Assembly: GCF_002161285.1 (NCBI RefSeq)
Contig: NZ_NFHH01000004.1
Location: 1 to 64,000 of the forward strand
DNA length: 64,000 nt
Source: Blautia sp. An81
GTDB taxonomy: Bacteria; Bacillota; Clostridia; Lachnospirales; Lachnospiraceae
Direction of reading: 5' to 3'
Shown here in pieces: positions 1 to 64,000 of this stretch. The translations under genes were made by a program, and so were the position numbers. Positions within the stretch are counted from its first letter, which is position 1. Each line of letters starts with the position of its first letter. Below the pieces are notes generated by a model, which was not told where the DNA came from, ran no database searches, and was given only the letters and a program-made list of their open reading frames with translations.

Positions 1-1437
1 CAGAAGTTAGGCAAGAAAGTTATGGTTGCCCTTCGTGAGCCATCCCTGGGACCTGTATTCGGTGTAAAGGGCGGCGCTGCAGGCGGCGGATACGCACAGG
101 TAGTTCCTATGGAAGATATTAACCTGCATTTCACCGGTGACTTCCATGCTATCGGCGCAGCAAACAACCTGCTGGCAGCTATGCTGGACAACCACATTTA
201 TCAGGGAAATGAATTAAACATCGATCCAAGAAAGATCACCTGGAGAAGATGTGTAGATATGAATGACCGTCAGCTCCGTTTCGTAGTAGACGGCTTAGGC
301 GGCAAGACAAATGGAAAGCCAAGAGAAGACGGATATGACATCACTGTTGCATCTGAGATCATGGCTGTTCTGTGTCTGGCCAGCGACATCACAGACCTGA
401 AGGCAAGACTGGGACGTATCATCGTAGGTTATACATATGGAAAAGCATCTGAAGAGAAACCGGTTACCGCTCATGACCTTCACGCAGAAGGCGCTATGTG
501 CGCACTGTTAAAAGACGCTCTGAAACCAAACCTGGTACAGACTCTGGAGCATGTACCTGCCATCGTACACGGCGGACCATTTGCAAACATCGCTCATGGA
601 TGTAACTCTGTGATCGCAACAAAGATGGCTATGAAGTTAGGTGACTACGCCATCACAGAAGCAGGCTTCGGCGCTGACCTGGGAGCTGAGAAATTCCTGG
701 ATATCAAGTGCCGTATGGCAGGCCTGACACCAAATGCAGTAGTAATCGTGGCGACTGTCCGTGCTCTGAAATACAACGGCGGCGTTCCAAAGGCTGACCT
801 GAACAATGAGAACCTGGAAGCACTGGAAAAAGGACTTCCAAACCTGCTGAAACATGTAAGCAATATCAAGAATGTATACAAACTGCCATGTGTAGTTGCC
901 ATCAACGCATTCCCAACAGATACCAAGGCAGAGCTTGACCTGGTAGAACAGAAATGTAAAGAGCTGGGCGTAAATGTAGCCCTGTCTGAAGTATGGGCAA
1001 AAGGCGGCGAAGGCGGAATCGCTCTGGCAAAAGAAGTAATCCGTCTGGTAGAGGAACCAAACGACTTTACATATTCCTATGAACTGGAAGGAAGCATTGA
1101 GGATAAGCTGAACCAGATCGTACAGAAAGTATACGGAGGCAAGGGAGTAGTCCTTACTGCCAATGCACAGAAACAGGCACAGCAGCTTGAAAAACAGGGA
1201 TTTGGCAACTGCCCGATCTGTGTAGCAAAGACTCAGTACAGCTTAACTGATGACCAGACAAAACTGGGAGCGCCTACAGACTTTGAAGTAACTGTCAGAA
1301 ATCTGAAGATTTCCGCAGGAGCAGGCTTTGTAGTAGCTCTTACAGGAGAGATCATGACTATGCCTGGGCTTCCGAAAGTTCCGGCAGCAGAGCGTATTGA
1401 TGTAGATGAGACAGGAAAGATTTCCGGCCTGTTCTAA
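1..1437 (+). CDS. fhs: Formate--tetrahydrofolate ligase, 5'-truncated by window
   Basis: C-terminal 478 residues of a protein that is normally about 556 residues. The frame is open from base 1, so the start lies outside the window. The enzyme makes 10-formyl-tetrahydrofolate from formate, ATP and THF in the cytosol, feeding purine synthesis and the methyl branch of the Wood-Ljungdahl pathway. The sequence shows typical family stretches such as [23 protein letters not shown], split here as [10 protein letters not shown] then [10 protein letters not shown], plus [26 protein letters not shown] and [15 protein letters not shown]. Codon use is that of a highly expressed gene. A formate/nitrite channel gene follows, which fits a formate-handling pair. 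A strong terminator separates the two. Confidence 0.96.
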
Positions 1438-1469
1438 TTCAGCCATAGGGAGATATTCTCTTTTATAAG

Positions 1470-1520
1470 TGGGATACTGCCGTATTAAACAAAACTTGTT
1501 TAGTGCGGCAGTCCCATTTT
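1470..1520 (+). terminator. Rho-independent terminator after fhs
   Basis: Long near-perfect stem: TGGGA-ACTGCCG-ATTAAACAA pairs with TTGTTTA-TGCGGCAGTCCCA across a 3-nt loop, followed by TTTT. It lies between fhs and the formate channel gene. Confidence 0.85.
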
Positions 1521-1551
1521 ACAAGGACAGCTTGAAGGGAGCGAATTACAT

Positions 1552-2313
1552 ATGTTTAAAGATGAATTTAAGGCGGTTGTCAATGGAGGTGTGGGAAAGG
1601 TCAACTTTCTGAAGAACAATCCTCTGGGGTATTTTGTTGCGGCAATGGTTGCCGGCATGTTTATCTCTTTCGGAAGTTTTGTTGCCTTTACCCTTGGTGC
1701 TGTGATCAATGCAGGAGATGCTGTTTCCTGGACAAAACCAGTGCAGGCTTTTGCTTTTGCATCAGCTCTGAGCCTGGTAGTCATGGCGGGAGCAGAACTG
1801 TTTACAGGAAACAATTTCGTAATGTCTTCTGCAGCATTCAGAAAAGCGGTAAGCTGGGCAGATACCATAAAGCTGTGGGTGGTTTGCTGGATCGGAAACC
1901 TGGTGGGATCTGTGATCTGCGTAGCCATTTTCCAGATAACCGGAATTCCCAGTGGTGATACAGCGGCATATTTTGGAAGTATTGCAGCCGGCAAGGTAGG
2001 ATATGCGCCTATCCCTCTGCTGGCAAGAGCCATCCTCTGTAATATCCTGGTTTGCCTTGCCGTATGGTGTGCAACCAAGATGAAAACAGAATCCGGAAAA
2101 CTGATCATGATCTTCTGGTGTATTTTCGTCTTCATGGTTTGCGGATTCGAGCATAGTGTTGCTAATATGAGCATTATCGGTGTGGCTCTGGCAAATGGAT
2201 ATGTAAGTATCGGCCAGTACGTATATAATGTTCTGCTTGCTACAATAGGAAACATGATAGGCGCCATTGTATTTGTGGCTCTGCCTTATCATCTGATTTC
2301 TAAAGAAAAATAG
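1552..2313 (+). CDS. Formate/nitrite transporter family channel (FocA/NirC/FdhC type)
   Basis: Protein of 253 residues, the usual FNT length, with six hydrophobic segments. The N-terminal half has FLKNNPLGYFVAAMVAGMFISFG, the half-helix region typical of FNT channels; the motif MAGAELFTGNNFVM spans the first pore loop and the second repeat has CGFEHSVANMSII. These pentameric channels move formate, nitrite or hydrosulfide across the membrane. Its position just downstream of fhs suggests formate as substrate, but sequence alone does not separate FocA from NirC or HSC types. The SD GAAGGGAG lies 12 bases before the ATG. Confidence 0.9.
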   Translation: MFKDEFKAVVNGGVGKVNFLKNNPLGYFVAAMVAGMFISFGSFVAFTLGAVINAGDAVSWTKPVQAFAFASALSLVVMAGAELFTGNNFVMSSAAFRKAVSWADTIKLWVVCWIGNLVGSVICVAIFQITGIPSGDTAAYFGSIAAGKVGYAPIPLLARAILCNILVCLAVWCATKMKTESGKLIMIFWCIFVFMVCGFEHSVANMSIIGVALANGYVSIGQYVYNVLLATIGNMIGAIVFVALPYHLISKEK

Positions 2314-2367
2314 AATAGAGAGGGCATATTGGAAGCTCTACTCCGCAGGCTTCCATTGCTATAGAAT

Positions 2368-2401
2368 AGACAGTCTGAGTAAACTTGGACTGTCTTTTCT
2401 T
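2368..2401 (+). terminator. Terminator after formate channel gene
   Basis: AGACAGTC pairs with GACTGTCT across a 12-nt loop and is followed by TTTCTTT. A second small stem (GGAAGC/GCTTCC, 2329-2353) lies just upstream. Confidence 0.7.
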
Positions 2402-2425
2402 TATGAGAAAAGTCTTCTGGCAGCG

Positions 2426-2454
2426 GTATTTTATGAGATGGGCGGACATATGAT
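2426..2454 (+). promoter_or_regulatory. Possible sporulation-sigma promoter for the Csp-like protease
   Basis: GTATTTT at 2426-2432, a 14-bp gap, then CATATGAT at 2447-2454. The spacing and -10 resemble SigE/SigK-type promoters, and the product downstream resembles spore germination proteases. The match is by eye to short degenerate consensus sequences, so it is weak. Confidence 0.25.
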
Positions 2455-2490
2455 TAACAACGCAGTAGACCAGTGAAAGGCGGAGAATAT

Positions 2491-4221
2491 ATGCAGGATC
2501 AGAAGGTGGAGAATTTACTGAACCTGGCTTTGGACGCTACCCCGGAGGAAAGAGAAAAATCCATTCAGCTTAACGTGGGATATGATTCGGCTGCAAATAC
2601 TTGGGAGCTTATTGTAAAGTATTCGGGAAATCTGAGGGAGGTCCTGGATGAAAGTGTAGAAGTGGTGGAACTTTTGAATGGATTTGCCATTCTAACAGTA
2701 CCGGAAGATCAGATAGATGCCCTGACCCAGTTAGAACAGATTGAGTATGTAGAAAAGCCTAAAAATCTTTTTTTTGCTGTAAGCCAGGGAAGAAGCGCTT
2801 CCTGTATGAATGTGGTGCAGGGTGATTTTTCGCCACTGGGAATATCCCTTACTGGGAAAGGAGTGCTGGTGGCCTGTGTAGATTCAGGTATAGATTATAC
2901 CCATCCGGATTTCCGGAATCCGGACGGCAGCACCAGGATCCTGCGGCTGTGGGATCAGAGTCTTCCAGGAAGGCCGCCCAGGGGGTACCGGACAGGCACA
3001 GAATTTACCGGGGAAGATATTGACCGGATACTTCAGGGAGAAACAGAGGAAGTTGTGCCAAGCCGTGATCTGAGCGGACACGGAACGGGGGTTATGGGAA
3101 TTGCGGCAGGAAACGGAAGGGCTTCAAGAGGAGTGAATCGGGGAGTTGCTTATGAGAGCAGTATAATGGCAGTAAAATTAGGGAATCCCCGGCAGGGTGG
3201 TTTTCCACGGACTACAGAGCTCATTCAGGGAATTGATTATCTGATCCGCCAGTCTTTAGAATGGAATATGCCTCTGGCCCTGAATCTCAGTTTTGGAAAT
3301 AATTATGGCTCTCACAGTGGAGAATCCCTTATAGAGGTTTATATAGACAGTGTTTCAGACCTGGGGAGAAATGTGATCTGTGTAGGAACAGGAAATGAGG
3401 GAGGAGAAGCTCTGCATACTTCCGGGCTTTTGCAGGAGGGGAAAAAAACCTATGTGCAGCTGAATGTAGGAGAGTATGAGACCGGAGTGAATGTGCAGCT
3501 GTGGAAGCAATACGTAGATCAGGCAGAGATTGCTCTGATACACCCAAATGGACAGAGAGTGGGACCATTTCAGGAAATACTGGGGCCTCAGAGATTCTCT
3601 ATAGGAAATACAGAAATACTGATTTATTATGGAGAACCCAGCCCTTATAGCATTTCTCAGGAAATATATATAGAGTGGATTCCTAAGGACAGCTATGTGG
3701 ACAGCGGTACCTGGAGGCTTTTGCTGATACCGGAAAGGATTGTGGAGGGAAACTTTGACCTGTGGCTTCCAGGCGGCGGTGTATTGAATGAAGATACCAG
3801 GTTTCCTTTTCCTACGGCAGATACTACTCTGACTATTCCTTCAACATCCAGAAAAATTGTTTCTGTGGGGGCTTATAACTCAAGGCTGCTGTCCAATATG
3901 GAGTTTTCTGGAAGGGGATATACCAGAGTAAACAGGGAAATTAAACCGGATTTGGCAGCTCCGGGAGTAGATATCCTTACTACTGTGCCGGGAGGCGGAT
4001 ACGGGGCAAGAACAGGTACTTCTTTTGCAGCGCCTTTTGTTACGGGGAGTGCAGCTCTGATGATGGAATGGGGGATCATCAGAGGACAGGACCCTTATCT
4101 GTATGGAGAAAAAGTAAAGGCCTATTTGAGAAGGGGAGCCAGACGGCTTCCCGGAGGAACTTATCCGAATCCAGAGACCGGCTTTGGGTTTCTGTGTCTG
4201 AGGGACAGTTTTCCGGTATAA
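2491..4221 (+). CDS. Subtilisin-like S8 serine protease, Csp-like
   Basis: Protein of 576 residues. The start is taken at ATG 2491 because AAAGGCGGAG sits just upstream; a GTG at 2473 would swallow that ribosome site. Layout: an N-terminal prodomain-like segment (about 1-110), then a subtilase domain with Asp131 (CVDSGID), His197 (SGHGTGV) and Ser511 (GTSFAAP). All three triad residues are present. Between His and Ser lies a beta-rich insertion (about 310-440), comparable to the jellyroll of clostridial Csp proteases that process the cortex hydrolase SleC. There is no obvious Sec signal peptide. The germination role is inferred from architecture; many Lachnospiraceae carry several such S8 proteins and it could have another substrate. 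Confidence 0.82.
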   Translation: MQDQKVENLLNLALDATPEEREKSIQLNVGYDSAANTWELIVKYSGNLREVLDESVEVVELLNGFAILTVPEDQIDALTQLEQIEYVEKPKNLFFAVSQGRSASCMNVVQGDFSPLGISLTGKGVLVACVDSGIDYTHPDFRNPDGSTRILRLWDQSLPGRPPRGYRTGTEFTGEDIDRILQGETEEVVPSRDLSGHGTGVMGIAAGNGRASRGVNRGVAYESSIMAVKLGNPRQGGFPRTTELIQGIDYLIRQSLEWNMPLALNLSFGNNYGSHSGESLIEVYIDSVSDLGRNVICVGTGNEGGEALHTSGLLQEGKKTYVQLNVGEYETGVNVQLWKQYVDQAEIALIHPNGQRVGPFQEILGPQRFSIGNTEILIYYGEPSPYSISQEIYIEWIPKDSYVDSGTWRLLLIPERIVEGNFDLWLPGGGVLNEDTRFPFPTADTTLTIPSTSRKIVSVGAYNSRLLSNMEFSGRGYTRVNREIKPDLAAPGVDILTTVPGGGYGARTGTSFAAPFVTGSAALMMEWGIIRGQDPYLYGEKVKAYLRRGARRLPGGTYPNPETGFGFLCLRDSFPV

Positions 4222-4298
4222 ACCTGGAAATATCCGTTGCAAAGAAAAACTGCCGGGAGTATACTAATACAGCGATTCATAAATAGCGGACATATCTT

Positions 4299-4327
4299 TT
4301 GAGAAAAATCATAGAGAAAGATATAGT
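4299..4327 (+). promoter_or_regulatory. SigA-type promoter for ABC exporter gene
   Basis: TTGAGA (4299-4304), 17-bp spacer, TATAGT (4322-4327), 40 bases before the ABC gene start. Confidence 0.5.
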
Positions 4328-4367
4328 TATTTATGATAAACAGATCATTTATTGAAGGAGAAGAAAA

Positions 4368-6101
4368 ATGCTGAAAACACTAAAGAAGCTTGGGGGATAT
4401 TACAAGCCTTATAAGGGGCTGTTTTTTTCGGATATGTTTTTTGCCATACTGGGAGCGGCCATTACGCTGGTGATCCCGCTTATTGTCCGGTATATTACCA
4501 GTAATATTGTAAACCTGCCTGTAGAGAGGGCTACCGGTATGATCGTAAAACTGGGGATTTTTATGGTCCTCCTGGTACTGGTAGAGGCGTTTTGCAATTT
4601 TTATATTGCTTATTACGGACATATTATGGGAGCCAGGATTGAGCGTGATATGCGTAATGAAATCTTCGGCCATTATCAGAAATTGTCTTTTGCTTTTTAC
4701 GACAATCAGAAGGTGGGACATTTGCTTTCCAGGATCACGGCGGACTTGTTTGATATCAGTGAGCTTCTGCACCATGGACCGGAAGATCTGGTGATCTCTA
4801 TTATTAAATTCCTGGGGGCTTTTATTATTCTTATGCTGGTGAACGTAAGGCTGGCTTTGGCGGCTTTTCTTTTTGTCCCCTTTTTGATCCTCTATGCGGT
4901 TGTCTTTAACAGAAAGATGAAAACTGCTTTTAAGGAGAACCGGGCCAGGATCGCAGATATCAATACACAGATCGAGGACAGCCTTTCAGGAATCCGGGTG
5001 GTGAAGTCTTTTGCTAATGAGAAGCAGGAGATGGAAAAATTCCGGAGAGGAAACGAGAGATTTGTGGACTCTAAGAAGCTGAGCTATAAATATATGGGAG
5101 GCTATAACTCCGGAATGGGAGCATTTACTACCCTGATCACCATTTCTGTGCTGCTGGCAGGGGCATTTTTTCTTACCAGAGGAGAGATGCCGGTAGAGGA
5201 TCTTGTGACGGCCCTTCTTTATATCAACAATCTTACCGATCCGGTGAAGAAGCTGATCACTTTTACAGAGCAGTTTCAGAACGGGTACAGCGGTTATTCC
5301 CGCTTCCTGGAGATTATGGCGGTGGCGCCGGATATCAAGGACCGGATAGATGCCAGAGAGCTTACGGAAGTAAAGGGGGAAATTGACTTCGAAAATGTAT
5401 CTTTTGCTTATGAAGGAAATAAGGAAAAGGTATTAAGTCATGTAAATCTTCAGGTAAAAGCAGGAGAATATGTGGCTCTGGTAGGCAGTTCAGGGGCTGG
5501 AAAGACCACTCTTTGCAGCCTGATCCCAAGATTTTATGATGTGACAGAAGGAAGAGTACTTCTGGATGGTGAAGACATCCGGAATCTGAAGCTTCAGAGT
5601 CTGCGCAGCCATATCGGGATCGTACAGCAAGATGTGTATCTTTTTGCGGGAACGGTTATGGAAAATATCCGTTATGGAAAACCGGAGGCTTCAGACGAAG
5701 AGGTTATCCGGGCGGCAAAAGCCGCCAATGCTCATGAATTTATCATGGAACTGGAGAATGGATATGATACAGACATTGGTCAGAGAGGGGTAAAACTTTC
5801 CGGAGGGCAGAAACAGAGGATTTCTATTGCAAGAGTCTTTCTGAAAAATCCGCCGGTCCTGATTTTTGACGAGGCTACTTCGGCTCTTGATAACGAAAGC
5901 GAGAAAATAGTCCAGAAGTCCCTGGAGGAACTGGCAAAGAACCGGACAACTTTTGTTATCGCACATCGTCTTTCCACCATACGAAAAGCTCAGCGGATCC
6001 TGGTCCTGACAGAGGAAGGCATCGCTGAGGAAGGAACCCATGAAGAGCTGATGAAAAAAGATGGAATTTACAGCAGCCTGTATAAGCTGTCTTTTGCTTA
6101 A
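4368..6101 (+). CDS. ABC transporter, fused permease/ATPase half-transporter (MsbA/BmrA type)
   Basis: Protein of 577 residues. An N-terminal exporter membrane domain with six hydrophobic segments (about 15-300) is followed by a nucleotide-binding domain. Walker A GSSGAGKTT begins near residue 373, the signature LSGGQ is at 477-481, Walker B is VLIFDEATSALD, and the H-loop is in VIAHRLST. It would work as a homodimer or with a partner exporting lipids, drugs or peptides; no partner half-transporter is adjacent, so a homodimer is more likely. The SD GAAGGAGAAG precedes the ATG. The substrate cannot be read from sequence. Confidence 0.92.
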   Translation: MLKTLKKLGGYYKPYKGLFFSDMFFAILGAAITLVIPLIVRYITSNIVNLPVERATGMIVKLGIFMVLLVLVEAFCNFYIAYYGHIMGARIERDMRNEIFGHYQKLSFAFYDNQKVGHLLSRITADLFDISELLHHGPEDLVISIIKFLGAFIILMLVNVRLALAAFLFVPFLILYAVVFNRKMKTAFKENRARIADINTQIEDSLSGIRVVKSFANEKQEMEKFRRGNERFVDSKKLSYKYMGGYNSGMGAFTTLITISVLLAGAFFLTRGEMPVEDLVTALLYINNLTDPVKKLITFTEQFQNGYSGYSRFLEIMAVAPDIKDRIDARELTEVKGEIDFENVSFAYEGNKEKVLSHVNLQVKAGEYVALVGSSGAGKTTLCSLIPRFYDVTEGRVLLDGEDIRNLKLQSLRSHIGIVQQDVYLFAGTVMENIRYGKPEASDEEVIRAAKAANAHEFIMELENGYDTDIGQRGVKLSGGQKQRISIARVFLKNPPVLIFDEATSALDNESEKIVQKSLEELAKNRTTFVIAHRLSTIRKAQRILVLTEEGIAEEGTHEELMKKDGIYSSLYKLSFA

Positions 6102-6201
6102 AAATTTCTGTAAAAGCTGATGTATGGAGGGCATGTCAGCAGACGGGTATCTGTGATAAAATGCAGATTTTGCAGAAATAACTACCAAAAATGCTAATAT
6201 C

Positions 6202-6231
6202 TTGCGAGAAGGGTTTTCTCTGGGATATACT
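6202..6231 (+). promoter_or_regulatory. Candidate promoter for mini-MBOAT/DHHW pair
   Basis: TTGCGA (6202-6207), 18-bp spacer, TATACT (6226-6231), 68 bases upstream of the MBOAT-like start. Confidence 0.4.
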
Positions 6232-6298
6232 GTTTTTAGTGTCGGATTTTGACGAAAAAGTCAGTTCTGCATAAAGAACGGGGAGAAAAGAAAAAGAT

Positions 6299-6838
6299 AT
6301 GGTATTTTCAAGTTTATTATTTGTTTTCGTATTTTTAGTATTGAACCTGGTGATATATTTTTTGGTTGACAAAAAGTATAAAAATCAGGTTCTCCTTATT
6401 TTTTCACTTATTTTTTATGCCTGGGGAGGACCTCGGTTTCTGATCCTGCTGGTGGGGGAAACCTTTATCAGCTGGTTCTGCGGTGTCCGGATCCAGGAAG
6501 GGGGGAACCAGAGGATCCGGAAAATGTATATGATCCTGGAGTGCGTTCTCCTGCTGGGACTTCTGGGGCTTTTCGGAATCGGTACATCAGGATTTGCGGG
6601 ACTGGAAGTTTCTACGGTGTTTATGGGAAATCTTTTCTTCCTGATCTTTGCGGTGATAAGCGTTACATCCTTGGGAAAAAATGTCCGGCGGTTTCTTTTT
6701 GAGACGGGAAAGACCAATGAGGCAGTGTTCATGATTTTTAATGTTCTGGAATTGCTTACACCGCCGCTGCTGCTGATTTTGTCAGTCCTTTCACTGATCG
6801 GGGCCAGCTACAATCCGTTTTTATATTTCCAGTTTTAA
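6299..6838 (+). CDS. Short MBOAT-like (AlgI/DltB family) protein lacking the catalytic core
   Basis: Protein of 179 residues against about 460-500 for AlgI-type O-acyltransferases. The N-terminus (MVFSSLLFVFVFLVLNLVIYF, then KNQVLLIFSLIFYAWGGPRF) is a clear MBOAT start, and the last residues (SYNPFLYFQF) are the usual MBOAT C-terminus of Firmicutes. The roughly 300 residues between, including the conserved catalytic His region, are missing. The joined product keeps an open frame and several membrane segments, so it is either an in-frame internal deletion remnant or a retained small membrane partner. The DHHW gene follows after 34 bases. Acyl transfer by this protein alone is not expected. Confidence 0.72.
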   Translation: MVFSSLLFVFVFLVLNLVIYFLVDKKYKNQVLLIFSLIFYAWGGPRFLILLVGETFISWFCGVRIQEGGNQRIRKMYMILECVLLLGLLGLFGIGTSGFAGLEVSTVFMGNLFFLIFAVISVTSLGKNVRRFLFETGKTNEAVFMIFNVLELLTPPLLLILSVLSLIGASYNPFLYFQF

Positions 6839-6872
6839 AAAACCAGGCAAATGAGAAGATGAGGAAAGATAT

Positions 6873-8252
6873 ATGAAGAGAAAATATACAAAAAACCAGA
6901 AAAAAATCATCGTGAAGTTCAGAAATCTGAGTGTCAGGATTTTTGCTGGGCTTATGCTCTTAGGCGGAATTGTGGGCCTGCTGTTTTTCTTTCGACCAGG
7001 CACTTCCACAGTGGAAAAAAGAGAATTGACAAAATTTCCCAAGCTGACGCTGAGCTCTCTTTGGGACGGTTCCTTTTTTACAGAGGTTTCTTTGTGGTAT
7101 TCGGATACTTATCCCATGAGAGATAGATTGATAGCTGCAGATCAGACCTTGAAATCTGCTTACGGGGTCACTACTTCCACCATGATGGTAGGCGGTCACC
7201 AGCAGGGTGATGAGATTCCTACAGAGACGGCCAAGGCAGATACGGCAGATGAGACAGAGAGGGAAGAAATCCTCCGGGAAGAAAATACAGGTGAAGATAC
7301 AGGCGCAGAAGAAAAGAAAGAGCCGGTAAGTGCTCCGGACAGCAAAGAGATGGAGGCTGAGATCCAGAATCAGATCCAACAGGGCTTATATGTGAAAAAT
7401 GGAGCTGCCTACAGTGTTTATTACTACAGCCAGAGCGCTGCGGAAACTTATGCCCAGGCCTTGAATCAGGCGGCCAGGGAGCTGGAGGGCCAGGCCGATG
7501 TATATTCTATTCTGGTGCCCAATAACTCAGGAGCTATGCTCTCAGAAGAAGAGCTGGAAAGTCTGGGAGGTTCTGATCAGACTCAGGCGATTTCCTACTA
7601 TCACAGTCTTTACGAAGGAGTAAAACCGGTGAAGACGATTGAGACACTAAGAGAGCATAATGACGAGTATCTGTATTTCCGTACAGACCATCACTGGACC
7701 CAGCTGGGAGCCTACTATGTATACCAGAATTTCTGTGAGGAAAAGGGAATCCAACCCCATGAACTGTCCGATTTTGATACTATGACATTTTCTCCTTTTC
7801 TTGGGACTTTTTATACGGAGCTGAAAAACCAGGATATGGAAGAAAACCCGGATACGGTGGAAGCTTATGTGCCTATGGGAACTAATGATATGACCTATTG
7901 GGATACAGACGGCACAGAGTATCAGTGGAACATTATCGAAGACGTGAGTGCCTGGGACCAAAGCTCCGGATATTACTGTTATATCGGCGGCGACAAACCG
8001 TTGAGTATTATAGAAAATCCAGAGATCCGGGACGGTTCTTCCTGTCTGGTACTGAAAGAATCTTACGGCAACTGCTTCGTACCCTTCCTGGTGGATCACT
8101 ATGAGACGGTTTATGTGGTAGACTTCCGGTATGCCAATGTAAATGTGGTAGACTATGTAAAAGAGAAGAATATTCAGGATCTGATCATTATGAACAATAT
8201 TACCATTATAGGCAGTGACAAGGTAGCTTCTACTATAGCCGGGCTGCTGTAA
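6873..8252 (+). CDS. DHHW-family protein, AlgJ/DltD-like partner of MBOAT acyltransferases
   Basis: Protein of 459 residues. A basic N-terminus and one membrane anchor (about 20-45, including LMLLGGIVGLLFFF) precede an extracytoplasmic domain. The family-naming DHHW motif is at residues 272-275 (FRTDHHWTQLGAYY), and LVLKESYGNCFVPFLVDHY carries the SGNH-type Ser region. Residues about 110-160 are a Glu/Asp/Thr-rich low-complexity linker. DHHW proteins are usually encoded beside MBOAT proteins and are thought to help O-acetylate exported polysaccharides. Here the adjacent MBOAT is core-deleted, so the complex may be broken or may use an MBOAT encoded elsewhere. Confidence 0.85.
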   Translation: MKRKYTKNQKKIIVKFRNLSVRIFAGLMLLGGIVGLLFFFRPGTSTVEKRELTKFPKLTLSSLWDGSFFTEVSLWYSDTYPMRDRLIAADQTLKSAYGVTTSTMMVGGHQQGDEIPTETAKADTADETEREEILREENTGEDTGAEEKKEPVSAPDSKEMEAEIQNQIQQGLYVKNGAAYSVYYYSQSAAETYAQALNQAARELEGQADVYSILVPNNSGAMLSEEELESLGGSDQTQAISYYHSLYEGVKPVKTIETLREHNDEYLYFRTDHHWTQLGAYYVYQNFCEEKGIQPHELSDFDTMTFSPFLGTFYTELKNQDMEENPDTVEAYVPMGTNDMTYWDTDGTEYQWNIIEDVSAWDQSSGYYCYIGGDKPLSIIENPEIRDGSSCLVLKESYGNCFVPFLVDHYETVYVVDFRYANVNVVDYVKEKNIQDLIIMNNITIIGSDKVASTIAGLL

Positions 8253-8348
8253 AAAGGCTGGTTCTGGAAAGCAAATCCGTAAGATATATCTATGGATTGG
8301 TCAGAGTACAGCCAATCTCCGGCAAACTGCTGAAATTAAAATGCATAC

Positions 8349-8377
8349 TTACACAAAAGCATATTTTTTGGTAGAAT
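8349..8377 (+). promoter_or_regulatory. Candidate promoter for the DUF2798 gene
   Basis: TTACAC (8349-8354), 17-bp spacer, TAGAAT (8372-8377). Confidence 0.35.
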
Positions 8378-8438
8378 ATCACAGAAAATAAAATATTGGA
8401 TCAGATGAAAATGGTAGTGAGATTATAGAACTGTAATC

Positions 8439-8488
8439 GCAGCGAAAGTTATAATGGCCCGGCAGAGGTATCTGCCGCCGCTGCTTTT
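8439..8488 (+). terminator. Two-tier hairpin with T-run in the DUF2798 leader
   Basis: Outer arms GCAGCG (8439-8444) and CGCTGC (8479-8484) enclose CGGCAGA-GGTA-TCTGCCG; TTTT follows. It may terminate the DHHW transcript or attenuate the DUF2798 gene, since it lies between the candidate promoter and the start codon. The rest of 8253-8543 shows nothing else recognisable. Confidence 0.45.
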
Positions 8489-8543
8489 ACAGAAATAGAA
8501 CTCGCTGCCTTTTTTTGTTCCATAAAAAAGAGGAGGACTAAAA

Positions 8544-9032
8544 ATGCCAAAAACAAAATTTCAGGAAGTTATTTTTACGATTTTAATGGTGATGGTAATG
8601 GTTTATGCCATGGTGGTATATAATATCGCCTTTGACAAGGGAGAAATGAGCAACCAGATCTTCCTTCTGGCCTTTCATGAGTTTCCCATCATGGTGGCCG
8701 CAGGCTTTATTCTGGAGCTGCTGGTGGTGGGAAGAATCGTTCCGGGGCTGGCTTTCCGCATTGTAACACCTGGTAAAGACAGGCCAATAGCTGTGATCCT
8801 GGTGATTTCTGCTCTCACCGTATGTTTCATGTGTCCTATTATGAGCTTTATCGCAACTGTCCTTTTCCAGGGAGTGAACAGTGACCTGATCGTCAACTGG
8901 CTGCAGATATCTGTGCGGAATTTTCCCATGGCTTTGTGCTGGCAGATCTTTTACGCAGGACCTCTGGTAAGGTGGATTTTCGGAAAGATATTCAGACAAG
9001 GACGGGAACGTGCCACAGCACCGGCAGCCTGA
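8544..9032 (+). CDS. DUF2798-type small integral membrane protein
   Basis: Protein of 162 residues with four hydrophobic segments (about 8-30, 42-65, 78-102, 120-145) arranged as two similar hairpins, each with a polar NF/HEFP-like element (AFHEFPIMVAAGFILE and VRNFPMALCWQIFYAGPLVRWIF). This pattern matches DUF2798, a family of unknown function. AAAGAGGAGG sits 9 bases before the ATG. The family is often found in accessory regions; here it borders the disturbed uvrB region. No function can be assigned. Confidence 0.75.
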   Translation: MPKTKFQEVIFTILMVMVMVYAMVVYNIAFDKGEMSNQIFLLAFHEFPIMVAAGFILELLVVGRIVPGLAFRIVTPGKDRPIAVILVISALTVCFMCPIMSFIATVLFQGVNSDLIVNWLQISVRNFPMALCWQIFYAGPLVRWIFGKIFRQGRERATAPAA

Positions 9033-9033
9033 G

Positions 9034-9072
9034 CTATATACTTTTACCTTTCTATTTGCTATAATGTGCGAA
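9034..9072 (+). repeat. uvrB-upstream repeat, copy A (extended -10 promoter)
   Basis: CTATATACTTTT, 13 bases, then CTATAATGT-CGAAA. The same arrangement with the same spacing occurs at 12417-12455 before intact uvrB. Each copy has TGCTATAAT, an extended -10 box, so both are probably uvrB promoters. Copy A drives the broken uvrB 5' end. Confidence 0.6.
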
Positions 9073-9226
9073 AAGACAATTCTGAATTAAAGCAACGGTA
9101 TCCAATATCGTCGCTGTTTATGTAAAAGGCAGTATTCCTGTGATCATCAGAATCAAACGTAATCATCGTTCCAGACGTGCCTGCCCGATGGAACCTGCGG
9201 CTATTAGAAAAATAAGTCCCCCTGGA

Positions 9227-9240
9227 ACTGGATGATACCA
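9227..9240 (+). repeat. 14-bp direct repeat, left of uvrB fragment
   Basis: ACTGGATGATACCA, repeated exactly at 9635-9648; a partial ATGATACCA lies at 9621-9629. The pair brackets the uvrB fragment, and multiple short repeats of this kind resemble IS termini. No transposase frame is readable. Confidence 0.5.
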
Positions 9241-9276
9241 AGGGAAAAAAATGCTTTCAATAGGAGAGAGTTTATC

Positions 9277-9549
9277 ATGGATCATTTTGAATTAGTATCA
9301 GAATACAAACCTACCGGTGACTAGCCCCAGGCCATTGAGCAGCTGGTCAAAGGCTTTAAGGAAGGCAACCAGTGTGAAACCCTTTTGGGCGTCACTGGTT
9401 CCGGAAAAACCTTCACGATGGCAAACGTCATCCAGCAATTAAATAAGCCGACCTTCATCATTGCCCACAATAAAACCCTGGCAGCACAGCTCTACAGTGA
9501 GTTTAAGGAGTTCTTCCCTGAGAACGCGGTAGAGTATTTTGTCTCTTAG
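9277..9549 (+). pseudogene. uvrB 5' fragment with two in-frame stops
   Basis: From an ATG with SD AGGAGAG, the translation follows UvrB residues 1-90 ([46 protein letters not shown]) with TAG at codon 16 (CAG, Gln16 in the intact gene) and TAG at codon 91, where similarity ends. Compared with intact uvrB at 12689 the DNA is only about three-quarters identical by eye, so this is not a recent duplication; it looks like the uvrB 5' end of another lineage. It retains Walker A but cannot make UvrB. Confidence 0.88.
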
Positions 9550-9665
9550 TGTGCCGGGGTCGTGAAATGGGGGATATCTGGAGCTTTTTCGTGATGTTTC
9601 GTCCAGATTTTGTGGACAGAATGATACCAAACGGACTGGATGATACCAGGCGGACAAGATTATTT
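9550..9665. mobile_element. Probable insertion-sequence scar
   Basis: Directly after the point where uvrB similarity stops, this stretch has no open frame of note and carries repeated (ACTGG)ATGATACCA units (9621, 9635) shared with 9227. It is interpreted as the end of a lost IS or other insertion. The family is not identifiable from what remains. Confidence 0.3.
9635..9648 (+). repeat. 14-bp direct repeat, right of uvrB fragment
   Basis: ACTGGATGATACCA, identical to 9227-9240. Confidence 0.5.
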
Positions 9666-9696
9666 TGTGACTTTTGGCAGGAAAAATTCGTAATGG
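9666..9696 (+). repeat. 31-bp direct repeat, left copy (candidate att-like site)
   Basis: TGTGACTTTTG, 9 unmatched bases, ATTCGTAATGG. The right copy at 12558-12588 has the same two blocks with the same 9-base gap. The pair brackets 2.9 kb containing the XRE/ImmA/PIN-like operon. Confidence 0.6.
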
Positions 9697-9699
9697 TAA

Positions 9700-9864
9700 A
9701 AAGTTATTGGGTTTAAAGGCGAAGAATATGAAAAAGAAATCCCTATATTACGCTCCTCGGTAACAAAGTATTTGACAGTTATTACTGCTACAGGAGAAAG
9801 TGATGTTAAGTATACATCGAATAAAACGGTGTATAGAAAAATAACCTTCGGCCTTTTATACTAG
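9700..9864 (+). pseudogene. Possible remnant of a RhuM-like gene N-terminus
   Basis: One frame, closed by TAA just before and TAG at 9862, reads as 54 residues without a start codon, including EKEIPILRSSVTKYLTVITATG and ending KTVYRKITFGLLY. From memory this resembles the N-terminus of virulence RhuM-family proteins, where a similar RSS..EYLT segment precedes a WLTQK..LLY element. It is too short and degraded to be functional. The family call is tentative. Confidence 0.35.
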
Positions 9865-10109
9865 AAGATCAACGGTTATTGACAGAATCCTTTTACCAAG
9901 GAATCCGTTTTTGGCGTAAACCCTAAAAACTTTAATCCTAAGTTTATAGGAAAACCCTAAAGATTTCGCTATACGTTCTTATTTGATGTTTACGAAATAA
10001 AGAGTGGAGAGGTAGCGAAAGCTAAAGCTACCTCTTTTACATAAGATAGTAAAAGAGGATTATTTTCGTGAATAAATAAAAAAAAATTGTTAAAAATATT
10101 TGAAGCCAA
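9865..10109. other. AT-rich stretch with one terminator, no gene
   Basis: No coding frame of note. It holds the intrinsic terminator at 10009-10038 and short repeats of the form CCCTAAA (near 9920 and 9955). It leads into the tandem promoters of the XRE operon. Confidence 0.5.
10009..10038 (+). terminator. Intrinsic terminator upstream of XRE operon
   Basis: GAGGTAGC pairs with GCTACCTC across a 10-nt loop, followed by TTTT. It would insulate the XRE operon from upstream transcription. Confidence 0.65.
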
Positions 10110-10138
10110 TTGCTTTTCATGCAACTTCAATGTATAAT
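10110..10138 (+). promoter_or_regulatory. Upstream promoter of the XRE operon
   Basis: TTGCTT (10110-10115), 17-bp spacer, TATAAT (10133-10138). Confidence 0.6.
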
Positions 10139-10164
10139 TAGATTGCAAAAATAGCGGAAAAACA

Positions 10165-10217
10165 TTGACTATTATTGATTAGAAATGTATAATAGTTAGA
10201 CTGTGCACATAATAGTT
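10165..10217 (+). promoter_or_regulatory. Main SigA promoter of XRE operon with candidate operators
   Basis: TTGACT (10165-10170), 17-bp spacer, perfect TATAAT (10188-10193). AATAGTT occurs twice 20 bp apart (10191-10197 and 10211-10217), overlapping the -10 and the start region, and TTGATCAATAG follows. This is the layout expected for autorepression by the XRE protein. Confidence 0.65.
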
Positions 10218-10249
10218 GATCAATAGTAGATGTAATGAGGAGGTAGATT

Positions 10250-10573
10250 ATGGCTAACACAGGAAGGAAGATTGGCGTTAATATTTTTACGTTAATGCAG
10301 AACGCTGGAATTAGTCGAGAAGATTTGGCTGAAAAGTTGAACTATTCATATAGAGATATGTGTAGAATTCTCGAAGGCAAGCTGATGCTACCACCTGCAG
10401 AAGTGAGAAAGATTGCAGAATTTTTTGGTAAAACAAAGCAAGAATTAGTTCACTATGAAGCTGATAGATTTGTTCCAGAATTGCAATATATGAAAGAATT
10501 TAGCGATACAAACAATTTAGACAAAATTTTAGACTTGTTGGATGAATATGTAGATTTAAAGGAAGCTATGTAA
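10250..10573 (+). CDS. XRE-family HTH transcriptional regulator
   Basis: Protein of 107 residues. A Cro/CI-type helix-turn-helix occupies about residues 8-62 (FTLMQNAGISREDLAEKLNYSYRDMCRILEGKL, continued by PPAEVRKIAEFFGKT), followed by a short acidic helical tail. The SD GAGGAGG is 8 bases before the ATG. It is first in a three-gene operon with an ImmA/IrrE peptidase and a PIN-like protein, the gene order of ImmR/ImmA-type or XRE/COG2856 toxin-antitoxin-like units. It likely represses its own promoter and is likely the target of the peptidase. DNA here is clearly more AT-rich than uvrB or the heat-shock genes, suggesting acquisition. Confidence 0.85.
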   Translation: MANTGRKIGVNIFTLMQNAGISREDLAEKLNYSYRDMCRILEGKLMLPPAEVRKIAEFFGKTKQELVHYEADRFVPELQYMKEFSDTNNLDKILDLLDEYVDLKEAM

Positions 10574-10577
10574 TATG

Positions 10578-10610
10578 AGGCTGTACGGTTTTCGTGCAGC
10601 CTTTTCTTCT
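10578..10610 (+). terminator. Hairpin with T-rich tail between XRE and ImmA genes
   Basis: AGGCTGTACG (10578-10587) pairs with CGTGCAGCCT (10593-10602) over a 5-nt loop, with one G-U pair, then TTTCTTCT. It is an intrinsic terminator or attenuator inside the operon, and it argues that the peptidase starts at 10623 rather than 10575. Confidence 0.65.
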
Positions 10611-10622
10611 AGAGGTGGTATT

Positions 10623-11435
10623 ATGGATTGGAAAGAAATTGACAAAGTTATTCGGAAAATTGTTTCTGATATAAAAGACAAATGCATTATTAAGAATGTA
10701 GCTATTAGGGATAATATTTTTGGCATATTAGAAGATAATTGCACAGTAATCTACTATCCATTAGAGAATGAGAAAAATCGTGGCTTTCATATTAAGAGAA
10801 TAGTAAAAAATGAATTAGAAGATTTTGTGTATATAAATACTGCAAAACCGATTGCAGAACAGATTTTTGCTGCTGCACATGAATTTGGACATATTTTTGA
10901 AGTATCTGATAAAGTTTGGAAGATGATGGAATATTCTGGATTTCCGACAGAAGAAGATGAAGAAAATATTACAAACAGATTCGCTGCAGAACTTCTCATG
11001 CCTGCCGAGGTATTCAAGCAATCTTTTTTGGAAAGCATGAAGGAATTGGGAATAAAAAGCGGAAAGGTGAAAGTAGATGATTTGGTTCGTGTAATGGTAA
11101 TGCAGATGAATGCGTTTATGGTTCCATATGAAGCGGTCAGAAGAAGATTAGTAGAAGTAGGACTCATGCAACAGAGTGCAGCGGATTTTTTGGAATCTAA
11201 GGAAGAAGAAATATTACATTTAGTGGAACTGCTGACTCAGTATCAAAATTCCTATCTGGAAAAGGGAACAGGAAGAAAGACCATTTCTGGAATTAGAGAA
11301 TTAATAGAAGAGGCTGAAACACGAGAAAATATAGATGATTTTTTAGTAAAAAGAATCAAAAGAGATTTAGAAATCGTGGATATGCCTGAAACAGATGAAT
11401 TGGAGATTAATATAGGGGATAAGGACAATGAGTAA
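10623..11435 (+). CDS. ImmA/IrrE-family zinc metallopeptidase
   Basis: Protein of 270 residues from ATG 10623 (SD AGAGGTGG). The gluzincin-like motif HEFGH is at residues 86-90 and FAAELLMP follows about 40 residues later, supplying the third ligand region; both are family hallmarks. The C-terminal about 90 residues are a charged helical extension of unknown role (LELLTQYQNSYLEKGTGR onward). ImmA-type peptidases cleave XRE repressors after a stress or recombination signal. It lies 49 bases after the XRE gene, beyond a terminator-like hairpin, so its amount may be set by attenuation. It overlaps the next gene by 8 bases, implying translational coupling. Confidence 0.87.
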   Translation: MDWKEIDKVIRKIVSDIKDKCIIKNVAIRDNIFGILEDNCTVIYYPLENEKNRGFHIKRIVKNELEDFVYINTAKPIAEQIFAAAHEFGHIFEVSDKVWKMMEYSGFPTEEDEENITNRFAAELLMPAEVFKQSFLESMKELGIKSGKVKVDDLVRVMVMQMNAFMVPYEAVRRRLVEVGLMQQSAADFLESKEEEILHLVELLTQYQNSYLEKGTGRKTISGIRELIEEAETRENIDDFLVKRIKRDLEIVDMPETDELEINIGDKDNE

Positions 11436-12090
11436 AAAAGAAGCAATAGTTGATACATGCTTTTTTAACAAGTTGTCTAATAATGGAAAAAACATTGAAG
11501 CTTTTAAAAAGGTATTAGTGGATTTAGAATACAAACCAGTCGTTCACCCATATATTGCAGAGAAAGAATTAGATGTATTCCCTCAGTTTAATAAATTGAT
11601 AGAGGAAGGATTTATTCGGAAAGCGGAGTACAGCGAATTCATAGAAGATGAGGACGATGCTGAGCTGTATGAACAATATTTTCCAGAACTGTATGAGGAA
11701 ATGAGGGAATATCTTGAAATAAAAGGGTCAAAAAAGCGAATTGAAAAGCTGGCAATACCAAAGGGTCAAACGATATACACATATCGTCGAGCTGGTATGA
11801 GTTTGGGAGACGTTCACATGATATTGATGGCCTTTTTTATGAGATTACCGATCATTCTTTCAGAGGATGGAGATATTGAATTTCTTCGTTCTGTTGCGAA
11901 AAGAAAAATATCGAGTAATTCCTACAATTTGGATATATATAATGTTGTGGACTTGATTATGATGATTGCACAAAAGGAAGATACTACATTTTCTAAAAAG
12001 GAATTGGAAAAAGTGGTTTTGGAGGTTAAGGAGAGGGCAAGATTATCCGAAGTCAAGCAAGCATGGAACGAGACCCATTCAAATGCATAA
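11428..12090 (+). CDS. PIN-like domain protein, third gene of XRE/ImmA operon
   Basis: Protein of 220 residues. It begins with AIVDTCFFNKL, like the first strand and Asp (D9) of PIN nucleases; Glu45 (YIAEKEL), Asp128 (SLGDVHMI) and Asp147/Asp149 (LSEDGDIEFL) fall in the right order for a PIN acidic centre. The middle (about 65-115) is an acidic helical insertion. It overlaps the ImmA-like gene by 8 bases. The inferred role is an RNase effector released or controlled by the XRE/ImmA pair; the PIN fold is judged from motifs only and could be degenerate. The DNA is AT-rich like the rest of the operon. Confidence 0.62.
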   Translation: MSKKEAIVDTCFFNKLSNNGKNIEAFKKVLVDLEYKPVVHPYIAEKELDVFPQFNKLIEEGFIRKAEYSEFIEDEDDAELYEQYFPELYEEMREYLEIKGSKKRIEKLAIPKGQTIYTYRRAGMSLGDVHMILMAFFMRLPIILSEDGDIEFLRSVAKRKISSNSYNLDIYNVVDLIMMIAQKEDTTFSKKELEKVVLEVKERARLSEVKQAWNETHSNA

Positions 12091-12147
12091 TGACATATGA
12101 ACAATAGGAATAAAATTGAATAGCAGTACATAGTAGTCATATCACAT

Positions 12148-12342
12148 ATGTTAGGGTATTCAAAAGAGATTATATCAGCAGACGTCTATGGGGATACTGC
12201 TGAAATTATTGAAGATTGCTTATATGCTATTGAACCATTTATGGAAGAAGTTCTTCCGGAAAGCCGGGAAGAGAAATACTATGATTACTCCGATCTAAAG
12301 GAAATAGACGAGGCAGCCGAGGAATATTTAATGGCAGCATGA
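12148..12342 (+). CDS. Small acidic protein of unknown function
   Basis: An open frame of 64 residues starting MLGYSKEIISADVYGD and ending EIDEAAEEYLMAA, strongly acidic and predicted helical. There is no good ribosome site before the ATG, so it may be a remnant or poorly translated. It lies 57 bases after the PIN-like gene and before the intact uvrB promoter. It could be a small partner of the upstream operon, but nothing recognisable supports that. Confidence 0.35.
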   Translation: MLGYSKEIISADVYGDTAEIIEDCLYAIEPFMEEVLPESREEKYYDYSDLKEIDEAAEEYLMAA

Positions 12343-12387
12343 CAACAATATAAAGAAGAAACCATAAAAAAATACAGATGTACACCC

Positions 12388-12399
12388 GAACATTTGTAC
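12388..12399 (+). promoter_or_regulatory. Possible LexA (SOS) box upstream of uvrB
   Basis: GAACATTTGTAC preceded by C: one mismatch to CGAAC-N4-GTTC in the right half. It lies 42 bases before the extended -10 of the uvrB promoter. uvrB is a known SOS gene in Firmicutes. Confidence 0.35.
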
Positions 12400-12416
12400 T
12401 TTTTTTGCTTTTCGAC

Positions 12417-12455
12417 CTATATACTTTTATCATTATCTTTGCTATAATGTCCGAA
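12417..12455 (+). promoter_or_regulatory. uvrB promoter, copy B of the uvrB-upstream repeat
   Basis: CTATATACTTTT, 13 bases, CTATAATGT-CGAAA, as at 9034-9072. TGCTATAAT is an extended -10 box. It gives a leader of about 240 bases before uvrB. Confidence 0.55.
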
Positions 12456-12557
12456 AGGGCAGAGACAGGCATATACAAAACTGACTGCCATGCTCGTTAA
12501 TGCTATCTTGTGTTATTTAGTCCTCAAAAAAGTGTTTTCCTAAAGGATACTGCGTAA

Positions 12558-12588
12558 TGTGACTTTTGCCTTTCTGGATTCGTAATGG
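12558..12588 (+). repeat. 31-bp direct repeat, right copy (candidate att-like site)
   Basis: TGTGACTTTTG, 9 unmatched bases, ATTCGTAATGG, as at 9666-9696. Inverted partial copies of both blocks occur at 12619-12628 and 12661-12672. Confidence 0.6.
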
Positions 12589-12688
12589 AGTCCTATAAGG
12601 CTATTATTTTGACATTTTCGTTACGAATGAATTTTTTGAGGGTGGCTGATATTGAACGTATCAAAAGTCACAAAGGAGAGATTTTGCT

Positions 12689-14674
12689 ATGGATAAATTC
12701 GTTTTAAAGGCCCCGTATCAGCCTACCGGCGACCAGCCGCAGGCAATCGAGGCGCTTGTAAAAGGGTTCCGGGAAGGCAATCAATGCCAGACTTTACTAG
12801 GGGTTACGGGTTCTGGAAAGACGTTTACGATGGCCAACGTGATCGAGCAGTTGCAGAAACCCACACTGGTCATTGCCCATAATAAAACACTGGCCGCTCA
12901 GTTGTACGGAGAATTTAAGGAGATGTTCCCTGATAACGCAGTGGAGTATTTTGTCTCCTATTATGACTACTACCAGCCGGAAGCCTATGTCCCTTCCTCA
13001 GACACTTACATTGCCAAGGACTCTGCAGTAAATGATGAGATTGACAAGCTCCGTCTTTCAGCTACTGCGGCTTTAAGTGAGAGGAAAGATGTGATCATTG
13101 TTTCCAGCGTTTCCTGTATATATGGTATCGGAAGCCCTGATGATTACCAGAATATGATCATTTCTCTCCGCCCTGGCATGGAGAAGGACCGGGATGAGGT
13201 AATCCGGGAGCTGATCGACATCCAGTATGACAGAAATGAGATGGATTTCCACAGGGGAACCTTCCGGGTACGGGGAGATGTGGTGGAGATATTCCCGGCG
13301 GATTACAGCGATACAGCAGTGAGAGTAGAGTTCTTCGGAGATGAGATTGACCGTATCACAGAGATTGATGTGCTGACAGGGGAGATAAAAAGGTCTTTAA
13401 ATCATATTGGAATTTTCCCAGCCTCTCATTACGTTGTGCCTATGGAAAAAATCCTGAAGGCAGCAGATGCTATTGAGGAAGAACTGAAGGAAAGAGTAGA
13501 GTATTTCAAAAGTGAGGACAAGCTGCTGGAAGCTCAGAGGATTGCAGAGCGGACAAACTTCGATATAGAAATGCTGAAGGAAACAGGCTTCTGTTCTGGA
13601 GTGGAGAATTATTCCAGGCATCTGGCAGGGCTAGAGCCGGGGCAGCCGCCATATACGCTGATCGATTATTTTGGTGACGACTTCCTTATTATTATAGATG
13701 AGTCTCATAAAACCGTTCCTCAGATCCGGGGTATGTTTGCAGGAGACCAGTCCAGAAAGCAGACTCTGGTGGATTATGGATTCCGACTGCCTTCAGCAAA
13801 AGATAACCGGCCTTTAAACTTTGAGGAATTTGAAAGCAAGATTGACCAGATTCTTTTTGTATCTGCCACTCCGGGAGAATATGAGGAAGAGCATGAGCTT
13901 CTTCGGGCAGAGCAGATCATTCGTCCTACAGGACTTCTGGACCCTATGGTTGAGGTGCGGCCAGTAGAGGGGCAGATTGATGACCTGGTAGGAGAGGTAA
14001 ATAAAGAAGTAGAGAAAGGAAACAAAATCCTGATCACTACTTTGACTAAGCGAATGGCTGAGGATCTTACAGACTATATGAAAGATCTGGGAATCCGGGT
14101 GAAATATCTCCACTCGGATATTGATACCCTGGAGAGAACCCAGATTATTCGGGATATGCGCCTGAATGTATTTGACGTGCTGGTAGGAATCAATCTGCTG
14201 AGGGAAGGTCTGGATATTCCGGAAATTACTTTGGTGGCAATCCTGGACGCAGATAAAGAGGGATTTTTAAGATCTGAAACTTCTCTGATACAGACTATCG
14301 GACGTGCGGCCAGAAATGCCGAAGGCCGGGTTATCATGTATGCAGATGTGATGACAGACTCTATGCGGATTGCTATTGATGAGACTATGCGCCGCAGGAG
14401 TCTGCAGCAAAGGTATAATGAAGAACATGGCATTACGCCTACCACAATTAAGAAAGCAGTCCGGGATCTGATCAGTATTTCGAAGGCCGTAGCTGAGACG
14501 GAAGATAAGATGATGAAAGATCCAGAGTCCATGAGCAGGAAGGAGCTGGAGAAGCTGGTTAAGGATGTAGAAAAGCAGATGAGAGCTGCTGCTGCAGACC
14601 TGAATTTCGAGATGGCAGCGGAACTCAGGGACAAGATGATAGAGCTAAAGAAAAATTTAGAAGAAATCACTTGA
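12689..14674 (+). CDS. uvrB: Excinuclease ABC subunit B
   Basis: Full-length UvrB, 661 residues. It is the damage-verifying helicase-like subunit of nucleotide excision repair. Walker A GVTGSGKT is at residues 38-45, the beta-hairpin has [18 protein letters not shown], the DESH box is present, the helicase motifs QTIGRAARN and REGLDIPE are intact, and a UVR motif ([21 protein letters not shown]) lies at the C-terminus. SD AAAGGAGAG. A divergent broken copy of its 5' end lies 3.4 kb upstream, so this locus has been rearranged. The stop codon overlaps the -35 of the hrcA promoter. Confidence 0.97.
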
Positions 14675-14699
14675 CAAATATTTTCAGTGGTGCTATCTT
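14671..14699 (+). promoter_or_regulatory. SigA promoter of hrcA-grpE-dnaK-dnaJ
   Basis: TTGACA (14671-14676), 17-bp spacer, TATCTT (14694-14699). The -35 overlaps the uvrB stop codon; the CIRCE operator follows just downstream of the predicted start point. Confidence 0.75.
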
Positions 14700-14712
14700 A
14701 AGAACATAGATG

Positions 14713-14739
14713 TTAGCACTCCACCACAACGAGTGCTAA
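14713..14739 (+). promoter_or_regulatory. CIRCE operator of the dnaK operon
   Basis: Perfect TTAGCACTC-N9-GAGTGCTAA, the HrcA binding site. A second one lies before groES (39340-39366). Confidence 0.97.
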
Positions 14740-14769
14740 CAACTACAAAAGAAAGGAGCGAAAGATGGA

Positions 14770-15816
14770 ATGGAAAACGAATTAGATGAAAGAAAACGAA
14801 AAATTCTGAAAGCCATTATCCAGACCTATTTGGAAACCGGTGAGCCGGTAGGTTCCAGAACAATTTCCAAGTATACGGACTTGAATCTTAGCTCCGCAAC
14901 CATCCGCAATGAAATGTCTGACTTAGAGGAGCTGGGATATATTATCCAGCCTTATACATCGGCAGGGCGGATTCCTTCGGATTTGGGCTATCGTCTCTAT
15001 GTAGATGAGCTTATGAAAGAGAAGGACAAAGAAGTAGCAGAGATTAAAGATCTGATGATAGAAAAGACAGACAAAATGGAAAAGGTGTTAAAGCAGGTAG
15101 TAAAAATCCTGGCTTCCAATACCAACTATGCAACTATGATCACGGGTCCAACTTATCATCGGAACAAATTAAAATTCATCCAGCTGTCCAGAGTAACAGA
15201 AACACAGCTTTTGGCAGTGGTGGTGGTAGAAGGAAATCTTGTGAAGAACCACATTATTGAACTTCGGGAACCAATGGATGAAGAAACAGTGCTGAAATTA
15301 AATCTTCTTCTGAATACACAGCTCAATGGACTTTCCATTGAAGAGATCAATCTGGCAATGATTTCCCGTATGAAGGAACAGGCGGGAATCCACAGCGAGG
15401 TGATCAGCAGCGTGATCGATGCAGTAGCTCAGGCTATTGCGGTAGATGATGAAGAGATGGAGATTTATACCAGCGGTGCAACAAACATTTTCAAGTATCC
15501 GGAGCTTGCAGATTCTTCCAAGGCCAGCGAATTGATTTCCGCCTTTGAAGAGAAAGAAGCTTTGGCAGAGTTCGTAAAGGATACGATGGATAACGAAAAG
15601 GATAGTGAGAACACCGGTATTCAGGTTTATATCGGAAATGAGAGTCCGGTGAAGACCATGAAGGACTGCAGCGTAGTGACAGCCACCTATGATCTGGGCG
15701 GCGGCATGCAGGGAACTATCGGAATCATAGGTCCCAAGCGGATGGATTATGAAAATGTAATGGATAATTTGAAAACCTTAAAAAATCAATTGGACAATAT
15801 ATTTAAGAAAACGTAG
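14770..15816 (+). CDS. hrcA: Heat-inducible transcription repressor HrcA
   Basis: Protein of 348 residues, the normal length. The N-terminal winged helix has RKRKILKAIIQTYLETGEPVGS and SSATIRNEMSDLEELGYI; the GAF-like and insertion domains follow. It binds CIRCE elements and represses the dnaK and groE operons, with GroEL acting as its cofactor. The start is ATG 14770 after AAAGGAGCG; the ATG at 14765 is in another frame that stops at once. It is first in the operon and under its own CIRCE. Confidence 0.97.
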   Translation: MENELDERKRKILKAIIQTYLETGEPVGSRTISKYTDLNLSSATIRNEMSDLEELGYIIQPYTSAGRIPSDLGYRLYVDELMKEKDKEVAEIKDLMIEKTDKMEKVLKQVVKILASNTNYATMITGPTYHRNKLKFIQLSRVTETQLLAVVVVEGNLVKNHIIELREPMDEETVLKLNLLLNTQLNGLSIEEINLAMISRMKEQAGIHSEVISSVIDAVAQAIAVDDEEMEIYTSGATNIFKYPELADSSKASELISAFEEKEALAEFVKDTMDNEKDSENTGIQVYIGNESPVKTMKDCSVVTATYDLGGGMQGTIGIIGPKRMDYENVMDNLKTLKNQLDNIFKKT

Positions 15817-15833
15817 AAAGGTGGTAAGAATTC

Positions 15834-16499
15834 GTGGCAGAAGAAAAGAAAGAATTCAATTCCATGGAAGATGAAAACGTTTCTCCGGACCAAACAGAGG
15901 ATATCCTGAAAGAGGATGACGAAAAAGCAGCAGAGAAAATGGAAGAAGCGGAAAATCAGGATCAGGCTGAAGAGACGGAAAGCCCGGAAGATACAGAGGC
16001 TTCTTCTGAAGACAGCAAGAAGGAACCGGAAAAAAAGGGATTCTTCGGAAAAAAGAAAAAAGACAAAAAAGATGAAAAAATAGAAGAGCTTACCGATATG
16101 GTTAAGCGGCAGATGGCGGAATTTGACAACTTCAGAAAACGTACAGAGAAGGAAAAAGCTTCCATGTATGAAATCGGAGCCAGAGAAGTGATTGAAAAGA
16201 TCCTTCCTGTTGTGGATAACTTTGAAAGAGGTCTGGCTGCGGTTCCGGAAGAAGAAAAGGAAAGTCCTTTTGTAGATGGAATGAACAAGATTTACCGCCA
16301 GCTCCTTTCCTCATTTGAAGGGATGGGGGTTAAGGCCATTGAATCTGTAGGCCAGGAATTCAATCCGGATTATCATAATGCTGTGATGCATGTGGAAGAT
16401 GAAGAAGCCGGAGAGAATGTAGTGGTGGAAGAGTTCCAGAAAGGTTATACCTACAAGGACACAGTGATCCGTCACAGCATGGTGAAGGTTGCCAATTAA
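15834..16499 (+). CDS. grpE: Nucleotide exchange factor GrpE
   Basis: Protein of 221 residues starting at GTG 15834 (SD AAAGGTGG). The first about 85 residues are a very acidic and then basic disordered extension. The conserved part follows: long helix (MVKRQMAEFDNFRKRTEKEK) and beta domain (FNPDYHNAVMHVEDEEAGENVVVEEFQKGYTYKD, given here only to mark it, split in families as EFNPDYHNAVM and FQKGYTYKD). It opens the DnaK nucleotide pocket to release ADP. It lies between hrcA and dnaK in the standard Firmicute order. Confidence 0.96.
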   Translation: MAEEKKEFNSMEDENVSPDQTEDILKEDDEKAAEKMEEAENQDQAEETESPEDTEASSEDSKKEPEKKGFFGKKKKDKKDEKIEELTDMVKRQMAEFDNFRKRTEKEKASMYEIGAREVIEKILPVVDNFERGLAAVPEEEKESPFVDGMNKIYRQLLSSFEGMGVKAIESVGQEFNPDYHNAVMHVEDEEAGENVVVEEFQKGYTYKDTVIRHSMVKVAN

Positions 16500-16611
16500 G
16501 ACAGGAGCCGGAACCATAACCAATTTTATATCCAGGAGAGATCCTGAAGGATTTTATCTTATAAACAGCCAATAATAACTAACAATAGAAATGATTCAAG
16601 GAGGAGTTATC

Positions 16612-18486
16612 ATGAGCAAGATCATAGGTATTGACTTAGGTACTACAAACAGCTGTGTAGCCGTTATGGAAGGCGGACAGCCAACAGTTATTCCAAATGC
16701 AGAAGGCGCAAGAACAACACCTTCCGTTGTAGCTTTTACAAAATCAGGAGAGAGACTTGTAGGTGAGCCTGCAAAACGTCAGGCTGTTACTAACGCTGAC
16801 AAGACTATTTCCTCTATCAAGAGACATATGGGTACAGACTACAGAGTTGCCATTGATGAGAAAAAATACTCTCCTCAGGAAATTTCCGCAATGATCCTTC
16901 AGAAAATGAAGGCAGATGCTGAGAACTATCTGGGCGAGAAAGTTACAGAGGCTGTTATCACAGTTCCGGCTTATTTCAACGATGCACAGCGTCAGGCTAC
17001 CAAGGATGCAGGTAAGATTGCAGGCCTGGAGGTAAAACGTATCATCAACGAGCCTACTGCAGCAGCTCTGGCTTATGGACTGGACAATGAGAAAGAGCAG
17101 AAGATCATGGTATACGACTTAGGCGGCGGTACCTTTGATGTTTCCATCATTGAAATTGGCGACGGCGTTATCGAAGTTCTGTCTACAGCAGGTAATAACC
17201 ATCTGGGCGGCGATGATTTCGACCAGAAGGTTGCTGACTATATGATTTCTGAATTCAAGAAGAAAGAAGGGGTTGACCTTTCTACAGATAAGATGGCTAT
17301 GCAGCGTATCAAAGAAGCAGCAGAAAAAGCAAAGAAAGAGCTGTCTTCCGCTACAACAACTAACATCAACCTGCCATTTATCAGCATGAATGCCAACGGA
17401 CCTCTTCACTTTGATATGGATCTGACAAGAGCAAAATTCGATGAGCTGACACACGACTTGGTAGAGAAGACTGCAGAACCTGTAAAACGTGCTCTTTCTG
17501 ATGCTGGACTAAGTGCTTCTGAACTGGGCCAGGTACTGTTAGTTGGCGGTTCTACCCGTGTTCCCGCTGTACAGGATAAAGTAAAACAGCTGACAGGAAA
17601 AGAGCCAAGCAAGACTCTGAACCCAGATGAATGTGTTGCTCTGGGTGCTGCTGTACAGGGTGGAAAGCTGGCAGGAGACGCAGGTGCAGGAGATATCCTT
17701 CTGCTGGATGTTACTCCGCTGTCACTGTCAATCGAGACCATGGGAGGTATCGCTACAAGACTGATCGAGAGAAATACAACAATTCCTACCAAGAAGAGCC
17801 AGATCTTCTCCACAGCAGCAGACAATCAGACTGCTGTAGATATCAACGTAGTACAGGGTGAGAGACAGTTTGCAAGAGATAACAAATCCCTTGGACAGTT
17901 CCGTCTGGATGGAATTCCGCCAGCAAGAAGAGGCGTTCCTCAGATCGAAGTTACCTTTGATATCGATGCAAACGGTATTGTTAATGTTTCTGCAAAGGAT
18001 CTGGGAACAGGAAAAGAACAGCACATTACCATTACTGCAGGTTCTAACATGTCTGATGATGAGATCGATAAGGCTGTAAGAGAGGCTGCTGAATACGAAG
18101 CTCAGGATAAGAAACGTAAAGAAGCTGTAGATACAAAGAATGATGCAGACGCTATGGTATTCCAGACAGAGAAAGCCATGGAAGAAGCTGGGGATAAGAT
18201 TGATGCAAACGACAAGACTGCCGTAGAAGCAGATCTGAATGCACTGAAAGAAACTCTGGCAAAATGTTCCAATACAGATGAGATCACAGATGCTCAGGTA
18301 GAAGAACTGAAAGCTGGAAAAGAGAAACTGATGCAGAGCGCTCAGAAACTTTTCGCAAAAATGTATGAGCAGGCGCAGAGTGCACAGCAGGCAGGACCAA
18401 ATCCAGGAGCAGGAACAGGTTCTCAGGACAGCGGAAATGAAGCATACGGCGATGATGTGGTAGACGGAGACTACAGAGAAGTTTAA
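16612..18486 (+). CDS. dnaK: Molecular chaperone DnaK (Hsp70)
   Basis: Protein of 624 residues from ATG 16612 (SD AAGGAGGAG). An earlier in-frame ATG at 16591 lies before that ribosome site and is not used. The ATPase domain has [13 protein letters not shown], the phosphate motif [12 protein letters not shown] and [14 protein letters not shown]; the substrate domain and helical lid follow, ending in a [17 protein letters not shown]-type acidic tail. It folds and protects proteins with DnaJ and GrpE. Codon use is strongly biased, as expected for high expression. Confidence 0.98.
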
Positions 18487-18510
18487 TCCGGGACATAAAA
18501 AGCAATAGAA

Positions 18511-18542
18511 AAGCATGGGGTGTTTTCGGGCATCCCATGCTT
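18511..18542 (+). other. Stable hairpin between dnaK and dnaJ
   Basis: AAGCATGGG (18511-18519) pairs perfectly with CCCATGCTT (18534-18542) over a 14-nt loop. No T-run follows (TGTGTGTAG), so it is probably an mRNA processing or 3'-stabilising structure that sets dnaK above dnaJ rather than a terminator. Confidence 0.55.
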
Positions 18543-18565
18543 GTGTGTAGAAAGGGAAAAGACCA

Positions 18566-19729
18566 ATGGCAGATAAAAGAGATTACTATGAAGTCCTGGG
18601 CGTGGACCGGGGAGCAGACGAGTCTGCAATAAAAAGTGCCTACCGGAAGCTTGCCAAGAAGTATCATCCGGATGTGAATCCGGGAGATAAAGAGGCAGAG
18701 AAAAAATTTAAAGAGGCTACAGAGGCATACAGTGTATTAAGCGACCCCCAGAAAAGACGACAGTATGACCAGTTCGGCCATGCGGCCTTTGAACAGGGAG
18801 GCGGCGGAGCCGGAGGATTTGACGGATTTGGCGGCTTCGGAGGTTTCAGCGGCGGAGATATGGGCGACATTTTCGGCGATATTTTCGGGGATCTTTTCGG
18901 CGGCGGAAGACGGAGACCTAATAATGGCCCTATGAAAGGTGCCAATGTACATGCTTCTGTAAGGATTACTTTTGAGGAAGCCGTATTCGGCTGTGAAAAA
19001 GAGCTGGACCTTACTTTGAAGGATACCTGTGAAACCTGTCATGGTACAGGGGCAAAGCCGGGAACTTCACCAGAGACCTGTTCTAAATGTCACGGAACCG
19101 GCCAGGTGGTATATACACAGCAGTCCATGTTTGGAACCATTCAGAATGTTCAGACCTGTCCGGACTGTCATGGAACCGGAAAAGTGATAAAAGATAAGTG
19201 TCCGGACTGCCGTGGAACCGGATTTATTTCCAACCGCAAGAAGATCAAGGTGACTATACCGGCAGGTATCGACAACGGACAGAGCATCCGTATCCGGGAG
19301 AAAGGCGAGCCGGGAACCAACGGCGGACCAAGAGGGGATCTGATGGTGGAAGTAGTGGTTGCCCGCCATCCGATTTTCCAGAGACAGGATATGAACATAT
19401 TCTCTACAGCGCCCATTACCTTTGCTCAGGCAGCTCTGGGAGGAGAAGTGCGGATCAGCACTGTAGACGGCGATGTAATGTATGACATAAAACCGGGGAC
19501 TCAGACCGATACAAAAGTGCGGCTGAAAGGAAAAGGAGTGCCTTCTCTGAGAAATAAAAATGTAAGAGGAGATCACTATGTGACCCTGGTAGTACAAGTG
19601 CCTGCCAAATTGAACGAGGAAGCTAAGGAAGCTCTGCGTAAATTTGATGCGGCTTGCGGTAACAGGCCGTCAGGCGGTGAAAAAAAGAAAAAATTCGGTG
19701 AGAAGCTGAAAGATATGTTTGAAAATTAA
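18566..19729 (+). CDS. dnaJ: Co-chaperone DnaJ (Hsp40)
   Basis: Protein of 387 residues. J domain (1-70) with HPD in [11 protein letters not shown]; Gly/Phe-rich segment (about 75-115); four zinc-binding repeats [33 protein letters not shown]-terminal substrate-binding domains. It delivers substrates to DnaK and stimulates its ATPase. It is the last heat-shock gene of the CIRCE operon and is followed by a terminator. Confidence 0.97.
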
Positions 19730-19743
19730 TCTCCAATGACAGG

Positions 19744-19796
19744 AAGAACACGCTGCATAGATTTCTTTTTGAGATAGATGCAGCGTTCTTTTTTTT
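19744..19796 (+). terminator. Terminator of the dnaK operon
   Basis: AAGAAC-CGCTGCAT pairs with ATGCAGCGTTCTT (one bulged base), then an eight-T run. Confidence 0.85.
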
Positions 19797-19924
19797 GAAG
19801 AGAAGCCCTGTTGCAATTTGAAATTTTTTCTTCTATAATAACATGAGGCCAGAGGCGAACTCTGTGGGCTCATTTGAGCATAAATACAAAGAAAGATAAA
19901 TCAGAAAAAGGAAGAACGGGGAAA

Positions 19925-20842
19925 ATGAGCGGTTTAGTAGTGCTGAAGCAGATGATCATGATTTTTATTCTGATCCTTACAGGCTTTATACTTTATAAAA
20001 AGAAAATGATATCTGACAGTGCTTCTAAAGATCTGTCGGCTTTAGTAGTCAATGTCTGCTCGCCAGGACTGGTAATCGTAAGTATGTTCAATGACCTTTC
20101 TCAGATTCCCAGAGAAAATGTGATTTTTGTAGGAATTCTTGCAGTTATTTTTTACCTCTTTCTTATTTTCTTCGGATATTTTCTTGTATGGGTGCTGAAA
20201 GTGCCGAACCATCTGAAAAATGCCTATGTGCTGATGACTGTTTTCGGAAATACAGGATTTATAGGAATACCTGTTGCCCTGGCAATTATCGGCCCGGAAT
20301 CTATGGTATATGTGATCGTTTTCAATTTCCTTTTTAATTTTACTATTTTTACTTTTGGAATCATGCTGCTGAAAAACGGCGCAGAGGAAAAAAAACGGTC
20401 CTGGAAGGACTATCTAAGTCCGGGGCTTATTGCCTGTATGGCGGCATTTTTCATATACTGGTTTCAACTGGAATTACCGGAAGAAATTGAGACTCTTGCA
20501 GGATATTACGGCAATGCATGTACGCTTTTGTCTATGATCGTGATAGGAATCTCTCTGGCGGGAATGAAGCTCAAAGAAATGATAAAGAACAAAAGACTGC
20601 TTATATTTACAGCAATCCGGTTCATCGCATTTCCCATGATACTGGCTCTTATCCTGAAGCCGGTACTGACAGATTTTCTCATACGGGCTACGGTTGTGCT
20701 TATGGCGGCTCTTCCTGTAGGAAATTTTCCTGCAATGCTCTGCGAACAATATGGAAAGGACTCCAAACCTATTGCAGAGGGAATTGTGGTAACAACAGTT
20801 TTGTCGGTTTTTACGATTACACTGACTTTTATGCTGGTATAA
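19925..20842 (+). CDS. AEC family transporter (auxin efflux carrier type)
   Basis: Protein of 305 residues from ATG 19925, preceded by AAAGGAAG; the family normally begins with this first helix (LKQMIMIFILILTGFILYKKKMI). A TTG at 19874 would add a hydrophilic leader and has no good ribosome site. There are about ten membrane segments in two five-helix repeats, with the family-typical NTGFIGIPVA and NFPAMLCEQYGKD motifs at the helix breaks. AEC proteins export or exchange organic acids or small anions; the substrate is unknown here. It lies between the heat-shock operon and prmA. Confidence 0.85.
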   Translation: MSGLVVLKQMIMIFILILTGFILYKKKMISDSASKDLSALVVNVCSPGLVIVSMFNDLSQIPRENVIFVGILAVIFYLFLIFFGYFLVWVLKVPNHLKNAYVLMTVFGNTGFIGIPVALAIIGPESMVYVIVFNFLFNFTIFTFGIMLLKNGAEEKKRSWKDYLSPGLIACMAAFFIYWFQLELPEEIETLAGYYGNACTLLSMIVIGISLAGMKLKEMIKNKRLLIFTAIRFIAFPMILALILKPVLTDFLIRATVVLMAALPVGNFPAMLCEQYGKDSKPIAEGIVVTTVLSVFTITLTFMLV

Positions 20843-20882
20843 AGTTAACATACAGTGGATATTTAAAAGAAAGGAATTCAAT

Positions 20883-21869
20883 ATGAAGTGGAAAAAATTC
20901 AGAATTAAAACGAAAACAGAAGCTGAAGATATTATTATCAGCAGCCTTTATGACATCGGCCTGGAGGGAGCTCAGATAGAGGATAATGTGCCTCTTACTG
21001 CACTGGAAAAGGAGCAGATGTTTGTAGATATCCTTCCCCAGATAGGTGAGGATGACGGCACGGCATATCTTAGCTTTTTTGTAGAAGAGACAGAAGAGGG
21101 AGAGCTTCTGGTAAACGGCGAGAAGACTACAGAAGAACAGGTGCTGGATATGGTGAATCAGGAGCTGGAAAGTCTGAAAGAGTTTTTGGATATAGGAGAG
21201 GGAACCATTGTTGTAGATGAGACAGAAGATATTGACTGGATCAATAACTGGAAGCAGTATTTCAAGCAGTTCTATGTGGATGATATCCTGATCATTCCTT
21301 CCTGGGAAGAGGTTAAGGAAGAGGATAAGGATCGGATGATCATTCATATTGATCCGGGAACTGCTTTTGGAACAGGTATGCACGAGACCACCCAGCTTTG
21401 CATCCGGCAGCTGAAGAAATATGTGACAAAAGACACGGTTCTTCTGGATGTAGGGACCGGCAGCGGAATTCTTTCCATTGTGGCTTTAAAGCTAGGCGCG
21501 TCTCATGCAGTAGGGACAGATCTGGATCCCTGTGCAGTGCCGGCAGTAGAAGAAAATAAAGAGGCCAATCAGATCCCAGATGGGGATTTTGAGATGATGA
21601 TCGGCAATATTATCGATGACAGAGAAATACAGGATGCAGCAGGCTATGAGAAATATGATATCGTGACAGCCAATATCCTGGCAGACGTGCTGGTTCCTCT
21701 GACTCCGGTTATCGTACAGCACATGAAAAAAGGCGGAATCTATATTACTTCCGGTATTCTGGATGTAAAGGAATCTGTAGTGGTGGAAGCTGTGAAAAAA
21801 GCCGGACTGGAAGTGCTGGAGGTTACCCATCAGGGAGAGTGGGTATCTGTGACAGCCAGAAAGAATTAA
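20883..21869 (+). CDS. prmA: Ribosomal protein L11 methyltransferase
   Basis: Protein of 328 residues. An N-terminal substrate domain with KWKKFRIKTKTEAED precedes a Rossmann methyltransferase domain with FGTGMHETT, SAM motif LLDVGTGSGILSI and the post-motif TANILADVL. It methylates ribosomal protein L11 in the cytosol. The N-terminal domain is longer than the E. coli form, as usual in Clostridia. It is followed after 9 bases by rsmE, conserved synteny with Bacillus. Confidence 0.95.
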   Translation: MKWKKFRIKTKTEAEDIIISSLYDIGLEGAQIEDNVPLTALEKEQMFVDILPQIGEDDGTAYLSFFVEETEEGELLVNGEKTTEEQVLDMVNQELESLKEFLDIGEGTIVVDETEDIDWINNWKQYFKQFYVDDILIIPSWEEVKEEDKDRMIIHIDPGTAFGTGMHETTQLCIRQLKKYVTKDTVLLDVGTGSGILSIVALKLGASHAVGTDLDPCAVPAVEENKEANQIPDGDFEMMIGNIIDDREIQDAAGYEKYDIVTANILADVLVPLTPVIVQHMKKGGIYITSGILDVKESVVVEAVKKAGLEVLEVTHQGEWVSVTARKN

Positions 21870-21878
21870 GGTGGAAAT

Positions 21879-22619
21879 ATGTACCGTTTTTTTGCAGATC
21901 CTGCTCAGATAGGAGAAAAGCAGATTTCTATTACAGGCAGTGATGTAAATCATATAAAAAATGTCCTCCGTATGCGTCAGGGAGAAGAAATCCTGATCAG
22001 CGACGGAGGCAGCAAAGAATATACCTGTTATATCCAGGAGCTTCACGAAGAAGAGATCCTGGCTCACATTATGTATGTTCAGGAGGCAGGCTACGAACTG
22101 CCCTCTAAATTGTATCTCTTTCAGGGACTGCCTAAAGGAGATAAGATGGAGCTGATCATTCAGAAGGCCGTGGAACTTGGGGTCCACCAGGTGATCCCTG
22201 TGGCTTCCAAGCGTGCGGTGGTGAAACTGGATAAGAAAAAAGAAGAGAAAAAACTGGCCAGATGGCAGGCTATAGCAGAAAGTGCAGCCAAACAGTCTAA
22301 AAGAATGTATATTCCTGAGATTAAAGAGGTTATGAACTTTCAGGAGGCTGTCCAGTATGGGGCCCAGCTGGATGTGGTTCTGCTGCCTTATGAGCTGGCA
22401 AAAGATATGAAACACACAAGAGAAATCCTGGGACAGATTGCCAGGGGCCAGTCTGTGGGCATTTTTATCGGTCCGGAAGGCGGCTTTGAAGAAGAGGAAG
22501 TAAAACTGGCGGTTTCCGGGGCTGATGCCCAGGTGATCACTTTGGGAAAAAGGATACTGAGAACAGAGACTGCAGGTCTTGCGGTATTGTCTGTTCTGAT
22601 GTTTGCATTGGAGGAATAG
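21879..22619 (+). CDS. rsmE: 16S rRNA m3U1498 methyltransferase
   Basis: Protein of 246 residues, SPOUT-class. N-terminal PUA-like domain (MYRFFADPAQIG, HIKNVLRMRQGEEI) and C-terminal knotted domain with IGPEGGFEEEEV and LGKRILRTETAGLAVLS, the SAM-binding knot motifs. It methylates N3 of U1498 in 16S rRNA. It lies in an apparent operon prmA-rsmE-cysteine desulfurase-thiI, with 2 bases before the next start codon. Confidence 0.95.
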   Translation: MYRFFADPAQIGEKQISITGSDVNHIKNVLRMRQGEEILISDGGSKEYTCYIQELHEEEILAHIMYVQEAGYELPSKLYLFQGLPKGDKMELIIQKAVELGVHQVIPVASKRAVVKLDKKKEEKKLARWQAIAESAAKQSKRMYIPEIKEVMNFQEAVQYGAQLDVVLLPYELAKDMKHTREILGQIARGQSVGIFIGPEGGFEEEEVKLAVSGADAQVITLGKRILRTETAGLAVLSVLMFALEE

Positions 22620-22621
22620 AA

Positions 22622-23776
22622 ATGGAGGCATATCTGGATAATTCTGCTACTACCAGATGCTATGAGGCAGTGAAGGATATTGTGGTAAAGACTATGATGG
22701 AAGACTACGGAAATCCTTCGGCCATGCATTTAAAAGGCGTTCAGGCAGAGAATTATGTGAAAGAGGCGGCCAGGAAGATTGCAAAGACTCTGAAAGTACA
22801 GGAGAAAGATATATACTTTACTTCCGGAGGAACGGAGTCAGATAACTGGGCGCTGATCGGCACAGCCATGGCCAATCAGAGAAGGGGAAAGCATATTGTC
22901 ACAACGGTTTTTGAACACGCAGCAGTATCTGCTCCTGTGGAGTGGCTGGAAGAACAGGGATTTGAGATTACCAGGATACCTGTGGATGAACAGGGAAATC
23001 TGTCTCTGGATGAGCTGTCTGCAGCCATAAGAGAGGATACGATCTTGGTGTCTGCCATGTATGTAAATAATGAACTGGGAGCCCTTCTGCCTGTGGAAGA
23101 AGTGGGCAGCCTTATCAAAGAGAAAAATCCGGAGACTCTTTTTCATGTAGATGCTATCCAGGCTTATGGCAAGTACAGGATTTATCCGAAGAAAATGAAG
23201 ATTGACCTGCTTTCTGTAAGCAGCCATAAGATACACGGCCCCAAAGGCGTGGGATTTCTGTATATAGGCGATAAGGTGAAAATCCATCCCCTGATTTTGG
23301 GAGGAGGACAGCAGAAAGGCATGCGTTCAGGTACTGACAATGTACCGGGAATCGCCGGAATGGGAGAAGCCGCTAAAATCATATATGAACATCTGGATGA
23401 AAATACAGCTCATATGAGAGAGCTGAAAGAATATTTTGCCGGAGAGCTTGAAAAGCTGGAAAACGTGGTAATCAACGGCCCGGAACCTTCCAAAGGAGCT
23501 CCCCATATTTTAAATGTCAGCTTCCCGGGAGTGAGAAGCGAAGTGCTCCTTCATGCTCTTGAAGACAAAGGAATTTATGTCTCCGCAGGCAGTGCCTGCT
23601 CCAGCCACAAAAGGACAGGAAGCGCCTCTCTTGGGGCCATAGGTCTGAGTCCGGAGAGAAAAGAGTCCGCTGTTCGTTTCAGTTTCAGTGAATTTACTTC
23701 CAGGGAGGAACTGGACTATACCCTGGAGTCACTGAGAAGTCTTCTTCCCATGCTGCGGAGATATGCAAGAAAATAA
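22622..23776 (+). CDS. Cysteine desulfurase (NifS/IscS family), probable ThiI partner
   Basis: Protein of 384 residues. PLP-binding Lys in SVSSHKIHGPKGVGF, the catalytic-loop Cys in SAGSACSSHKRTGS, and cofactor residues in TSGGTESDNWAL. It removes sulfur from cysteine as a persulfide. Its position right before thiI matches the Bacillus NifZ-ThiI pair, so it most likely feeds s4U8 tRNA thiolation and perhaps thiamine synthesis. General Fe-S assembly is not excluded. Confidence 0.93.
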   Translation: MEAYLDNSATTRCYEAVKDIVVKTMMEDYGNPSAMHLKGVQAENYVKEAARKIAKTLKVQEKDIYFTSGGTESDNWALIGTAMANQRRGKHIVTTVFEHAAVSAPVEWLEEQGFEITRIPVDEQGNLSLDELSAAIREDTILVSAMYVNNELGALLPVEEVGSLIKEKNPETLFHVDAIQAYGKYRIYPKKMKIDLLSVSSHKIHGPKGVGFLYIGDKVKIHPLILGGGQQKGMRSGTDNVPGIAGMGEAAKIIYEHLDENTAHMRELKEYFAGELEKLENVVINGPEPSKGAPHILNVSFPGVRSEVLLHALEDKGIYVSAGSACSSHKRTGSASLGAIGLSPERKESAVRFSFSEFTSREELDYTLESLRSLLPMLRRYARK

Positions 23777-23791
23777 AAGGAGAAAATTTGT

Positions 23792-24973
23792 ATGTATAAG
23801 GCTTTTTTGATCAAATACGCAGAAATCGCTATTAAAGGAAAAAACCGTTATATCTTTGAGGATGCTCTGGTAGACCAGATCAGATATCAGCTGAGAAATG
23901 TAGAAGGCACTTTCAAGGTAGTAAAAGAAATGGGGCGTATCTTTGTATATCCCCAGGGCGATTTTGACTACGAGGAAGCTGTAGAGGCCATGAAACGGGT
24001 TTTCGGCATTTACGGCATCTGCCCTGCAGTGGTCCTGGAGGACCAGGGATTCGAACAGCTTTCTAAAGATGTGGCAGACTATGTGAAAAAGGTTTACGGG
24101 GAAAAATCCCTGACTTTTAAAGTAAATACCAGAAGAAATAAGAAAACCTATCCGATGCAGTCTATGGAGGTCAGCAGCGAGCTGGGAAGCGTGATCCTGG
24201 ATGCCTGCCCCAATATGAAAGTAGATGTTCACAACCCTCAGGTGACAGTGAATGTGGAAATCAGGAATAAAATATATCTCTATTCTGAGAATATACCAGG
24301 ACCTGGAGGTATGCCTCTGGGAACCAACGGAAGGGCTATGCTCCTGCTTTCAGGAGGAATCGACAGTCCTGTGGCAGGCTATATGATCGCTAAAAGAGGC
24401 GTGACCATTGACGCTGTTTATTTCCATGCGCCGCCATATACCAGCGAGCGTGCAAAGCAGAAGGTCATCGATCTGGCAAAACTGGTATCCAGGTATGCAG
24501 GACCTATTCGGCTTCATATCGTGAACTTTACAGATATCCAGCTTTATATTTATGACAAATGCCCTCATGAAGAACTGACCATCATCATGCGCCGGTATAT
24601 GATGAAGATTGCAGAAGAATTTGCAAAGAAAGACGACTGTTTGGCACTGGTAACAGGGGAGAGTATCGGACAGGTAGCCAGCCAGACGATCCACAGCCTT
24701 GCAGCTACCAATGAGGTCTGCACTATGCCTGTATTCCGGCCTCTGATCGGCTTTGATAAACAGGAAATCGTAGATGTAGCTTTAAAAATCCAGACTTATG
24801 AGACATCTATCCTGCCCTACGAGGACTGCTGTACAATTTTTGTGGCCAAACATCCGGTGACCAAGCCTAATATCCAGGTGATCAAAAAATCTGAAGAGCG
24901 GCTCCAGGAAAAGATTGAGGATATGCTGAAAGAAGCAGTGGAGACTGCAGAAACGGTACTTTGTGAAGAATAA
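23792..24973 (+). CDS. thiI: tRNA 4-thiouridine synthetase ThiI (no rhodanese domain)
   Basis: Protein of 393 residues: an N-terminal ferredoxin-like/THUMP region (about 1-170), then a PP-loop ATPase with LLSGGIDSPVAGYM and the family segment TGESIGQVASQT. The C-terminal rhodanese domain of the E. coli enzyme is absent, as in Bacillus, so sulfur probably passes directly from the desulfurase encoded just upstream. It makes s4U at position 8 of tRNA. A strong terminator follows. Confidence 0.96.
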   Translation: MYKAFLIKYAEIAIKGKNRYIFEDALVDQIRYQLRNVEGTFKVVKEMGRIFVYPQGDFDYEEAVEAMKRVFGIYGICPAVVLEDQGFEQLSKDVADYVKKVYGEKSLTFKVNTRRNKKTYPMQSMEVSSELGSVILDACPNMKVDVHNPQVTVNVEIRNKIYLYSENIPGPGGMPLGTNGRAMLLLSGGIDSPVAGYMIAKRGVTIDAVYFHAPPYTSERAKQKVIDLAKLVSRYAGPIRLHIVNFTDIQLYIYDKCPHEELTIIMRRYMMKIAEEFAKKDDCLALVTGESIGQVASQTIHSLAATNEVCTMPVFRPLIGFDKQEIVDVALKIQTYETSILPYEDCCTIFVAKHPVTKPNIQVIKKSEERLQEKIEDMLKEAVETAETVLCEE

Positions 24974-25011
24974 GGGGTAATATACCTTATTGCACCCTGA
25001 ACGGAGGAATT

Positions 25012-25080
25012 TTATTCTATAGGAGGGTTGGAATACTTTCCTATAGAATAAAAAAGCTGCCGCATAAAGCGGCAGCCTTT
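25012..25080. terminator. Double hairpin, bidirectional terminator of thiI and the HPr-like gene
   Basis: First hairpin: TTATTCTATAGGA (25012-25024) with TCCTATAGAATAA (25039-25051). Second: GCTGCCGC (25056-25063), ATAAA loop, GCGGCAGC (25069-25076), with CTTTTAT on the plus side and a T-run on the minus side. It serves convergent thiI and the HPr-like gene. Confidence 0.85.
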
Positions 25081-25096
25081 TATATAAGTTCTGAGA

Positions 25097-25330
25097 TTAT
25101 ACTAAGTATGGTTTTAATGTTTCTAAGATTTCATCAAGAGCGGCATCTGCTGCATGGATATTTAAGTCGATAGCTTTAGATAAATCTAAAGAAAAGATGC
25201 CCATGATGGACTTAGCATCGATTACATATCTACCGGAAACTAAATCGAAATCATAATCAAATTTTGTAATGTCATTTACAAAAGATTTAACTTTGTCGAT
25301 AGAGTTCAGTGAAATTTTAACTGTTTTCAT
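25097..25330 (-). CDS. HPr-like protein lacking the phosphorylatable histidine (Crh-like)
   Basis: Protein of 77 residues, HPr fold length. The C-terminal half matches HPr closely: AKSIMGIFSL with Ser41 at the position of regulatory Ser46. The N-terminal GLHARP loop with His15 is replaced by NSIDKVKSFV, so it cannot carry the PTS phosphoryl group. This resembles Bacillus Crh, which acts only through Ser46 phosphorylation and CcpA. Whether an HPr kinase modifies this one is inference. It stands alone, divergent from mtaB, with its own promoter. Confidence 0.82.
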   Translation of the reverse strand: MKTVKISLNSIDKVKSFVNDITKFDYDFDLVSGRYVIDAKSIMGIFSLDLSKAIDLNIHAADAALDEILETLKPYLV

Positions 25331-25380
25331 TGGAAAAATCCTCCCTTACCTCATTTTTAGTAATTGCATTTACAAGGATT

Positions 25381-25409
25381 ATGTTACCGTTATTGGCAGA
25401 AAAAGTCAA
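25381..25409 (-). promoter_or_regulatory. SigA promoter of the HPr-like gene
   Basis: On the minus strand, TTGACT (25409-25404), 17-bp spacer, TAACAT (25386-25381), 51 bases before the start codon. Confidence 0.6.
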
Positions 25410-25486
25410 TATGAAAAAGGGAAAAATAAAACACAAAGAATCTGGTGACAATTCGTCAAAACGCTTAATGTATGGAGATAATAATA

Positions 25487-26800
25487 ATGGAGAATATAAG
25501 AAAAAGAGTAGCATTGCACAATTTAGGATGCAAGGTTAATGCCTATGAAATGGAGGCTATGGAGCAGGACCTGAGGAAAGCAGGATACGAAATCGTACCC
25601 TTTGCCCCCGGAGCAGATGTATATATTATCAATACCTGCACGGTGACGAACATTGCTGACAGAAAGTCCAGACAGATGCTCCACAGAGCCAGAAAGATGA
25701 ACCCTGAGGCCATTGTCATTGCCGCAGGATGTTATGTCCAGGCTCAAAAGGACTCTGAAAAAGTAGATGAAGCCATAGACATTGTACTGGGGAACAACCG
25801 AAAGCAAGAACTGCTGGATATTCTGGAAAATTATCACAAGGGACAGGGCCAGGAAAAGGTCCTGATGGATCTGGAAAAGCCAGTGGAATATGAAAATCTG
25901 GAACTTTCTTCCACAGGAGAACATACCAGAGCCTATCTGAAGGTACAGGACGGCTGCAATCAGTTCTGCAGCTACTGTATTATTCCTTACGTACGGGGAC
26001 GGGTGCGTAGCAGGAAAAAAGAAGAGGTATTGGAAGAGGTAAGACGTCTTGTAGATAACGGCTACCAGGAATTTGTCCTTACTGGTATCCATTTGAGCTC
26101 CTATGGGATTGACATAGGAGAAAGCCTGCTGGGGCTGCTCCAGGCCGTCCATCAGATAGAAGGGGTAAAACGGATCCGTCTGGGCTCCCTGGAACCCAGG
26201 ATCATTACAGAAGAATTCGGAAAAGCTCTGGGGAGTATGGAGAAAATCTGTCCCCATTTTCACTTATCACTTCAGAGTGGCTGCAATGAAACACTGAAGA
26301 GGATGAATCGGAAATATACGGCGGAAGAATATATGGAAGGATGCCGTATCCTGCGGAAATATTTCGAGAATCCGGCTCTTACCACAGATGTCATCGTGGG
26401 ATTTCCTCAGGAAACAGAGGAAGAATTTGAAGCATCCAGAAAGTTTGTGGAGCAGGTAAACTTTTATGAGACTCATATATTTAAATACTCCAGAAGAAAA
26501 GGTACCAGGGCAGACCGTATGGAGGGACAGGTAGCCGAAGAGGAAAAGAACCGGAGGAGCCGTGTGCTTATTGGGATGGGAAAGGCTCATGAAAGAAACT
26601 ATATGGAAAGTTTTCTGGGAAAAGAAGTAGAAATCCTTTTTGAGGAAACTGCAGAAATACAGGGAGAAACATATTGGACAGGACATACAAGAGAGTATCT
26701 GAAGACTGCGGTTAAAGCCAGTGAGAACCTGGAAAACCGCATAATGACAGCAACTGTTACAGGTTTTCTCCAGGATGGCATCTTTATTTGCAGAATATAA
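25487..26800 (+). CDS. mtaB: tRNA t6A37 methylthiotransferase MtaB
   Basis: Protein of 437 residues from ATG 25487, because the GGAG at 25474-25477 is 9 bases upstream; the ATG at 25472 overlaps that site. An N-terminal UPF0004 domain with cysteines in NLGCKVN, NTCTVTN and GCYVQ binds one 4Fe-4S cluster; the radical SAM motif CNQFCSYC holds the other; a TRAM-like domain ends the protein. It converts t6A to ms2t6A at tRNA position 37. In Bacillus mtaB follows prmA-rsmE; here thiI genes and the HPr-like gene intervene. Confidence 0.94.
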   Translation: MENIRKRVALHNLGCKVNAYEMEAMEQDLRKAGYEIVPFAPGADVYIINTCTVTNIADRKSRQMLHRARKMNPEAIVIAAGCYVQAQKDSEKVDEAIDIVLGNNRKQELLDILENYHKGQGQEKVLMDLEKPVEYENLELSSTGEHTRAYLKVQDGCNQFCSYCIIPYVRGRVRSRKKEEVLEEVRRLVDNGYQEFVLTGIHLSSYGIDIGESLLGLLQAVHQIEGVKRIRLGSLEPRIITEEFGKALGSMEKICPHFHLSLQSGCNETLKRMNRKYTAEEYMEGCRILRKYFENPALTTDVIVGFPQETEEEFEASRKFVEQVNFYETHIFKYSRRKGTRADRMEGQVAEEEKNRRSRVLIGMGKAHERNYMESFLGKEVEILFEETAEIQGETYWTGHTREYLKTAVKASENLENRIMTATVTGFLQDGIFICRI

Positions 26801-26803
26801 TAG

Positions 26804-26832
26804 TTGAATTTCCGGGGAAGATATATTAGAAT
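26804..26832 (+). promoter_or_regulatory. SigA promoter of the ireB-ruvX-DUF1292-rnj cluster
   Basis: TTGAAT (26804-26809), 17-bp spacer, TAGAAT (26827-26832), just after the mtaB stop. Confidence 0.6.
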
Positions 26833-26922
26833 AAAGGTATAGTTGCAGTTGTATGTCCTTTTTTATCCCAGAGGGCTATAGCAGATTAGAACGAATTTTA
26901 GAGATAAGGGCGTGAATTGAGT

Positions 26923-27192
26923 ATGGCAAATTTAGAGAATACACAATATTTTAATGTAAAATCAGACCCGGAAGTGAGAGTGAAAGAAGTTCTGGATCTG
27001 GTATATAATGCGATGTCAGAGAAAGGGTATAATCCGGTGAACCAGATTGTGGGCTATATTATGTCCGGAGACCCTACTTATATTACCAGCCATAAGGGAG
27101 CCAGAAGCACTATCATGAAAGTGGAGCGTGATGAGCTGGTAGAAGAGCTGCTGAAAGAATATATCAAGAATAAGTCCTGGAAACACGAATAA
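26923..27192 (+). CDS. ireB: IreB-family regulatory phosphoprotein (UPF0297)
   Basis: Protein of 89 residues from ATG 26923; a TTG at 26917 has better spacing to AAGGG and would add two residues. Family signature: KEKGYNP-like SEKGYNPVNQIVGYIMSGDPTYITSHK and ARSTIMKVERDELVEELL. In Enterococcus IreB is a substrate of the Ser/Thr kinase IreK and affects cephalosporin tolerance. The order ireB-ruvX-DUF1292 is conserved in Firmicutes (yrzL-yrrK-yrzB). Confidence 0.92.
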   Translation: MANLENTQYFNVKSDPEVRVKEVLDLVYNAMSEKGYNPVNQIVGYIMSGDPTYITSHKGARSTIMKVERDELVEELLKEYIKNKSWKHE

Positions 27193-27195
27193 GCT

Positions 27196-27630
27196 ATGAG
27201 GATCATGGGACTTGATTATGGCTCTAAGACCATAGGAGTGGCTATCAGCGACCCTATGGGACTGACAGCCCAGGGTTTGGAAATTATCAGGAGAGAAGAG
27301 GAAAACAAGCTTCGGAAATCTCTGCGGAGGATTGAAGAATTGGTACAGGAGTATCAGGTGGAAGAGATTGTTCTTGGTTTTCCTAAAAATATGAACAATA
27401 CTATCGGTGAACGGGCAGAGAAATCACTGCAGCTAAAGGAAACCCTGGAACGCAGACTGGGATTGCCCGTTGTTATGTGGGACGAAAGACTTACAACCGT
27501 AGAGGCGGACCGCACATTGATCGAAGCAGGTGTGCGAAGAGAAAACAGAAAGAAATATGTGGATATGATAGCAGCTGTATTTATTCTGCAGGGCTATTTA
27601 GATGCAAAAGCAAACCCGGATACCGTTTGA
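27196..27630 (+). CDS. ruvX: Holliday junction resolvase-like protein RuvX/YqgF
   Basis: Protein of 144 residues, RNase H-like fold: first Asp in [16 protein letters not shown], Glu in [12 protein letters not shown], and [13 protein letters not shown] with the family DERLT motif. It is proposed to process pre-16S rRNA ends and/or resolve junctions. It starts 3 bases after ireB. Confidence 0.93.
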
Positions 27631-27695
27631 TTTCTGCTGGCAACGAGTCTCCGGGTTATGTGTATGCCTGAAAAACAAAAAGAAAGGACGAATGT

Positions 27696-27962
27696 ATGGA
27701 AACAGTAGTATTTGATGGAGAGGACGGATCTGAATTAGAATTCGGGATTTTGGAACAGACCAGAGTGGGAGGAATAAATTATCTCCTGGTCATTGATCCA
27801 GATGAGGCAGAAAATGAAAACGGAAGTGCGGCGTACATTTTAAAGGACATTTCAGAGGACGGCGACAAAGACGGCTGCTATGTATTCGTAGAGGATGATA
27901 CAGAATACGATGCGGTTTACAAGGTCTTTGCAGCCATGTTAGAGGACATTGAGTTTGAATAG
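27696..27962 (+). CDS. DUF1292 family small acidic protein
   Basis: Protein of 88 residues rich in Asp and Glu, with the DUF1292 pattern (E-F-LE..RVGGINYLLVIDP, then a DEYDAVYKVF-like DTEYDAVYKVFAAML). It corresponds in place to Bacillus yrzB after ruvX. Function unknown. AAAGAAAGGA precedes the ATG. Confidence 0.88.
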   Translation: METVVFDGEDGSELEFGILEQTRVGGINYLLVIDPDEAENENGSAAYILKDISEDGDKDGCYVFVEDDTEYDAVYKVFAAMLEDIEFE

Positions 27963-28004
27963 TGTCATAAAATGACAGGAACGGAAATTATCGGAGGAAT
28001 AACA

Positions 28005-29672
28005 TTGAAAAGAAATCATAATGGAAAATTGAAGATCATTCCTTTGGGCGGACTGGAACAGATAGGAATGAACATTACAGCTTTTGAGTATGAAGATAGT
28101 ATCGTTGTGGTAGACTGTGGTCTTTCTTTCCCGGAAAATGATATGCTGGGAATCGACCTGGTCATCCCTGACGTGAGCTACCTTAAAGAAAATATTGATA
28201 AAGTAAAGGGATTTGTGATCACCCATGGGCATGAGGACCATATTGGCGCCCTGCCCTATGTTTTGAAGGAAGTAAATGTACCGATTTATGCTACGAAACT
28301 GACCGTAGGACTTATTGATAATAAATTAAAAGAGCATAATTTACTGAGAACTACCAAGAGAAAAGTAATCAAACACGGACAGTCCATTAATCTGGGATGT
28401 TTCCGGATTGAATTTATCAAGACAAACCACAGTATTCAGGATGCTTCTGCCCTGGCAATCTATTCTCCGGCAGGAACTGTCATCCATACAGGAGACTTTA
28501 AAGTGGACTATACCCCTGTATTCGGAGATGCCATTGATCTGCAGAGATTTGCGGAGATTGGGAAAAAAGGCGTCCTGGCCCTGATGTGTGACAGTACAAA
28601 TGCGGAAAGAAAAGGATTTACCATGTCTGAAAGGACGGTGGGAAAGACCTTTGATAATATTTTTTCTGAACACCGGAATACCAGGATCATTATTGCTACC
28701 TTTGCGTCTAACGTAGACAGAGTGCAGCAGATTATTAATTCTGCTTATAAGTATGGAAGAAAGGTAGCTGTGGAAGGGCGGAGTATGGTAAATGTTATTG
28801 GCACTGCCCAGGAGCTGGGATATCTGCAGGTTCCGGACAAGACCCTTGTAGAGATCGATCAGATTAAAAACTATCCGGATGATAAGGTAGTCCTGATCAC
28901 TACAGGAAGCCAGGGTGAGTCTATGGCAGCCCTTTCCCGTATGGCGGCTAATATCCATAAAAAAGTTACCATCAAACCAAATGATACCATTATTTTTAGT
29001 TCGAATCCTATTCCGGGAAATGAGAAAGCAGTATCGAAAGTTATCAATGAGCTGAGCAGAAAAGGTGCAGATGTAATCTTCCAGGATGCCCATGTTTCCG
29101 GACATGCCTGTCAGGAAGAGATTAAGCTTATCTATTCTCTTGTAAAACCCAAGTATGCCATACCAGTCCATGGAGAGTACCGACATTTAAAAGCACAGGC
29201 GGGAATTGCAAGAGAACTGGGTATTCCTAAGGAAAATATCTTTATCCTCTCTTCCGGAGATGTTCTGGAGCTGAATGAGCAGGAACCAGCCAGAGTAACT
29301 GGAAAAGTCCGTACAGGAGCAATCCTGGTAGATGGACTGGGCGTAGGAGATGTTGGAAATATTGTTTTGAGAGACCGTCAGCATTTGGCAGAAGACGGTA
29401 TTATGATCGTTGTCCTTACACTGGAGAAACACAGCGGAAATCTGCTGGCAGGTCCGGACATCGTATCAAGAGGTTTTGTATATGTTCGAGAATCGGAAGA
29501 TCTGATGGACGAAGCCCGTATTGTGGTGGAAGACGCCATTGATGTGTGCCTGGATAAGCATATTACAGACTGGGGAAAGATTAAGAACATCATTAAAGAT
29601 TCCCTGGGAGATTTCCTGTGGAAACGGACAAAGAGAAATCCGATGATCCTGCCGATCATTATGGAGGCGTAA
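28005..29672 (+). CDS. rnj: Ribonuclease J
   Basis: Protein of 555 residues from TTG 28005, six bases after GGAGGA; the ATG at 27972 precedes that site. Metallo-beta-lactamase motif THGHEDHIGALP, beta-CASP region (ALMCDSTNAER, FASNVDRVQQI), PVHGEYRHLKAQ and the C-terminal KR-type domain are all intact. It has 5'-3' exo- and endonuclease activity, maturing rRNA and degrading mRNA. The adjacent YlbF-family gene, 3 bases on, hints at an RNA-decay cluster. Confidence 0.95.
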   Translation: MKRNHNGKLKIIPLGGLEQIGMNITAFEYEDSIVVVDCGLSFPENDMLGIDLVIPDVSYLKENIDKVKGFVITHGHEDHIGALPYVLKEVNVPIYATKLTVGLIDNKLKEHNLLRTTKRKVIKHGQSINLGCFRIEFIKTNHSIQDASALAIYSPAGTVIHTGDFKVDYTPVFGDAIDLQRFAEIGKKGVLALMCDSTNAERKGFTMSERTVGKTFDNIFSEHRNTRIIIATFASNVDRVQQIINSAYKYGRKVAVEGRSMVNVIGTAQELGYLQVPDKTLVEIDQIKNYPDDKVVLITTGSQGESMAALSRMAANIHKKVTIKPNDTIIFSSNPIPGNEKAVSKVINELSRKGADVIFQDAHVSGHACQEEIKLIYSLVKPKYAIPVHGEYRHLKAQAGIARELGIPKENIFILSSGDVLELNEQEPARVTGKVRTGAILVDGLGVGDVGNIVLRDRQHLAEDGIMIVVLTLEKHSGNLLAGPDIVSRGFVYVRESEDLMDEARIVVEDAIDVCLDKHITDWGKIKNIIKDSLGDFLWKRTKRNPMILPIIMEA

Positions 29673-29675
29673 AGA

Positions 29676-30017
29676 ATGAGCTTTATTGATACCTGTACAG
29701 AAATGCTGATTTCAGCGATCAAAAACGGCAGTGTTTATAAACAGTACTGCGTGGCTCTGGAAGCAGTAAATAAGATACCTGGTCTGAAAGAACAGGTGGA
29801 TGATCTGCGCCGTATGAATTACAGGGTCCAGAATGAGTATGAGGATAAGAATCTGTATGAGGTTATTGACGATCTGGATGAAAAAATGGAAGAGCTGTGC
29901 AAGATTGAGGAAGTAAATCAATTTCTGGAGGCTGAGTTGGCACTGTGCAAGCAGCTTCAGGGAATCAGCACGGCCATTCACCAGGGAATTAATCTGGATG
30001 TTCCGGAATTATCGTAG
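29676..30017 (+). CDS. YlbF/YmcA family regulator
   Basis: Protein of 113 residues, all helical, matching the YlbF/YmcA (DUF964) pattern (ETAEMLISAIK-like start CTEMLISAIKNGSVYKQYC, then EVNQFLEAELALCKQLQGI). In Bacillus YlbF, YmcA and YaaT form a complex that directs RNase Y to transcripts. It follows rnj after 3 bases and lies upstream of an MltG-like gene by 15 bases. Confidence 0.85.
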   Translation: MSFIDTCTEMLISAIKNGSVYKQYCVALEAVNKIPGLKEQVDDLRRMNYRVQNEYEDKNLYEVIDDLDEKMEELCKIEEVNQFLEAELALCKQLQGISTAIHQGINLDVPELS

Positions 30018-30032
30018 ACCAAGGAGAATACT

Positions 30033-30533
30033 ATGGGAAAACAAGTCAGAAAACAGAAAAAATCATCCATTGTAGCCGGAGGGTTTTTCCGTTTTGCCCT
30101 TTATCTGATCATAGCCATAGCAGTGATCTATATTGGAAAATCTGCATATGACTTTGGATACGACATTTTTTATCAGCAGCCTATGGATTCAGAAGAAGAG
30201 GGCAGAGACATTACCGTGGTGGTGGAAGATGGGGATTCCGTATATCAGATAGGGAAAACTCTGGAGAACAGAGGACTTATCCGTGATGCGAAAGTGTTTG
30301 TGGTTCAGGAGAAGCTTTCTAATTACAGCGGCAAGCTCCAGACGGGAACTTATATACTCAATACCAGTATGACCCCGGATGAGATGATGGAGATTCTGTC
30401 CAGAGAGAATATAAAGGGACAGCCCAATCAGACTCAGGAGGATGGTACTGCCCAGGAAGGAAGCTCTGACATCCAGAATGGAACCGATGCTGACGCAGAA
30501 GAAACCCAGGAAGAGGGAGGAACTGGAGAGTGA
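30033..30533 (+). CDS. MltG-like protein reduced to anchor and LysM-like domain
   Basis: Protein of 166 residues. A basic N-terminus, one membrane helix (about 21-40), then a YceG/MltG N-terminal LysM-like domain (VEDGDSVYQIGKTLENRGLI, KLQTGTYILNTSMTPDEMMEIL) and an acidic Gln/Glu-rich tail. The YceG lytic transglycosylase domain with its catalytic Glu is missing; full MltG is about 340-380 residues. The location before trmR and U32 matches Bacillus yrrL (mltG), so this is the positional counterpart in short form. It is probably a membrane-bound peptidoglycan-associated protein without cleavage activity. Confidence 0.8.
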   Translation: MGKQVRKQKKSSIVAGGFFRFALYLIIAIAVIYIGKSAYDFGYDIFYQQPMDSEEEGRDITVVVEDGDSVYQIGKTLENRGLIRDAKVFVVQEKLSNYSGKLQTGTYILNTSMTPDEMMEILSRENIKGQPNQTQEDGTAQEGSSDIQNGTDADAEETQEEGGTGE

Positions 30534-31171
30534 TCGTAGACGAGAGGTTAGTCACCTATATCAATTCCCTGGACAGGGGAAATACAGACTTCCTCAATCA
30601 GCTGGAAATGGAGGCTCTCAGAGACCATGTACCCATTATCCGGCGGGAGACACAGAGTCTTTTGAAAGTTCTCCTGGAGCTTACAGCTCCCTCAAGGATT
30701 CTGGAAGTAGGGACAGCCGTGGGATTTTCTGCGCTTCTTATGAGTACTTACGGTCCGGGAGAATGCAGGATTACCACTATTGAAAATTATGAGAAACGGA
30801 TATCAGCAGCCAGAGAGAATTTTAAAAAGGCTGGAAAAGAAAAGCAGATTACCCTTTTAGAAGGAGATGCCCAAAAGGTTCTGAAGACTCTTGAGGAACC
30901 TTTTGACTTTATTTTTATGGATGCGGCAAAGGGACAGTATATCCATTTTCTGCCGGACATTCTGCGCCTTCTTGTAAAAGGAGGAATTCTGATTTCTGAC
31001 AATGTGCTCCAGGATGGAGATATTATCCAGTCCCACTTTGCAGTTGAGAGAAGGAACAGAACGATTTATAAACGTATGAGAGAGTATCTCGGTACGCTGA
31101 AGAACAGCAGCGAGCTGGAGACCGCCATTCTCCCTCTGGGAGACGGAGTGGCCCTCAGCGTAAGAAAGTAA
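30530..31171 (+). CDS. trmR: tRNA 5-hydroxyuridine O-methyltransferase TrmR (YrrM)
   Basis: Protein of 213 residues from GTG 30530, overlapping the previous stop by four bases (GTGA) with GGAGG upstream. COMT-like SAM fold: RILEVGTAVGFSALLMS, IENYEKR, FDFIFMDAAKGQY and ILISDNVL (metal site). In Bacillus TrmR makes mo5U34 from ho5U34 in wobble uridines. The next gene encodes the U32 protein that makes ho5U, completing the pathway. Confidence 0.88.
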   Translation: MIVDERLVTYINSLDRGNTDFLNQLEMEALRDHVPIIRRETQSLLKVLLELTAPSRILEVGTAVGFSALLMSTYGPGECRITTIENYEKRISAARENFKKAGKEKQITLLEGDAQKVLKTLEEPFDFIFMDAAKGQYIHFLPDILRLLVKGGILISDNVLQDGDIIQSHFAVERRNRTIYKRMREYLGTLKNSSELETAILPLGDGVALSVRK

Positions 31172-31184
31172 CAGGAGGAGAGAA

Positions 31185-32411
31185 ATGAGGGAAAAACCGG
31201 AATTGCTGATTCCAGCAAGCAGCCTGGAGGTGCTGAAAATTGCAGTCATCTTTGGGGCTGATGCGGTATATATCGGCGGTGAAGCTTTCGGACTTCGGGC
31301 AAAAGCCAAGAACTTTTCTATGGAAGATATGAAGGAAGGTATTGCTTTCGCCCATGAGCATGGGGTGAAGGTTTATGTTACCGCCAATATCCTGGCTCAC
31401 AATGAAGATCTTCCCAAGGTACGGGAATATTTTCAGGAGCTGAAGGAAATAAGACCGGACGCTCTGATCATTTCGGATCCGGGAATTTATATGATCGCTA
31501 AAGAGGTATGTCCTGAGACTGAAAGACATATCAGTACCCAGGCCAACAATACCAATTACGGAACTTATCTGTTCTGGTGGAATCTGGGAGCAAAAAGAGT
31601 GGTCAGCGCCAGGGAGTTGTCTCTTGAGGAAATCCGGGAAATCCGGGCCCACATTCCTGATGAGATGGAGATAGAGACTTTTATCCACGGAGCTATGTGC
31701 ATTTCTTATTCCGGCAGATGTCTTCTTTCCAATTTTTTTACAGGAAGAGATGCTAACCGGGGAGCCTGCACCCATCCCTGCCGTTGGAAATATTCCATTG
31801 TGGAAGAGACCAGACCTGGAGAATATATGCCGGTTTATGAAAATGAGAGGGGAACCTATATCTTCAATTCGAAAGATCTGTGCATGATCGAGCATATGGA
31901 CGATATTCTTGCCAGCGGCATTGACAGCCTGAAGATTGAGGGTAGAATGAAAACGGCTCTTTATGTGGCAACAGTTGCCAGGACTTATCGAAAGGCAATA
32001 GATGATTATCTGGAGGATCCGGCTAAATATCGGGAAAATATGCCCTGGTATCAGGAACAGATCAAAAGCTGCACCTACCGTCAGTTTACCACTGGATTTT
32101 TCTATGGAAAGCCCGACGAGACCAGCCAGATTTATGATAATAATACTTATGAAAAAGGATATACCTATCTGGGAATTGTCTGGGAGATAAAGGAAGGTCT
32201 GTGCAGGATTGAGCAGAGAAATAAGTTCTCTGTGGGAGAGACTGTTGAGATTATGAAGCCAGATGGCAGAAATATGCCGGTGACGGTGGAGAAAATTCTC
32301 AATGAAGAAGGACAGGAACAGGAGAGCGCGCCTCATCCTCAGCAGGTACTCTATGTAGCCCTCAGCCAGATGCCTGAGAAATATGACATTCTGAGAAGAA
32401 AAGAAGAGTAG
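31185..32411 (+). CDS. U32 family protein TrhP-like, tRNA wobble uridine hydroxylation
   Basis: Protein of 408 residues, peptidase U32 family. Motifs: ELLIPASSLEVLKIA, FGADAVYIGGEAFGLR, ISTQANNTNYGTYLFW, and the cysteine-rich metal-cluster region MCISYSGRCLLSNFFTGR...GACTHPCRWKY. TrhP proteins use prephenate-derived chemistry to form 5-hydroxyuridine at tRNA position 34. Its place 13 bases after trmR supports that role over a true protease. Bacillus has two adjacent copies; only one is present here. Confidence 0.88.
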   Translation: MREKPELLIPASSLEVLKIAVIFGADAVYIGGEAFGLRAKAKNFSMEDMKEGIAFAHEHGVKVYVTANILAHNEDLPKVREYFQELKEIRPDALIISDPGIYMIAKEVCPETERHISTQANNTNYGTYLFWWNLGAKRVVSARELSLEEIREIRAHIPDEMEIETFIHGAMCISYSGRCLLSNFFTGRDANRGACTHPCRWKYSIVEETRPGEYMPVYENERGTYIFNSKDLCMIEHMDDILASGIDSLKIEGRMKTALYVATVARTYRKAIDDYLEDPAKYRENMPWYQEQIKSCTYRQFTTGFFYGKPDETSQIYDNNTYEKGYTYLGIVWEIKEGLCRIEQRNKFSVGETVEIMKPDGRNMPVTVEKILNEEGQEQESAPHPQQVLYVALSQMPEKYDILRRKEE

Positions 32412-32433
32412 AGATTTTTATATGTGCTTTGTA

Positions 32434-32470
32434 CCGGATACAAATAAGGACCAGAAAAATTTGTATCCGG
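32434..32470. terminator. Inverted repeat between convergent U32 and sigK genes
   Basis: CCGGATACAAAT (32434-32445) pairs perfectly with ATTTGTATCCGG (32459-32470) over 13 bases. There is no clear T-run on either side, so it is a weak or bidirectional terminator. Confidence 0.5.
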
Positions 32471-32482
32471 CATAGAGGCTGA

Positions 32483-33100
32483 TCAAAAGTGTTCCCGCAG
32501 TTTCAGAAGAGCATTTTTTTCAATACGTGACACATAAGAGCGGCTGATATTCAGCCGCTTTGCTATTTCCCTCTGGGTCATTTCCTCCTTGCCGTAAAGA
32601 CCATAGCGGAGGGTGATGATCTCCTGCTCTCTTTGAGAGAGGATTTTAGGGATAAGCTGATACAGATAGTCAATATCCTGTTTCAGAGAATAATTTTTTA
32701 CCACATCTACAGGTTCTGTTTCAATCACATCCAGAAGGCTGATCTCATTCCCCTCTTTGTCTGTGCCGATGGGCTCATAGAGGGAAACTTCTTTACTGGA
32801 TTTTTTCTTTGAACGAAGAAGCATAAGGAGCTCATTGTCAATACATCTTGCCGCATAGGTTGAGAGTCTGCTTGCTTTTTGAAAATCAAAGGTCTGAATG
32901 GCTTTGATCAGACCAATGGTTCCAATAGAGATCAGATCATCCAATTCTTCCGCAGCTCCCTGATATTTTTTTACAATATGTGCAACCAGTCGTAGATTTC
33001 GCTGAATCAGAATGTCTTTCGCTTCCAGGCTGCCCTGTTTGTATTCCTGAAGATAATATCTTTCCTCTTCCGGAGTCAGGGGCTTTAGAAATGTTTTCAC
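32483..33100 (-). CDS. sigK: Sporulation sigma factor SigK, uninterrupted
   Basis: Protein of 205 residues starting at GTG 33100 (SD GAGGT). Region 2 has NLRLVAHIVKKYQG, LDDLISIGTIGLIKAIQTFD and STYAARCIDNELLMLLR; region 4 ends RYGLYGKEEMTQREIAKRLNISRSYVSRIEKNAL, shown here only to mark the HTH (REIAKRLNISRSYVSRIE). It directs late mother-cell genes during sporulation. The gene is continuous: there is no skin-type prophage. The N-terminal pro-sequence is short, as in clostridial SigK. Confidence 0.9.
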   Translation of the reverse strand: MKTFLKPLTPEEERYYLQEYKQGSLEAKDILIQRNLRLVAHIVKKYQGAAEELDDLISIGTIGLIKAIQTFDFQKASRLSTYAARCIDNELLMLLRSKKKSSKEVSLYEPIGTDKEGNEISLLDVIETEPVDVVKNYSLKQDIDYLYQLIPKILSQREQEIITLRYGLYGKEEMTQREIAKRLNISRSYVSRIEKNALLKLREHF

Positions 33101-33209
33101 ACAAGCATACCTCGGAGGAATTTAATTATAGTTTATGTGAAGAGAGACGATTTAGTGCTTTTCCACTGTAAATTCCCCGATTTCTCGGAAAAGAAAGAAG
33201 AAATACGTC

Positions 33210-33238
33210 TTGCTGCCCTGGGAAAATAAGGCTATAAT
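33210..33238 (+). promoter_or_regulatory. Promoter upstream of yifB
   Basis: TTGCTG (33210-33215), 17-bp spacer, perfect TATAAT (33233-33238), giving a leader of about 125 bases. Confidence 0.55.
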
Positions 33239-33369
33239 CATACATAAATACAACATCTGAATTTCTGGCGTTTCTGCCAAAAAATCCATTGGATCAAAAC
33301 TGAAAACAATTAAGACTAAGGGGATATTATGCATTTACAGCGGGAATATACCCCGGAAAAGGAGGTATT

Positions 33370-34899
33370 ATGTACAGCAGCGTTTTATCAGCCACGATTT
33401 CCGGTGTGGAAGGCGTGCCGGTGCTGGTGGAGGCAGATGTAAGCGGAGGTCTGCCAGTCTTTTCTATGGTAGGATATCTTTCTTCCAGAGTGAGAGAAGC
33501 CCAGGAGCGGGTGTGGACAGCACTTCGCAATACTGGTCTGACCTTTCCGCCCAAAAGAATCACAGTAAACCTTTCTCCGGCAGATATACGGAAAGAGGGA
33601 ACCAGATTTGACCTTCCTATTGCGGCAGCTCTTCTGGGAGCTTTTGGATATCTGGAGCATGAGAAACTTCAGGGAGTATGTATGGCAGGAGAGTTGGGGC
33701 TCAACGGAGAGATCAAAGGCGTACGGGGAATCCTGCCTATTGTGGATACAGCAGTCAAAAACAGGTGCCCTTTGTGTATTGTTCCTTCTGCAAATCTGGC
33801 AGAAACAGCCGGATTCTGTGGAATCAAAGTCCTAGGCGTCAGCAGCCTGGAAGAATTTCTGGAGCTGGCAAAGCTGGAAGACTGGGGCGCCAGTCTGGTT
33901 TCAGAACCGGAAAGTAAAGAGGAGAAAGATGAGGAGTATCAGGATGACTTTTCCGATATATTAGGCCAGGAAGCGGCTAAGCGGGCAGCAGTTATTGCAG
34001 CAGCCGGTTTCCACAATATCCTTTTTATCGGAACTAAAGGTGCCGGAAAAACTATGATCGCAACCAGACTCCCCACCATATTCCCTGAGCTTGACAGGGA
34101 AGACAGTATGGAGCTTTCCAGGATATACAGTGTGGCAGGACTTCTTGGAGGAGAAAGAACCAGGATCAGAACCCGCCCTTTCCGCAGCCCTCACCACACA
34201 GCTACAGCAAAGGCTCTGGCCGGAGGAGGGGCCTATCCTACGCCGGGTGAGATTACTCTGGCTCATAAAGGCATACTGTTTCTGGATGAGCTTCCTGAGT
34301 TTTCCAGGTCTGCTCTGGAAATTCTGCGGCAGCCTCTGGAACAAAGAAAGATTTTTATTTCCAGAGTCCATGGAAATTATGAATTTCCTGCAGATTTCCT
34401 TCTGGCAGCCGCTATGAATCCCTGCCCCTGCGGCTATTATCCAGATAGGAACCGCTGTGCATGTACCAGACATCAGGTGGAAAACTACCTGGGAAAAATC
34501 AGCGGACCTCTTCTGGACCGGTTTGACATCTGTACAGAAATGAGAGAAGTACCTGGGGAAAAACTAAAACATCGGTCTGCTGGGAAGACCTCTGAAGAAA
34601 TCCGCAGAGAAGTCCTTCGGGTCCATGAAATACAAAAAGAACGGTACAAAGGAACAGAAATTACCTTCAATAGCCGGCTTTCCGGAAAAGAAACGGAGAA
34701 ATTCTGTATAACAGATAAAAATGCAGGAAGACTGTTGGGGAAGGTTTATGAAAAACTGGGGCTCAGCGTCAGAGGATACTATAAAATATTGAAAACTGCC
34801 AGGACCATTGCGGATCTGGAGGGCAGCGAGAAAATCAGAGAAAACCATATCAGTGAAGCAGTCTGCTACCGCTCTATAGATAAAAAATATTGGAAATAA
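33370..34899 (+). CDS. YifB/ComM-family Mg-chelatase-like AAA+ ATPase
   Basis: Protein of 509 residues. An N-terminal Lon-protease-like S5 fold (VPVLVEADVSGGLPVFSMVG, NLSPADIRKEGTRFDLPIA), then an AAA+ domain with Walker A GTKGAGKTM and Walker B ILFLDELPEF, then a zinc-type CPCGYY element and the Mg-chelatase C-terminal domain. ComM in proteobacteria is a branch-migration helicase for natural transformation. Here dprA follows, which supports a DNA-processing role. SD AAAAGGAGG. Confidence 0.92.
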   Translation: MYSSVLSATISGVEGVPVLVEADVSGGLPVFSMVGYLSSRVREAQERVWTALRNTGLTFPPKRITVNLSPADIRKEGTRFDLPIAAALLGAFGYLEHEKLQGVCMAGELGLNGEIKGVRGILPIVDTAVKNRCPLCIVPSANLAETAGFCGIKVLGVSSLEEFLELAKLEDWGASLVSEPESKEEKDEEYQDDFSDILGQEAAKRAAVIAAAGFHNILFIGTKGAGKTMIATRLPTIFPELDREDSMELSRIYSVAGLLGGERTRIRTRPFRSPHHTATAKALAGGGAYPTPGEITLAHKGILFLDELPEFSRSALEILRQPLEQRKIFISRVHGNYEFPADFLLAAAMNPCPCGYYPDRNRCACTRHQVENYLGKISGPLLDRFDICTEMREVPGEKLKHRSAGKTSEEIRREVLRVHEIQKERYKGTEITFNSRLSGKETEKFCITDKNAGRLLGKVYEKLGLSVRGYYKILKTARTIADLEGSEKIRENHISEAVCYRSIDKKYWK

Positions 34900-34916
34900 A
34901 AAAGAGGAGGGGACAT

Positions 34917-35804
34917 ATGATGGAACAAAGAGACAGGGCGTGGATATGCAAGAGAGAAGACAGGCAATATCCGAAGAAACTGCAGTATTATGATTCCATG
35001 CCAGAGGTACTCTATATCAGAGGAGAACTGCCGGAGCCAGATAAGCCTGTGGTGGCTATAGTAGGCGCCAGAGCATGCAGCAGATACGGAGAGCATCAGG
35101 CCTATAGATTCGGAAAAATACTGGGAGAAAATGGGGTACAGGTCATCAGCGGCCTGGCCAGAGGCGTAGATGGGATGGCCCATAGAGGCGCTCTGGATGC
35201 AGGTGGAAAGACCTTTGCAGTCATGGGCTGCGGAGGTGATATCTGCTATCCTCCGGAACACAGAGAACTGTATGAGAGGATGAAAGAGGGAGACGGCGGA
35301 ATCCTGTCAGAATTCCCGGACGGGACGCCTCCTTACGGAAGAAATTTTCCCAGAAGAAACAGGATCATCAGCGGCCTGGCAGACCTGGTCCTGGTAATCG
35401 AAGCCAGAACCAGGAGCGGTTCTCTTATTACAGCCGGCTATGCCCTGGAGCAGGGAAAGACAGTTTACGCTTTGCCGGGAAGAGTGGGAGATGCATTAAG
35501 CGAAGGCTGCAACCAGCTTATTGCAGACGGGGCGGGGATTGCCTGCTCTCCGGAAATGCTGCTGGAAGAAATAGGGATAAGGGCTGAAAGGAAAGTTAAT
35601 TTCAGGCAAAATTCAAAGATAAGACTTGCAAGCCAGGAAGAAATGGTGTATAGTTGTCTGGATTTCCAACCAAAGAATATAGAAGATATTTATCAGGAAA
35701 CACGTTTAGATACAAGAGTAATTGCAGAAGTTTTATTGAAATTGGAACTTGACGGGCTGGTTACAGAGCCTGTTAAGAATTACTATGCCAGAGCAGGAGG
35801 TTGA
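34917..35804 (+). CDS. dprA: DNA-processing protein DprA
   Basis: Protein of 295 residues from ATG 34917, six bases after AGGAGG; a TTG at 34890 lies within the end of yifB and precedes the SD. The Rossmann core has VAIVGARACSRYGEHQA, VISGLARGVDGMAHRGAL, GGILSEFPDGTPPYGRNFPRRNRIISGL (marked as SEFPDGTPP and FPRRNRIISGL) and a C-terminal winged-helix (DIYQETRLDTRVIAEVLLKLELDGLV region). It loads RecA onto incoming single-stranded DNA. It is followed after one base by topA, the Bacillus arrangement. Confidence 0.95.
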   Translation: MMEQRDRAWICKREDRQYPKKLQYYDSMPEVLYIRGELPEPDKPVVAIVGARACSRYGEHQAYRFGKILGENGVQVISGLARGVDGMAHRGALDAGGKTFAVMGCGGDICYPPEHRELYERMKEGDGGILSEFPDGTPPYGRNFPRRNRIISGLADLVLVIEARTRSGSLITAGYALEQGKTVYALPGRVGDALSEGCNQLIADGAGIACSPEMLLEEIGIRAERKVNFRQNSKIRLASQEEMVYSCLDFQPKNIEDIYQETRLDTRVIAEVLLKLELDGLVTEPVKNYYARAGG

Positions 35805-35805
35805 C

Positions 35806-37902
35806 ATGGCGAAATATCTGGTAATTGTGGAATCACCGGCAAAGGTAAAGACAATTAAAAAATTTCTGGGCTCAAATTATGAAGTAATGGCCTCTAACGG
35901 TCATGTGCGGGATCTTCCCAAGAGCCAGCTGGGGTTTGACGTAGAACATGATTATGAGCCTAAATATATTACAATCCGTGGTAAGGGAGATATTCTGGCT
36001 GCCCTGCGTAAAGCGGCAAAGAAAGCAGATAAGGTCTACCTGGCAACGGACCCTGACCGGGAAGGAGAGGCTATATCCTGGCATCTCTCCTATGCCCTGA
36101 AACTGGATAAGAAAAAAATGCGCAGGATTACCTTTAATGAGATTACAAAAAGTGCGGTGAAGGCTTCCATTAAACAGGCCAGGGATATTAATATGAATCT
36201 GGTAGACGCCCAGCAGGCCCGAAGAGTACTGGACCGTATGGTGGGCTATGAGATCAGTCCATTGCTTTGGGAAAAAGTAAAAAGAGGCCTCAGCGCAGGA
36301 AGAGTTCAGTCCGTGGCCCTGCGCATCATTGGAGACAGGGAGGAAGAGATCAATAACTTTATTCCCGAAGAATACTGGACCCTGGACGGAGAGTTCAATG
36401 TAGAAGGGGAGAAAAAGCCCCTGATCGCCAAATTTTACGGAAACAAAAATAAAAAGATAACCATACATTCTAAGGCAGAGCTGGACAAGATCCTGAAGGA
36501 ACTCCAGGGAGTGACTTATAAAATTGCAGAAGTAAAGAAAGGTGAGAGGAGTAAAAAGGCTCCTTTACCCTTTACTACCAGTACCCTTCAGCAGGAGGCA
36601 TCCAAGGTGCTGAACTTCTCAACTCAGAAGACTATGAGACTGGCTCAGCAGCTTTATGAAGGTGTGGATATAAAGGGAAGCGGCACGGTAGGTCTGATTA
36701 CGTATCTGCGTACAGATTCTACTCGTATTTCGGAAGAAGCAGACCGGACTGCCAGAGAATATATTGCAGAGCAGTATGGACAGGAGTATGTGGCAGAGCC
36801 GGAAAAGAAAAATGATAACGGAAAACGTATTCAGGATGCTCATGAGGCCATCCGTCCTACGGATATTTCCAGACTGCCTGCCCAGGTAAAAGAGTCCCTG
36901 TCCAGAGACCAGTTCCGCCTGTATCAGCTGATCTGGAAGCGGTTTGCGGCCAGCAGGATGCAGCAGGCAAAATATGAGACGACTTCGGTAAAGGTACAGG
37001 GCGGGGAGTATTATTTCACCGCAGCGGCTTCTAAACTGAAATTCGATGGTTTTATGACTGTATATACACAGGATGATGAGGAGAAGCAGGAGAATCAGCT
37101 TCTGGCCAAAAACCTGGAAGAAGATACAGAGATCAGCCTGAAAGGATTAAAAGAGCTTCAGCATTTTACCCAGCCGCCGGCTCATTACACGGAAGCAGCT
37201 CTGGTAAAGACTCTGGAAGAACTGGGAATCGGAAGGCCAAGTACCTATGCGCCTACGATCACGACTATTATTGCAAGAAGATACGTGGCAAAGGAAAATA
37301 AGAATCTGTATATGACAGAGCTGGGTGAAGTGGTAAATAATATTATGAAAGAAGCTTTCCCCAGTATTGTGGATGTATATTTTACTGCTACCATGGAACA
37401 GCTTCTGGACAGTGTGGAAGAAGGAAAGGTACAGTGGAAGACGGTTATCCGCAACTTCTATCCGGACCTGGAAGAGGCAGTGAAAAAGGCCAGACAGGAG
37501 CTGGAACAGGTGAAGATCGAGGATGAGGTTACCGATGTGATCTGTGAACAATGCGGAAGAAACATGGTGGTAAAATACGGTCCTCATGGGAAATTTCTGG
37601 CATGTCCGGGATTTCCTGAGTGCAAAAATACCAAGCCTTATCTGGAAAAAATCGGTGTTCCCTGTCCTATTTGCGGAAAAGACGTGGTGATTAAGAGAAG
37701 TAAAAAGGGCAGGATATATTATGGATGTGAAAACAATCCGGACTGTGAATTCATGTCCTGGCAGAAGCCATCCAGAGAAAAATGCCCTTCCTGCCACAGC
37801 TATATGCTGGAAAAGGGAAACAAGCTGGTATGTTCAGATAAACAGTGCGGTTATGTGATGATGAAGCCTAAGGAAAAAACTGCAGAGGACAGCATTGCAT
37901 AA
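35806..37902 (+). CDS. topA: DNA topoisomerase I
   Basis: Protein of 698 residues from ATG 35806 (SD GCAGGAGG); the TTG at 35749 is inside dprA. The TOPRIM domain has VIVESPAKVKTIKKFLG and ATDPDREGEAISWHL; active-site Tyr300 is in YLRTDSTRISEEA. Three C-terminal zinc ribbons are visible (CEQCGRN..FLACPGFPEC; CPICGKD..YYGCENNPDC; CPSCHSY..LVCSDKQC). It relaxes negative supercoils. A terminator follows. Confidence 0.97.
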   Translation: MAKYLVIVESPAKVKTIKKFLGSNYEVMASNGHVRDLPKSQLGFDVEHDYEPKYITIRGKGDILAALRKAAKKADKVYLATDPDREGEAISWHLSYALKLDKKKMRRITFNEITKSAVKASIKQARDINMNLVDAQQARRVLDRMVGYEISPLLWEKVKRGLSAGRVQSVALRIIGDREEEINNFIPEEYWTLDGEFNVEGEKKPLIAKFYGNKNKKITIHSKAELDKILKELQGVTYKIAEVKKGERSKKAPLPFTTSTLQQEASKVLNFSTQKTMRLAQQLYEGVDIKGSGTVGLITYLRTDSTRISEEADRTAREYIAEQYGQEYVAEPEKKNDNGKRIQDAHEAIRPTDISRLPAQVKESLSRDQFRLYQLIWKRFAASRMQQAKYETTSVKVQGGEYYFTAAASKLKFDGFMTVYTQDDEEKQENQLLAKNLEEDTEISLKGLKELQHFTQPPAHYTEAALVKTLEELGIGRPSTYAPTITTIIARRYVAKENKNLYMTELGEVVNNIMKEAFPSIVDVYFTATMEQLLDSVEEGKVQWKTVIRNFYPDLEEAVKKARQELEQVKIEDEVTDVICEQCGRNMVVKYGPHGKFLACPGFPECKNTKPYLEKIGVPCPICGKDVVIKRSKKGRIYYGCENNPDCEFMSWQKPSREKCPSCHSYMLEKGNKLVCSDKQCGYVMMKPKEKTAEDSIA

Positions 37903-37913
37903 TATACGATTAA

Positions 37914-37967
37914 AAGGAGTTTTCCTGAAACAGAAGAGGTTTTTCTGCTTCGGAGAACTCCTTTTTT
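37914..37967 (+). terminator. Terminator after topA
   Basis: AAGGAGTT (37914-37921) pairs with AACTCCTT (37956-37963), enclosing a smaller CAGAA/TTCTG stem, followed by TTTT. Confidence 0.75.
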
Positions 37968-38304
37968 CTGCAGAACAGTCCTTCGGACTTATTCCGTTTT
38001 GCCTCAGAGCAGGGAGTAAATCCGGAAGATACTGAAGAATATAGAAAATAGTCTGGAAAAAGAGAAAACATTTCTTGATGAAGGAATTATTAGAAAACAG
38101 ATAAAAAGACTGAAAATAGAAAAACTATACATTGATTTCAGAATAGTTGTATGCTAAAATAAATCATATAAACAGAAAGTATAGTTGCCGTCAGACTGTC
38201 AGCTTGTAATTTAAGTTGCCTTATTTTCCTTGTGCTGGAGCTCAGACATCTGTTTGCTTTCCGGTACAGGGAGGGTAACAAGATCATAAGAAAGGAGGTT
38301 CGCC
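37968..38304 (+). other. codY upstream region and leader
   Basis: This gene-free stretch holds one clear promoter at 38132-38160 and then a leader of about 140 bases before codY. I see no riboswitch-like or repeated structure in it, and bases 37980-38130 show nothing recognisable. Confidence 0.6.
38132..38160 (+). promoter_or_regulatory. SigA promoter of codY
   Basis: TTGATT (38132-38137), 17-bp spacer, TAAAAT (38155-38160). Confidence 0.65.
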
Positions 38305-39093
38305 ATGAGCGTACAATTATTAGACAAGACCAGAAAAATCAACAAGCTGCTTCACAACAACCATGCGTCTAAGGTTCTTTTTAATGATATCTGTGAAGTC
38401 ATGGTAGAGACATTGGATTCAAATATTCTGGTGATCAGCAGGAAGGGAAAGGTACTGGGCGTCGGTGCATGCCCTGGAGTAGAAAAAATAAACGAACTGA
38501 TTGATAGCGAGGTAGGCGGTTATATTGACAAGCTGCTAAATGAAAGACTTCTGGGAGTATTATCCACAAAGGAAAATGTAAACCTGGAGACGCTGGGATT
38601 TGAAAGTGAGAATATCGGCCAGTATGTAGCCATTATCAGCCCTATTGATATTGCTGGAGAGAGGCTTGGAACTCTGTTTATGTACCGCAGTGAAAAGCCT
38701 TATGATATTGAAGACATTATCGTAAGTGAGTATGGCACTACAGTGGTAGGCCTGGAAATGATGCGGTCTGTACATGAGGAAAATGCAGAGGAAAACAGGA
38801 AAATCCAGGTGGTAAAATCTGCTTTTAATACCCTGTCATTTTCAGAACTGGAAGCAATCATTCATATTTTTGATGAACTGGACGGAGATGAGGGGATTCT
38901 GGTAGCCAGCAAGATTGCAGACCGTGTGGGAATCACCCGATCAGTTATTGTCAACGCACTGAGAAAGTTTGAAAGTGCAGGAGTTATTGAGTCCCGTTCT
39001 TCCGGCATGAAGGGAACCTATATCAAGGTACTCAATGAAGTGATTTTTGATGAACTGGAAGAAATTAAAAAACGAAAATTAGTGAAGAAATAA
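38305..39093 (+). CDS. codY: GTP- and BCAA-sensing global repressor CodY
   Basis: Protein of 262 residues, normal length. The N-terminal GAF domain has LLDKTRKINKLLHNN and NILVISRKGKVLG; the C-terminal winged helix has ASKIADRVGITRSVIVNALRKFESAG then ESRSSGMKGTYIKVLN (family hallmark). It represses nutrient-starvation genes when GTP and branched-chain amino acids are high. SD AAAGGAGG. It is expressed alone between two terminators. Confidence 0.97.
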   Translation: MSVQLLDKTRKINKLLHNNHASKVLFNDICEVMVETLDSNILVISRKGKVLGVGACPGVEKINELIDSEVGGYIDKLLNERLLGVLSTKENVNLETLGFESENIGQYVAIISPIDIAGERLGTLFMYRSEKPYDIEDIIVSEYGTTVVGLEMMRSVHEENAEENRKIQVVKSAFNTLSFSELEAIIHIFDELDGDEGILVASKIADRVGITRSVIVNALRKFESAGVIESRSSGMKGTYIKVLNEVIFDELEEIKKRKLVKK

Positions 39094-39110
39094 ACATCGA
39101 AAGAGAAAAG

Positions 39111-39165
39111 GAGCCTTTCCTCAGAAATTGCTGATAAAGGAGTTTTTGAGGAAAGGCTCTTTTTC
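39111..39165 (+). terminator. Terminator after codY
   Basis: GAGCCTTTCCTCA (39111-39123) pairs perfectly with TGAGGAAAGGCTC (39147-39159), then TTTTTCTT. The following 39166-39299 is AT-rich with nothing recognisable. Confidence 0.85.
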
Positions 39166-39299
39166 TTGGGATACACAAACAATGCTTATATTCTTACAAT
39201 AAATTAACAGAAAAATAATAAAGATAAGAAAACAAAAGAAAAAATGAGATAAGATGAGATATAAGCATAATAAATGCAAATATACAGGTATAAATCCGG

Positions 39300-39328
39300 T
39301 TGCGAAAAAGTAATAAATTAACTAATAT
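39300..39328 (+). promoter_or_regulatory. SigA promoter of groESL
   Basis: TTGCGA (39300-39305), 17-bp spacer, TAATAT (39323-39328), with CIRCE placed over the start point. Confidence 0.7.
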
Positions 39329-39339
39329 ATGACTATCGG

Positions 39340-39691
<352 letters not shown>

Positions 39692-39694
39692 TAA

Positions 39695-41344
<1,650 letters not shown>

Positions 41345-41373
41345 TCCCCGAAAAATCGCTGCAATGACAGGAT

Positions 41374-41437
41374 GTGCTCCCTTTCCAGGCAGACAAGAAA
41401 CTGATAAAGACTTGCTGCCTGGCAGGGAGCATTTTTG
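41374..41437 (+). terminator. Terminator after groEL
   Basis: TGCTCCCT-CCAGGCAG pairs with CTGCCTGG-AGGGAGCA with one bulge, then TTTTTG. Confidence 0.85.
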
Positions 41438-41441
41438 TTTC

Positions 41442-41470
41442 TTGCAACAGAAATTTTTTTGTGATACACT
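41442..41470 (+). promoter_or_regulatory. Promoter of the membrane protein gene before guaB
   Basis: TTGCAA (41442-41447), 17-bp spacer, TACACT (41465-41470). Confidence 0.5.
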
Positions 41471-41508
41471 GATTATCAGAACATATGAAATAACAGGAGG
41501 AACGTAAG

Positions 41509-42008
41509 ATGACGGACATGTATTCGGAGCTTCTTGTAAAGAAGGAGACTACCGGAAAAGATCAGGCAATTAAGATTCTGATCATTGCGCTCATTGTGCT
41601 TACGGCAGCAGCCGGGCTGCTGATCACCCCTTTGGCGTGGGTGCTGACTATCGGATTGGGTATTGCGGCATATTTTGTATTACCCCTTCTGGACCTGGAA
41701 TATGAGTATGTATTCGTAAATGGTGAACTGGATATTGACCGGATTGCTTCCAAAGCTAAGAGAAAGAGAATGAAAAGCTTTGACCTGGCTAAAATGGAAA
41801 TGATGGCTCCGGTAAATTCTCACAGGATGGACTATCAGAACCATAATACGAATTTAAAGGTCCTGGATTTCTCATCAGGAAATCCCCAGCACAAAATTTT
41901 TGCAATGATCATTCCGGATGACAACAATGTATATAAAGTTCTTCTGGAGCCGGACAGAGAGCTGATAGATAATATCGCAAGAAGCTGTCCGAGAAAAGTT
42001 TTTCTGGA

Positions 42009-42012
<4 letters not shown>
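41509..42012 (+). CDS. Two-helix membrane protein, DUF6106-like
   Basis: Protein of 167 residues. Two adjacent membrane segments (about 22-42 and 44-60), then YEYVFVNGELDIDRIASKAKRKRMKSFDL, marked by EYVFVNGELDIDRI, and a cytoplasmic domain ending SCPRKVFLD. The pattern recalls DUF6106 proteins of Lachnospiraceae; function unknown. The topology (helix hairpin followed by a compact basic domain) is reminiscent of bacterial PH-type domains, but that is only a guess. Its stop codon overlaps the -35 of the guaB promoter. Confidence 0.75.
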
Positions 42013-43526
<1,514 letters not shown>

Positions 43527-43571
43527 GATAACAAAACACAGAGATATACGAATTTGGAAATGAGTATAGAG

Positions 43572-43611
43572 CAGAGGGGTTGCTGTAAACACGGCGGTCC
43601 CTCTGTTTTTT
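43572..43611 (+). terminator. Terminator after guaB
   Basis: CAGAGGG (43572-43578) pairs with CCCTCTG (43599-43605), with inner GCTGT/ACGGC-type pairing, then TTTTTT. It rules out TTG 43554 as the start of the next gene. Confidence 0.8.
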
Positions 43612-43643
43612 GCTTTGTACTGCAGCTTAAGAGGAAACGCTCT

Positions 43644-44375
43644 ATGAAAAGACAAGAGTACGGAGAAAGCTACGAAAAAAGAAGAACAGAAAGAAAAAAA
43701 CAGAGAAAAAAAGAAAGGCTTCGCAGGATTACAATTTTTGGCACAGCAGTCCTTACAGCTTGTGTAATCGCAGCAGGAGGCAATCGGATTACTGCGGCTA
43801 TGGAGGAACAGCGGCTTTTGAAGGCCAGAAACGAGTCTTTTGTAGGGGCTCCTCCCTTTCAGGTGGACCTCCTGGAGGCGAACGAGTATTCCAGGCCGGG
43901 AATCCCTCTGGAAGAAATTAACGGAATCGTAATCCACTATACGGCAAATCCGGGAAGTACAGCTCAGAATAACAGAGATTATTTTGAAGGACTAAAAGAC
44001 AGCCATGAGACAAAGGTGAGCAGCCATTTTGTGGTAGGAACTGAGGGAGAGATCGTCCAGTGCATTCCAAGCTCAGAGATTGCCTATGCCTCCAATTCCA
44101 GAAACAGTGATACGCTGTCTATAGAGTGCTGTCATTTAGATGAGACAGGAGCGTTTACAGATGCAACTTATACTTCACTGGTACGTCTTACAGGATGGCT
44201 GTGCTATCGATTCAATCTTACCAGCGAAGATGTGATCCGCCACTATGACGTAACAGGAAAGATATGCCCGAAATATTATGTGGACCATCCAGAGGCATGG
44301 GAACAGTTTAAAGAGGACGTGGAAGAACAGATAAAAGTTGTGGAGCAGGAGGTAGTGGCTGCGGAGGGGGAATAA
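43644..44375 (+). CDS. Membrane-anchored N-acetylmuramoyl-L-alanine amidase (Amidase_2/PGRP)
   Basis: Protein of 243 residues from ATG 43644. A very basic N-terminus (about 1-28), one membrane segment (about 29-47), then an Amidase_2 domain with zinc ligands in GIVIHYTANPGS (His), VIRHYDVTGKICPKYY (His and Cys), and SHFVVGTEGEIVQCIP. It cleaves the amide between muramic acid and the stem peptide outside the membrane. A gene-end coiled acidic tail follows. The sensor kinase gene starts 3 bases after its stop, though the two are probably functionally separate. Confidence 0.9.
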   Translation: MKRQEYGESYEKRRTERKKQRKKERLRRITIFGTAVLTACVIAAGGNRITAAMEEQRLLKARNESFVGAPPFQVDLLEANEYSRPGIPLEEINGIVIHYTANPGSTAQNNRDYFEGLKDSHETKVSSHFVVGTEGEIVQCIPSSEIAYASNSRNSDTLSIECCHLDETGAFTDATYTSLVRLTGWLCYRFNLTSEDVIRHYDVTGKICPKYYVDHPEAWEQFKEDVEEQIKVVEQEVVAAEGE

Positions 44376-44378
44376 TAT

Positions 44379-46211
44379 ATGGAAGGTGTAGTAGAAAAGA
44401 AAGAGATATGTGGAATTAAAAAAGTGCGGGATTACTGCAAATCGCATATGTGGTGTTCGTTCGCAATGGCAATATTAGTTGCGATTATTTTGTTGATGAC
44501 TATAATGTGGGTTTATATGAAAAATCAATATTATACTCATCTTGTAGAAACTACATATACCACGGAAGAAGCACTGATGAATTCCGTCAGGATTAATATG
44601 AAGAACCAAATGGAGACGTATATTAATTTGGGATCAGGACTTTCAATAAATGAAGAGACGGTAGATGCTATCCAGGATTTTGTGACAGGAGATGTGGATG
44701 CACAGACTAATAAAGACATGAGTAACGCTTTAAAGTCAGCAGCTAGAAGTTCTACTTTTATTGTAGGAATTGCAGTGGCTTCAGAGGAGGGGATCATATA
44801 TCAGTATGATAAAAACGAAATGAGAATTGCTGGTTCAAGACCCATTTGGGAGGAAGACAGTGAAGAGATGATCAAAGAGGTTTTTTCAGAAATCAAAGAA
44901 AAAAATGGAAAAAATGAAATACCTAGATATAAGATTATCACACATCCTATGATACATCCTAATATGGAAAGTTTAGGCATGATTCATATTGCCTTTCCAC
45001 TTAAAAATCTCAATTCTTATCAGAATGTAGAATATATGATGCTGGTTTCCTTTCAGACACAGCCTTTGACCAGTTTCCTTAGACAAATGAACCAGAATCA
45101 AGAAGAATATATACAAGCTTATATTGAGGACAGCGAAGGGGAGATCATGCTCCATACTCAAGGAAGGGAATATATGGGAATACGTTCATCAGATTATCAG
45201 AAGGAAAACCAGCTGACTGGGCTGACTGCACAGATTGGAAATTATGGCTGGACGCTTCATGCAGTGATTGACGAAGAAATGCTGATGAAAAAGGTGGACA
45301 CTATATATGGACAGATGGTAATTATTTATGCTGGGGCTATATTGATTATTCTATTGATTCTCTTTTGGACTACGAACCGAATTCTCCGCCCCGTGAATAT
45401 TATAAGCAACTCCATTAAAAGAGTAGAAGACAGTGAGACAAGAGAACAGATTGCTATTGAAGGGACCAATGAAGTTTGGCAGCTTGCCCAGGAATATAAT
45501 AATATGCTTCAAAAAATCAGAAAAGCAGCCCAAGATGTAGAGGAGCAGCATGATAAAGTGATAGAGTCTCTGAAGATGAAGCAGCGGGCTGAAAGAGAGG
45601 CTTTAGAATCTCAGATCAATGCTCATTTTATTTGTAATATGCTTAATGCAATTAATTATGAGGCTATGGAAAGCGGAAATTTTAAAGTCTCCATTTTACT
45701 AAAAAAGCTGTCTAATATTTTAAGGTATACTTTTGACCAGAAGCACCAGAATGTATACATGTTTCAAGAGATTTCCTGGATAGAGCAGTATCTTTTCCTT
45801 CAAAGGGAACGGCTTGACAATGCCTTTTCCTATGAGATTGATTTTGATTCGGACTATGATAACTGGCCCTGTAGAAAATTAATGCTCCAGCCCTTTGTGG
45901 AAAATTCGATTGTTCATGGATTTGAAGGTATGGAGAATGGCGGAAATATTAAGATAACCGGAAAGGGATATAAAGAATTTTTAGAAATCATCATAGAAGA
46001 TAATGGACAGGGGATAGCCGAGAAGAGAAAGGCTGTCATACAGGAAATTTTGGATGACCCTATGCTTGCAAAGAAAAGAGAAGTGGGGATTGGTATTTCT
46101 AATGTTATTACGCGAATGAGAATGCATTATGGAGAAAAAATGAAAGTGGAATTTTGGACAGAAGAGGGGAAAGGAACTAGATTTGTTTTTATTCTCCCTA
46201 TGCCAGAATAA
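44379..46211 (+). CDS. YesM-type sensor histidine kinase
   Basis: Protein of 610 residues. Membrane segments at about 24-46 and 312-335 flank an extracytoplasmic sensor domain of about 265 residues; then HAMP-like linker, His_kinase domain with phospho-acceptor His416 in QINAHFICNMLN (canonical QINPHFLYN altered at three positions), and HATPase_c with EDNGQGI and GIGISNVITRM. It should sense an oligosaccharide or its binding protein and phosphorylate the regulator encoded 27 bases downstream. The DNA is more AT-rich than guaB. Confidence 0.92.
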   Translation: MEGVVEKKEICGIKKVRDYCKSHMWCSFAMAILVAIILLMTIMWVYMKNQYYTHLVETTYTTEEALMNSVRINMKNQMETYINLGSGLSINEETVDAIQDFVTGDVDAQTNKDMSNALKSAARSSTFIVGIAVASEEGIIYQYDKNEMRIAGSRPIWEEDSEEMIKEVFSEIKEKNGKNEIPRYKIITHPMIHPNMESLGMIHIAFPLKNLNSYQNVEYMMLVSFQTQPLTSFLRQMNQNQEEYIQAYIEDSEGEIMLHTQGREYMGIRSSDYQKENQLTGLTAQIGNYGWTLHAVIDEEMLMKKVDTIYGQMVIIYAGAILIILLILFWTTNRILRPVNIISNSIKRVEDSETREQIAIEGTNEVWQLAQEYNNMLQKIRKAAQDVEEQHDKVIESLKMKQRAEREALESQINAHFICNMLNAINYEAMESGNFKVSILLKKLSNILRYTFDQKHQNVYMFQEISWIEQYLFLQRERLDNAFSYEIDFDSDYDNWPCRKLMLQPFVENSIVHGFEGMENGGNIKITGKGYKEFLEIIIEDNGQGIAEKRKAVIQEILDDPMLAKKREVGIGISNVITRMRMHYGEKMKVEFWTEEGKGTRFVFILPMPE

Positions 46212-46238
46212 AAAAGATGTGATGAGGGTGAGATATTT

Positions 46239-46982
46239 ATGAGGATTTTAATTGCAGAAGATGAAAGAAGAGCAATGAGGGGATTAAAAAATTTGATTGT
46301 CTCTATTTCTGAAGAGTACGAAGTTGTAGCAGAGGCCTCGAATGGACGGCAGGCACTGGAAATGGTACAGATTGTAAAACCCGATGTAGTTTTCACAGAC
46401 TTAAAAATGCCTTATATGGATGGAATGTCTTTGATAAAAGCTGCTCAGGCTGCGGGAATATCTGCTCAATATGTGATCGTTACAGCGTATGAAGAATTTG
46501 AGGCGGCCAGAGAAGCAATCGTACTGGGAGTCAAAGACTATCTGGTGAAACCGATAACTTATGATGAAGTTTATGATCTTATGAAGCGTCTGGAGAGAAA
46601 AAAGGGAGTAGACGGAAGTGAACAGATAGGAAAGCTGAAGGAAAGATATCCGGACGCCCATCCTTTAGTAATAAAGTGTCTTAATTTTATTGACAATGGA
46701 TATGGATCAAAGATTAATCAGAAAGAACTGGCAGAGAATTTAGGGGTATCTCAAGAATATCTATGTTATCTTTTTAATAAAGATATAGGAGAAACTTTTA
46801 CAAAGTTTTTAAAGAACTATCGAATAGAGACGGCAAAAAGACTTCTGCTAGCAGGTTATCCTAGGGAAGAACTTCCCTATCATGTAGGGTTTTCAGACCC
46901 GAAGTATTTTAATAGAGTATTTCGGGAGACTGTAGGAATGAGCGTTGGGGAATTTGTGGAAAAAAATAATTCTATTATATGA
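46239..46982 (+). CDS. YesN-type response regulator with AraC HTH
   Basis: Protein of 247 residues. Receiver domain with acidic pocket EDE (7-9), phospho-site Asp54 (VVFTDLKMP) and Lys in LVKPI; C-terminal AraC-type double HTH (INQKELAENLGVSQEYLCYLF, marked as ELAENLGVSQEYL, then GFSDPKYFNRVFRETVGMSVGEF). It is shorter than many YesN proteins (about 350-540). It is expected to activate the adjacent sugar transport operon through the CTTAAAAT repeats at 47062-47121. Confidence 0.92.
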   Translation: MRILIAEDERRAMRGLKNLIVSISEEYEVVAEASNGRQALEMVQIVKPDVVFTDLKMPYMDGMSLIKAAQAAGISAQYVIVTAYEEFEAAREAIVLGVKDYLVKPITYDEVYDLMKRLERKKGVDGSEQIGKLKERYPDAHPLVIKCLNFIDNGYGSKINQKELAENLGVSQEYLCYLFNKDIGETFTKFLKNYRIETAKRLLLAGYPREELPYHVGFSDPKYFNRVFRETVGMSVGEFVEKNNSII

Positions 46983-46992
46983 GATTGATATA

Positions 46993-47045
46993 ATCTTACA
47001 GAAACGGCGTTAGATGATGAGATTATTGTCTAGCGCTATTTTTAT
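46993..47045 (+). terminator. Probable terminator after response regulator gene
   Basis: GGCGTTAGA pairs with TCTAGCGCT (one mismatch) and is followed by ATTTTTATG. Confidence 0.55.
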
Positions 47046-47061
47046 GCTGAAAAATATTTAT

Positions 47062-47121
47062 CTTAAAATTTTCTCCCAATATTAAAAATTTACCTTAAAA
47101 TTTTCTTCCAAATCTTAAAAT
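47062..47121 (+). promoter_or_regulatory. Three direct CTTAAAAT repeats, likely response-regulator operator
   Basis: CTTAAAATTTTCTCCCAA (47062-47079) and CTTAAAATTTTCTTCCAA (47094-47111) differ by one base; a third CTTAAAAT is at 47114-47121, ending 6 bases before a poor -35. This is the expected position for an AraC-type activator. Confidence 0.6.
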
Positions 47122-47127
47122 GAGAAG

Positions 47128-47156
47128 TTTCGTATAATATGACGAAAATGTATAAT
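47128..47156 (+). promoter_or_regulatory. Activator-type promoter of the sugar transport operon
   Basis: Weak TTTCGT (47128-47133), 17-bp spacer, perfect TATAAT (47151-47156). A good -10 with poor -35 fits activator dependence. Confidence 0.6.
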
Positions 47157-47197
47157 AAAAACATCAAAAAATATACAAAGTGTAAGGAGGAAAAGAT

Positions 47198-48538
47198 ATG
47201 AAAAAACGATTTCAAAAGCTAGCAGCTCTATTTTTGGTCGGCTCATTAACTGCAGCTCTTGTATCTGGTTGTGGAGGCTCATCAGGAGGAAGCGATTCAG
47301 GGGATTCTTCAGATGGTGGAAGCTCATCGGGAGAACCAGCAGAAGTAACCTTGTGGCATTATTTTGAGGCTGAGGCACCTGCATTTGAGGCACTGATCGA
47401 GGAATACAATGAATCTCAGGATGCCATCCATATTACGCCAACGTTTGTTTCCAGGGAAGAATTGATGAATCAGTATACAATTGGTGCCGTTTCCGGAGAA
47501 CTTCCGGATATCGGAATGGTGGATTCACCAGATATGGCTTCTTATATTTCTCTGGGGGTTTTTGAGGACATTACAGAGGATATACAGGATTGGGAAGATT
47601 TGGAGAACTTCTATGACGGTCCACTGTTAAGTGTTCAGGATGCAGAAGGACACTATTACGGTCTGCCACAGAATTCTAACTGTCTGACACTTTGCTGCAA
47701 TATGGATATCTTGAATGCGGCAGGTTTTGATGCTCCTCCTACTACATGGGAAGAGTTCAGAGAAGTATGTGAGAAGACAACAGATACAGCAAATGGTGTT
47801 TATGGATTCTCCATGTGCGCTATCGGAACAGAAGAAGGTACTTTCCAGATTCTTCCATGGATCTGGTCAGCAGGCGGCGATATTGATAATCTGACCAGCG
47901 AAGGTTCTGTGAAAGCTATCCAGTTCCTTACAGACCTGGTTCAGAATGGATATATGAGCAAAGAAGTTGTAAACTGGCAGCAGTCTGATGCATATAACGC
48001 ATTCTGTGCAGGAAAAGCAGCAATGTTTGAATCTGGTACATGGCAGCTCCAGGATATTGATGAGAAGATTAACGGCGCATTTAATTATGAATATGCATTG
48101 CTTCCAATGGATCAGGAATATGCTTCCTGTATCGGAGGTGAAAACTTTGGCGTCTGCACAGGCACAGAATACAAAGATGAATGTGTAGATTTCCTGAAAT
48201 GGTTTATGAGTGCAGAGAAAAATGCAGAGTTTACAGCTGCAGCAACAAAACTTCCTGTTCGTTCTGATGCTGTTGGACTCCAGGAGATCTTTACAACAGA
48301 TGAGAGATATGCAGTATTTAATGAAGCGATGAATTATGCAAAACCTCGTGGACCACATGCTCAGTGGCCGACATTGTCAGAAGCTTTATATAATGCAACA
48401 CAGCAGGCTATGTTGGGAGATCAATCTGTTGAGGATGCTCTTTCTGCAGCTGCAGCTGTTATCGATCCGATTCTTGAAGAAGATCCTCTTCCAGAATCTA
48501 CAGCCGGCGGAGGCGTAGCGGAGGATGTTAACCAATAA
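47198..48538 (+). CDS. Sugar ABC transporter substrate-binding lipoprotein
   Basis: Protein of 446 residues. Lipoprotein signal with lipobox LVSGC, Cys25 being the lipidated residue; a Gly/Ser linker follows (about 26-47), then a family-1 solute-binding fold (EVTLWHYFEAEAPAFEALIEEYN, marked as VTLWHYFEAEAP; PDIGMVDSPDMASY; YYGLPQNSNCLTLCCNMDIL). It captures an oligosaccharide outside the cell and feeds the two permeases downstream. No ATPase is encoded here; Firmicute systems of this type usually share an MsmK-like ATPase encoded elsewhere. Confidence 0.93.
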   Translation: MKKRFQKLAALFLVGSLTAALVSGCGGSSGGSDSGDSSDGGSSSGEPAEVTLWHYFEAEAPAFEALIEEYNESQDAIHITPTFVSREELMNQYTIGAVSGELPDIGMVDSPDMASYISLGVFEDITEDIQDWEDLENFYDGPLLSVQDAEGHYYGLPQNSNCLTLCCNMDILNAAGFDAPPTTWEEFREVCEKTTDTANGVYGFSMCAIGTEEGTFQILPWIWSAGGDIDNLTSEGSVKAIQFLTDLVQNGYMSKEVVNWQQSDAYNAFCAGKAAMFESGTWQLQDIDEKINGAFNYEYALLPMDQEYASCIGGENFGVCTGTEYKDECVDFLKWFMSAEKNAEFTAAATKLPVRSDAVGLQEIFTTDERYAVFNEAMNYAKPRGPHAQWPTLSEALYNATQQAMLGDQSVEDALSAAAAVIDPILEEDPLPESTAGGGVAEDVNQ

Positions 48539-48579
48539 AATTACATAGTCCTATAGTTTATGCTAGATAAATAATGAGG

Positions 48580-48628
48580 GAGCCTCGGAAACAGTCTGGT
48601 ATCCGGCTGGATTCCGGGGCTCTTTATA
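48580..48628 (+). terminator. Leaky terminator or stabilising stem after the binding-protein gene
   Basis: GAGCCTCGGAA (48580-48590) pairs with TTCCGGGGCTC (48612-48622) with one G-U pair, then TTTATAT. It is placed inside the operon, a common way to make more binding protein than permease. Confidence 0.65.
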
Positions 48629-48655
48629 TAGAGTCAAAAGAAGGGAGTGCATGAA

Positions 48656-49549
48656 ATGAAGCTGAGTATAGCTGCAAAAAAGAAAAGAGAAGCATATATT
48701 TTTATTCTTCCCGGATTTCTGTATTTGCTGATTGTCTGTGGATATCCATTGGTTTACAATGTAGTGTTAAGTTTTAAAAATATGAATGTTAAAAATATGG
48801 CGACTGGCACATCTGTATTTGTCGGGTTAGAGAATTATAAGACTCTGTTTGCAGATCCGACATTCCAGATGGTTTTTAGAAATACCATTATTTTTACATT
48901 GGCTTGTCTGGTTATTCAATTTACTATTGGATTCCTGTTTGCGATGTTTTTTTCAAAGAAATTTACGCTGGCAGGACCTGTGCGTGGATTAATCCTGGTA
49001 GGTTACATGATGCCGATGTCTGTTACAGCTCTTTTAGGAAAAAATATGTTCCTGCTGGACGGAGGCGTTATTAATGATCTTCTTATGAAACTGCATATAA
49101 TTTCTACGCCTGTTGACTGGCTGGTAAATGGAGGAACCGCATTAGCTGCAGTTATTGCAGTAAACTGCTGGGTAGGAATTCCTTTCAATATGCTCCTTTT
49201 GACATCTGGATTAACAGGTATCTCTGAAGATATCTATGAAAGCGCATCTATTGATGGAGCTAATAAATTTCAGCGATTTTTATATATCACTTTGCCTTTG
49301 ATGAAGCCTGCAATGCTTTCAGTATTAATGCTTGGATTCATCTATACTTTCAAAGCATTCGACCTTATGTATATCATGACGTCAGGCGGTCCATATAATT
49401 CTACAGATGTTCTGGGAACTTATGCTTATTCCAAAGCTTTTACCCAGTATGAATTTTCTCAGGGCTCTGCTATTGCTATGATATTGTTCGTATGTCTGTT
49501 CCTGGTTGGCCTGTTTTATCTGAAATTATTAAGTAAGGAGGATGACTAG
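48656..49549 (+). CDS. Sugar ABC transporter permease (MalF/UgpA type)
   Basis: Protein of 297 residues from ATG 48656 (AAGGGA 9 bases upstream; GTG 48647 is too close). Six membrane segments; the EAA loop is YESASIDGANKFQRFLYITLPLMKP, marked as ESASIDGANKFQRF. It forms the channel with the next permease. The genes are adjacent: the second permease starts 1 base after this stop. Confidence 0.93.
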   Translation: MKLSIAAKKKREAYIFILPGFLYLLIVCGYPLVYNVVLSFKNMNVKNMATGTSVFVGLENYKTLFADPTFQMVFRNTIIFTLACLVIQFTIGFLFAMFFSKKFTLAGPVRGLILVGYMMPMSVTALLGKNMFLLDGGVINDLLMKLHIISTPVDWLVNGGTALAAVIAVNCWVGIPFNMLLLTSGLTGISEDIYESASIDGANKFQRFLYITLPLMKPAMLSVLMLGFIYTFKAFDLMYIMTSGGPYNSTDVLGTYAYSKAFTQYEFSQGSAIAMILFVCLFLVGLFYLKLLSKEDD

Positions 49550-49550
49550 A

Positions 49551-50423
49551 ATGAGTAATGAGAATGTAAGAACTGTTAAAAGACATTATTGGCAGACAAA
49601 AGAAGGACGGAGAAATGTGATCAACTGTGTTATTGCAGTTTTGATAGCTATATTCTTTCTGTTTCCGATCTACTGGCTGATCCAGATGTCATTTAAAACA
49701 GATATGGAGAGTTTCGGAAAAATTGTTACATATTATCCTCATGAATTTACCATAGACCCATGGCTGCAAAATCTTCAGGACGCAGATTTCCTTACATCAT
49801 TGCGCAACAGTGTTCTTATCGCATTCTGCGCAATGCTGATTTCCCTAGTGTTTGGCGTACCAGCGGCATATGGAATGGGGCGTTATCAGGTAAAAGGCAC
49901 AAAGTCCTTTATGCTTACATTTTTGGTAACTCAGATGCTTCCTGCATCCGTAATGCTTACACCTATGTATTTGACATTTTCAAAGCTGCATTTGCTGGGG
50001 ACTTATTGGGCACCTGCTATTGCAGTTGCTTCAGGCTCAGTTCCTTTTATTGTGGTAACATTACGTCCATACTTTAAGAGTATACCGGTTTCTCTTGATG
50101 AGGCGGCCAGGATTGACGGATGCGGTGTGTTCCGCTCTTTCTTTAAGATTATGATACCTACTATAAAAACAGGTATTATTACAGTAGTTGTTATTTCATT
50201 CTTAAATGGCTGGAACGACTTGATCTATTCTATGACATTCAATGTAGATGCAGATATGAGGCCTTTGACAGCAAACATACGTAAGTTCCAGAGTAAATAT
50301 GGAACAAAATGGAACTGTATCATGGCATATGGAGCTATTTTGGTTATCCCCGTTATTTTGGCCTTTGTCTTCCTCCAGAAATATATCGTAGGCGGTCTTA
50401 CTGCCGGAGCGGTAAAAGAGTAA
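49551..50423 (+). CDS. Carbohydrate ABC transporter permease (MalG/UgpE type)
   Basis: Protein of 290 residues from ATG 49551; AAGGAGG (49535-49541) is 9 bases upstream, while ATG 49542 directly abuts it. Six membrane segments, with EAA loop DEAARIDGCGVFRSFFKIM. Partner of the preceding permease in sugar import. Confidence 0.93.
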   Translation: MSNENVRTVKRHYWQTKEGRRNVINCVIAVLIAIFFLFPIYWLIQMSFKTDMESFGKIVTYYPHEFTIDPWLQNLQDADFLTSLRNSVLIAFCAMLISLVFGVPAAYGMGRYQVKGTKSFMLTFLVTQMLPASVMLTPMYLTFSKLHLLGTYWAPAIAVASGSVPFIVVTLRPYFKSIPVSLDEAARIDGCGVFRSFFKIMIPTIKTGIITVVVISFLNGWNDLIYSMTFNVDADMRPLTANIRKFQSKYGTKWNCIMAYGAILVIPVILAFVFLQKYIVGGLTAGAVKE

Positions 50424-50523
50424 GAAATAAAACAGGTAAATATTTGACTAGTTTTCTATATGATTTGGCTGGCATAGAAGAAGGCTTAAATCTATAATCA
50501 GAGCTATAGAAAGGAGTAGTATT

Positions 50524-52590
50524 ATGACAGACATTATCAAAAGAGAGGGGGAGCCTACCGGGGACTTCCGCTCAGACAACAAATTTTTATTAGGGTATTT
50601 TGAAGTGAAGGACAATGCCCTTTATTACCGCTATGACGCAGAGCGGGTGATCGTGGAACCATGGGGAAAAAACAGCCTCAGGGTCAGGGCCTCTAAGATG
50701 CCTGAAATGCCTCAGGAGCTCTGGGCACTGGATAAAAAGCCGGAAGATGACCAGCCGGAGATTAGGATTCATGAATTCAGCGCGGAGATTAAAAATGGTA
50801 AGATCAAAGCAGTGATCAATAACATCGGAAAGATTATTTTCTACAATCAGAAGGGCGAGACGCTTCTGGAGGAGTATGTACGTAACCGGGAGGACATGTT
50901 TGCGGATACCTGCAGCTCTCTGGAAGTAGAAGCCAGAGAGTTTAAGCCTATCATTGGCGGAGACTATCAGCTTACTATGCGTTTTGAGTCTAATCCTAAT
51001 GAGAAAATCTATGGCATGGGACAGTATCAGCAGAAATTCCTGGATGTAAAAGGCGCTGAACTGGAGCTGGCTCACAGAAATTCACAGGCCAGCGTACCCT
51101 TTGCCCTGTCCTCTTTGGGATATGGATTCCTCTGGAACAACCCTGCAGTAGGAAGAGTAAGCTTCAACAAAAATATTACTACCTGGGTGGCCCAGTCTAC
51201 AAAGAAATTAGATTACTGGATCACTGCAGGAGATACTCCGGCAGAGATTGAAGAAGCTTATGCAGACGCTACAGGAAAGGTTCCCATGATGCCGGAATAT
51301 GGTATGGGATTCTGGCAGTGCAAGCTCCGGTATCAGACACAGGAAGAACTGCTGGAAGTAGCCAGAGAGTATAAGCGGAGAGGGATTCCTATTGATGTGA
51401 TCGTAGTAGACTTTTTCCATTGGCCAAAACAGGGAGACTGGAGATTTGATCCCACTTATTGGCCGGATCCTGATGCAATGATACAGGAATTAAAGGAAAT
51501 GGGAATTGAGCTGATGGTATCTATCTGGCCTATGGTAGATTACAAGAGTGAGAATTTTGAAGAGATGAAGGCCAAAGGACTTCTCACAAGAGTAGAGAAA
51601 GGCGTTCGCATTGACAATACTTATATGGGAAATACGATTCAGTACGATCCTACCAACCCGGAAGCCAGAGAGTATGTCTGGGGTAAGGCAAAGAAAAACT
51701 ACTATGATAAAGGGGTTAAAATCTTCTGGCTGGACGAGGCAGAACCAGAATATACAGTTTATGATTTTGAAAACTATCGTTATCATCTGGGGCCTAACGT
51801 ACAGATTGGAAATATCTATCCTGCCATGTATGCCAAGACATTTTTTGACGGTATGAGAGCTGAAGGCCAGGAGGAAGTTGTAAACCTGCTCCGCTGTGCC
51901 TGGGCTGGAAGCCAGAAGTATGGAGCATTGGTGTGGTCCGGGGATATCCATTCTACTTTTGAAAGCCTGCAGAACCAGTTTGCAGCAGGATTAAATATGG
52001 GAATTTCCGGAATACCATGGTGGACCACAGATATCGGAGGATTTTTCGGAGCGAATATTTACGATAAGGACTATCATGAGGTCTTTGTCCGCTGGTTTGA
52101 GTATGGAACCTTCTGTCCGGTAATGCGGCTTCATGGTTACCGGATGCCTTATCAGCCTCAATACGGAACTACCGGAGGCGCTGAGTGCGTGTCAGGAGCT
52201 CCTAATGAAATCTGGTCCTATGGGGATGAAGTATATGAGATCTGTAGGAAATACATAGAGTTGAGAGAGGCCATGCGTCCTTATATAAGATCCCTGATGG
52301 AGGCTGCTCATGAGAAAGGAACACCGATCATGCGTCCGCTGTTCTATGATTTTCCTGAGGATAAGATATGCTGGGACAATGAAAGCCAGTATATGTTCGG
52401 ACCGGATATTTTAGTTGCTCCGGTTATGGAGAGGGGACAGAAAACGAAAGAAGTTTATCTGCCGAAGGGATATACCTGGACAAACCCATGGACCAAAGAG
52501 AGCTTTGAAGGCGGACAGACTGTGACCGTTGAAACTCCATTGGAGCAGATTCCATTATTCACTAAAGGAGAATTTAAACTGGAGGTATAA
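50524..52590 (+). CDS. GH31 glycoside hydrolase, paralog 1 (alpha-xylosidase/alpha-glucosidase type)
   Basis: Protein of 688 residues with no signal peptide, so cytosolic. N-terminal beta-sandwich (about 1-230), GH31 barrel with nucleophile Asp404 (IFWLDEAEPEY) and probable acid/base Asp474 (VWSGDIHSTF), then C-terminal beta domains. The WLDEAEPE form differs from maltase-type GH31 (WNDMNEP) and from YicI (KTDFGER), and is nearer to archaeal/Bacteroidetes xylosidase types. Substrate is most likely an alpha-xylosyl or alpha-glucosyl oligosaccharide imported by the adjacent permeases. It is closely similar to the next gene. Confidence 0.9.
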   Translation: MTDIIKREGEPTGDFRSDNKFLLGYFEVKDNALYYRYDAERVIVEPWGKNSLRVRASKMPEMPQELWALDKKPEDDQPEIRIHEFSAEIKNGKIKAVINNIGKIIFYNQKGETLLEEYVRNREDMFADTCSSLEVEAREFKPIIGGDYQLTMRFESNPNEKIYGMGQYQQKFLDVKGAELELAHRNSQASVPFALSSLGYGFLWNNPAVGRVSFNKNITTWVAQSTKKLDYWITAGDTPAEIEEAYADATGKVPMMPEYGMGFWQCKLRYQTQEELLEVAREYKRRGIPIDVIVVDFFHWPKQGDWRFDPTYWPDPDAMIQELKEMGIELMVSIWPMVDYKSENFEEMKAKGLLTRVEKGVRIDNTYMGNTIQYDPTNPEAREYVWGKAKKNYYDKGVKIFWLDEAEPEYTVYDFENYRYHLGPNVQIGNIYPAMYAKTFFDGMRAEGQEEVVNLLRCAWAGSQKYGALVWSGDIHSTFESLQNQFAAGLNMGISGIPWWTTDIGGFFGANIYDKDYHEVFVRWFEYGTFCPVMRLHGYRMPYQPQYGTTGGAECVSGAPNEIWSYGDEVYEICRKYIELREAMRPYIRSLMEAAHEKGTPIMRPLFYDFPEDKICWDNESQYMFGPDILVAPVMERGQKTKEVYLPKGYTWTNPWTKESFEGGQTVTVETPLEQIPLFTKGEFKLEV

Positions 52591-52601
52591 GTTTCTGAAA
52601 C

Positions 52602-52668
52602 GCCGCTGCATTTTCAGCATCCGACCTTTGTGCTGAAGGGAGATATGCATTATAATGCAGCGGCTTTT
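52602..52668 (+). terminator. Hairpin terminator between the two GH31 paralogs
   Basis: GCCGCTGCATT (52602-52612) pairs with AATGCAGCGGC (52654-52664), enclosing TTCAGCA/TGCTGAA, then TTTTATG. The second GH31 is 23 bases further, so this would reduce or end transcription inside the locus. Confidence 0.75.
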
Positions 52669-52691
52669 ATGAAAATATTGGGAGGAAAAAC

Positions 52692-54692
52692 ATGCTGAAA
52701 CAAATAGGGAATAAAGTATACAGACGCTTTGATAAAGAATTATTGTGTATTCAGCCCTGGGGTAAAAACAGCTTTCGCGTACAGGCTACCCAGAGACATG
52801 AGCTTATAGAAGATGAGGATATTTCCGCCCTTCTTCCGGCGGAAGAAGTTTCTGTAAAGATATATGAGAGAGGAACAGACACAGTTATAGAAAACGGAAA
52901 GATTATCTGTGAGATCACAAGGACAGGAAAACTCCGTTTCCTGAACCAGAATGGAAAGCTTCTCCTGGAGGAATATGAGAGAATCCGTGGAATGCAGGAA
53001 GAAGGGAGAGAGGAGTTTAACAGCGCCCTTGAGATCGTGCCAAGAACCTTTGAACCAAGGCAGAGTACGGATAACTATCGGCTGACAGTACGCTTTGAGC
53101 CTGTGGATGGGGAAAAGCTTTATGGAATGGGACAGTATCAGCAGCCTTATCTGGATGTAAAAGGCTGTACTCTGGAGCTGGCTCACAGGAACTCTCAGGC
53201 AAGTATTCCCTTTGCTCTTTCCAGTAATGGATATGGATTCTTATGGAATAATCCGGCTATCGGCGCGGTAACTTTCGGCAAAAATGTGACTCAGTGGACA
53301 GCAGAATCTACGAAGCAGATGGACTATTGGATCACTGCAGGAGATACTCCGGCGGAAATCGAAGAAGCCTACGCTAATGCTACAGGAAAAGTTCCTATGA
53401 TGCCGGAATACGGCATGGGATTCTGGCAGTGCAAGCTTCGCTATCAGACCCAGGATGAGATTATGGAGGTGGCCAGAGAATATCACCGCCGGGGACTTCC
53501 GGTAGATGTGATCGTAGTAGACTTTTTCCACTGGCCCCATGAGGGAGATTGGAAGTTCGACCTGGATTACTGGCCAGAACCGGAAAAGATGGTACGGGAA
53601 CTGAAAGAAATGGGAATGCATTTGATGGTATCTATCTGGCCTACTGTGGACGGAGAGAGTGAGAACTATGAGGAAATGGAAGAGCTTGGCTATCTGACCC
53701 GCTCTGAACATGGAAAGAGGTTAGGACAGCTGGGAAATGCGGCAATCATCGATGTGACCAATCCCGATGGAAGAGAATACGTTTGGAGTAAGATCAAGAA
53801 AAATTATTATGAAAAAGGTATCCATATTTTCTGGCTGGATGAGGCAGAGCCTGAGTTTACTGGTTATGAATTTTCTCATTACAGGTATTTCCGTGGGGCA
53901 GACATGGAAGTGGGAAATATCTATCCAAAAGAATATGCCCGCATGGCCTATGAAGGAATGGAAAAAGAGGGTCAGGAGAACATCCTGAATCTCCTTCGCT
54001 GCGCCTGGGCCGGAAGCCAGAGATATGGCACTTTGGTATGGTCAGGAGATATTGATTCCTCTTTCCGCTCTCTGAGAAATCAGCTGGCGGCAGGACTGAA
54101 TATGGGTATTTCTGGAATCCCCTGGTGGACTACAGATATCGGAGGTTTCCATGGAGGAAACATTCATGATCCTAAGTTCCATGAGGTGCTGGTTCGCTGG
54201 TTTGAATTTGGAGCCTTTTGTCCGGTCATGCGTCTTCATGGATTCCGGGAGCCTTTCAAGGCACCTTTGGGAACTACAGGCGGCGGAAAACATAACAGCG
54301 GTGCAGAAAATGAGATATGGAGCTACGGAGAAGAGGTTTATAAAATCTGTGAAAAATATATCCACCTTAGGGAAAGAATACGTCCCTATGTGAGACAGAT
54401 CATGGAGGAAGCACATGAAAAGGGAACTCCTGCCATGAGGCCTCTGTTCTATGATTTCCCAGAGGATGAAAAAGCATGGGAAATCGAGGACGAGTATATG
54501 TTTGGACCAGATCTTCTGGTGGCGCCTGTTTTGTATGAGGATCAGAGAGAAAGAACTCTCTACCTGCCGGAAGGCCTCTGGAGGAACATCAATGATAACA
54601 GGGAGTATGAAGGAGGAAGGACGATTACTGTCAGCGCTCCTCTGGAACAGCTTCCCGTATTTGCAAAAGCAGGAAAATTAACGGAACTGTAA
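52692..54692 (+). CDS. GH31 glycoside hydrolase, paralog 2
   Basis: Protein of 666 residues, cytosolic. Same architecture as its upstream neighbour, with nucleophile Asp383 (IFWLDEAEPEF) and acid/base Asp453 (VWSGDIDSSF). Large blocks are shared with paralog 1 (YGMGQYQQ, ELAHRNSQAS, YWITAGDTPAEIEEAYA, MMPEYGMGFWQCKLRYQTQ), while the N-terminal 30 residues are shorter and the region after the barrel strand with VSIWP differs, hinting at different linkage or chain preference. Tandem duplication with divergence is the simplest origin. Confidence 0.9.
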   Translation: MLKQIGNKVYRRFDKELLCIQPWGKNSFRVQATQRHELIEDEDISALLPAEEVSVKIYERGTDTVIENGKIICEITRTGKLRFLNQNGKLLLEEYERIRGMQEEGREEFNSALEIVPRTFEPRQSTDNYRLTVRFEPVDGEKLYGMGQYQQPYLDVKGCTLELAHRNSQASIPFALSSNGYGFLWNNPAIGAVTFGKNVTQWTAESTKQMDYWITAGDTPAEIEEAYANATGKVPMMPEYGMGFWQCKLRYQTQDEIMEVAREYHRRGLPVDVIVVDFFHWPHEGDWKFDLDYWPEPEKMVRELKEMGMHLMVSIWPTVDGESENYEEMEELGYLTRSEHGKRLGQLGNAAIIDVTNPDGREYVWSKIKKNYYEKGIHIFWLDEAEPEFTGYEFSHYRYFRGADMEVGNIYPKEYARMAYEGMEKEGQENILNLLRCAWAGSQRYGTLVWSGDIDSSFRSLRNQLAAGLNMGISGIPWWTTDIGGFHGGNIHDPKFHEVLVRWFEFGAFCPVMRLHGFREPFKAPLGTTGGGKHNSGAENEIWSYGEEVYKICEKYIHLRERIRPYVRQIMEEAHEKGTPAMRPLFYDFPEDEKAWEIEDEYMFGPDLLVAPVLYEDQRERTLYLPEGLWRNINDNREYEGGRTITVSAPLEQLPVFAKAGKLTEL

Positions 54693-54712
54693 GAAAAGAA
54701 AGGGTGTAGAAC

Positions 54713-55408
54713 ATGGGTAAGAAGAAAACAGGAAGAAATATATTCGGATTTGATGGCAGCTTTATCAATATCTGTGATAAGATATTTGATGTAATGGCCC
54801 TGGGATTTTTATGGATCCTGTGCAGTCTTCCTATTGTGACCATAGGAGCTTCTACCTCGGCTTTATACTATGCCATGGTAAAATGTGTGAAAAAGGGCGA
54901 CGGCTATATTGCCAGAGAATTTTTCCGGTCTTTCCGGCTGAATCTGATGTCCGGATGCTTTATCTGGATACTGGTAGTAGCAGCCACCTTTGCCATGCAT
55001 TTAAATATTGGAATCCTGATGAAGGAAACCGACGGATATGTGGGACTTTTCTTTATCTGTGTCTACGCCCTGACTTCTGTATTTATTCTGGCGGTTTCCT
55101 GCTATGTATTTCCAGCTCTGGCACGGTTTGATATGAGCAGCGGCTGGCTGATCAAGCTGGCTATGTATATGACAGTGCGGTATTTTGGCACTACTTTGGC
55201 CCTGTTTCTCATACTGTTTTGCACAGGAGCCATCATCTGGCGCTTTCCTATACTGATGATCTTTGCGCCGGGGCCGGTAATCTTTCTCATGTCAGAGTTC
55301 CTGGAGCGAGTGCTGAAAAAACATGAGCCCGGAGAGGAAGACCAGAAGGAAGAGCCTGTGAGAGAAATACAGAAAAGGGATGACAAATTAGATTTACAGG
55401 AGGAATGA
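54713..55408 (+). CDS. YesL/DUF624 family membrane protein
   Basis: Protein of 231 residues with five or six membrane segments and a charged C-terminal tail (about 200-231). Pattern of DUF624: GFDGSFINICDKIFDVMALGFLWILCSLPIVTIGASTSALYY, marked as LWILCSLPIVTIGAST. These proteins are regularly encoded with YesM/YesN and sugar ABC genes, as here, but their role is not established. It overlaps the next frame's upstream ATG but ends 2 bases before GTG 55411. Confidence 0.88.
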   Translation: MGKKKTGRNIFGFDGSFINICDKIFDVMALGFLWILCSLPIVTIGASTSALYYAMVKCVKKGDGYIAREFFRSFRLNLMSGCFIWILVVAATFAMHLNIGILMKETDGYVGLFFICVYALTSVFILAVSCYVFPALARFDMSSGWLIKLAMYMTVRYFGTTLALFLILFCTGAIIWRFPILMIFAPGPVIFLMSEFLERVLKKHEPGEEDQKEEPVREIQKRDDKLDLQEE

Positions 55409-55410
55409 TC

Positions 55411-57660
55411 GTGAAATTTACAAATGGATACTGGCTTTTGAGAAAAGAAATGGAGCCTGCATATGCAGTAGAATATGCAAGCCACCAGATTGATGGAAGC
55501 ACATTAACGGTGTATCTTCCCAGCAAACATATTTCTGGGAGAGGAGACTGCTTAAATATCCCGATGCTGACGCTGACCCTTTCCAGCCCTATGGAAGGAG
55601 TGATCAAGGCCTCGGCAGTGCATCATGCAGGAGCTCTGTATAAGGGACCTATTGCTCAGGTGAACCAGAGAGATACCCAGGTTGAGATCACGGAGACAGA
55701 TACCCAGGTAATCTATCGTTCCGGCTCCCTGCGGGCAGTGATCGATAAGGCCCCTTCCGGTTATAAACTGGCTTTCTATGAAGGAGAGAAATTCCTTACA
55801 GAGTCCAGTTTCCGGAATCTGGCCCATATGTATAATAATAAGACAGAGAAGGCTTATATGCTGGAACAGCTTTCCATTGACGTAGATGAATACATCTATG
55901 GTCTTGGAGAACGGTTTACGCCTTTTGTGAAAAATGGACAGGTTGTAGAGATGTGGAATGAGGATGGCGGTACAGCCAGCGAAATTGCATACAAGAACAT
56001 TCCATTTTATGTAACGAATAAAGGATACGGGGTTCTGGTGGACAATCTGGGAGATGTTGCTTTTGAGATTGCCAGTGAAAAGGTAGAGAGGATCCAGTTT
56101 TCCGTAGAAGGAGAAAGACTGGATTATTACTTTATCAGCGGCGGAAGTCCTATGGGAACTGTGGAAAAATATACGGATCTTACAGGAAAACCTGCTCTGC
56201 CCCCGGCCTGGTCTTTTGGTCTTTGGCTGACTACATCTTTTACAACGAATTATGACGAGGAGACAACCTCCAGCTTTATCCAGGGAATGGCAGACAGGAA
56301 GATTCCTCTCCATGTATTCCATTTTGACTGTTATTGGATGGACGCCTATGAGTGGTGCAATTTTATCTGGGATCCCAAGACTTTCCCGGACCCCAAGGGA
56401 ATGCTGAAAAGATACCATGACCGGGGACTGAAAATCTGTGTGTGGATCAATCCCTATATCGGACAGAAATCTGTGCTTTTTAAAGAGGGCATGGAAAAGG
56501 GATATCTGGTAAAGAAGAAAGATGGAAGCGTATGGCAGTCTGACTTGTGGCAGCCAGGTATGGGACTGGTGGACTTTACCAACCCTGACGCAGTGGCCTG
56601 GTATCAGGAAAAGCTGAAGACTCTTCTGGATATGGGTGTGGACTGCTTTAAGACAGACTTCGGTGAGAGGATACCGGTGAAGGATATTGAATATTTTGAC
56701 CATTCTGATCCGGTGAAAATGCACAATTACTATACATACCTTTATAATAAGACAGTATTTGAGCTTCTGGAAAGAGAGCGGGGAAAGGGAGAAGCAGTGC
56801 TTTTTGCCCGTTCCGCTACAGTAGGAGGACAGCAGTTCCCGGCTCACTGGGGAGGAGACTGTTCTGCCACTTATGTTTCTATGGCGGAGACTCTCCGTGG
56901 AGGACTGTCTCTTTCTCTGGGAGGTTTTGGATTTTGGAGTCATGACATCAGCGGTTTTGAGAGTACCGCTACTCCTGATATCTATAAGAGATGGTGCCAG
57001 TTTGGGCTTTTAAGCTCCCACAGCCGTCTCCATGGCTCTGGCTCCTACCGTGTACCCTGGCTTTTTGACGAGGAGGCCTGCGATATCCTTCGGGAGTTTG
57101 TGAACCTGAAATGCCGGCTGATGCCTTACATTTATGGACAGGCAGTGAAATCTCATGTAAAGGGAACTCCTCTGCTCCGCCCAATGTTCCTGGATTTCCC
57201 CCAGGACAGAGCCTGCGATACTCTGGACCGTCAGTATATGCTGGGAGATTCTCTTCTGGTTGCCCCTGTATTTAAAGAATCAGGGGAGGTGGACTATTAC
57301 CTGCCGGAAGGAACCTGGGTGAATATCCTGACCGGAGAGAAGAAAACAGGAGGAAAGTGGATAAAAGAAACTCATGATTATCATTCTCTGCCTGTTATGC
57401 TCCGGCCCAATACGGTTCTTCCTATGGGAAATAATGATCAGGTTCCGGATTATGATTTTACAGACCAGGTGACATTGGTGATCGGAGAATTCGAAGAGGG
57501 AGCCCGTACCTGCGTGGAGATTCCGGATACAAAAGGAAATACCGTAATGAAGGTTCAGGCCAGAAGAGAGGGAGAAGAGATTCTTCTTTCCGTGGAAGGC
57601 GGAAAAGGTAATTTCCAGATTAAAAACCTGGGAAGCCAGGCTGTTAAAGTAGAAAGTTAA
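55411..57660 (+). CDS. yicI: Alpha-xylosidase, YicI type (GH31)
   Basis: Protein of 749 residues from GTG 55411, seven bases after AGGAGG; starting there gives MKFTNGYWLL, matching the YicI N-terminus, and places the nucleophile at Asp416 (CFKTDFGERIP), the same number as in E. coli YicI. The acid/base is Asp483 (HWGGDCSATY). Substrate-site residues in HVFHFDCYWM and GFGFWSHDISGFE also match. It removes alpha-1,6-linked xylose, for example from isoprimeverose, in the cytosol. It is the last gene of the locus. The YicI assignment is much firmer than the substrates of the other two GH31s. Confidence 0.94.
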   Translation: MKFTNGYWLLRKEMEPAYAVEYASHQIDGSTLTVYLPSKHISGRGDCLNIPMLTLTLSSPMEGVIKASAVHHAGALYKGPIAQVNQRDTQVEITETDTQVIYRSGSLRAVIDKAPSGYKLAFYEGEKFLTESSFRNLAHMYNNKTEKAYMLEQLSIDVDEYIYGLGERFTPFVKNGQVVEMWNEDGGTASEIAYKNIPFYVTNKGYGVLVDNLGDVAFEIASEKVERIQFSVEGERLDYYFISGGSPMGTVEKYTDLTGKPALPPAWSFGLWLTTSFTTNYDEETTSSFIQGMADRKIPLHVFHFDCYWMDAYEWCNFIWDPKTFPDPKGMLKRYHDRGLKICVWINPYIGQKSVLFKEGMEKGYLVKKKDGSVWQSDLWQPGMGLVDFTNPDAVAWYQEKLKTLLDMGVDCFKTDFGERIPVKDIEYFDHSDPVKMHNYYTYLYNKTVFELLERERGKGEAVLFARSATVGGQQFPAHWGGDCSATYVSMAETLRGGLSLSLGGFGFWSHDISGFESTATPDIYKRWCQFGLLSSHSRLHGSGSYRVPWLFDEEACDILREFVNLKCRLMPYIYGQAVKSHVKGTPLLRPMFLDFPQDRACDTLDRQYMLGDSLLVAPVFKESGEVDYYLPEGTWVNILTGEKKTGGKWIKETHDYHSLPVMLRPNTVLPMGNNDQVPDYDFTDQVTLVIGEFEEGARTCVEIPDTKGNTVMKVQARREGEEILLSVEGGKGNFQIKNLGSQAVKVES

Positions 57661-57674
57661 GAGGATAAAAAGAA

Positions 57675-57730
57675 TGGCAGGGGAATCGGAGCTGCCCACA
57701 GTTCCGATTCCCCTGCCATCACCATTTTTT
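57675..57730 (+). terminator. Terminator of the GH31 locus
   Basis: 16-bp perfect stem (57675-57690 with 57703-57718; core GGCAGGGGAATCGG) and T-run at 57725-57730. Confidence 0.85.
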
Positions 57731-57747
57731 ACATGGATATGGTGCAA

Positions 57748-57940
57748 TACGGTTAAACAGAGATTTTCGAGATTTCAACCGTAGTTTTGAAGAAGATTGT
57801 ACGGTTAAAATAGAAGATTTGAAGATTTCAACCGTACTTTAAAGAAAATTATACGGTTAGAAAGTGCAATATAGGAAATTTAACCGTAATACTACGTGGA
57901 ATTATACGGTCAAAAATGGATTTTGAAGATTTTAACCGTA
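57748..57940. repeat. Array of four palindromic units, alternating sites every ~26 bp
   Basis: Four units (57748-57783, 57800-57836, 57852-57888, 57905-57940) each have TACGGTTAAAA-like left arm and TTTCAACCGTA-like right arm (consensus half-site TACGGTTRAAA) with about 15 bases between; spacers of 15-16 bases differ. Unit period is 52, 52 and 53 bp. Viewed as single sites, the eight half-sites start at 57748, 57773, 57800, 57826, 57852, 57879, 57905 and 57930, alternating in orientation. The array lies between two terminators in a convergent gap. No gene is visible in 57661-58035. Confidence 0.85.
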
Positions 57941-57950
57941 TAGGGAGGGG

Positions 57951-57999
57951 AAAGCTGCGGCATTAAGCAAGATTGAAAATGCTTAATGCCGCAGCTTTT
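57951..57999. terminator. Strong bidirectional terminator after the ABC-2 permease gene
   Basis: 19-bp perfect stem (57951-57969 with 57980-57998; arms begin AAAGCTGCGG and end CCGCAGCTTT). The A/T flanks serve both strands. Confidence 0.85.
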
Positions 58000-58035
58000 A
58001 TCTAGTGCGCCTGGCGGCGCAGATTTCCAGAAGTG

Positions 58036-58902
58036 TTAGTCAAGATTCAGTTTCTTTGTCATGATATACCGGCTTCCCAGGTAGAAAACAATAGATAAGA
58101 TCAGGTACCATGACAGCAGGAAGATTGTCTGAGCGTTTCCGCTTCCTCCTGTACTTGAAATAACCTTTCCGCTTTCAGTAGTAACGACTGTACTGATAGG
58201 ACTGAGAGGAGGAATGATAAACATTAAAATCAGCATGACTATACTCTGGCCCATATTGATTCCGAAGAAGGCCACAAGAGCTCCAAGGGTCTTGTGTGTT
58301 TTAAACAGACTGCCCAGACAGATGGAGAACAAGATCAAAGCAGTAAAGTAGAAGAAGTATTGTATGAGAAGTCCGAGAACTACTCCAAGAGCTTCCAGCA
58401 TAGCATTAAAGCCACCGAGTCCAAAAAGACTCCCAAAGAATGAATGAAAGCCTTCTACAATATCCGGCATTGTATCAGGATAGCTGACCAATATGAAAAT
58501 CGATAGAGCTACACATAAAAAGTCAATGATTGACCAGGTCCAGAATACCAGGATCTTGGACCAGAGTATCTTGTCACAAGATACAGGAAGGGTATTGGTG
58601 AGATATCCCTCTTCAGAGAATAAGCTTTTCTGCATCCGTACGGCCAGATAGAGGATGGTAGCCAAAACTATACCGATAATAAATATAGCATAGATCATGA
58701 TATAAGCTACGGCCCCCAGGCCAAAGATGGTGGTAGAAAGAGATAGGTGGGTATCGAAATTCTCCCCTCTTCCTGAGGCCATATTTTCCCCAATGGTGAT
58801 GGCAAGTCTTCCGATGATACTGTAGGCCAGCAGTACCCCATGAAGGATCAGAAGGATCATGGAGACAGATTTCCAGTCATATTTATATAATTTTTTCAGC
58901 AT
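58036..58902 (-). CDS. ABC-2 type transporter permease
   Basis: Protein of 288 residues with about six membrane segments (near 15-38, 68-92, 115-138, 170-195, 205-230, 262-282). Sequence begins MLKKLYKYDWKSVSMILL. It pairs with the ATPase encoded just upstream (overlap 7 bases) as an exporter or stress-response transporter of the GntR/YtrA-regulated class. Substrate unknown. Confidence 0.85.
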   Translation of the reverse strand: MLKKLYKYDWKSVSMILLILHGVLLAYSIIGRLAITIGENMASGRGENFDTHLSLSTTIFGLGAVAYIMIYAIFIIGIVLATILYLAVRMQKSLFSEEGYLTNTLPVSCDKILWSKILVFWTWSIIDFLCVALSIFILVSYPDTMPDIVEGFHSFFGSLFGLGGFNAMLEALGVVLGLLIQYFFYFTALILFSICLGSLFKTHKTLGALVAFFGINMGQSIVMLILMFIIPPLSPISTVVTTESGKVISSTGGSGNAQTIFLLSWYLILSIVFYLGSRYIMTKKLNLD

Positions 58903-59594
58903 TTAAACACCTCCCTGAACAGTGCGTCCACAGATTTTCCCTGATTGAAGCGGATATTTTCTACACTGTCAACCATACGGATATGCCCGTTCTGAATAAA
59001 AACCACATCATCCAGGATATTTTCTACATCAGAAATCAGATGAGTGGATATAATAATCGTAGCGTTTTCATCATAGTTTTGAATGATGGTAGAGAGAATA
59101 TAATCCCTGGCAGCTGGGTCTACTCCGGCAATAGGTTCATCCAGACAGTACAGCCGGGCCCGGCGGCTCATGACCAGGATAAGCTGGACTTTTTCCTTTG
59201 TACCTTTTGACATAGTACGGAGTCTGTCAGAGGGATTGATATTCAATCTTTTCAGCATGTCGTAGGCTCTGGCTTTGTCAAAGTTTTCATAGAAATCCTG
59301 GAAGTAATCAATGATATCACAGACCTTCATCCAGGAATTCAGATAAGTTCGCTCAGGAAGATAAGAGACAAATTTCTTAGTCTCTACGCCCGGTGTAAGA
59401 CCATCTATAAAAATGTGCCCCTCTGTAGGAACCAGAAGACCATTTAAAAGCTTGATCAGAGTAGTCTTGCCGCTGCCGTTTGGCCCCAGAAGACCGATGA
59501 TCTTTCCAGGCATAAGGGAAAAGGAAATCTGATCCAGAGCGGTCTTGTTGCCGTAGCGCTTGGTAAGGTCTTTACATTCTAAAATAGGGTTCAT
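58896..59594 (-). CDS. ABC transporter ATP-binding protein
   Basis: Protein of 232 residues. Walker A GPNGSGKTT (about 36-44), a Q-loop replaced by LPERTYLN, signature MSKGTKEKVQL instead of LSGGQ (usual for this YtrB-like class), Walker B LYCLDEPIAGVD and H-loop STHLISD. Functions with the ABC-2 permease downstream. Overlaps the GntR gene by 4 bases (ATGA), so one operon. Confidence 0.92.
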   Translation of the reverse strand: MNPILECKDLTKRYGNKTALDQISFSLMPGKIIGLLGPNGSGKTTLIKLLNGLLVPTEGHIFIDGLTPGVETKKFVSYLPERTYLNSWMKVCDIIDYFQDFYENFDKARAYDMLKRLNINPSDRLRTMSKGTKEKVQLILVMSRRARLYCLDEPIAGVDPAARDYILSTIIQNYDENATIIISTHLISDVENILDDVVFIQNGHIRMVDSVENIRFNQGKSVDALFREVFKC

Positions 59595-59962
59595 GACTGC
59601 TCCTCCTTATCAATTTTTTCAATAAGCCGTATGGTGGCCTGTTTTGTAAAGCCGATATGCTCCATTTTTTTCAGGAATTCTTTTACCTGCTCTGAGGCGA
59701 TGGTATTTTTTGTCTGTTCTATCATAACTAAATCCTCCGTGATAAAGCGTCCGCTGGTCCGCTGGCTGTAGAGAAGTCCTGTTCGTTCCAATTCGGACAA
59801 AGATTTCTGCATTGTGTTGGGATTTACCCCTGCCTCCTGAGCCAGCTCCCGTACAGAGGGAAGTTTGCTTCCAGGAGGGTATGTGCCGGAAATAATGTCC
59901 ATAGTAATCCGTTCCATGATCTGGGGATAGATGGGACGGTTTGAGTCCAGATTCCAAGACAT
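59591..59962 (-). CDS. GntR-family regulator (YtrA subfamily)
   Basis: Protein of 123 residues from ATG 59962, eight bases after AAAGGAGG; longer starts lack a ribosome site. The winged helix has PIYPQIMERITMDIISGTYPPGSKLPSVRELAQEAGVNPNTM, marked as PPGSKLPSVRELAQEAGVN. The short C-terminal tail is typical of YtrA regulators that control linked ABC operons. Likely autorepressor of this three-gene operon. Confidence 0.92.
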   Translation of the reverse strand: MSWNLDSNRPIYPQIMERITMDIISGTYPPGSKLPSVRELAQEAGVNPNTMQKSLSELERTGLLYSQRTSGRFITEDLVMIEQTKNTIASEQVKEFLKKMEHIGFTKQATIRLIEKIDKEEQS

Positions 59963-60045
59963 ATGCGCAGCACCTCCTTTTTCTGCGTGTCTGTTGCGTG
60001 GCTTCGGTGTTTTTCCGGAACCACAAGTATATTTGGTCATCATAG

Positions 60046-60067
60046 TAATTGTACTACTGTACTAATT
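60046..60067 (-). promoter_or_regulatory. Candidate GntR/YtrA operator
   Basis: Imperfect palindrome ATTGTAC-TACT-GTACTAAT (plus strand), 85-105 bases upstream of the GntR start codon, in an AT-rich promoter region. YtrA-type operators are often built on GTAC half-sites. Confidence 0.4.
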
Positions 60068-60160
60068 GCTTAATACAATAATACGAAAATAAAAAGAATT
60101 TGTCAATAAAAATTTTATAAAAACTTTTCGGAGAATTAAAAATTCTCTGGGAAATAGGCA

Positions 60161-60188
60161 TTGCATTTCAAAGAATGTATGTTACAAT
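60161..60188 (+). promoter_or_regulatory. Promoter of the nitroreductase-like gene
   Basis: TTGCAT (60161-60166), 16-bp spacer, TACAAT (60183-60188). A perfect small palindrome GAGAATT-AAA-AATTCTC (60131-60147) lies just upstream and could be an operator. Confidence 0.5.
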
Positions 60189-60217
60189 ATTGTTACACAG
60201 AGAATAAGGGTGATAAT

Positions 60218-60982
60218 ATGAATTTATACGAAGCAATTTTTCTGAGAAAATCTGTACGAAACTATGAAATGGAACCGGTAAGCGGGGAGATTCTCCAGGA
60301 AGTGAGGGAGTTTTATGGAGAGATTGAAGGACTGAATCCGGGAATCCATACAGAGATTTCTATTATAGATAATACAAAAGGAAAGAACAGGATGATGCAT
60401 ATACTGGGAGTAAAAGCGCCTTATTATTTGGCTTTTTATTCCGAGGAGAAGGACCTGACCCAGATGAATGCTGGATATATTATGGAGCAGATCGCACTAT
60501 TTCTATGTACCAAAGGCTTGGGAACCTGCTTTCTGGGAGGAGTAAAGCCCAGGATGACAAATAACCGCAGAGGCAACCTGAAATTTATCATCATGCTGGC
60601 TTTTGGGAAAAGCAAGGGGAGCTATACCAGAAAGGCAGTAGACGCCAAGAGGATGGAGCTGAAAGAGCTTTGCGTCTACAAAGAGGTGCCCAGACAGTGG
60701 ATGAAACAGCTTTTAGAAGCAGCCAGACTGGCCCCGTCCAGTATGAACAGCCAGCCATGGCGGTTTGTGGTATATGACAATCGGATCCATGTTTTTGCAA
60801 AGAAACACAATATGAATCATTTGGGGAAATTTGAAGAGCTGAATTTCGGTATTATGTTTTCTCATCTGATGGTCGTGGCCGAGGAACTGTGGCTGGATGT
60901 GGATTTGATCCGGCTGGAAGACATCACTCATAAAAATTTTCCGAACAATCAGTATGTATTAAGTGCAATTCTGAGAACCTGA
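60218..60982 (+). CDS. Nitroreductase-family protein (putative TM-nitroreductase type)
   Basis: Protein of 254 residues from ATG 60218 (SD AAGGGTG). FMN-binding features: N-terminal FLRKSVRNYE, GTCFLGGVKP, and a second typical segment LLEAARLAPSSMNSQPWRFVV, marked as ARLAPSSMNSQPWRF. The placement of the SSxNxQPW motif in the C-terminal half is characteristic of the two-lobed single-chain nitroreductase-like family. Probable flavin oxidoreductase; substrate unknown. Divergent from the GntR operon. Confidence 0.82.
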   Translation: MNLYEAIFLRKSVRNYEMEPVSGEILQEVREFYGEIEGLNPGIHTEISIIDNTKGKNRMMHILGVKAPYYLAFYSEEKDLTQMNAGYIMEQIALFLCTKGLGTCFLGGVKPRMTNNRRGNLKFIIMLAFGKSKGSYTRKAVDAKRMELKELCVYKEVPRQWMKQLLEAARLAPSSMNSQPWRFVVYDNRIHVFAKKHNMNHLGKFEELNFGIMFSHLMVVAEELWLDVDLIRLEDITHKNFPNNQYVLSAILRT

Positions 60983-60996
60983 GAAGTACAAAAATA

Positions 60997-61048
60997 AAAA
61001 GTCCGTGAAAAGTGGAAACTTGCAGTTCACTTTTTACGGACTTTTTTG
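60997..61048 (+). terminator. Terminator after nitroreductase-like gene
   Basis: AAAAGTCCGT..AAAGTG pairs with CACTTT..ACGGACTTTT, then TTTTTTG; A-rich left side makes it usable from both strands. Confidence 0.85.
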
Positions 61049-61106
61049 CTGCTTCAGGCAGCAAGTTAAGGGAAATATCTGGCTAATGCAGCAAAAGGAA
61101 GGCCGT

Positions 61107-62432
61107 CTAAGGAGCTGCTGTATAGAGACCTTTGGCTTTTTGAAAGGCTTTCTGTACCTGAAGCAGAAGTCCAGGTTCCGTGAGCAGCTCTAAAGCACAG
61201 GAGGACAGGATTTTTCCTGCGGCCAACATTCCTTTATGAGCTGCAGAAGATTTTCCTTGAGCGGTTACGGTCCAGTGATGAAGAGGGGAACCGTTGGCGT
61301 AACAGCAAACCATAAAGGCAGTACAGGGCAGAATCTGACTTACATTGCCCACATCAGTGGAAATACCGGTTTTCCTGGTGGGGGAGAGGTCAGGGATATC
61401 GTCAAAGCCCCTGTCTGTTTCAGGCAGATTTCCATAAGGAAGAAAATTTCTGGCATAGGCCTCTTCACTGGGAGCGTGGACAGGGGTATAAAGCTTCAGG
61501 TATTTCAAGACAAGCTGGTCTAAGACAGGATTTGGCAGAAGGCTGTCATAGACGCAGGCAGTTTCAATGTCTACAGAAGTTCCGGTCATCAGGGCAGCTC
61601 CACGGGCGATGTCGTCCACCCGCTCTCGCAGCAGCCGGGCGTCTTCACTTTTGGGGGCCCGCACGGCATAAAAGACCTGGGACCGGGAGGGGATAATATT
61701 AGGCGCAGTTCCCCCGGCGTCAGTATAAGCGTAATGAACCCTGGCTTCATCGATCATGTGCTCCCGAAGATAATTGACTCCAACATTCATCAGTTCACAG
61801 GCATCCAGAGCGCTTCGGCCTAAATGGGGAGACTGAGAAGCGTGGGCGCTGGTACCGTGAAAAGTGTAGTAGACTCTGTGGTTGGCCAGGGCCTGATTAA
61901 AGATTCCGGATTGGTAGTGGGGATGCCAGGAAAAAGCAGCGTCCACATCTTTAAAGAAGCCTTCTTCGATCATGAAAGCCTTGCCAGCCGCGTTTTCTTC
62001 GGCAGGACATCCAAAATACAGGATAGTGCCGGGAAGCTTTTCCTGTTCCATGATATCTTTCAGGAAAAGAACCCCTGCCAGAACTCCGCAGCCCAGGAGA
62101 TTATGTCCGCAGCCGTGTCCTGCAGAAGAACTTGTGGGAGCTGGAGCGGCGATATCTGCTTTCTGAGACAAGCCGGGAAGGGCATCATATTCCCCCAGAA
62201 AACCCAATATGGGTCTGCCATAGCCCCAGCGGGCAGTAAAAGCGGTGGGGAGCTTTTCAGAAGGTGCTGATATGGAAAATCCCTGCTCTTCCAGAATCGA
62301 TTTCAAAAGACTGCTGGAGCGGTGTTCCTGGAAAGCAGTCTCTGCAAACTCCCAGATAGAATCTGCGGCAGAGATAATGAGAGACTGATATTTTTCAATG
62401 AGAGAAGTATAGTCGATTTTTGATATGTTCAC
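61107..62432 (-). CDS. M20 family amidohydrolase (AbgB-like)
   Basis: Protein of 441 residues. Metal-ligand motifs of the M20D family: SSAGHGCGHNLLG, FGCPAEENAAGKAFM, SWHPHY, and a late His region (SPLHHWTVTAQGKSSAAHKGM, marked as SPLHHWT). An insertion dimerisation domain occupies about 200-310. AbgB-like enzymes hydrolyse p-aminobenzoyl-glutamate or related amides; the true substrate here is uncertain. Cytosolic. Transcribed toward the nitroreductase gene and sharing a terminator region with it. Confidence 0.88.
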   Translation of the reverse strand: MNISKIDYTSLIEKYQSLIISAADSIWEFAETAFQEHRSSSLLKSILEEQGFSISAPSEKLPTAFTARWGYGRPILGFLGEYDALPGLSQKADIAAPAPTSSSAGHGCGHNLLGCGVLAGVLFLKDIMEQEKLPGTILYFGCPAEENAAGKAFMIEEGFFKDVDAAFSWHPHYQSGIFNQALANHRVYYTFHGTSAHASQSPHLGRSALDACELMNVGVNYLREHMIDEARVHYAYTDAGGTAPNIIPSRSQVFYAVRAPKSEDARLLRERVDDIARGAALMTGTSVDIETACVYDSLLPNPVLDQLVLKYLKLYTPVHAPSEEAYARNFLPYGNLPETDRGFDDIPDLSPTRKTGISTDVGNVSQILPCTAFMVCCYANGSPLHHWTVTAQGKSSAAHKGMLAAGKILSSCALELLTEPGLLLQVQKAFQKAKGLYTAAP

Positions 62433-62588
62433 TCTGATCGTACCTCCTTTTCAGGTATGCTATGACTACTATCATAACACATATAGATAAAAAGAGATAA
62501 GGAGCATTACAAGAAAGAGAGAATTTTTGAAAAATTTCTGGGGAAATATAGCAGAAGGAAAATAGAAAGGAAATTTGGACATGAAAAA

Positions 62589-62661
62589 AGCGCGAGACGG
62601 GACTCGAACCCGCGGCCTCGACCTTGGCAAGGTCGCGCTCCACCAACTGAGCCACTCGCGC
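62589..62661 (-). tRNA. tRNA-Gly (anticodon GCC)
   Basis: Read on the minus strand: acceptor GCGCGAG (62661-62655) pairs with CTCGCGC (62596-62590), discriminator T at 62589 as usual for bacterial tRNA-Gly, anticodon stem CGACC/GGTCG with loop TTGCCAA (anticodon GCC), T loop TTCGAGT. The length is 73 nt and CCA is not encoded; a T-run follows the 3' end directly. A perfect palindrome abuts the 5' end. Confidence 0.96.
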
Positions 62662-62663
62662 AT

Positions 62664-62693
62664 GTTACCTGTGCTCTCGTGAGCACAGGTAAC
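62664..62693. repeat. Perfect 13-bp inverted repeat at the tRNA-Gly 5' end
   Basis: GTTACCTGTGCTC (62664-62676), TCGT loop, GAGCACAGGTAAC (62681-62693). It ends 2 bases before the tRNA 5' end. It may be a leader hairpin in the pre-tRNA, or a terminator of the ktrA-like gene upstream on the same strand. Confidence 0.75.
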
Positions 62694-62771
62694 AATATAC
62701 TATATCTGGAATGGTTTGTCAATGTTTTTTTGAAAATTTATATTGAAAAATTTTCAGCCAATCTTTGAAGC

Positions 62772-63437
62772 TTAAATATCGTGTTCAAACTTCCAGATGT
62801 TATCCATTTTTCCGATTACTACCAGGATGTCCTCTTTACGGATCCGATATTCCGGAGAAATCTCTGTTTCCGTGCTGCCATCACTTTCAATGGCAATGAT
62901 GTTCAGACCATATTTTTTTCGGATATCCAGACGTTCTATGCTGATCCCGGCGATACGGTCTGTAACAGGAATCTGCTGGATTTCAACCTCATTGCTCAGA
63001 GTGATAAAGTCCAGAAAATTGTTATTGGCGATCAGGCGTTTGCCAAGGCGGAGAGCCATATCCCGCTCCGGATATACTACCTCTGCACCGATTTTTTCCA
63101 GTACCGTTCCGTGGTCACTGCTGATCGCTTTGGAGATCACATGAGGAACGCCAAGACTTACCACATTTAGTGTAGTGAGAATACTGATATCAATTTTTTC
63201 ACCGATGCATACGATAACAGTATCACAGTTCTGGATACCGATCTCCTGAAGCGCTTCCTTTGAAAGATTGTCTGTGACAAAAGCATATTCCGTATAGTGG
63301 CGGAGCTCTCTTACTTTTTCTTCATTGCAGTCTACTACGATGACATCTTTTCCTGCTTCAGACAGGCTCATAGCAAGAGCTGTGCCAAAACGTCCAAGAC
63401 CAATTACACCAAAAGTTGAAGATTTTGTATTTTTCAT
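62772..63437 (-). CDS. TrkA/KtrA-type potassium channel regulatory subunit
   Basis: Protein of 221 residues from ATG 63437 (SD AAAGGAG, 11 bases upstream). RCK_N Rossmann domain with FGVIGLGRFGTALAMSLSEAG (marked as GLGRFGTALA) and acidic residue in VIVVDCNEEKV binding NAD(H)/ADP/ATP; C-terminal RCK_C domain (about 140-221). It gates the membrane subunit encoded just upstream (17 bases between stop and start). Confidence 0.93.
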   Translation of the reverse strand: MKNTKSSTFGVIGLGRFGTALAMSLSEAGKDVIVVDCNEEKVRELRHYTEYAFVTDNLSKEALQEIGIQNCDTVIVCIGEKIDISILTTLNVVSLGVPHVISKAISSDHGTVLEKIGAEVVYPERDMALRLGKRLIANNNFLDFITLSNEVEIQQIPVTDRIAGISIERLDIRKKYGLNIIAIESDGSTETEISPEYRIRKEDILVVIGKMDNIWKFEHDI

Positions 63438-63453
63438 AACTGTATTTTCTCCT

Positions 63454-64000
63454 TTAACCAATTGTAATAGATTCTTCTACATACCGGGCGGAAGGTGCCG
63501 GACGGTCTATCCACATGGAAAACAGGGTGAAAGCCCCCAGCCTTCCGATAAACATAACAAGAATAATGATAAATTTGCTCAGAGGGATCAGATTCGGCGT
63601 GATTCCTGTAGAAAGGCCTACAGTACCGAAGGCCGATACCACTTCAAACAAAATTTGTACAAAATCCAGGTCCGGTTCCAGGATACACAACAGGAAAGTG
63701 GCAATGCACACTACCAGGATGGACAGCAGGGAAATGACATAAGCCTTGCTGATTCTGTCTGCCGGTATGGAACGATGGAAGGCTTCAAAATTTTTCTTTG
63801 TCACCAGGCTGCGCACAGATTGCACCAGAACAAAGAAAGTGCTGGTCTTAATACCGCCTCCGGTGGATCCGGGGGAAGCACCGATAAACATCAGGATGAT
63901 AAGGACAAAAAGTCCTGCATTGGTAAAGTCTCCTATAGAATAAGTGGAAAAACCTGCCGTTCTTGCAGAAACACTGTGGAAAAAGGCACCCAACCAGGAA
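63454..64000 (-). CDS. TrkH/KtrB-type potassium transporter, truncated by window
   Basis: Only the C-terminal 181 residues are in the window; the frame is open to base 64000. Visible: selectivity-loop segment FFHSVSARTAGFSTYSIGDF, the following pore region IGASPGSTGGGIKTSTF (family glycine motif), and the last repeat AFGTVGLSTGITPNL. Membrane K+ uptake subunit acting with the KtrA-like protein. Confidence 0.93.
   Translation of the reverse strand, partial: SWLGAFFHSVSARTAGFSTYSIGDFTNAGLFVLIILMFIGASPGSTGGGIKTSTFFVLVQSVRSLVTKKNFEAFHRSIPADRISKAYVISLLSILVVCIATFLLCILEPDLDFVQILFEVVSAFGTVGLSTGITPNLIPLSKFIIILVMFIGRLGAFTLFSMWIDRPAPSARYVEESITIG

Follow-up and report, generated by a model that had tools for sequence, protein, structure and literature searches.

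Helically phased arrays of inverted sites in Blautia sp. An81 and their association with a nuclease-like gene family in Lachnospiraceae

CRISPR arrays consist of near-identical repeats of 23-47 bp separated by unrelated spacers. In the type III toxin-antitoxin systems (ToxIN and relatives), tandem repeats lie directly upstream of the toxin gene and act as RNA, and the toxin is an endoribonuclease with a fold other than PD-(D/E)XK. To our knowledge, the EDxHD/Vsr-like PD-(D/E)XK nucleases are not associated with arrays. TIGR-Tas systems have a tandem array that adjoins an effector gene and in which each unit contains two conserved elements and two variable stretches (PMC12045711). Finally, in the case of the REP/BIME elements and their RAYT enzymes, extragenic sites are clustered and alternate in orientation, the chromosomal gene for the enzyme adjoins its cognate repeat, the two change jointly, and the presence of the repeat follows that of the gene (PMC2817692). 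The arrays described here resemble this last system in that they are extragenic and alternating and that the dispersed copies go with an enzyme gene that has a cognate copy next to it, whereas the enzyme family differs. We found no description of this pairing of repeat and enzyme in the open-licence literature; an account elsewhere is possible.

The window, that is, the whole stretch of 64,000 nucleotides that was analyzed, contains an array at 57748-57940 in which eight sites match TACGGTTRAAA with zero or one mismatch and alternate strictly in orientation, starting at 57748(+), 57773(-), 57800(+), 57826(-), 57852(+), 57878(-), 57905(+), and 57930(-). The 7-bp core TACGGTT is spaced by 29, 23, 30, 22, 30, 23, and 29 bp, and the sites form four units of the type TACGGTT-N22/23-AACCGTA with periods of 52, 52, and 53 bp. 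The array and its borders are as follows.

55405..57660, + strand: left neighbor, glycoside hydrolase family 31 (751 aa, PF01055)
57674..57719, + strand: intrinsic terminator of the left gene and left border of the array, 20-bp stem with T-run CACCATTTTTT
57748..57783: palindromic unit 1, TACGGTT 57748-57754 (+) and AACCGTA 57777-57783 (-)
57800..57836: palindromic unit 2, TACGGTT 57800-57806 (+) and AACCGTA 57830-57836 (-)
57852..57888: palindromic unit 3, TACGGTT 57852-57858 (+) and AACCGTA 57882-57888 (-)
57905..57940: palindromic unit 4, TACGGTC 57905-57911 (+), with one mismatch, and AACCGTA 57934-57940 (-)
about 57951..57996, + strand: right-border hairpin with a long perfect stem, T-run on the + strand side
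58036..58902, - strand: right neighbor, putative membrane protein (permease) of 288 aa, adjoining an ABC ATPase gene

A score for chains of properly spaced, alternating sites reaches 45 for this array, compared with 6 in the remaining window and a maximum of 9.5 in 20 shuffles of the whole window, and no second such chain was found within the 64 kb. This confirms the original prediction of eight alternating sites that are unique within the window. The same prediction placed the array between two strong terminators, which is true of the left hairpin but not of the right one. The latter carries its T-run 3' of the stem on the + strand, so that a permease transcript arriving from the right would lack a proper T-run there (the terminator scan covered loops of up to 8, and this hairpin, whose loop is longer, was read directly from the sequence). 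The view that the array is no ordinary operator of its flanking genes is supported, and on its sequence it resembles a phased array of protein-binding sites.

The motif is not confined to this gap. The window's genome contains 20 TACGGTT-N10-35-AACCGTA pairs as opposed to one for the reversed control, and long arrays of the window design are found at the pair loci. Using a sequence model built on 77 units, for which nearly all matches below E 0.1 were clustered, we count about 15 intergenic arrays of up to eight units with a 52/53-bp period in this genome of 4.3 Mb, or about one array per 290 kb. The predicted consensus TACGGTTRAAA is valid genome-wide in its TACGGTT core, which is followed by an A-rich stretch, whereas the RAAA is particular to the window array. 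Spacing was evaluated in 40 well-scored arrays from congeneric genomes and one related genus, in which the inner spacing is 30 or 29 (28 in one case), the outer spacing is 23 or 22 (24 in two cases), and the period is 53 (176 instances), 52 (130), 51 (17), or 54 (2). A + site comes first in 36 of the 40 arrays and a - site comes last in 33, which indicates that the palindromic unit is the repeating unit. Based on a simple ORF call, arrays occupy 19 convergent, 18 tandem, and four divergent gaps, mostly at the 3' ends of genes.

Some arrays consist of nearly identical units, which points to recent expansion by duplication and would fit a neutral tandem duplication of an A+T-rich spacer. The original prediction reserved this explanation for the case of decayed, unphased copies in close relatives and no other loci with the motif. 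Given that about 15 loci are found in the genome, that the spacers have diverged with half-sites and spacing kept, and that the half-sites are conserved between species, we attach next to no probability to it. Between orthologous arrays from related species, the divergence is 3.6% in half-sites, 15.6% in spacers, and 10.7% in flanks, which are partly coding; differences were counted over ordered pairs, which doubles the counts and leaves the rates unaffected, and the half-sites of a pair were identified in one of its two members from their likeness to the consensus, which biases the comparison slightly in their favor. Individual pairs give 1/70 for half-sites versus 49/174 for spacers (L252/L271) and 9/77 versus 102/192 (L167/L266). 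Thus, constraint in the solo arrays, that is, those away from the gene described below, falls on the half-sites, with about four-fold less divergence than in the spacers.

The distribution of the arrays within the genus is close to all-or-none. Out of 20 congeneric genomes, eight are array-rich, one (G017) has a single short array, and 11 have none, with little between. Across about 298 genera of the family, mostly represented by one genome each, only one other genus (G040) has TACGGTT arrays; single TACGGTT pairs in further genera look like chance matches and were dismissed. The window design is also present in metagenome-derived Lachnospiraceae (L034, L058, L072, and L132). With the permease gene as the anchor, the orthologous gap was found to hold five or six units in G016, five in G019, a truncated array in G009, and a remnant in G002, and no array was found in the orthologous gap of G006 and G015. 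Permease identity is 74-80% among array-bearing species and 42-52% for the others. The array-bearing congeners look like one clade, and the co-occurrence of gene and array within the genus is therefore close to a single event.

When the gap in G006 (C183, L394) is compared with positions 57735-58010 of the window, the array and the right hairpin are absent between two GTGC tetramers; in the window's genome, the two tetramers flank these same elements. Either the segment was deleted between the short repeats, or it was inserted with duplication of 4 bp. In G016, most units of the window-array orthologue (C17, about 52338-52478; L393, L411-L413) carry TACGGTAG/CTACCGTA in both arms, a form that a genus-wide search found nowhere else. 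As it is confined to one array, we read it as a local change that spread by tandem duplication, and a second dispersed family with this variant (ACGGTAG/CTACCGT) was rejected.

Comparison of the genes that flank arrays singled out one gene family. Its member in the window's genome lies outside the window, 65 kb from the window array, and has an array of its own.

C34:122767-122905: array of the TACGGTT design just upstream of the gene
C34:122950-123741: 264-aa nuclease-like gene

The original prediction had considered that the array is the target of an element encoded elsewhere, and this gene is a strong candidate for that element since the same array lies upstream of it. Orthologous arrays adjoin orthologues of the gene in G006, G009, and G016. 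In the other genus, a homologue that is 66% identical is located just downstream of a TACGGTT array. A search of the genus returned the gene from all eight array-rich genomes and from no others, apart from a 46-aa fragment in G010.

There are two paralogues of the gene, A, which is linked to TACGGTT arrays, and B, which is about 65% identical and has its own upstream array with sites that include TACGG(T/C)AGAAA. Two separate ORFs make up paralogue A in G009 and G016, an intact copy of it was not seen in G002, G015, G018, and G019, and paralogue B is split in the window's genome; at least one open copy or long open part is kept in every array-rich genome except the fragmentary G009. Although paralogue A is split or was not seen intact, the TACGGTT arrays are well kept in these six genomes (G009, G016, G002, G015, G018, and G019), where paralogue B or another protein would thus have to bind them. 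The broken paralogue B of the window's genome (C11, about 62312-62967; L299, L302) has an upstream 53-bp array with a motif around TATACC, and the two are probably a second array-gene pair that is dying. No gene remnants were found at solo arrays. Dispersal is not universal, as in G062 we found the gene-linked array but no solo arrays of that lineage's own motif.

These distributions bear on the suggestion, also made in the original prediction, that the arrays are chromosome-organizing or replication sites of a host DNA-binding protein, in which case the nuclease-like gene would be a bystander or a captor of the sites. The density of the arrays, their intergenic location, the constraint on the half-sites, and the strict phasing are what such sites should display. 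The suggestion is weakened by the 11 congeneric genomes without arrays, by the fact that two relatives have lost the array at the orthologous position, and by the change of the array motif with the lineage of the nuclease-like protein, and we judge it to be distinctly unlikely.

Several lines of evidence concern the nature of the protein. Although no convincing Pfam or NCBIfam match was found among 51 homologues, the PADLOC models PDC-S68 (51/51, best E 1e-32), HEAT_CxxC_PDDEXK (45/51), and PDC-S69 (43/51) match them, and the matches cover the C-terminal half of the query. The defense candidates PDC-S68 and PDC-S69 have a homologous C-terminal domain; PDC-S68 differs in that its models are multidomain proteins of about 1200 aa, whereas here the domain is part of a 264-aa protein with an array. 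There are also weak matches to PHROG endonuclease and Holliday junction resolvase families, and E161, D192, and E207 (conserved acidic active-site residues) as well as H208 are invariant in the 51 homologues. A search of the PDB by sequence gave no match. The same C-terminal domain ends long proteins of viral contigs (ORFs of 747 to over 1100 aa) as well as plasmid AAA ATPases, and in viral contigs and plasmids this domain was found without any full-length relative. One full-length homologue (33%), which is without a clear upstream array, is encoded on an unannotated 'phage' scaffold from faeces.

An AlphaFold2 model of a homologous viral domain, rather than of the 264-aa protein itself, has a core pLDDT of about 80-95. 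Its best structural match is the catalytic domain of the homing endonuclease I-Bth0305I (Z 10.1, 94 residues, 2.8 A), followed by Bax1, TnsA (Z 7.9), and VRR_NUC among others; plain Foldseek with this model returned no match below E 0.001. Based on this model and on the PADLOC matches, the C-terminal half of the 264-aa protein is predicted to be a PD-(D/E)XK nuclease domain of the Vsr/homing-endonuclease-like type. It would share its fold and the E...D...(E)H pattern with the EDxHD/Vsr-like nucleases I-Bth0305I, TnsA, and Bax1, from which the protein differs by its additional, unrelated N-terminal half. We saw neither an intron nor transposon ends, and no partner helicase.

The association of gene and array extends across the family. 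Homologues of the 264-aa gene are present in 98 of the 299 sampled genomes, and most have an upstream tandem array whose half-site differs by lineage. In the 93 cases with enough upstream DNA, a periodic array is found upstream of 65 homologues and downstream of 16 (called at an identity of at least 0.52, the largest shuffled value being 0.47), and about 30% of homologues are without a clear upstream array. Control upstream regions are periodic in 14 of 333 cases, most of which are TACGGTT arrays already counted, and in 2 of 81 cases, that is, about 3-4%. An independent method, TRF, places an array upstream of 61 of 95 homologues. Inverted arms exceed shuffles at p<=0.05 in 30 of 61 array units, where about three are expected; examples include GGCGGCTG...CAGCCGCC, AATTACGTGT...ACACGTAATT, CCGACTGA...TCAGTCGG, and CATACGTTG...CAACGTATG. 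A word of at least 9 bp is common to 12 of 21 pairs of homologues at 65-80% identity and to about 6% of pairs below 65%, as with the window's genome and G040 (TACGGTT core) or G173 with G026 and G174 (TGACCGCAAA). The half-sites are thus lineage-specific and common to close homologues only. At L325, L330, and L384, a periodic array also lies downstream of the homologue, and a few loci may have arrays on both sides of the gene.

Unit lengths across the gene family are 51-54, 60-64, 71-75, and 85 bp. These classes, near 53, 63, 74, and 85 bp, correspond to five, six, seven, and eight helical turns, and the helical phasing put forward in the original prediction is thereby strengthened. The period that gives the strongest phasing is 10.5 bp, and the phase offset is 0.13 bp. 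Rayleigh p-values are inflated by the shared 53-bp class, and a better test is that, outside this class, 23 of 25 values deviate from a multiple of 10.5 by no more than 2 bp. On the protein tree, many forks of which are weak, there are at least 14 changes in the number of turns. The close homologues G295, G303, and G138 have the word TTTGATGCTTT in common, and their units of 73, 62, and 62 bp are one turn apart. Whole-turn units are natural for proteins stacked on one DNA face and hard to explain for RNA.

Tandem repeats directly upstream of an effector nevertheless constitute the layout of type III toxin-antitoxin systems and in part that of TIGR. Given this layout, the array could act at the level of RNA, be it as hairpins, as an RNA antitoxin, or as guides for the downstream effector. 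If the unit is treated as a hairpin with its 13 possible pairs, 76.5% of cells are paired as compared with 76.3% after shuffling. The arms do not covary as RNA pairs, every measure of covariation being equal to its shuffled value, and outer-base mismatches such as AACGGTT...AACCGTA are common among units. RNA hairpins, which the original prediction had listed as a small repeated element, were rejected on the lack of covariation, and Rfam matches are below gathering scores. The likeness to type III systems is that tandem repeats immediately precede a gene of the nuclease type. It ends at the lack of RNA covariation, the quantization by DNA turns, and the predicted PD-(D/E)XK-like domain, and no Pfam or NCBIfam match to a ToxN/AbiQ-type endoribonuclease was found among the 51 homologues. 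TIGR-Tas has the same unit layout next to an effector, with repeat sequences that differ between loci. Here, however, the half-sites of a unit are one and the same site in opposite orientations, the length of the unit keeps to DNA turns, and the variable stretches drift gradually between units, whereas TIGR spacers are unrelated; the hallmark Nop domain had no Pfam or NCBIfam match among the 51 homologues. Furthermore, unit steps of 10.5 bp fit DNA and not RNA, the modeled fold is of a DNA-nuclease type, and dispersed solo arrays have no place in such systems. We therefore consider an RNA-level array very unlikely. A CRISPR array was rejected as well, as only 7-11-bp half-sites are kept and the intervening stretches drift and are common to neighboring units and species.

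Two features define REP/RAYT, and the arrays lack both. The enzyme here is PD-(D/E)XK/Vsr-like by prediction, whereas RAYT is a Y1 transposase, and the repeat is a helically phased array of short half-sites, whereas REP is a hairpin with a GTAG-type head. In addition, REP/RAYT repeats flank the gene on both sides, whereas here the array is upstream, and there are tens of copies rather than hundreds. Repeats driven by a RAYT were rejected because PF01797 is absent from the array-rich G009, G015, G016, and G018; it is present in the array-less G001, G003, G004, and G010. A REP-like hairpin palindrome was rejected given that the arms are 22-23 nt apart and show no covariation above shuffles. Thus, arrays and gene are REP/RAYT-like in logic and fall outside REP/RAYT on both the transposase and the hairpin.

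The hypothesis that we favor, as probable, is that an array-associated nuclease-like protein binds a cognate DNA array, as we infer, and that the window array is one of the dispersed 'solo' copies of this array. The N-terminal half would be the DNA-reading part and the C-terminal half the PD-(D/E)XK/Vsr-like nuclease domain. The protein would bind inverted half-sites as dimers, and successive dimers may stack cooperatively on one DNA face, since every unit spans a whole number of turns. The array in front of the gene itself could serve autoregulation and/or act as a nicking substrate. Through nicking or nuclease action, arrays could grow, shrink, and reach further intergenic gaps as copies made by recombination, and the solo arrays, including that of the window, would be dispersed copies kept by the protein or a paralogue.

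Alternatively, the arrays may be operators only, in which case an autoregulated protein would have its regulon or titration sites in the solo arrays, with neither mobility nor nuclease action. Gene-linked arrays are indeed upstream, within the promoter region, and half-sites are constrained. Nonetheless, the solo arrays are mostly at 3' ends and the window array lies beyond a terminator, so no obvious promoter is regulated, and the invariance of the catalytic residues, the wide variation in copy number, and the loss of loci in relatives also argue against this alternative, which we hold to be unlikely.

On the hypothesis of a nuclease-like protein with dispersed copies of its array, the system may represent a new class of bacterial repeat-enzyme partnership. 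In such a partnership, a small protein of a nuclease family would read helically phased arrays that precede its gene and consist of inverted half-sites, with half-sites that change with divergence, units of whole turns, and solo arrays seeded in some lineages, and it would be widespread in one large gut family. We regard the case for this new class as evenly poised. The predicted nuclease-like family is undescribed and is linked to a site architecture with a period quantized in helical turns, and about one third of the genera sampled in this major gut family show the association. If true, this would be a second, unrelated solution to the problem of REP/RAYT, namely the mutual upkeep of a chromosomal enzyme and dispersed intergenic repeats. 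The family would also offer a natural series of protein/site pairs with matched changes in specificity, in which each lineage predicts, in a testable way, the site of its own protein.

Two further observations concern individual loci of the TACGGTT family. The arrays of G040 at C4, C10, and C75 (L179-L181) are at contig ends, as if near-identical units broke the assembly, and array numbers from draft genomes are thus lower bounds. In the window's genome, the top-scoring match is a lone unit between convergent genes (C14:55568-55604, L172), and the same position in G018 and G019 likewise bears matching units.
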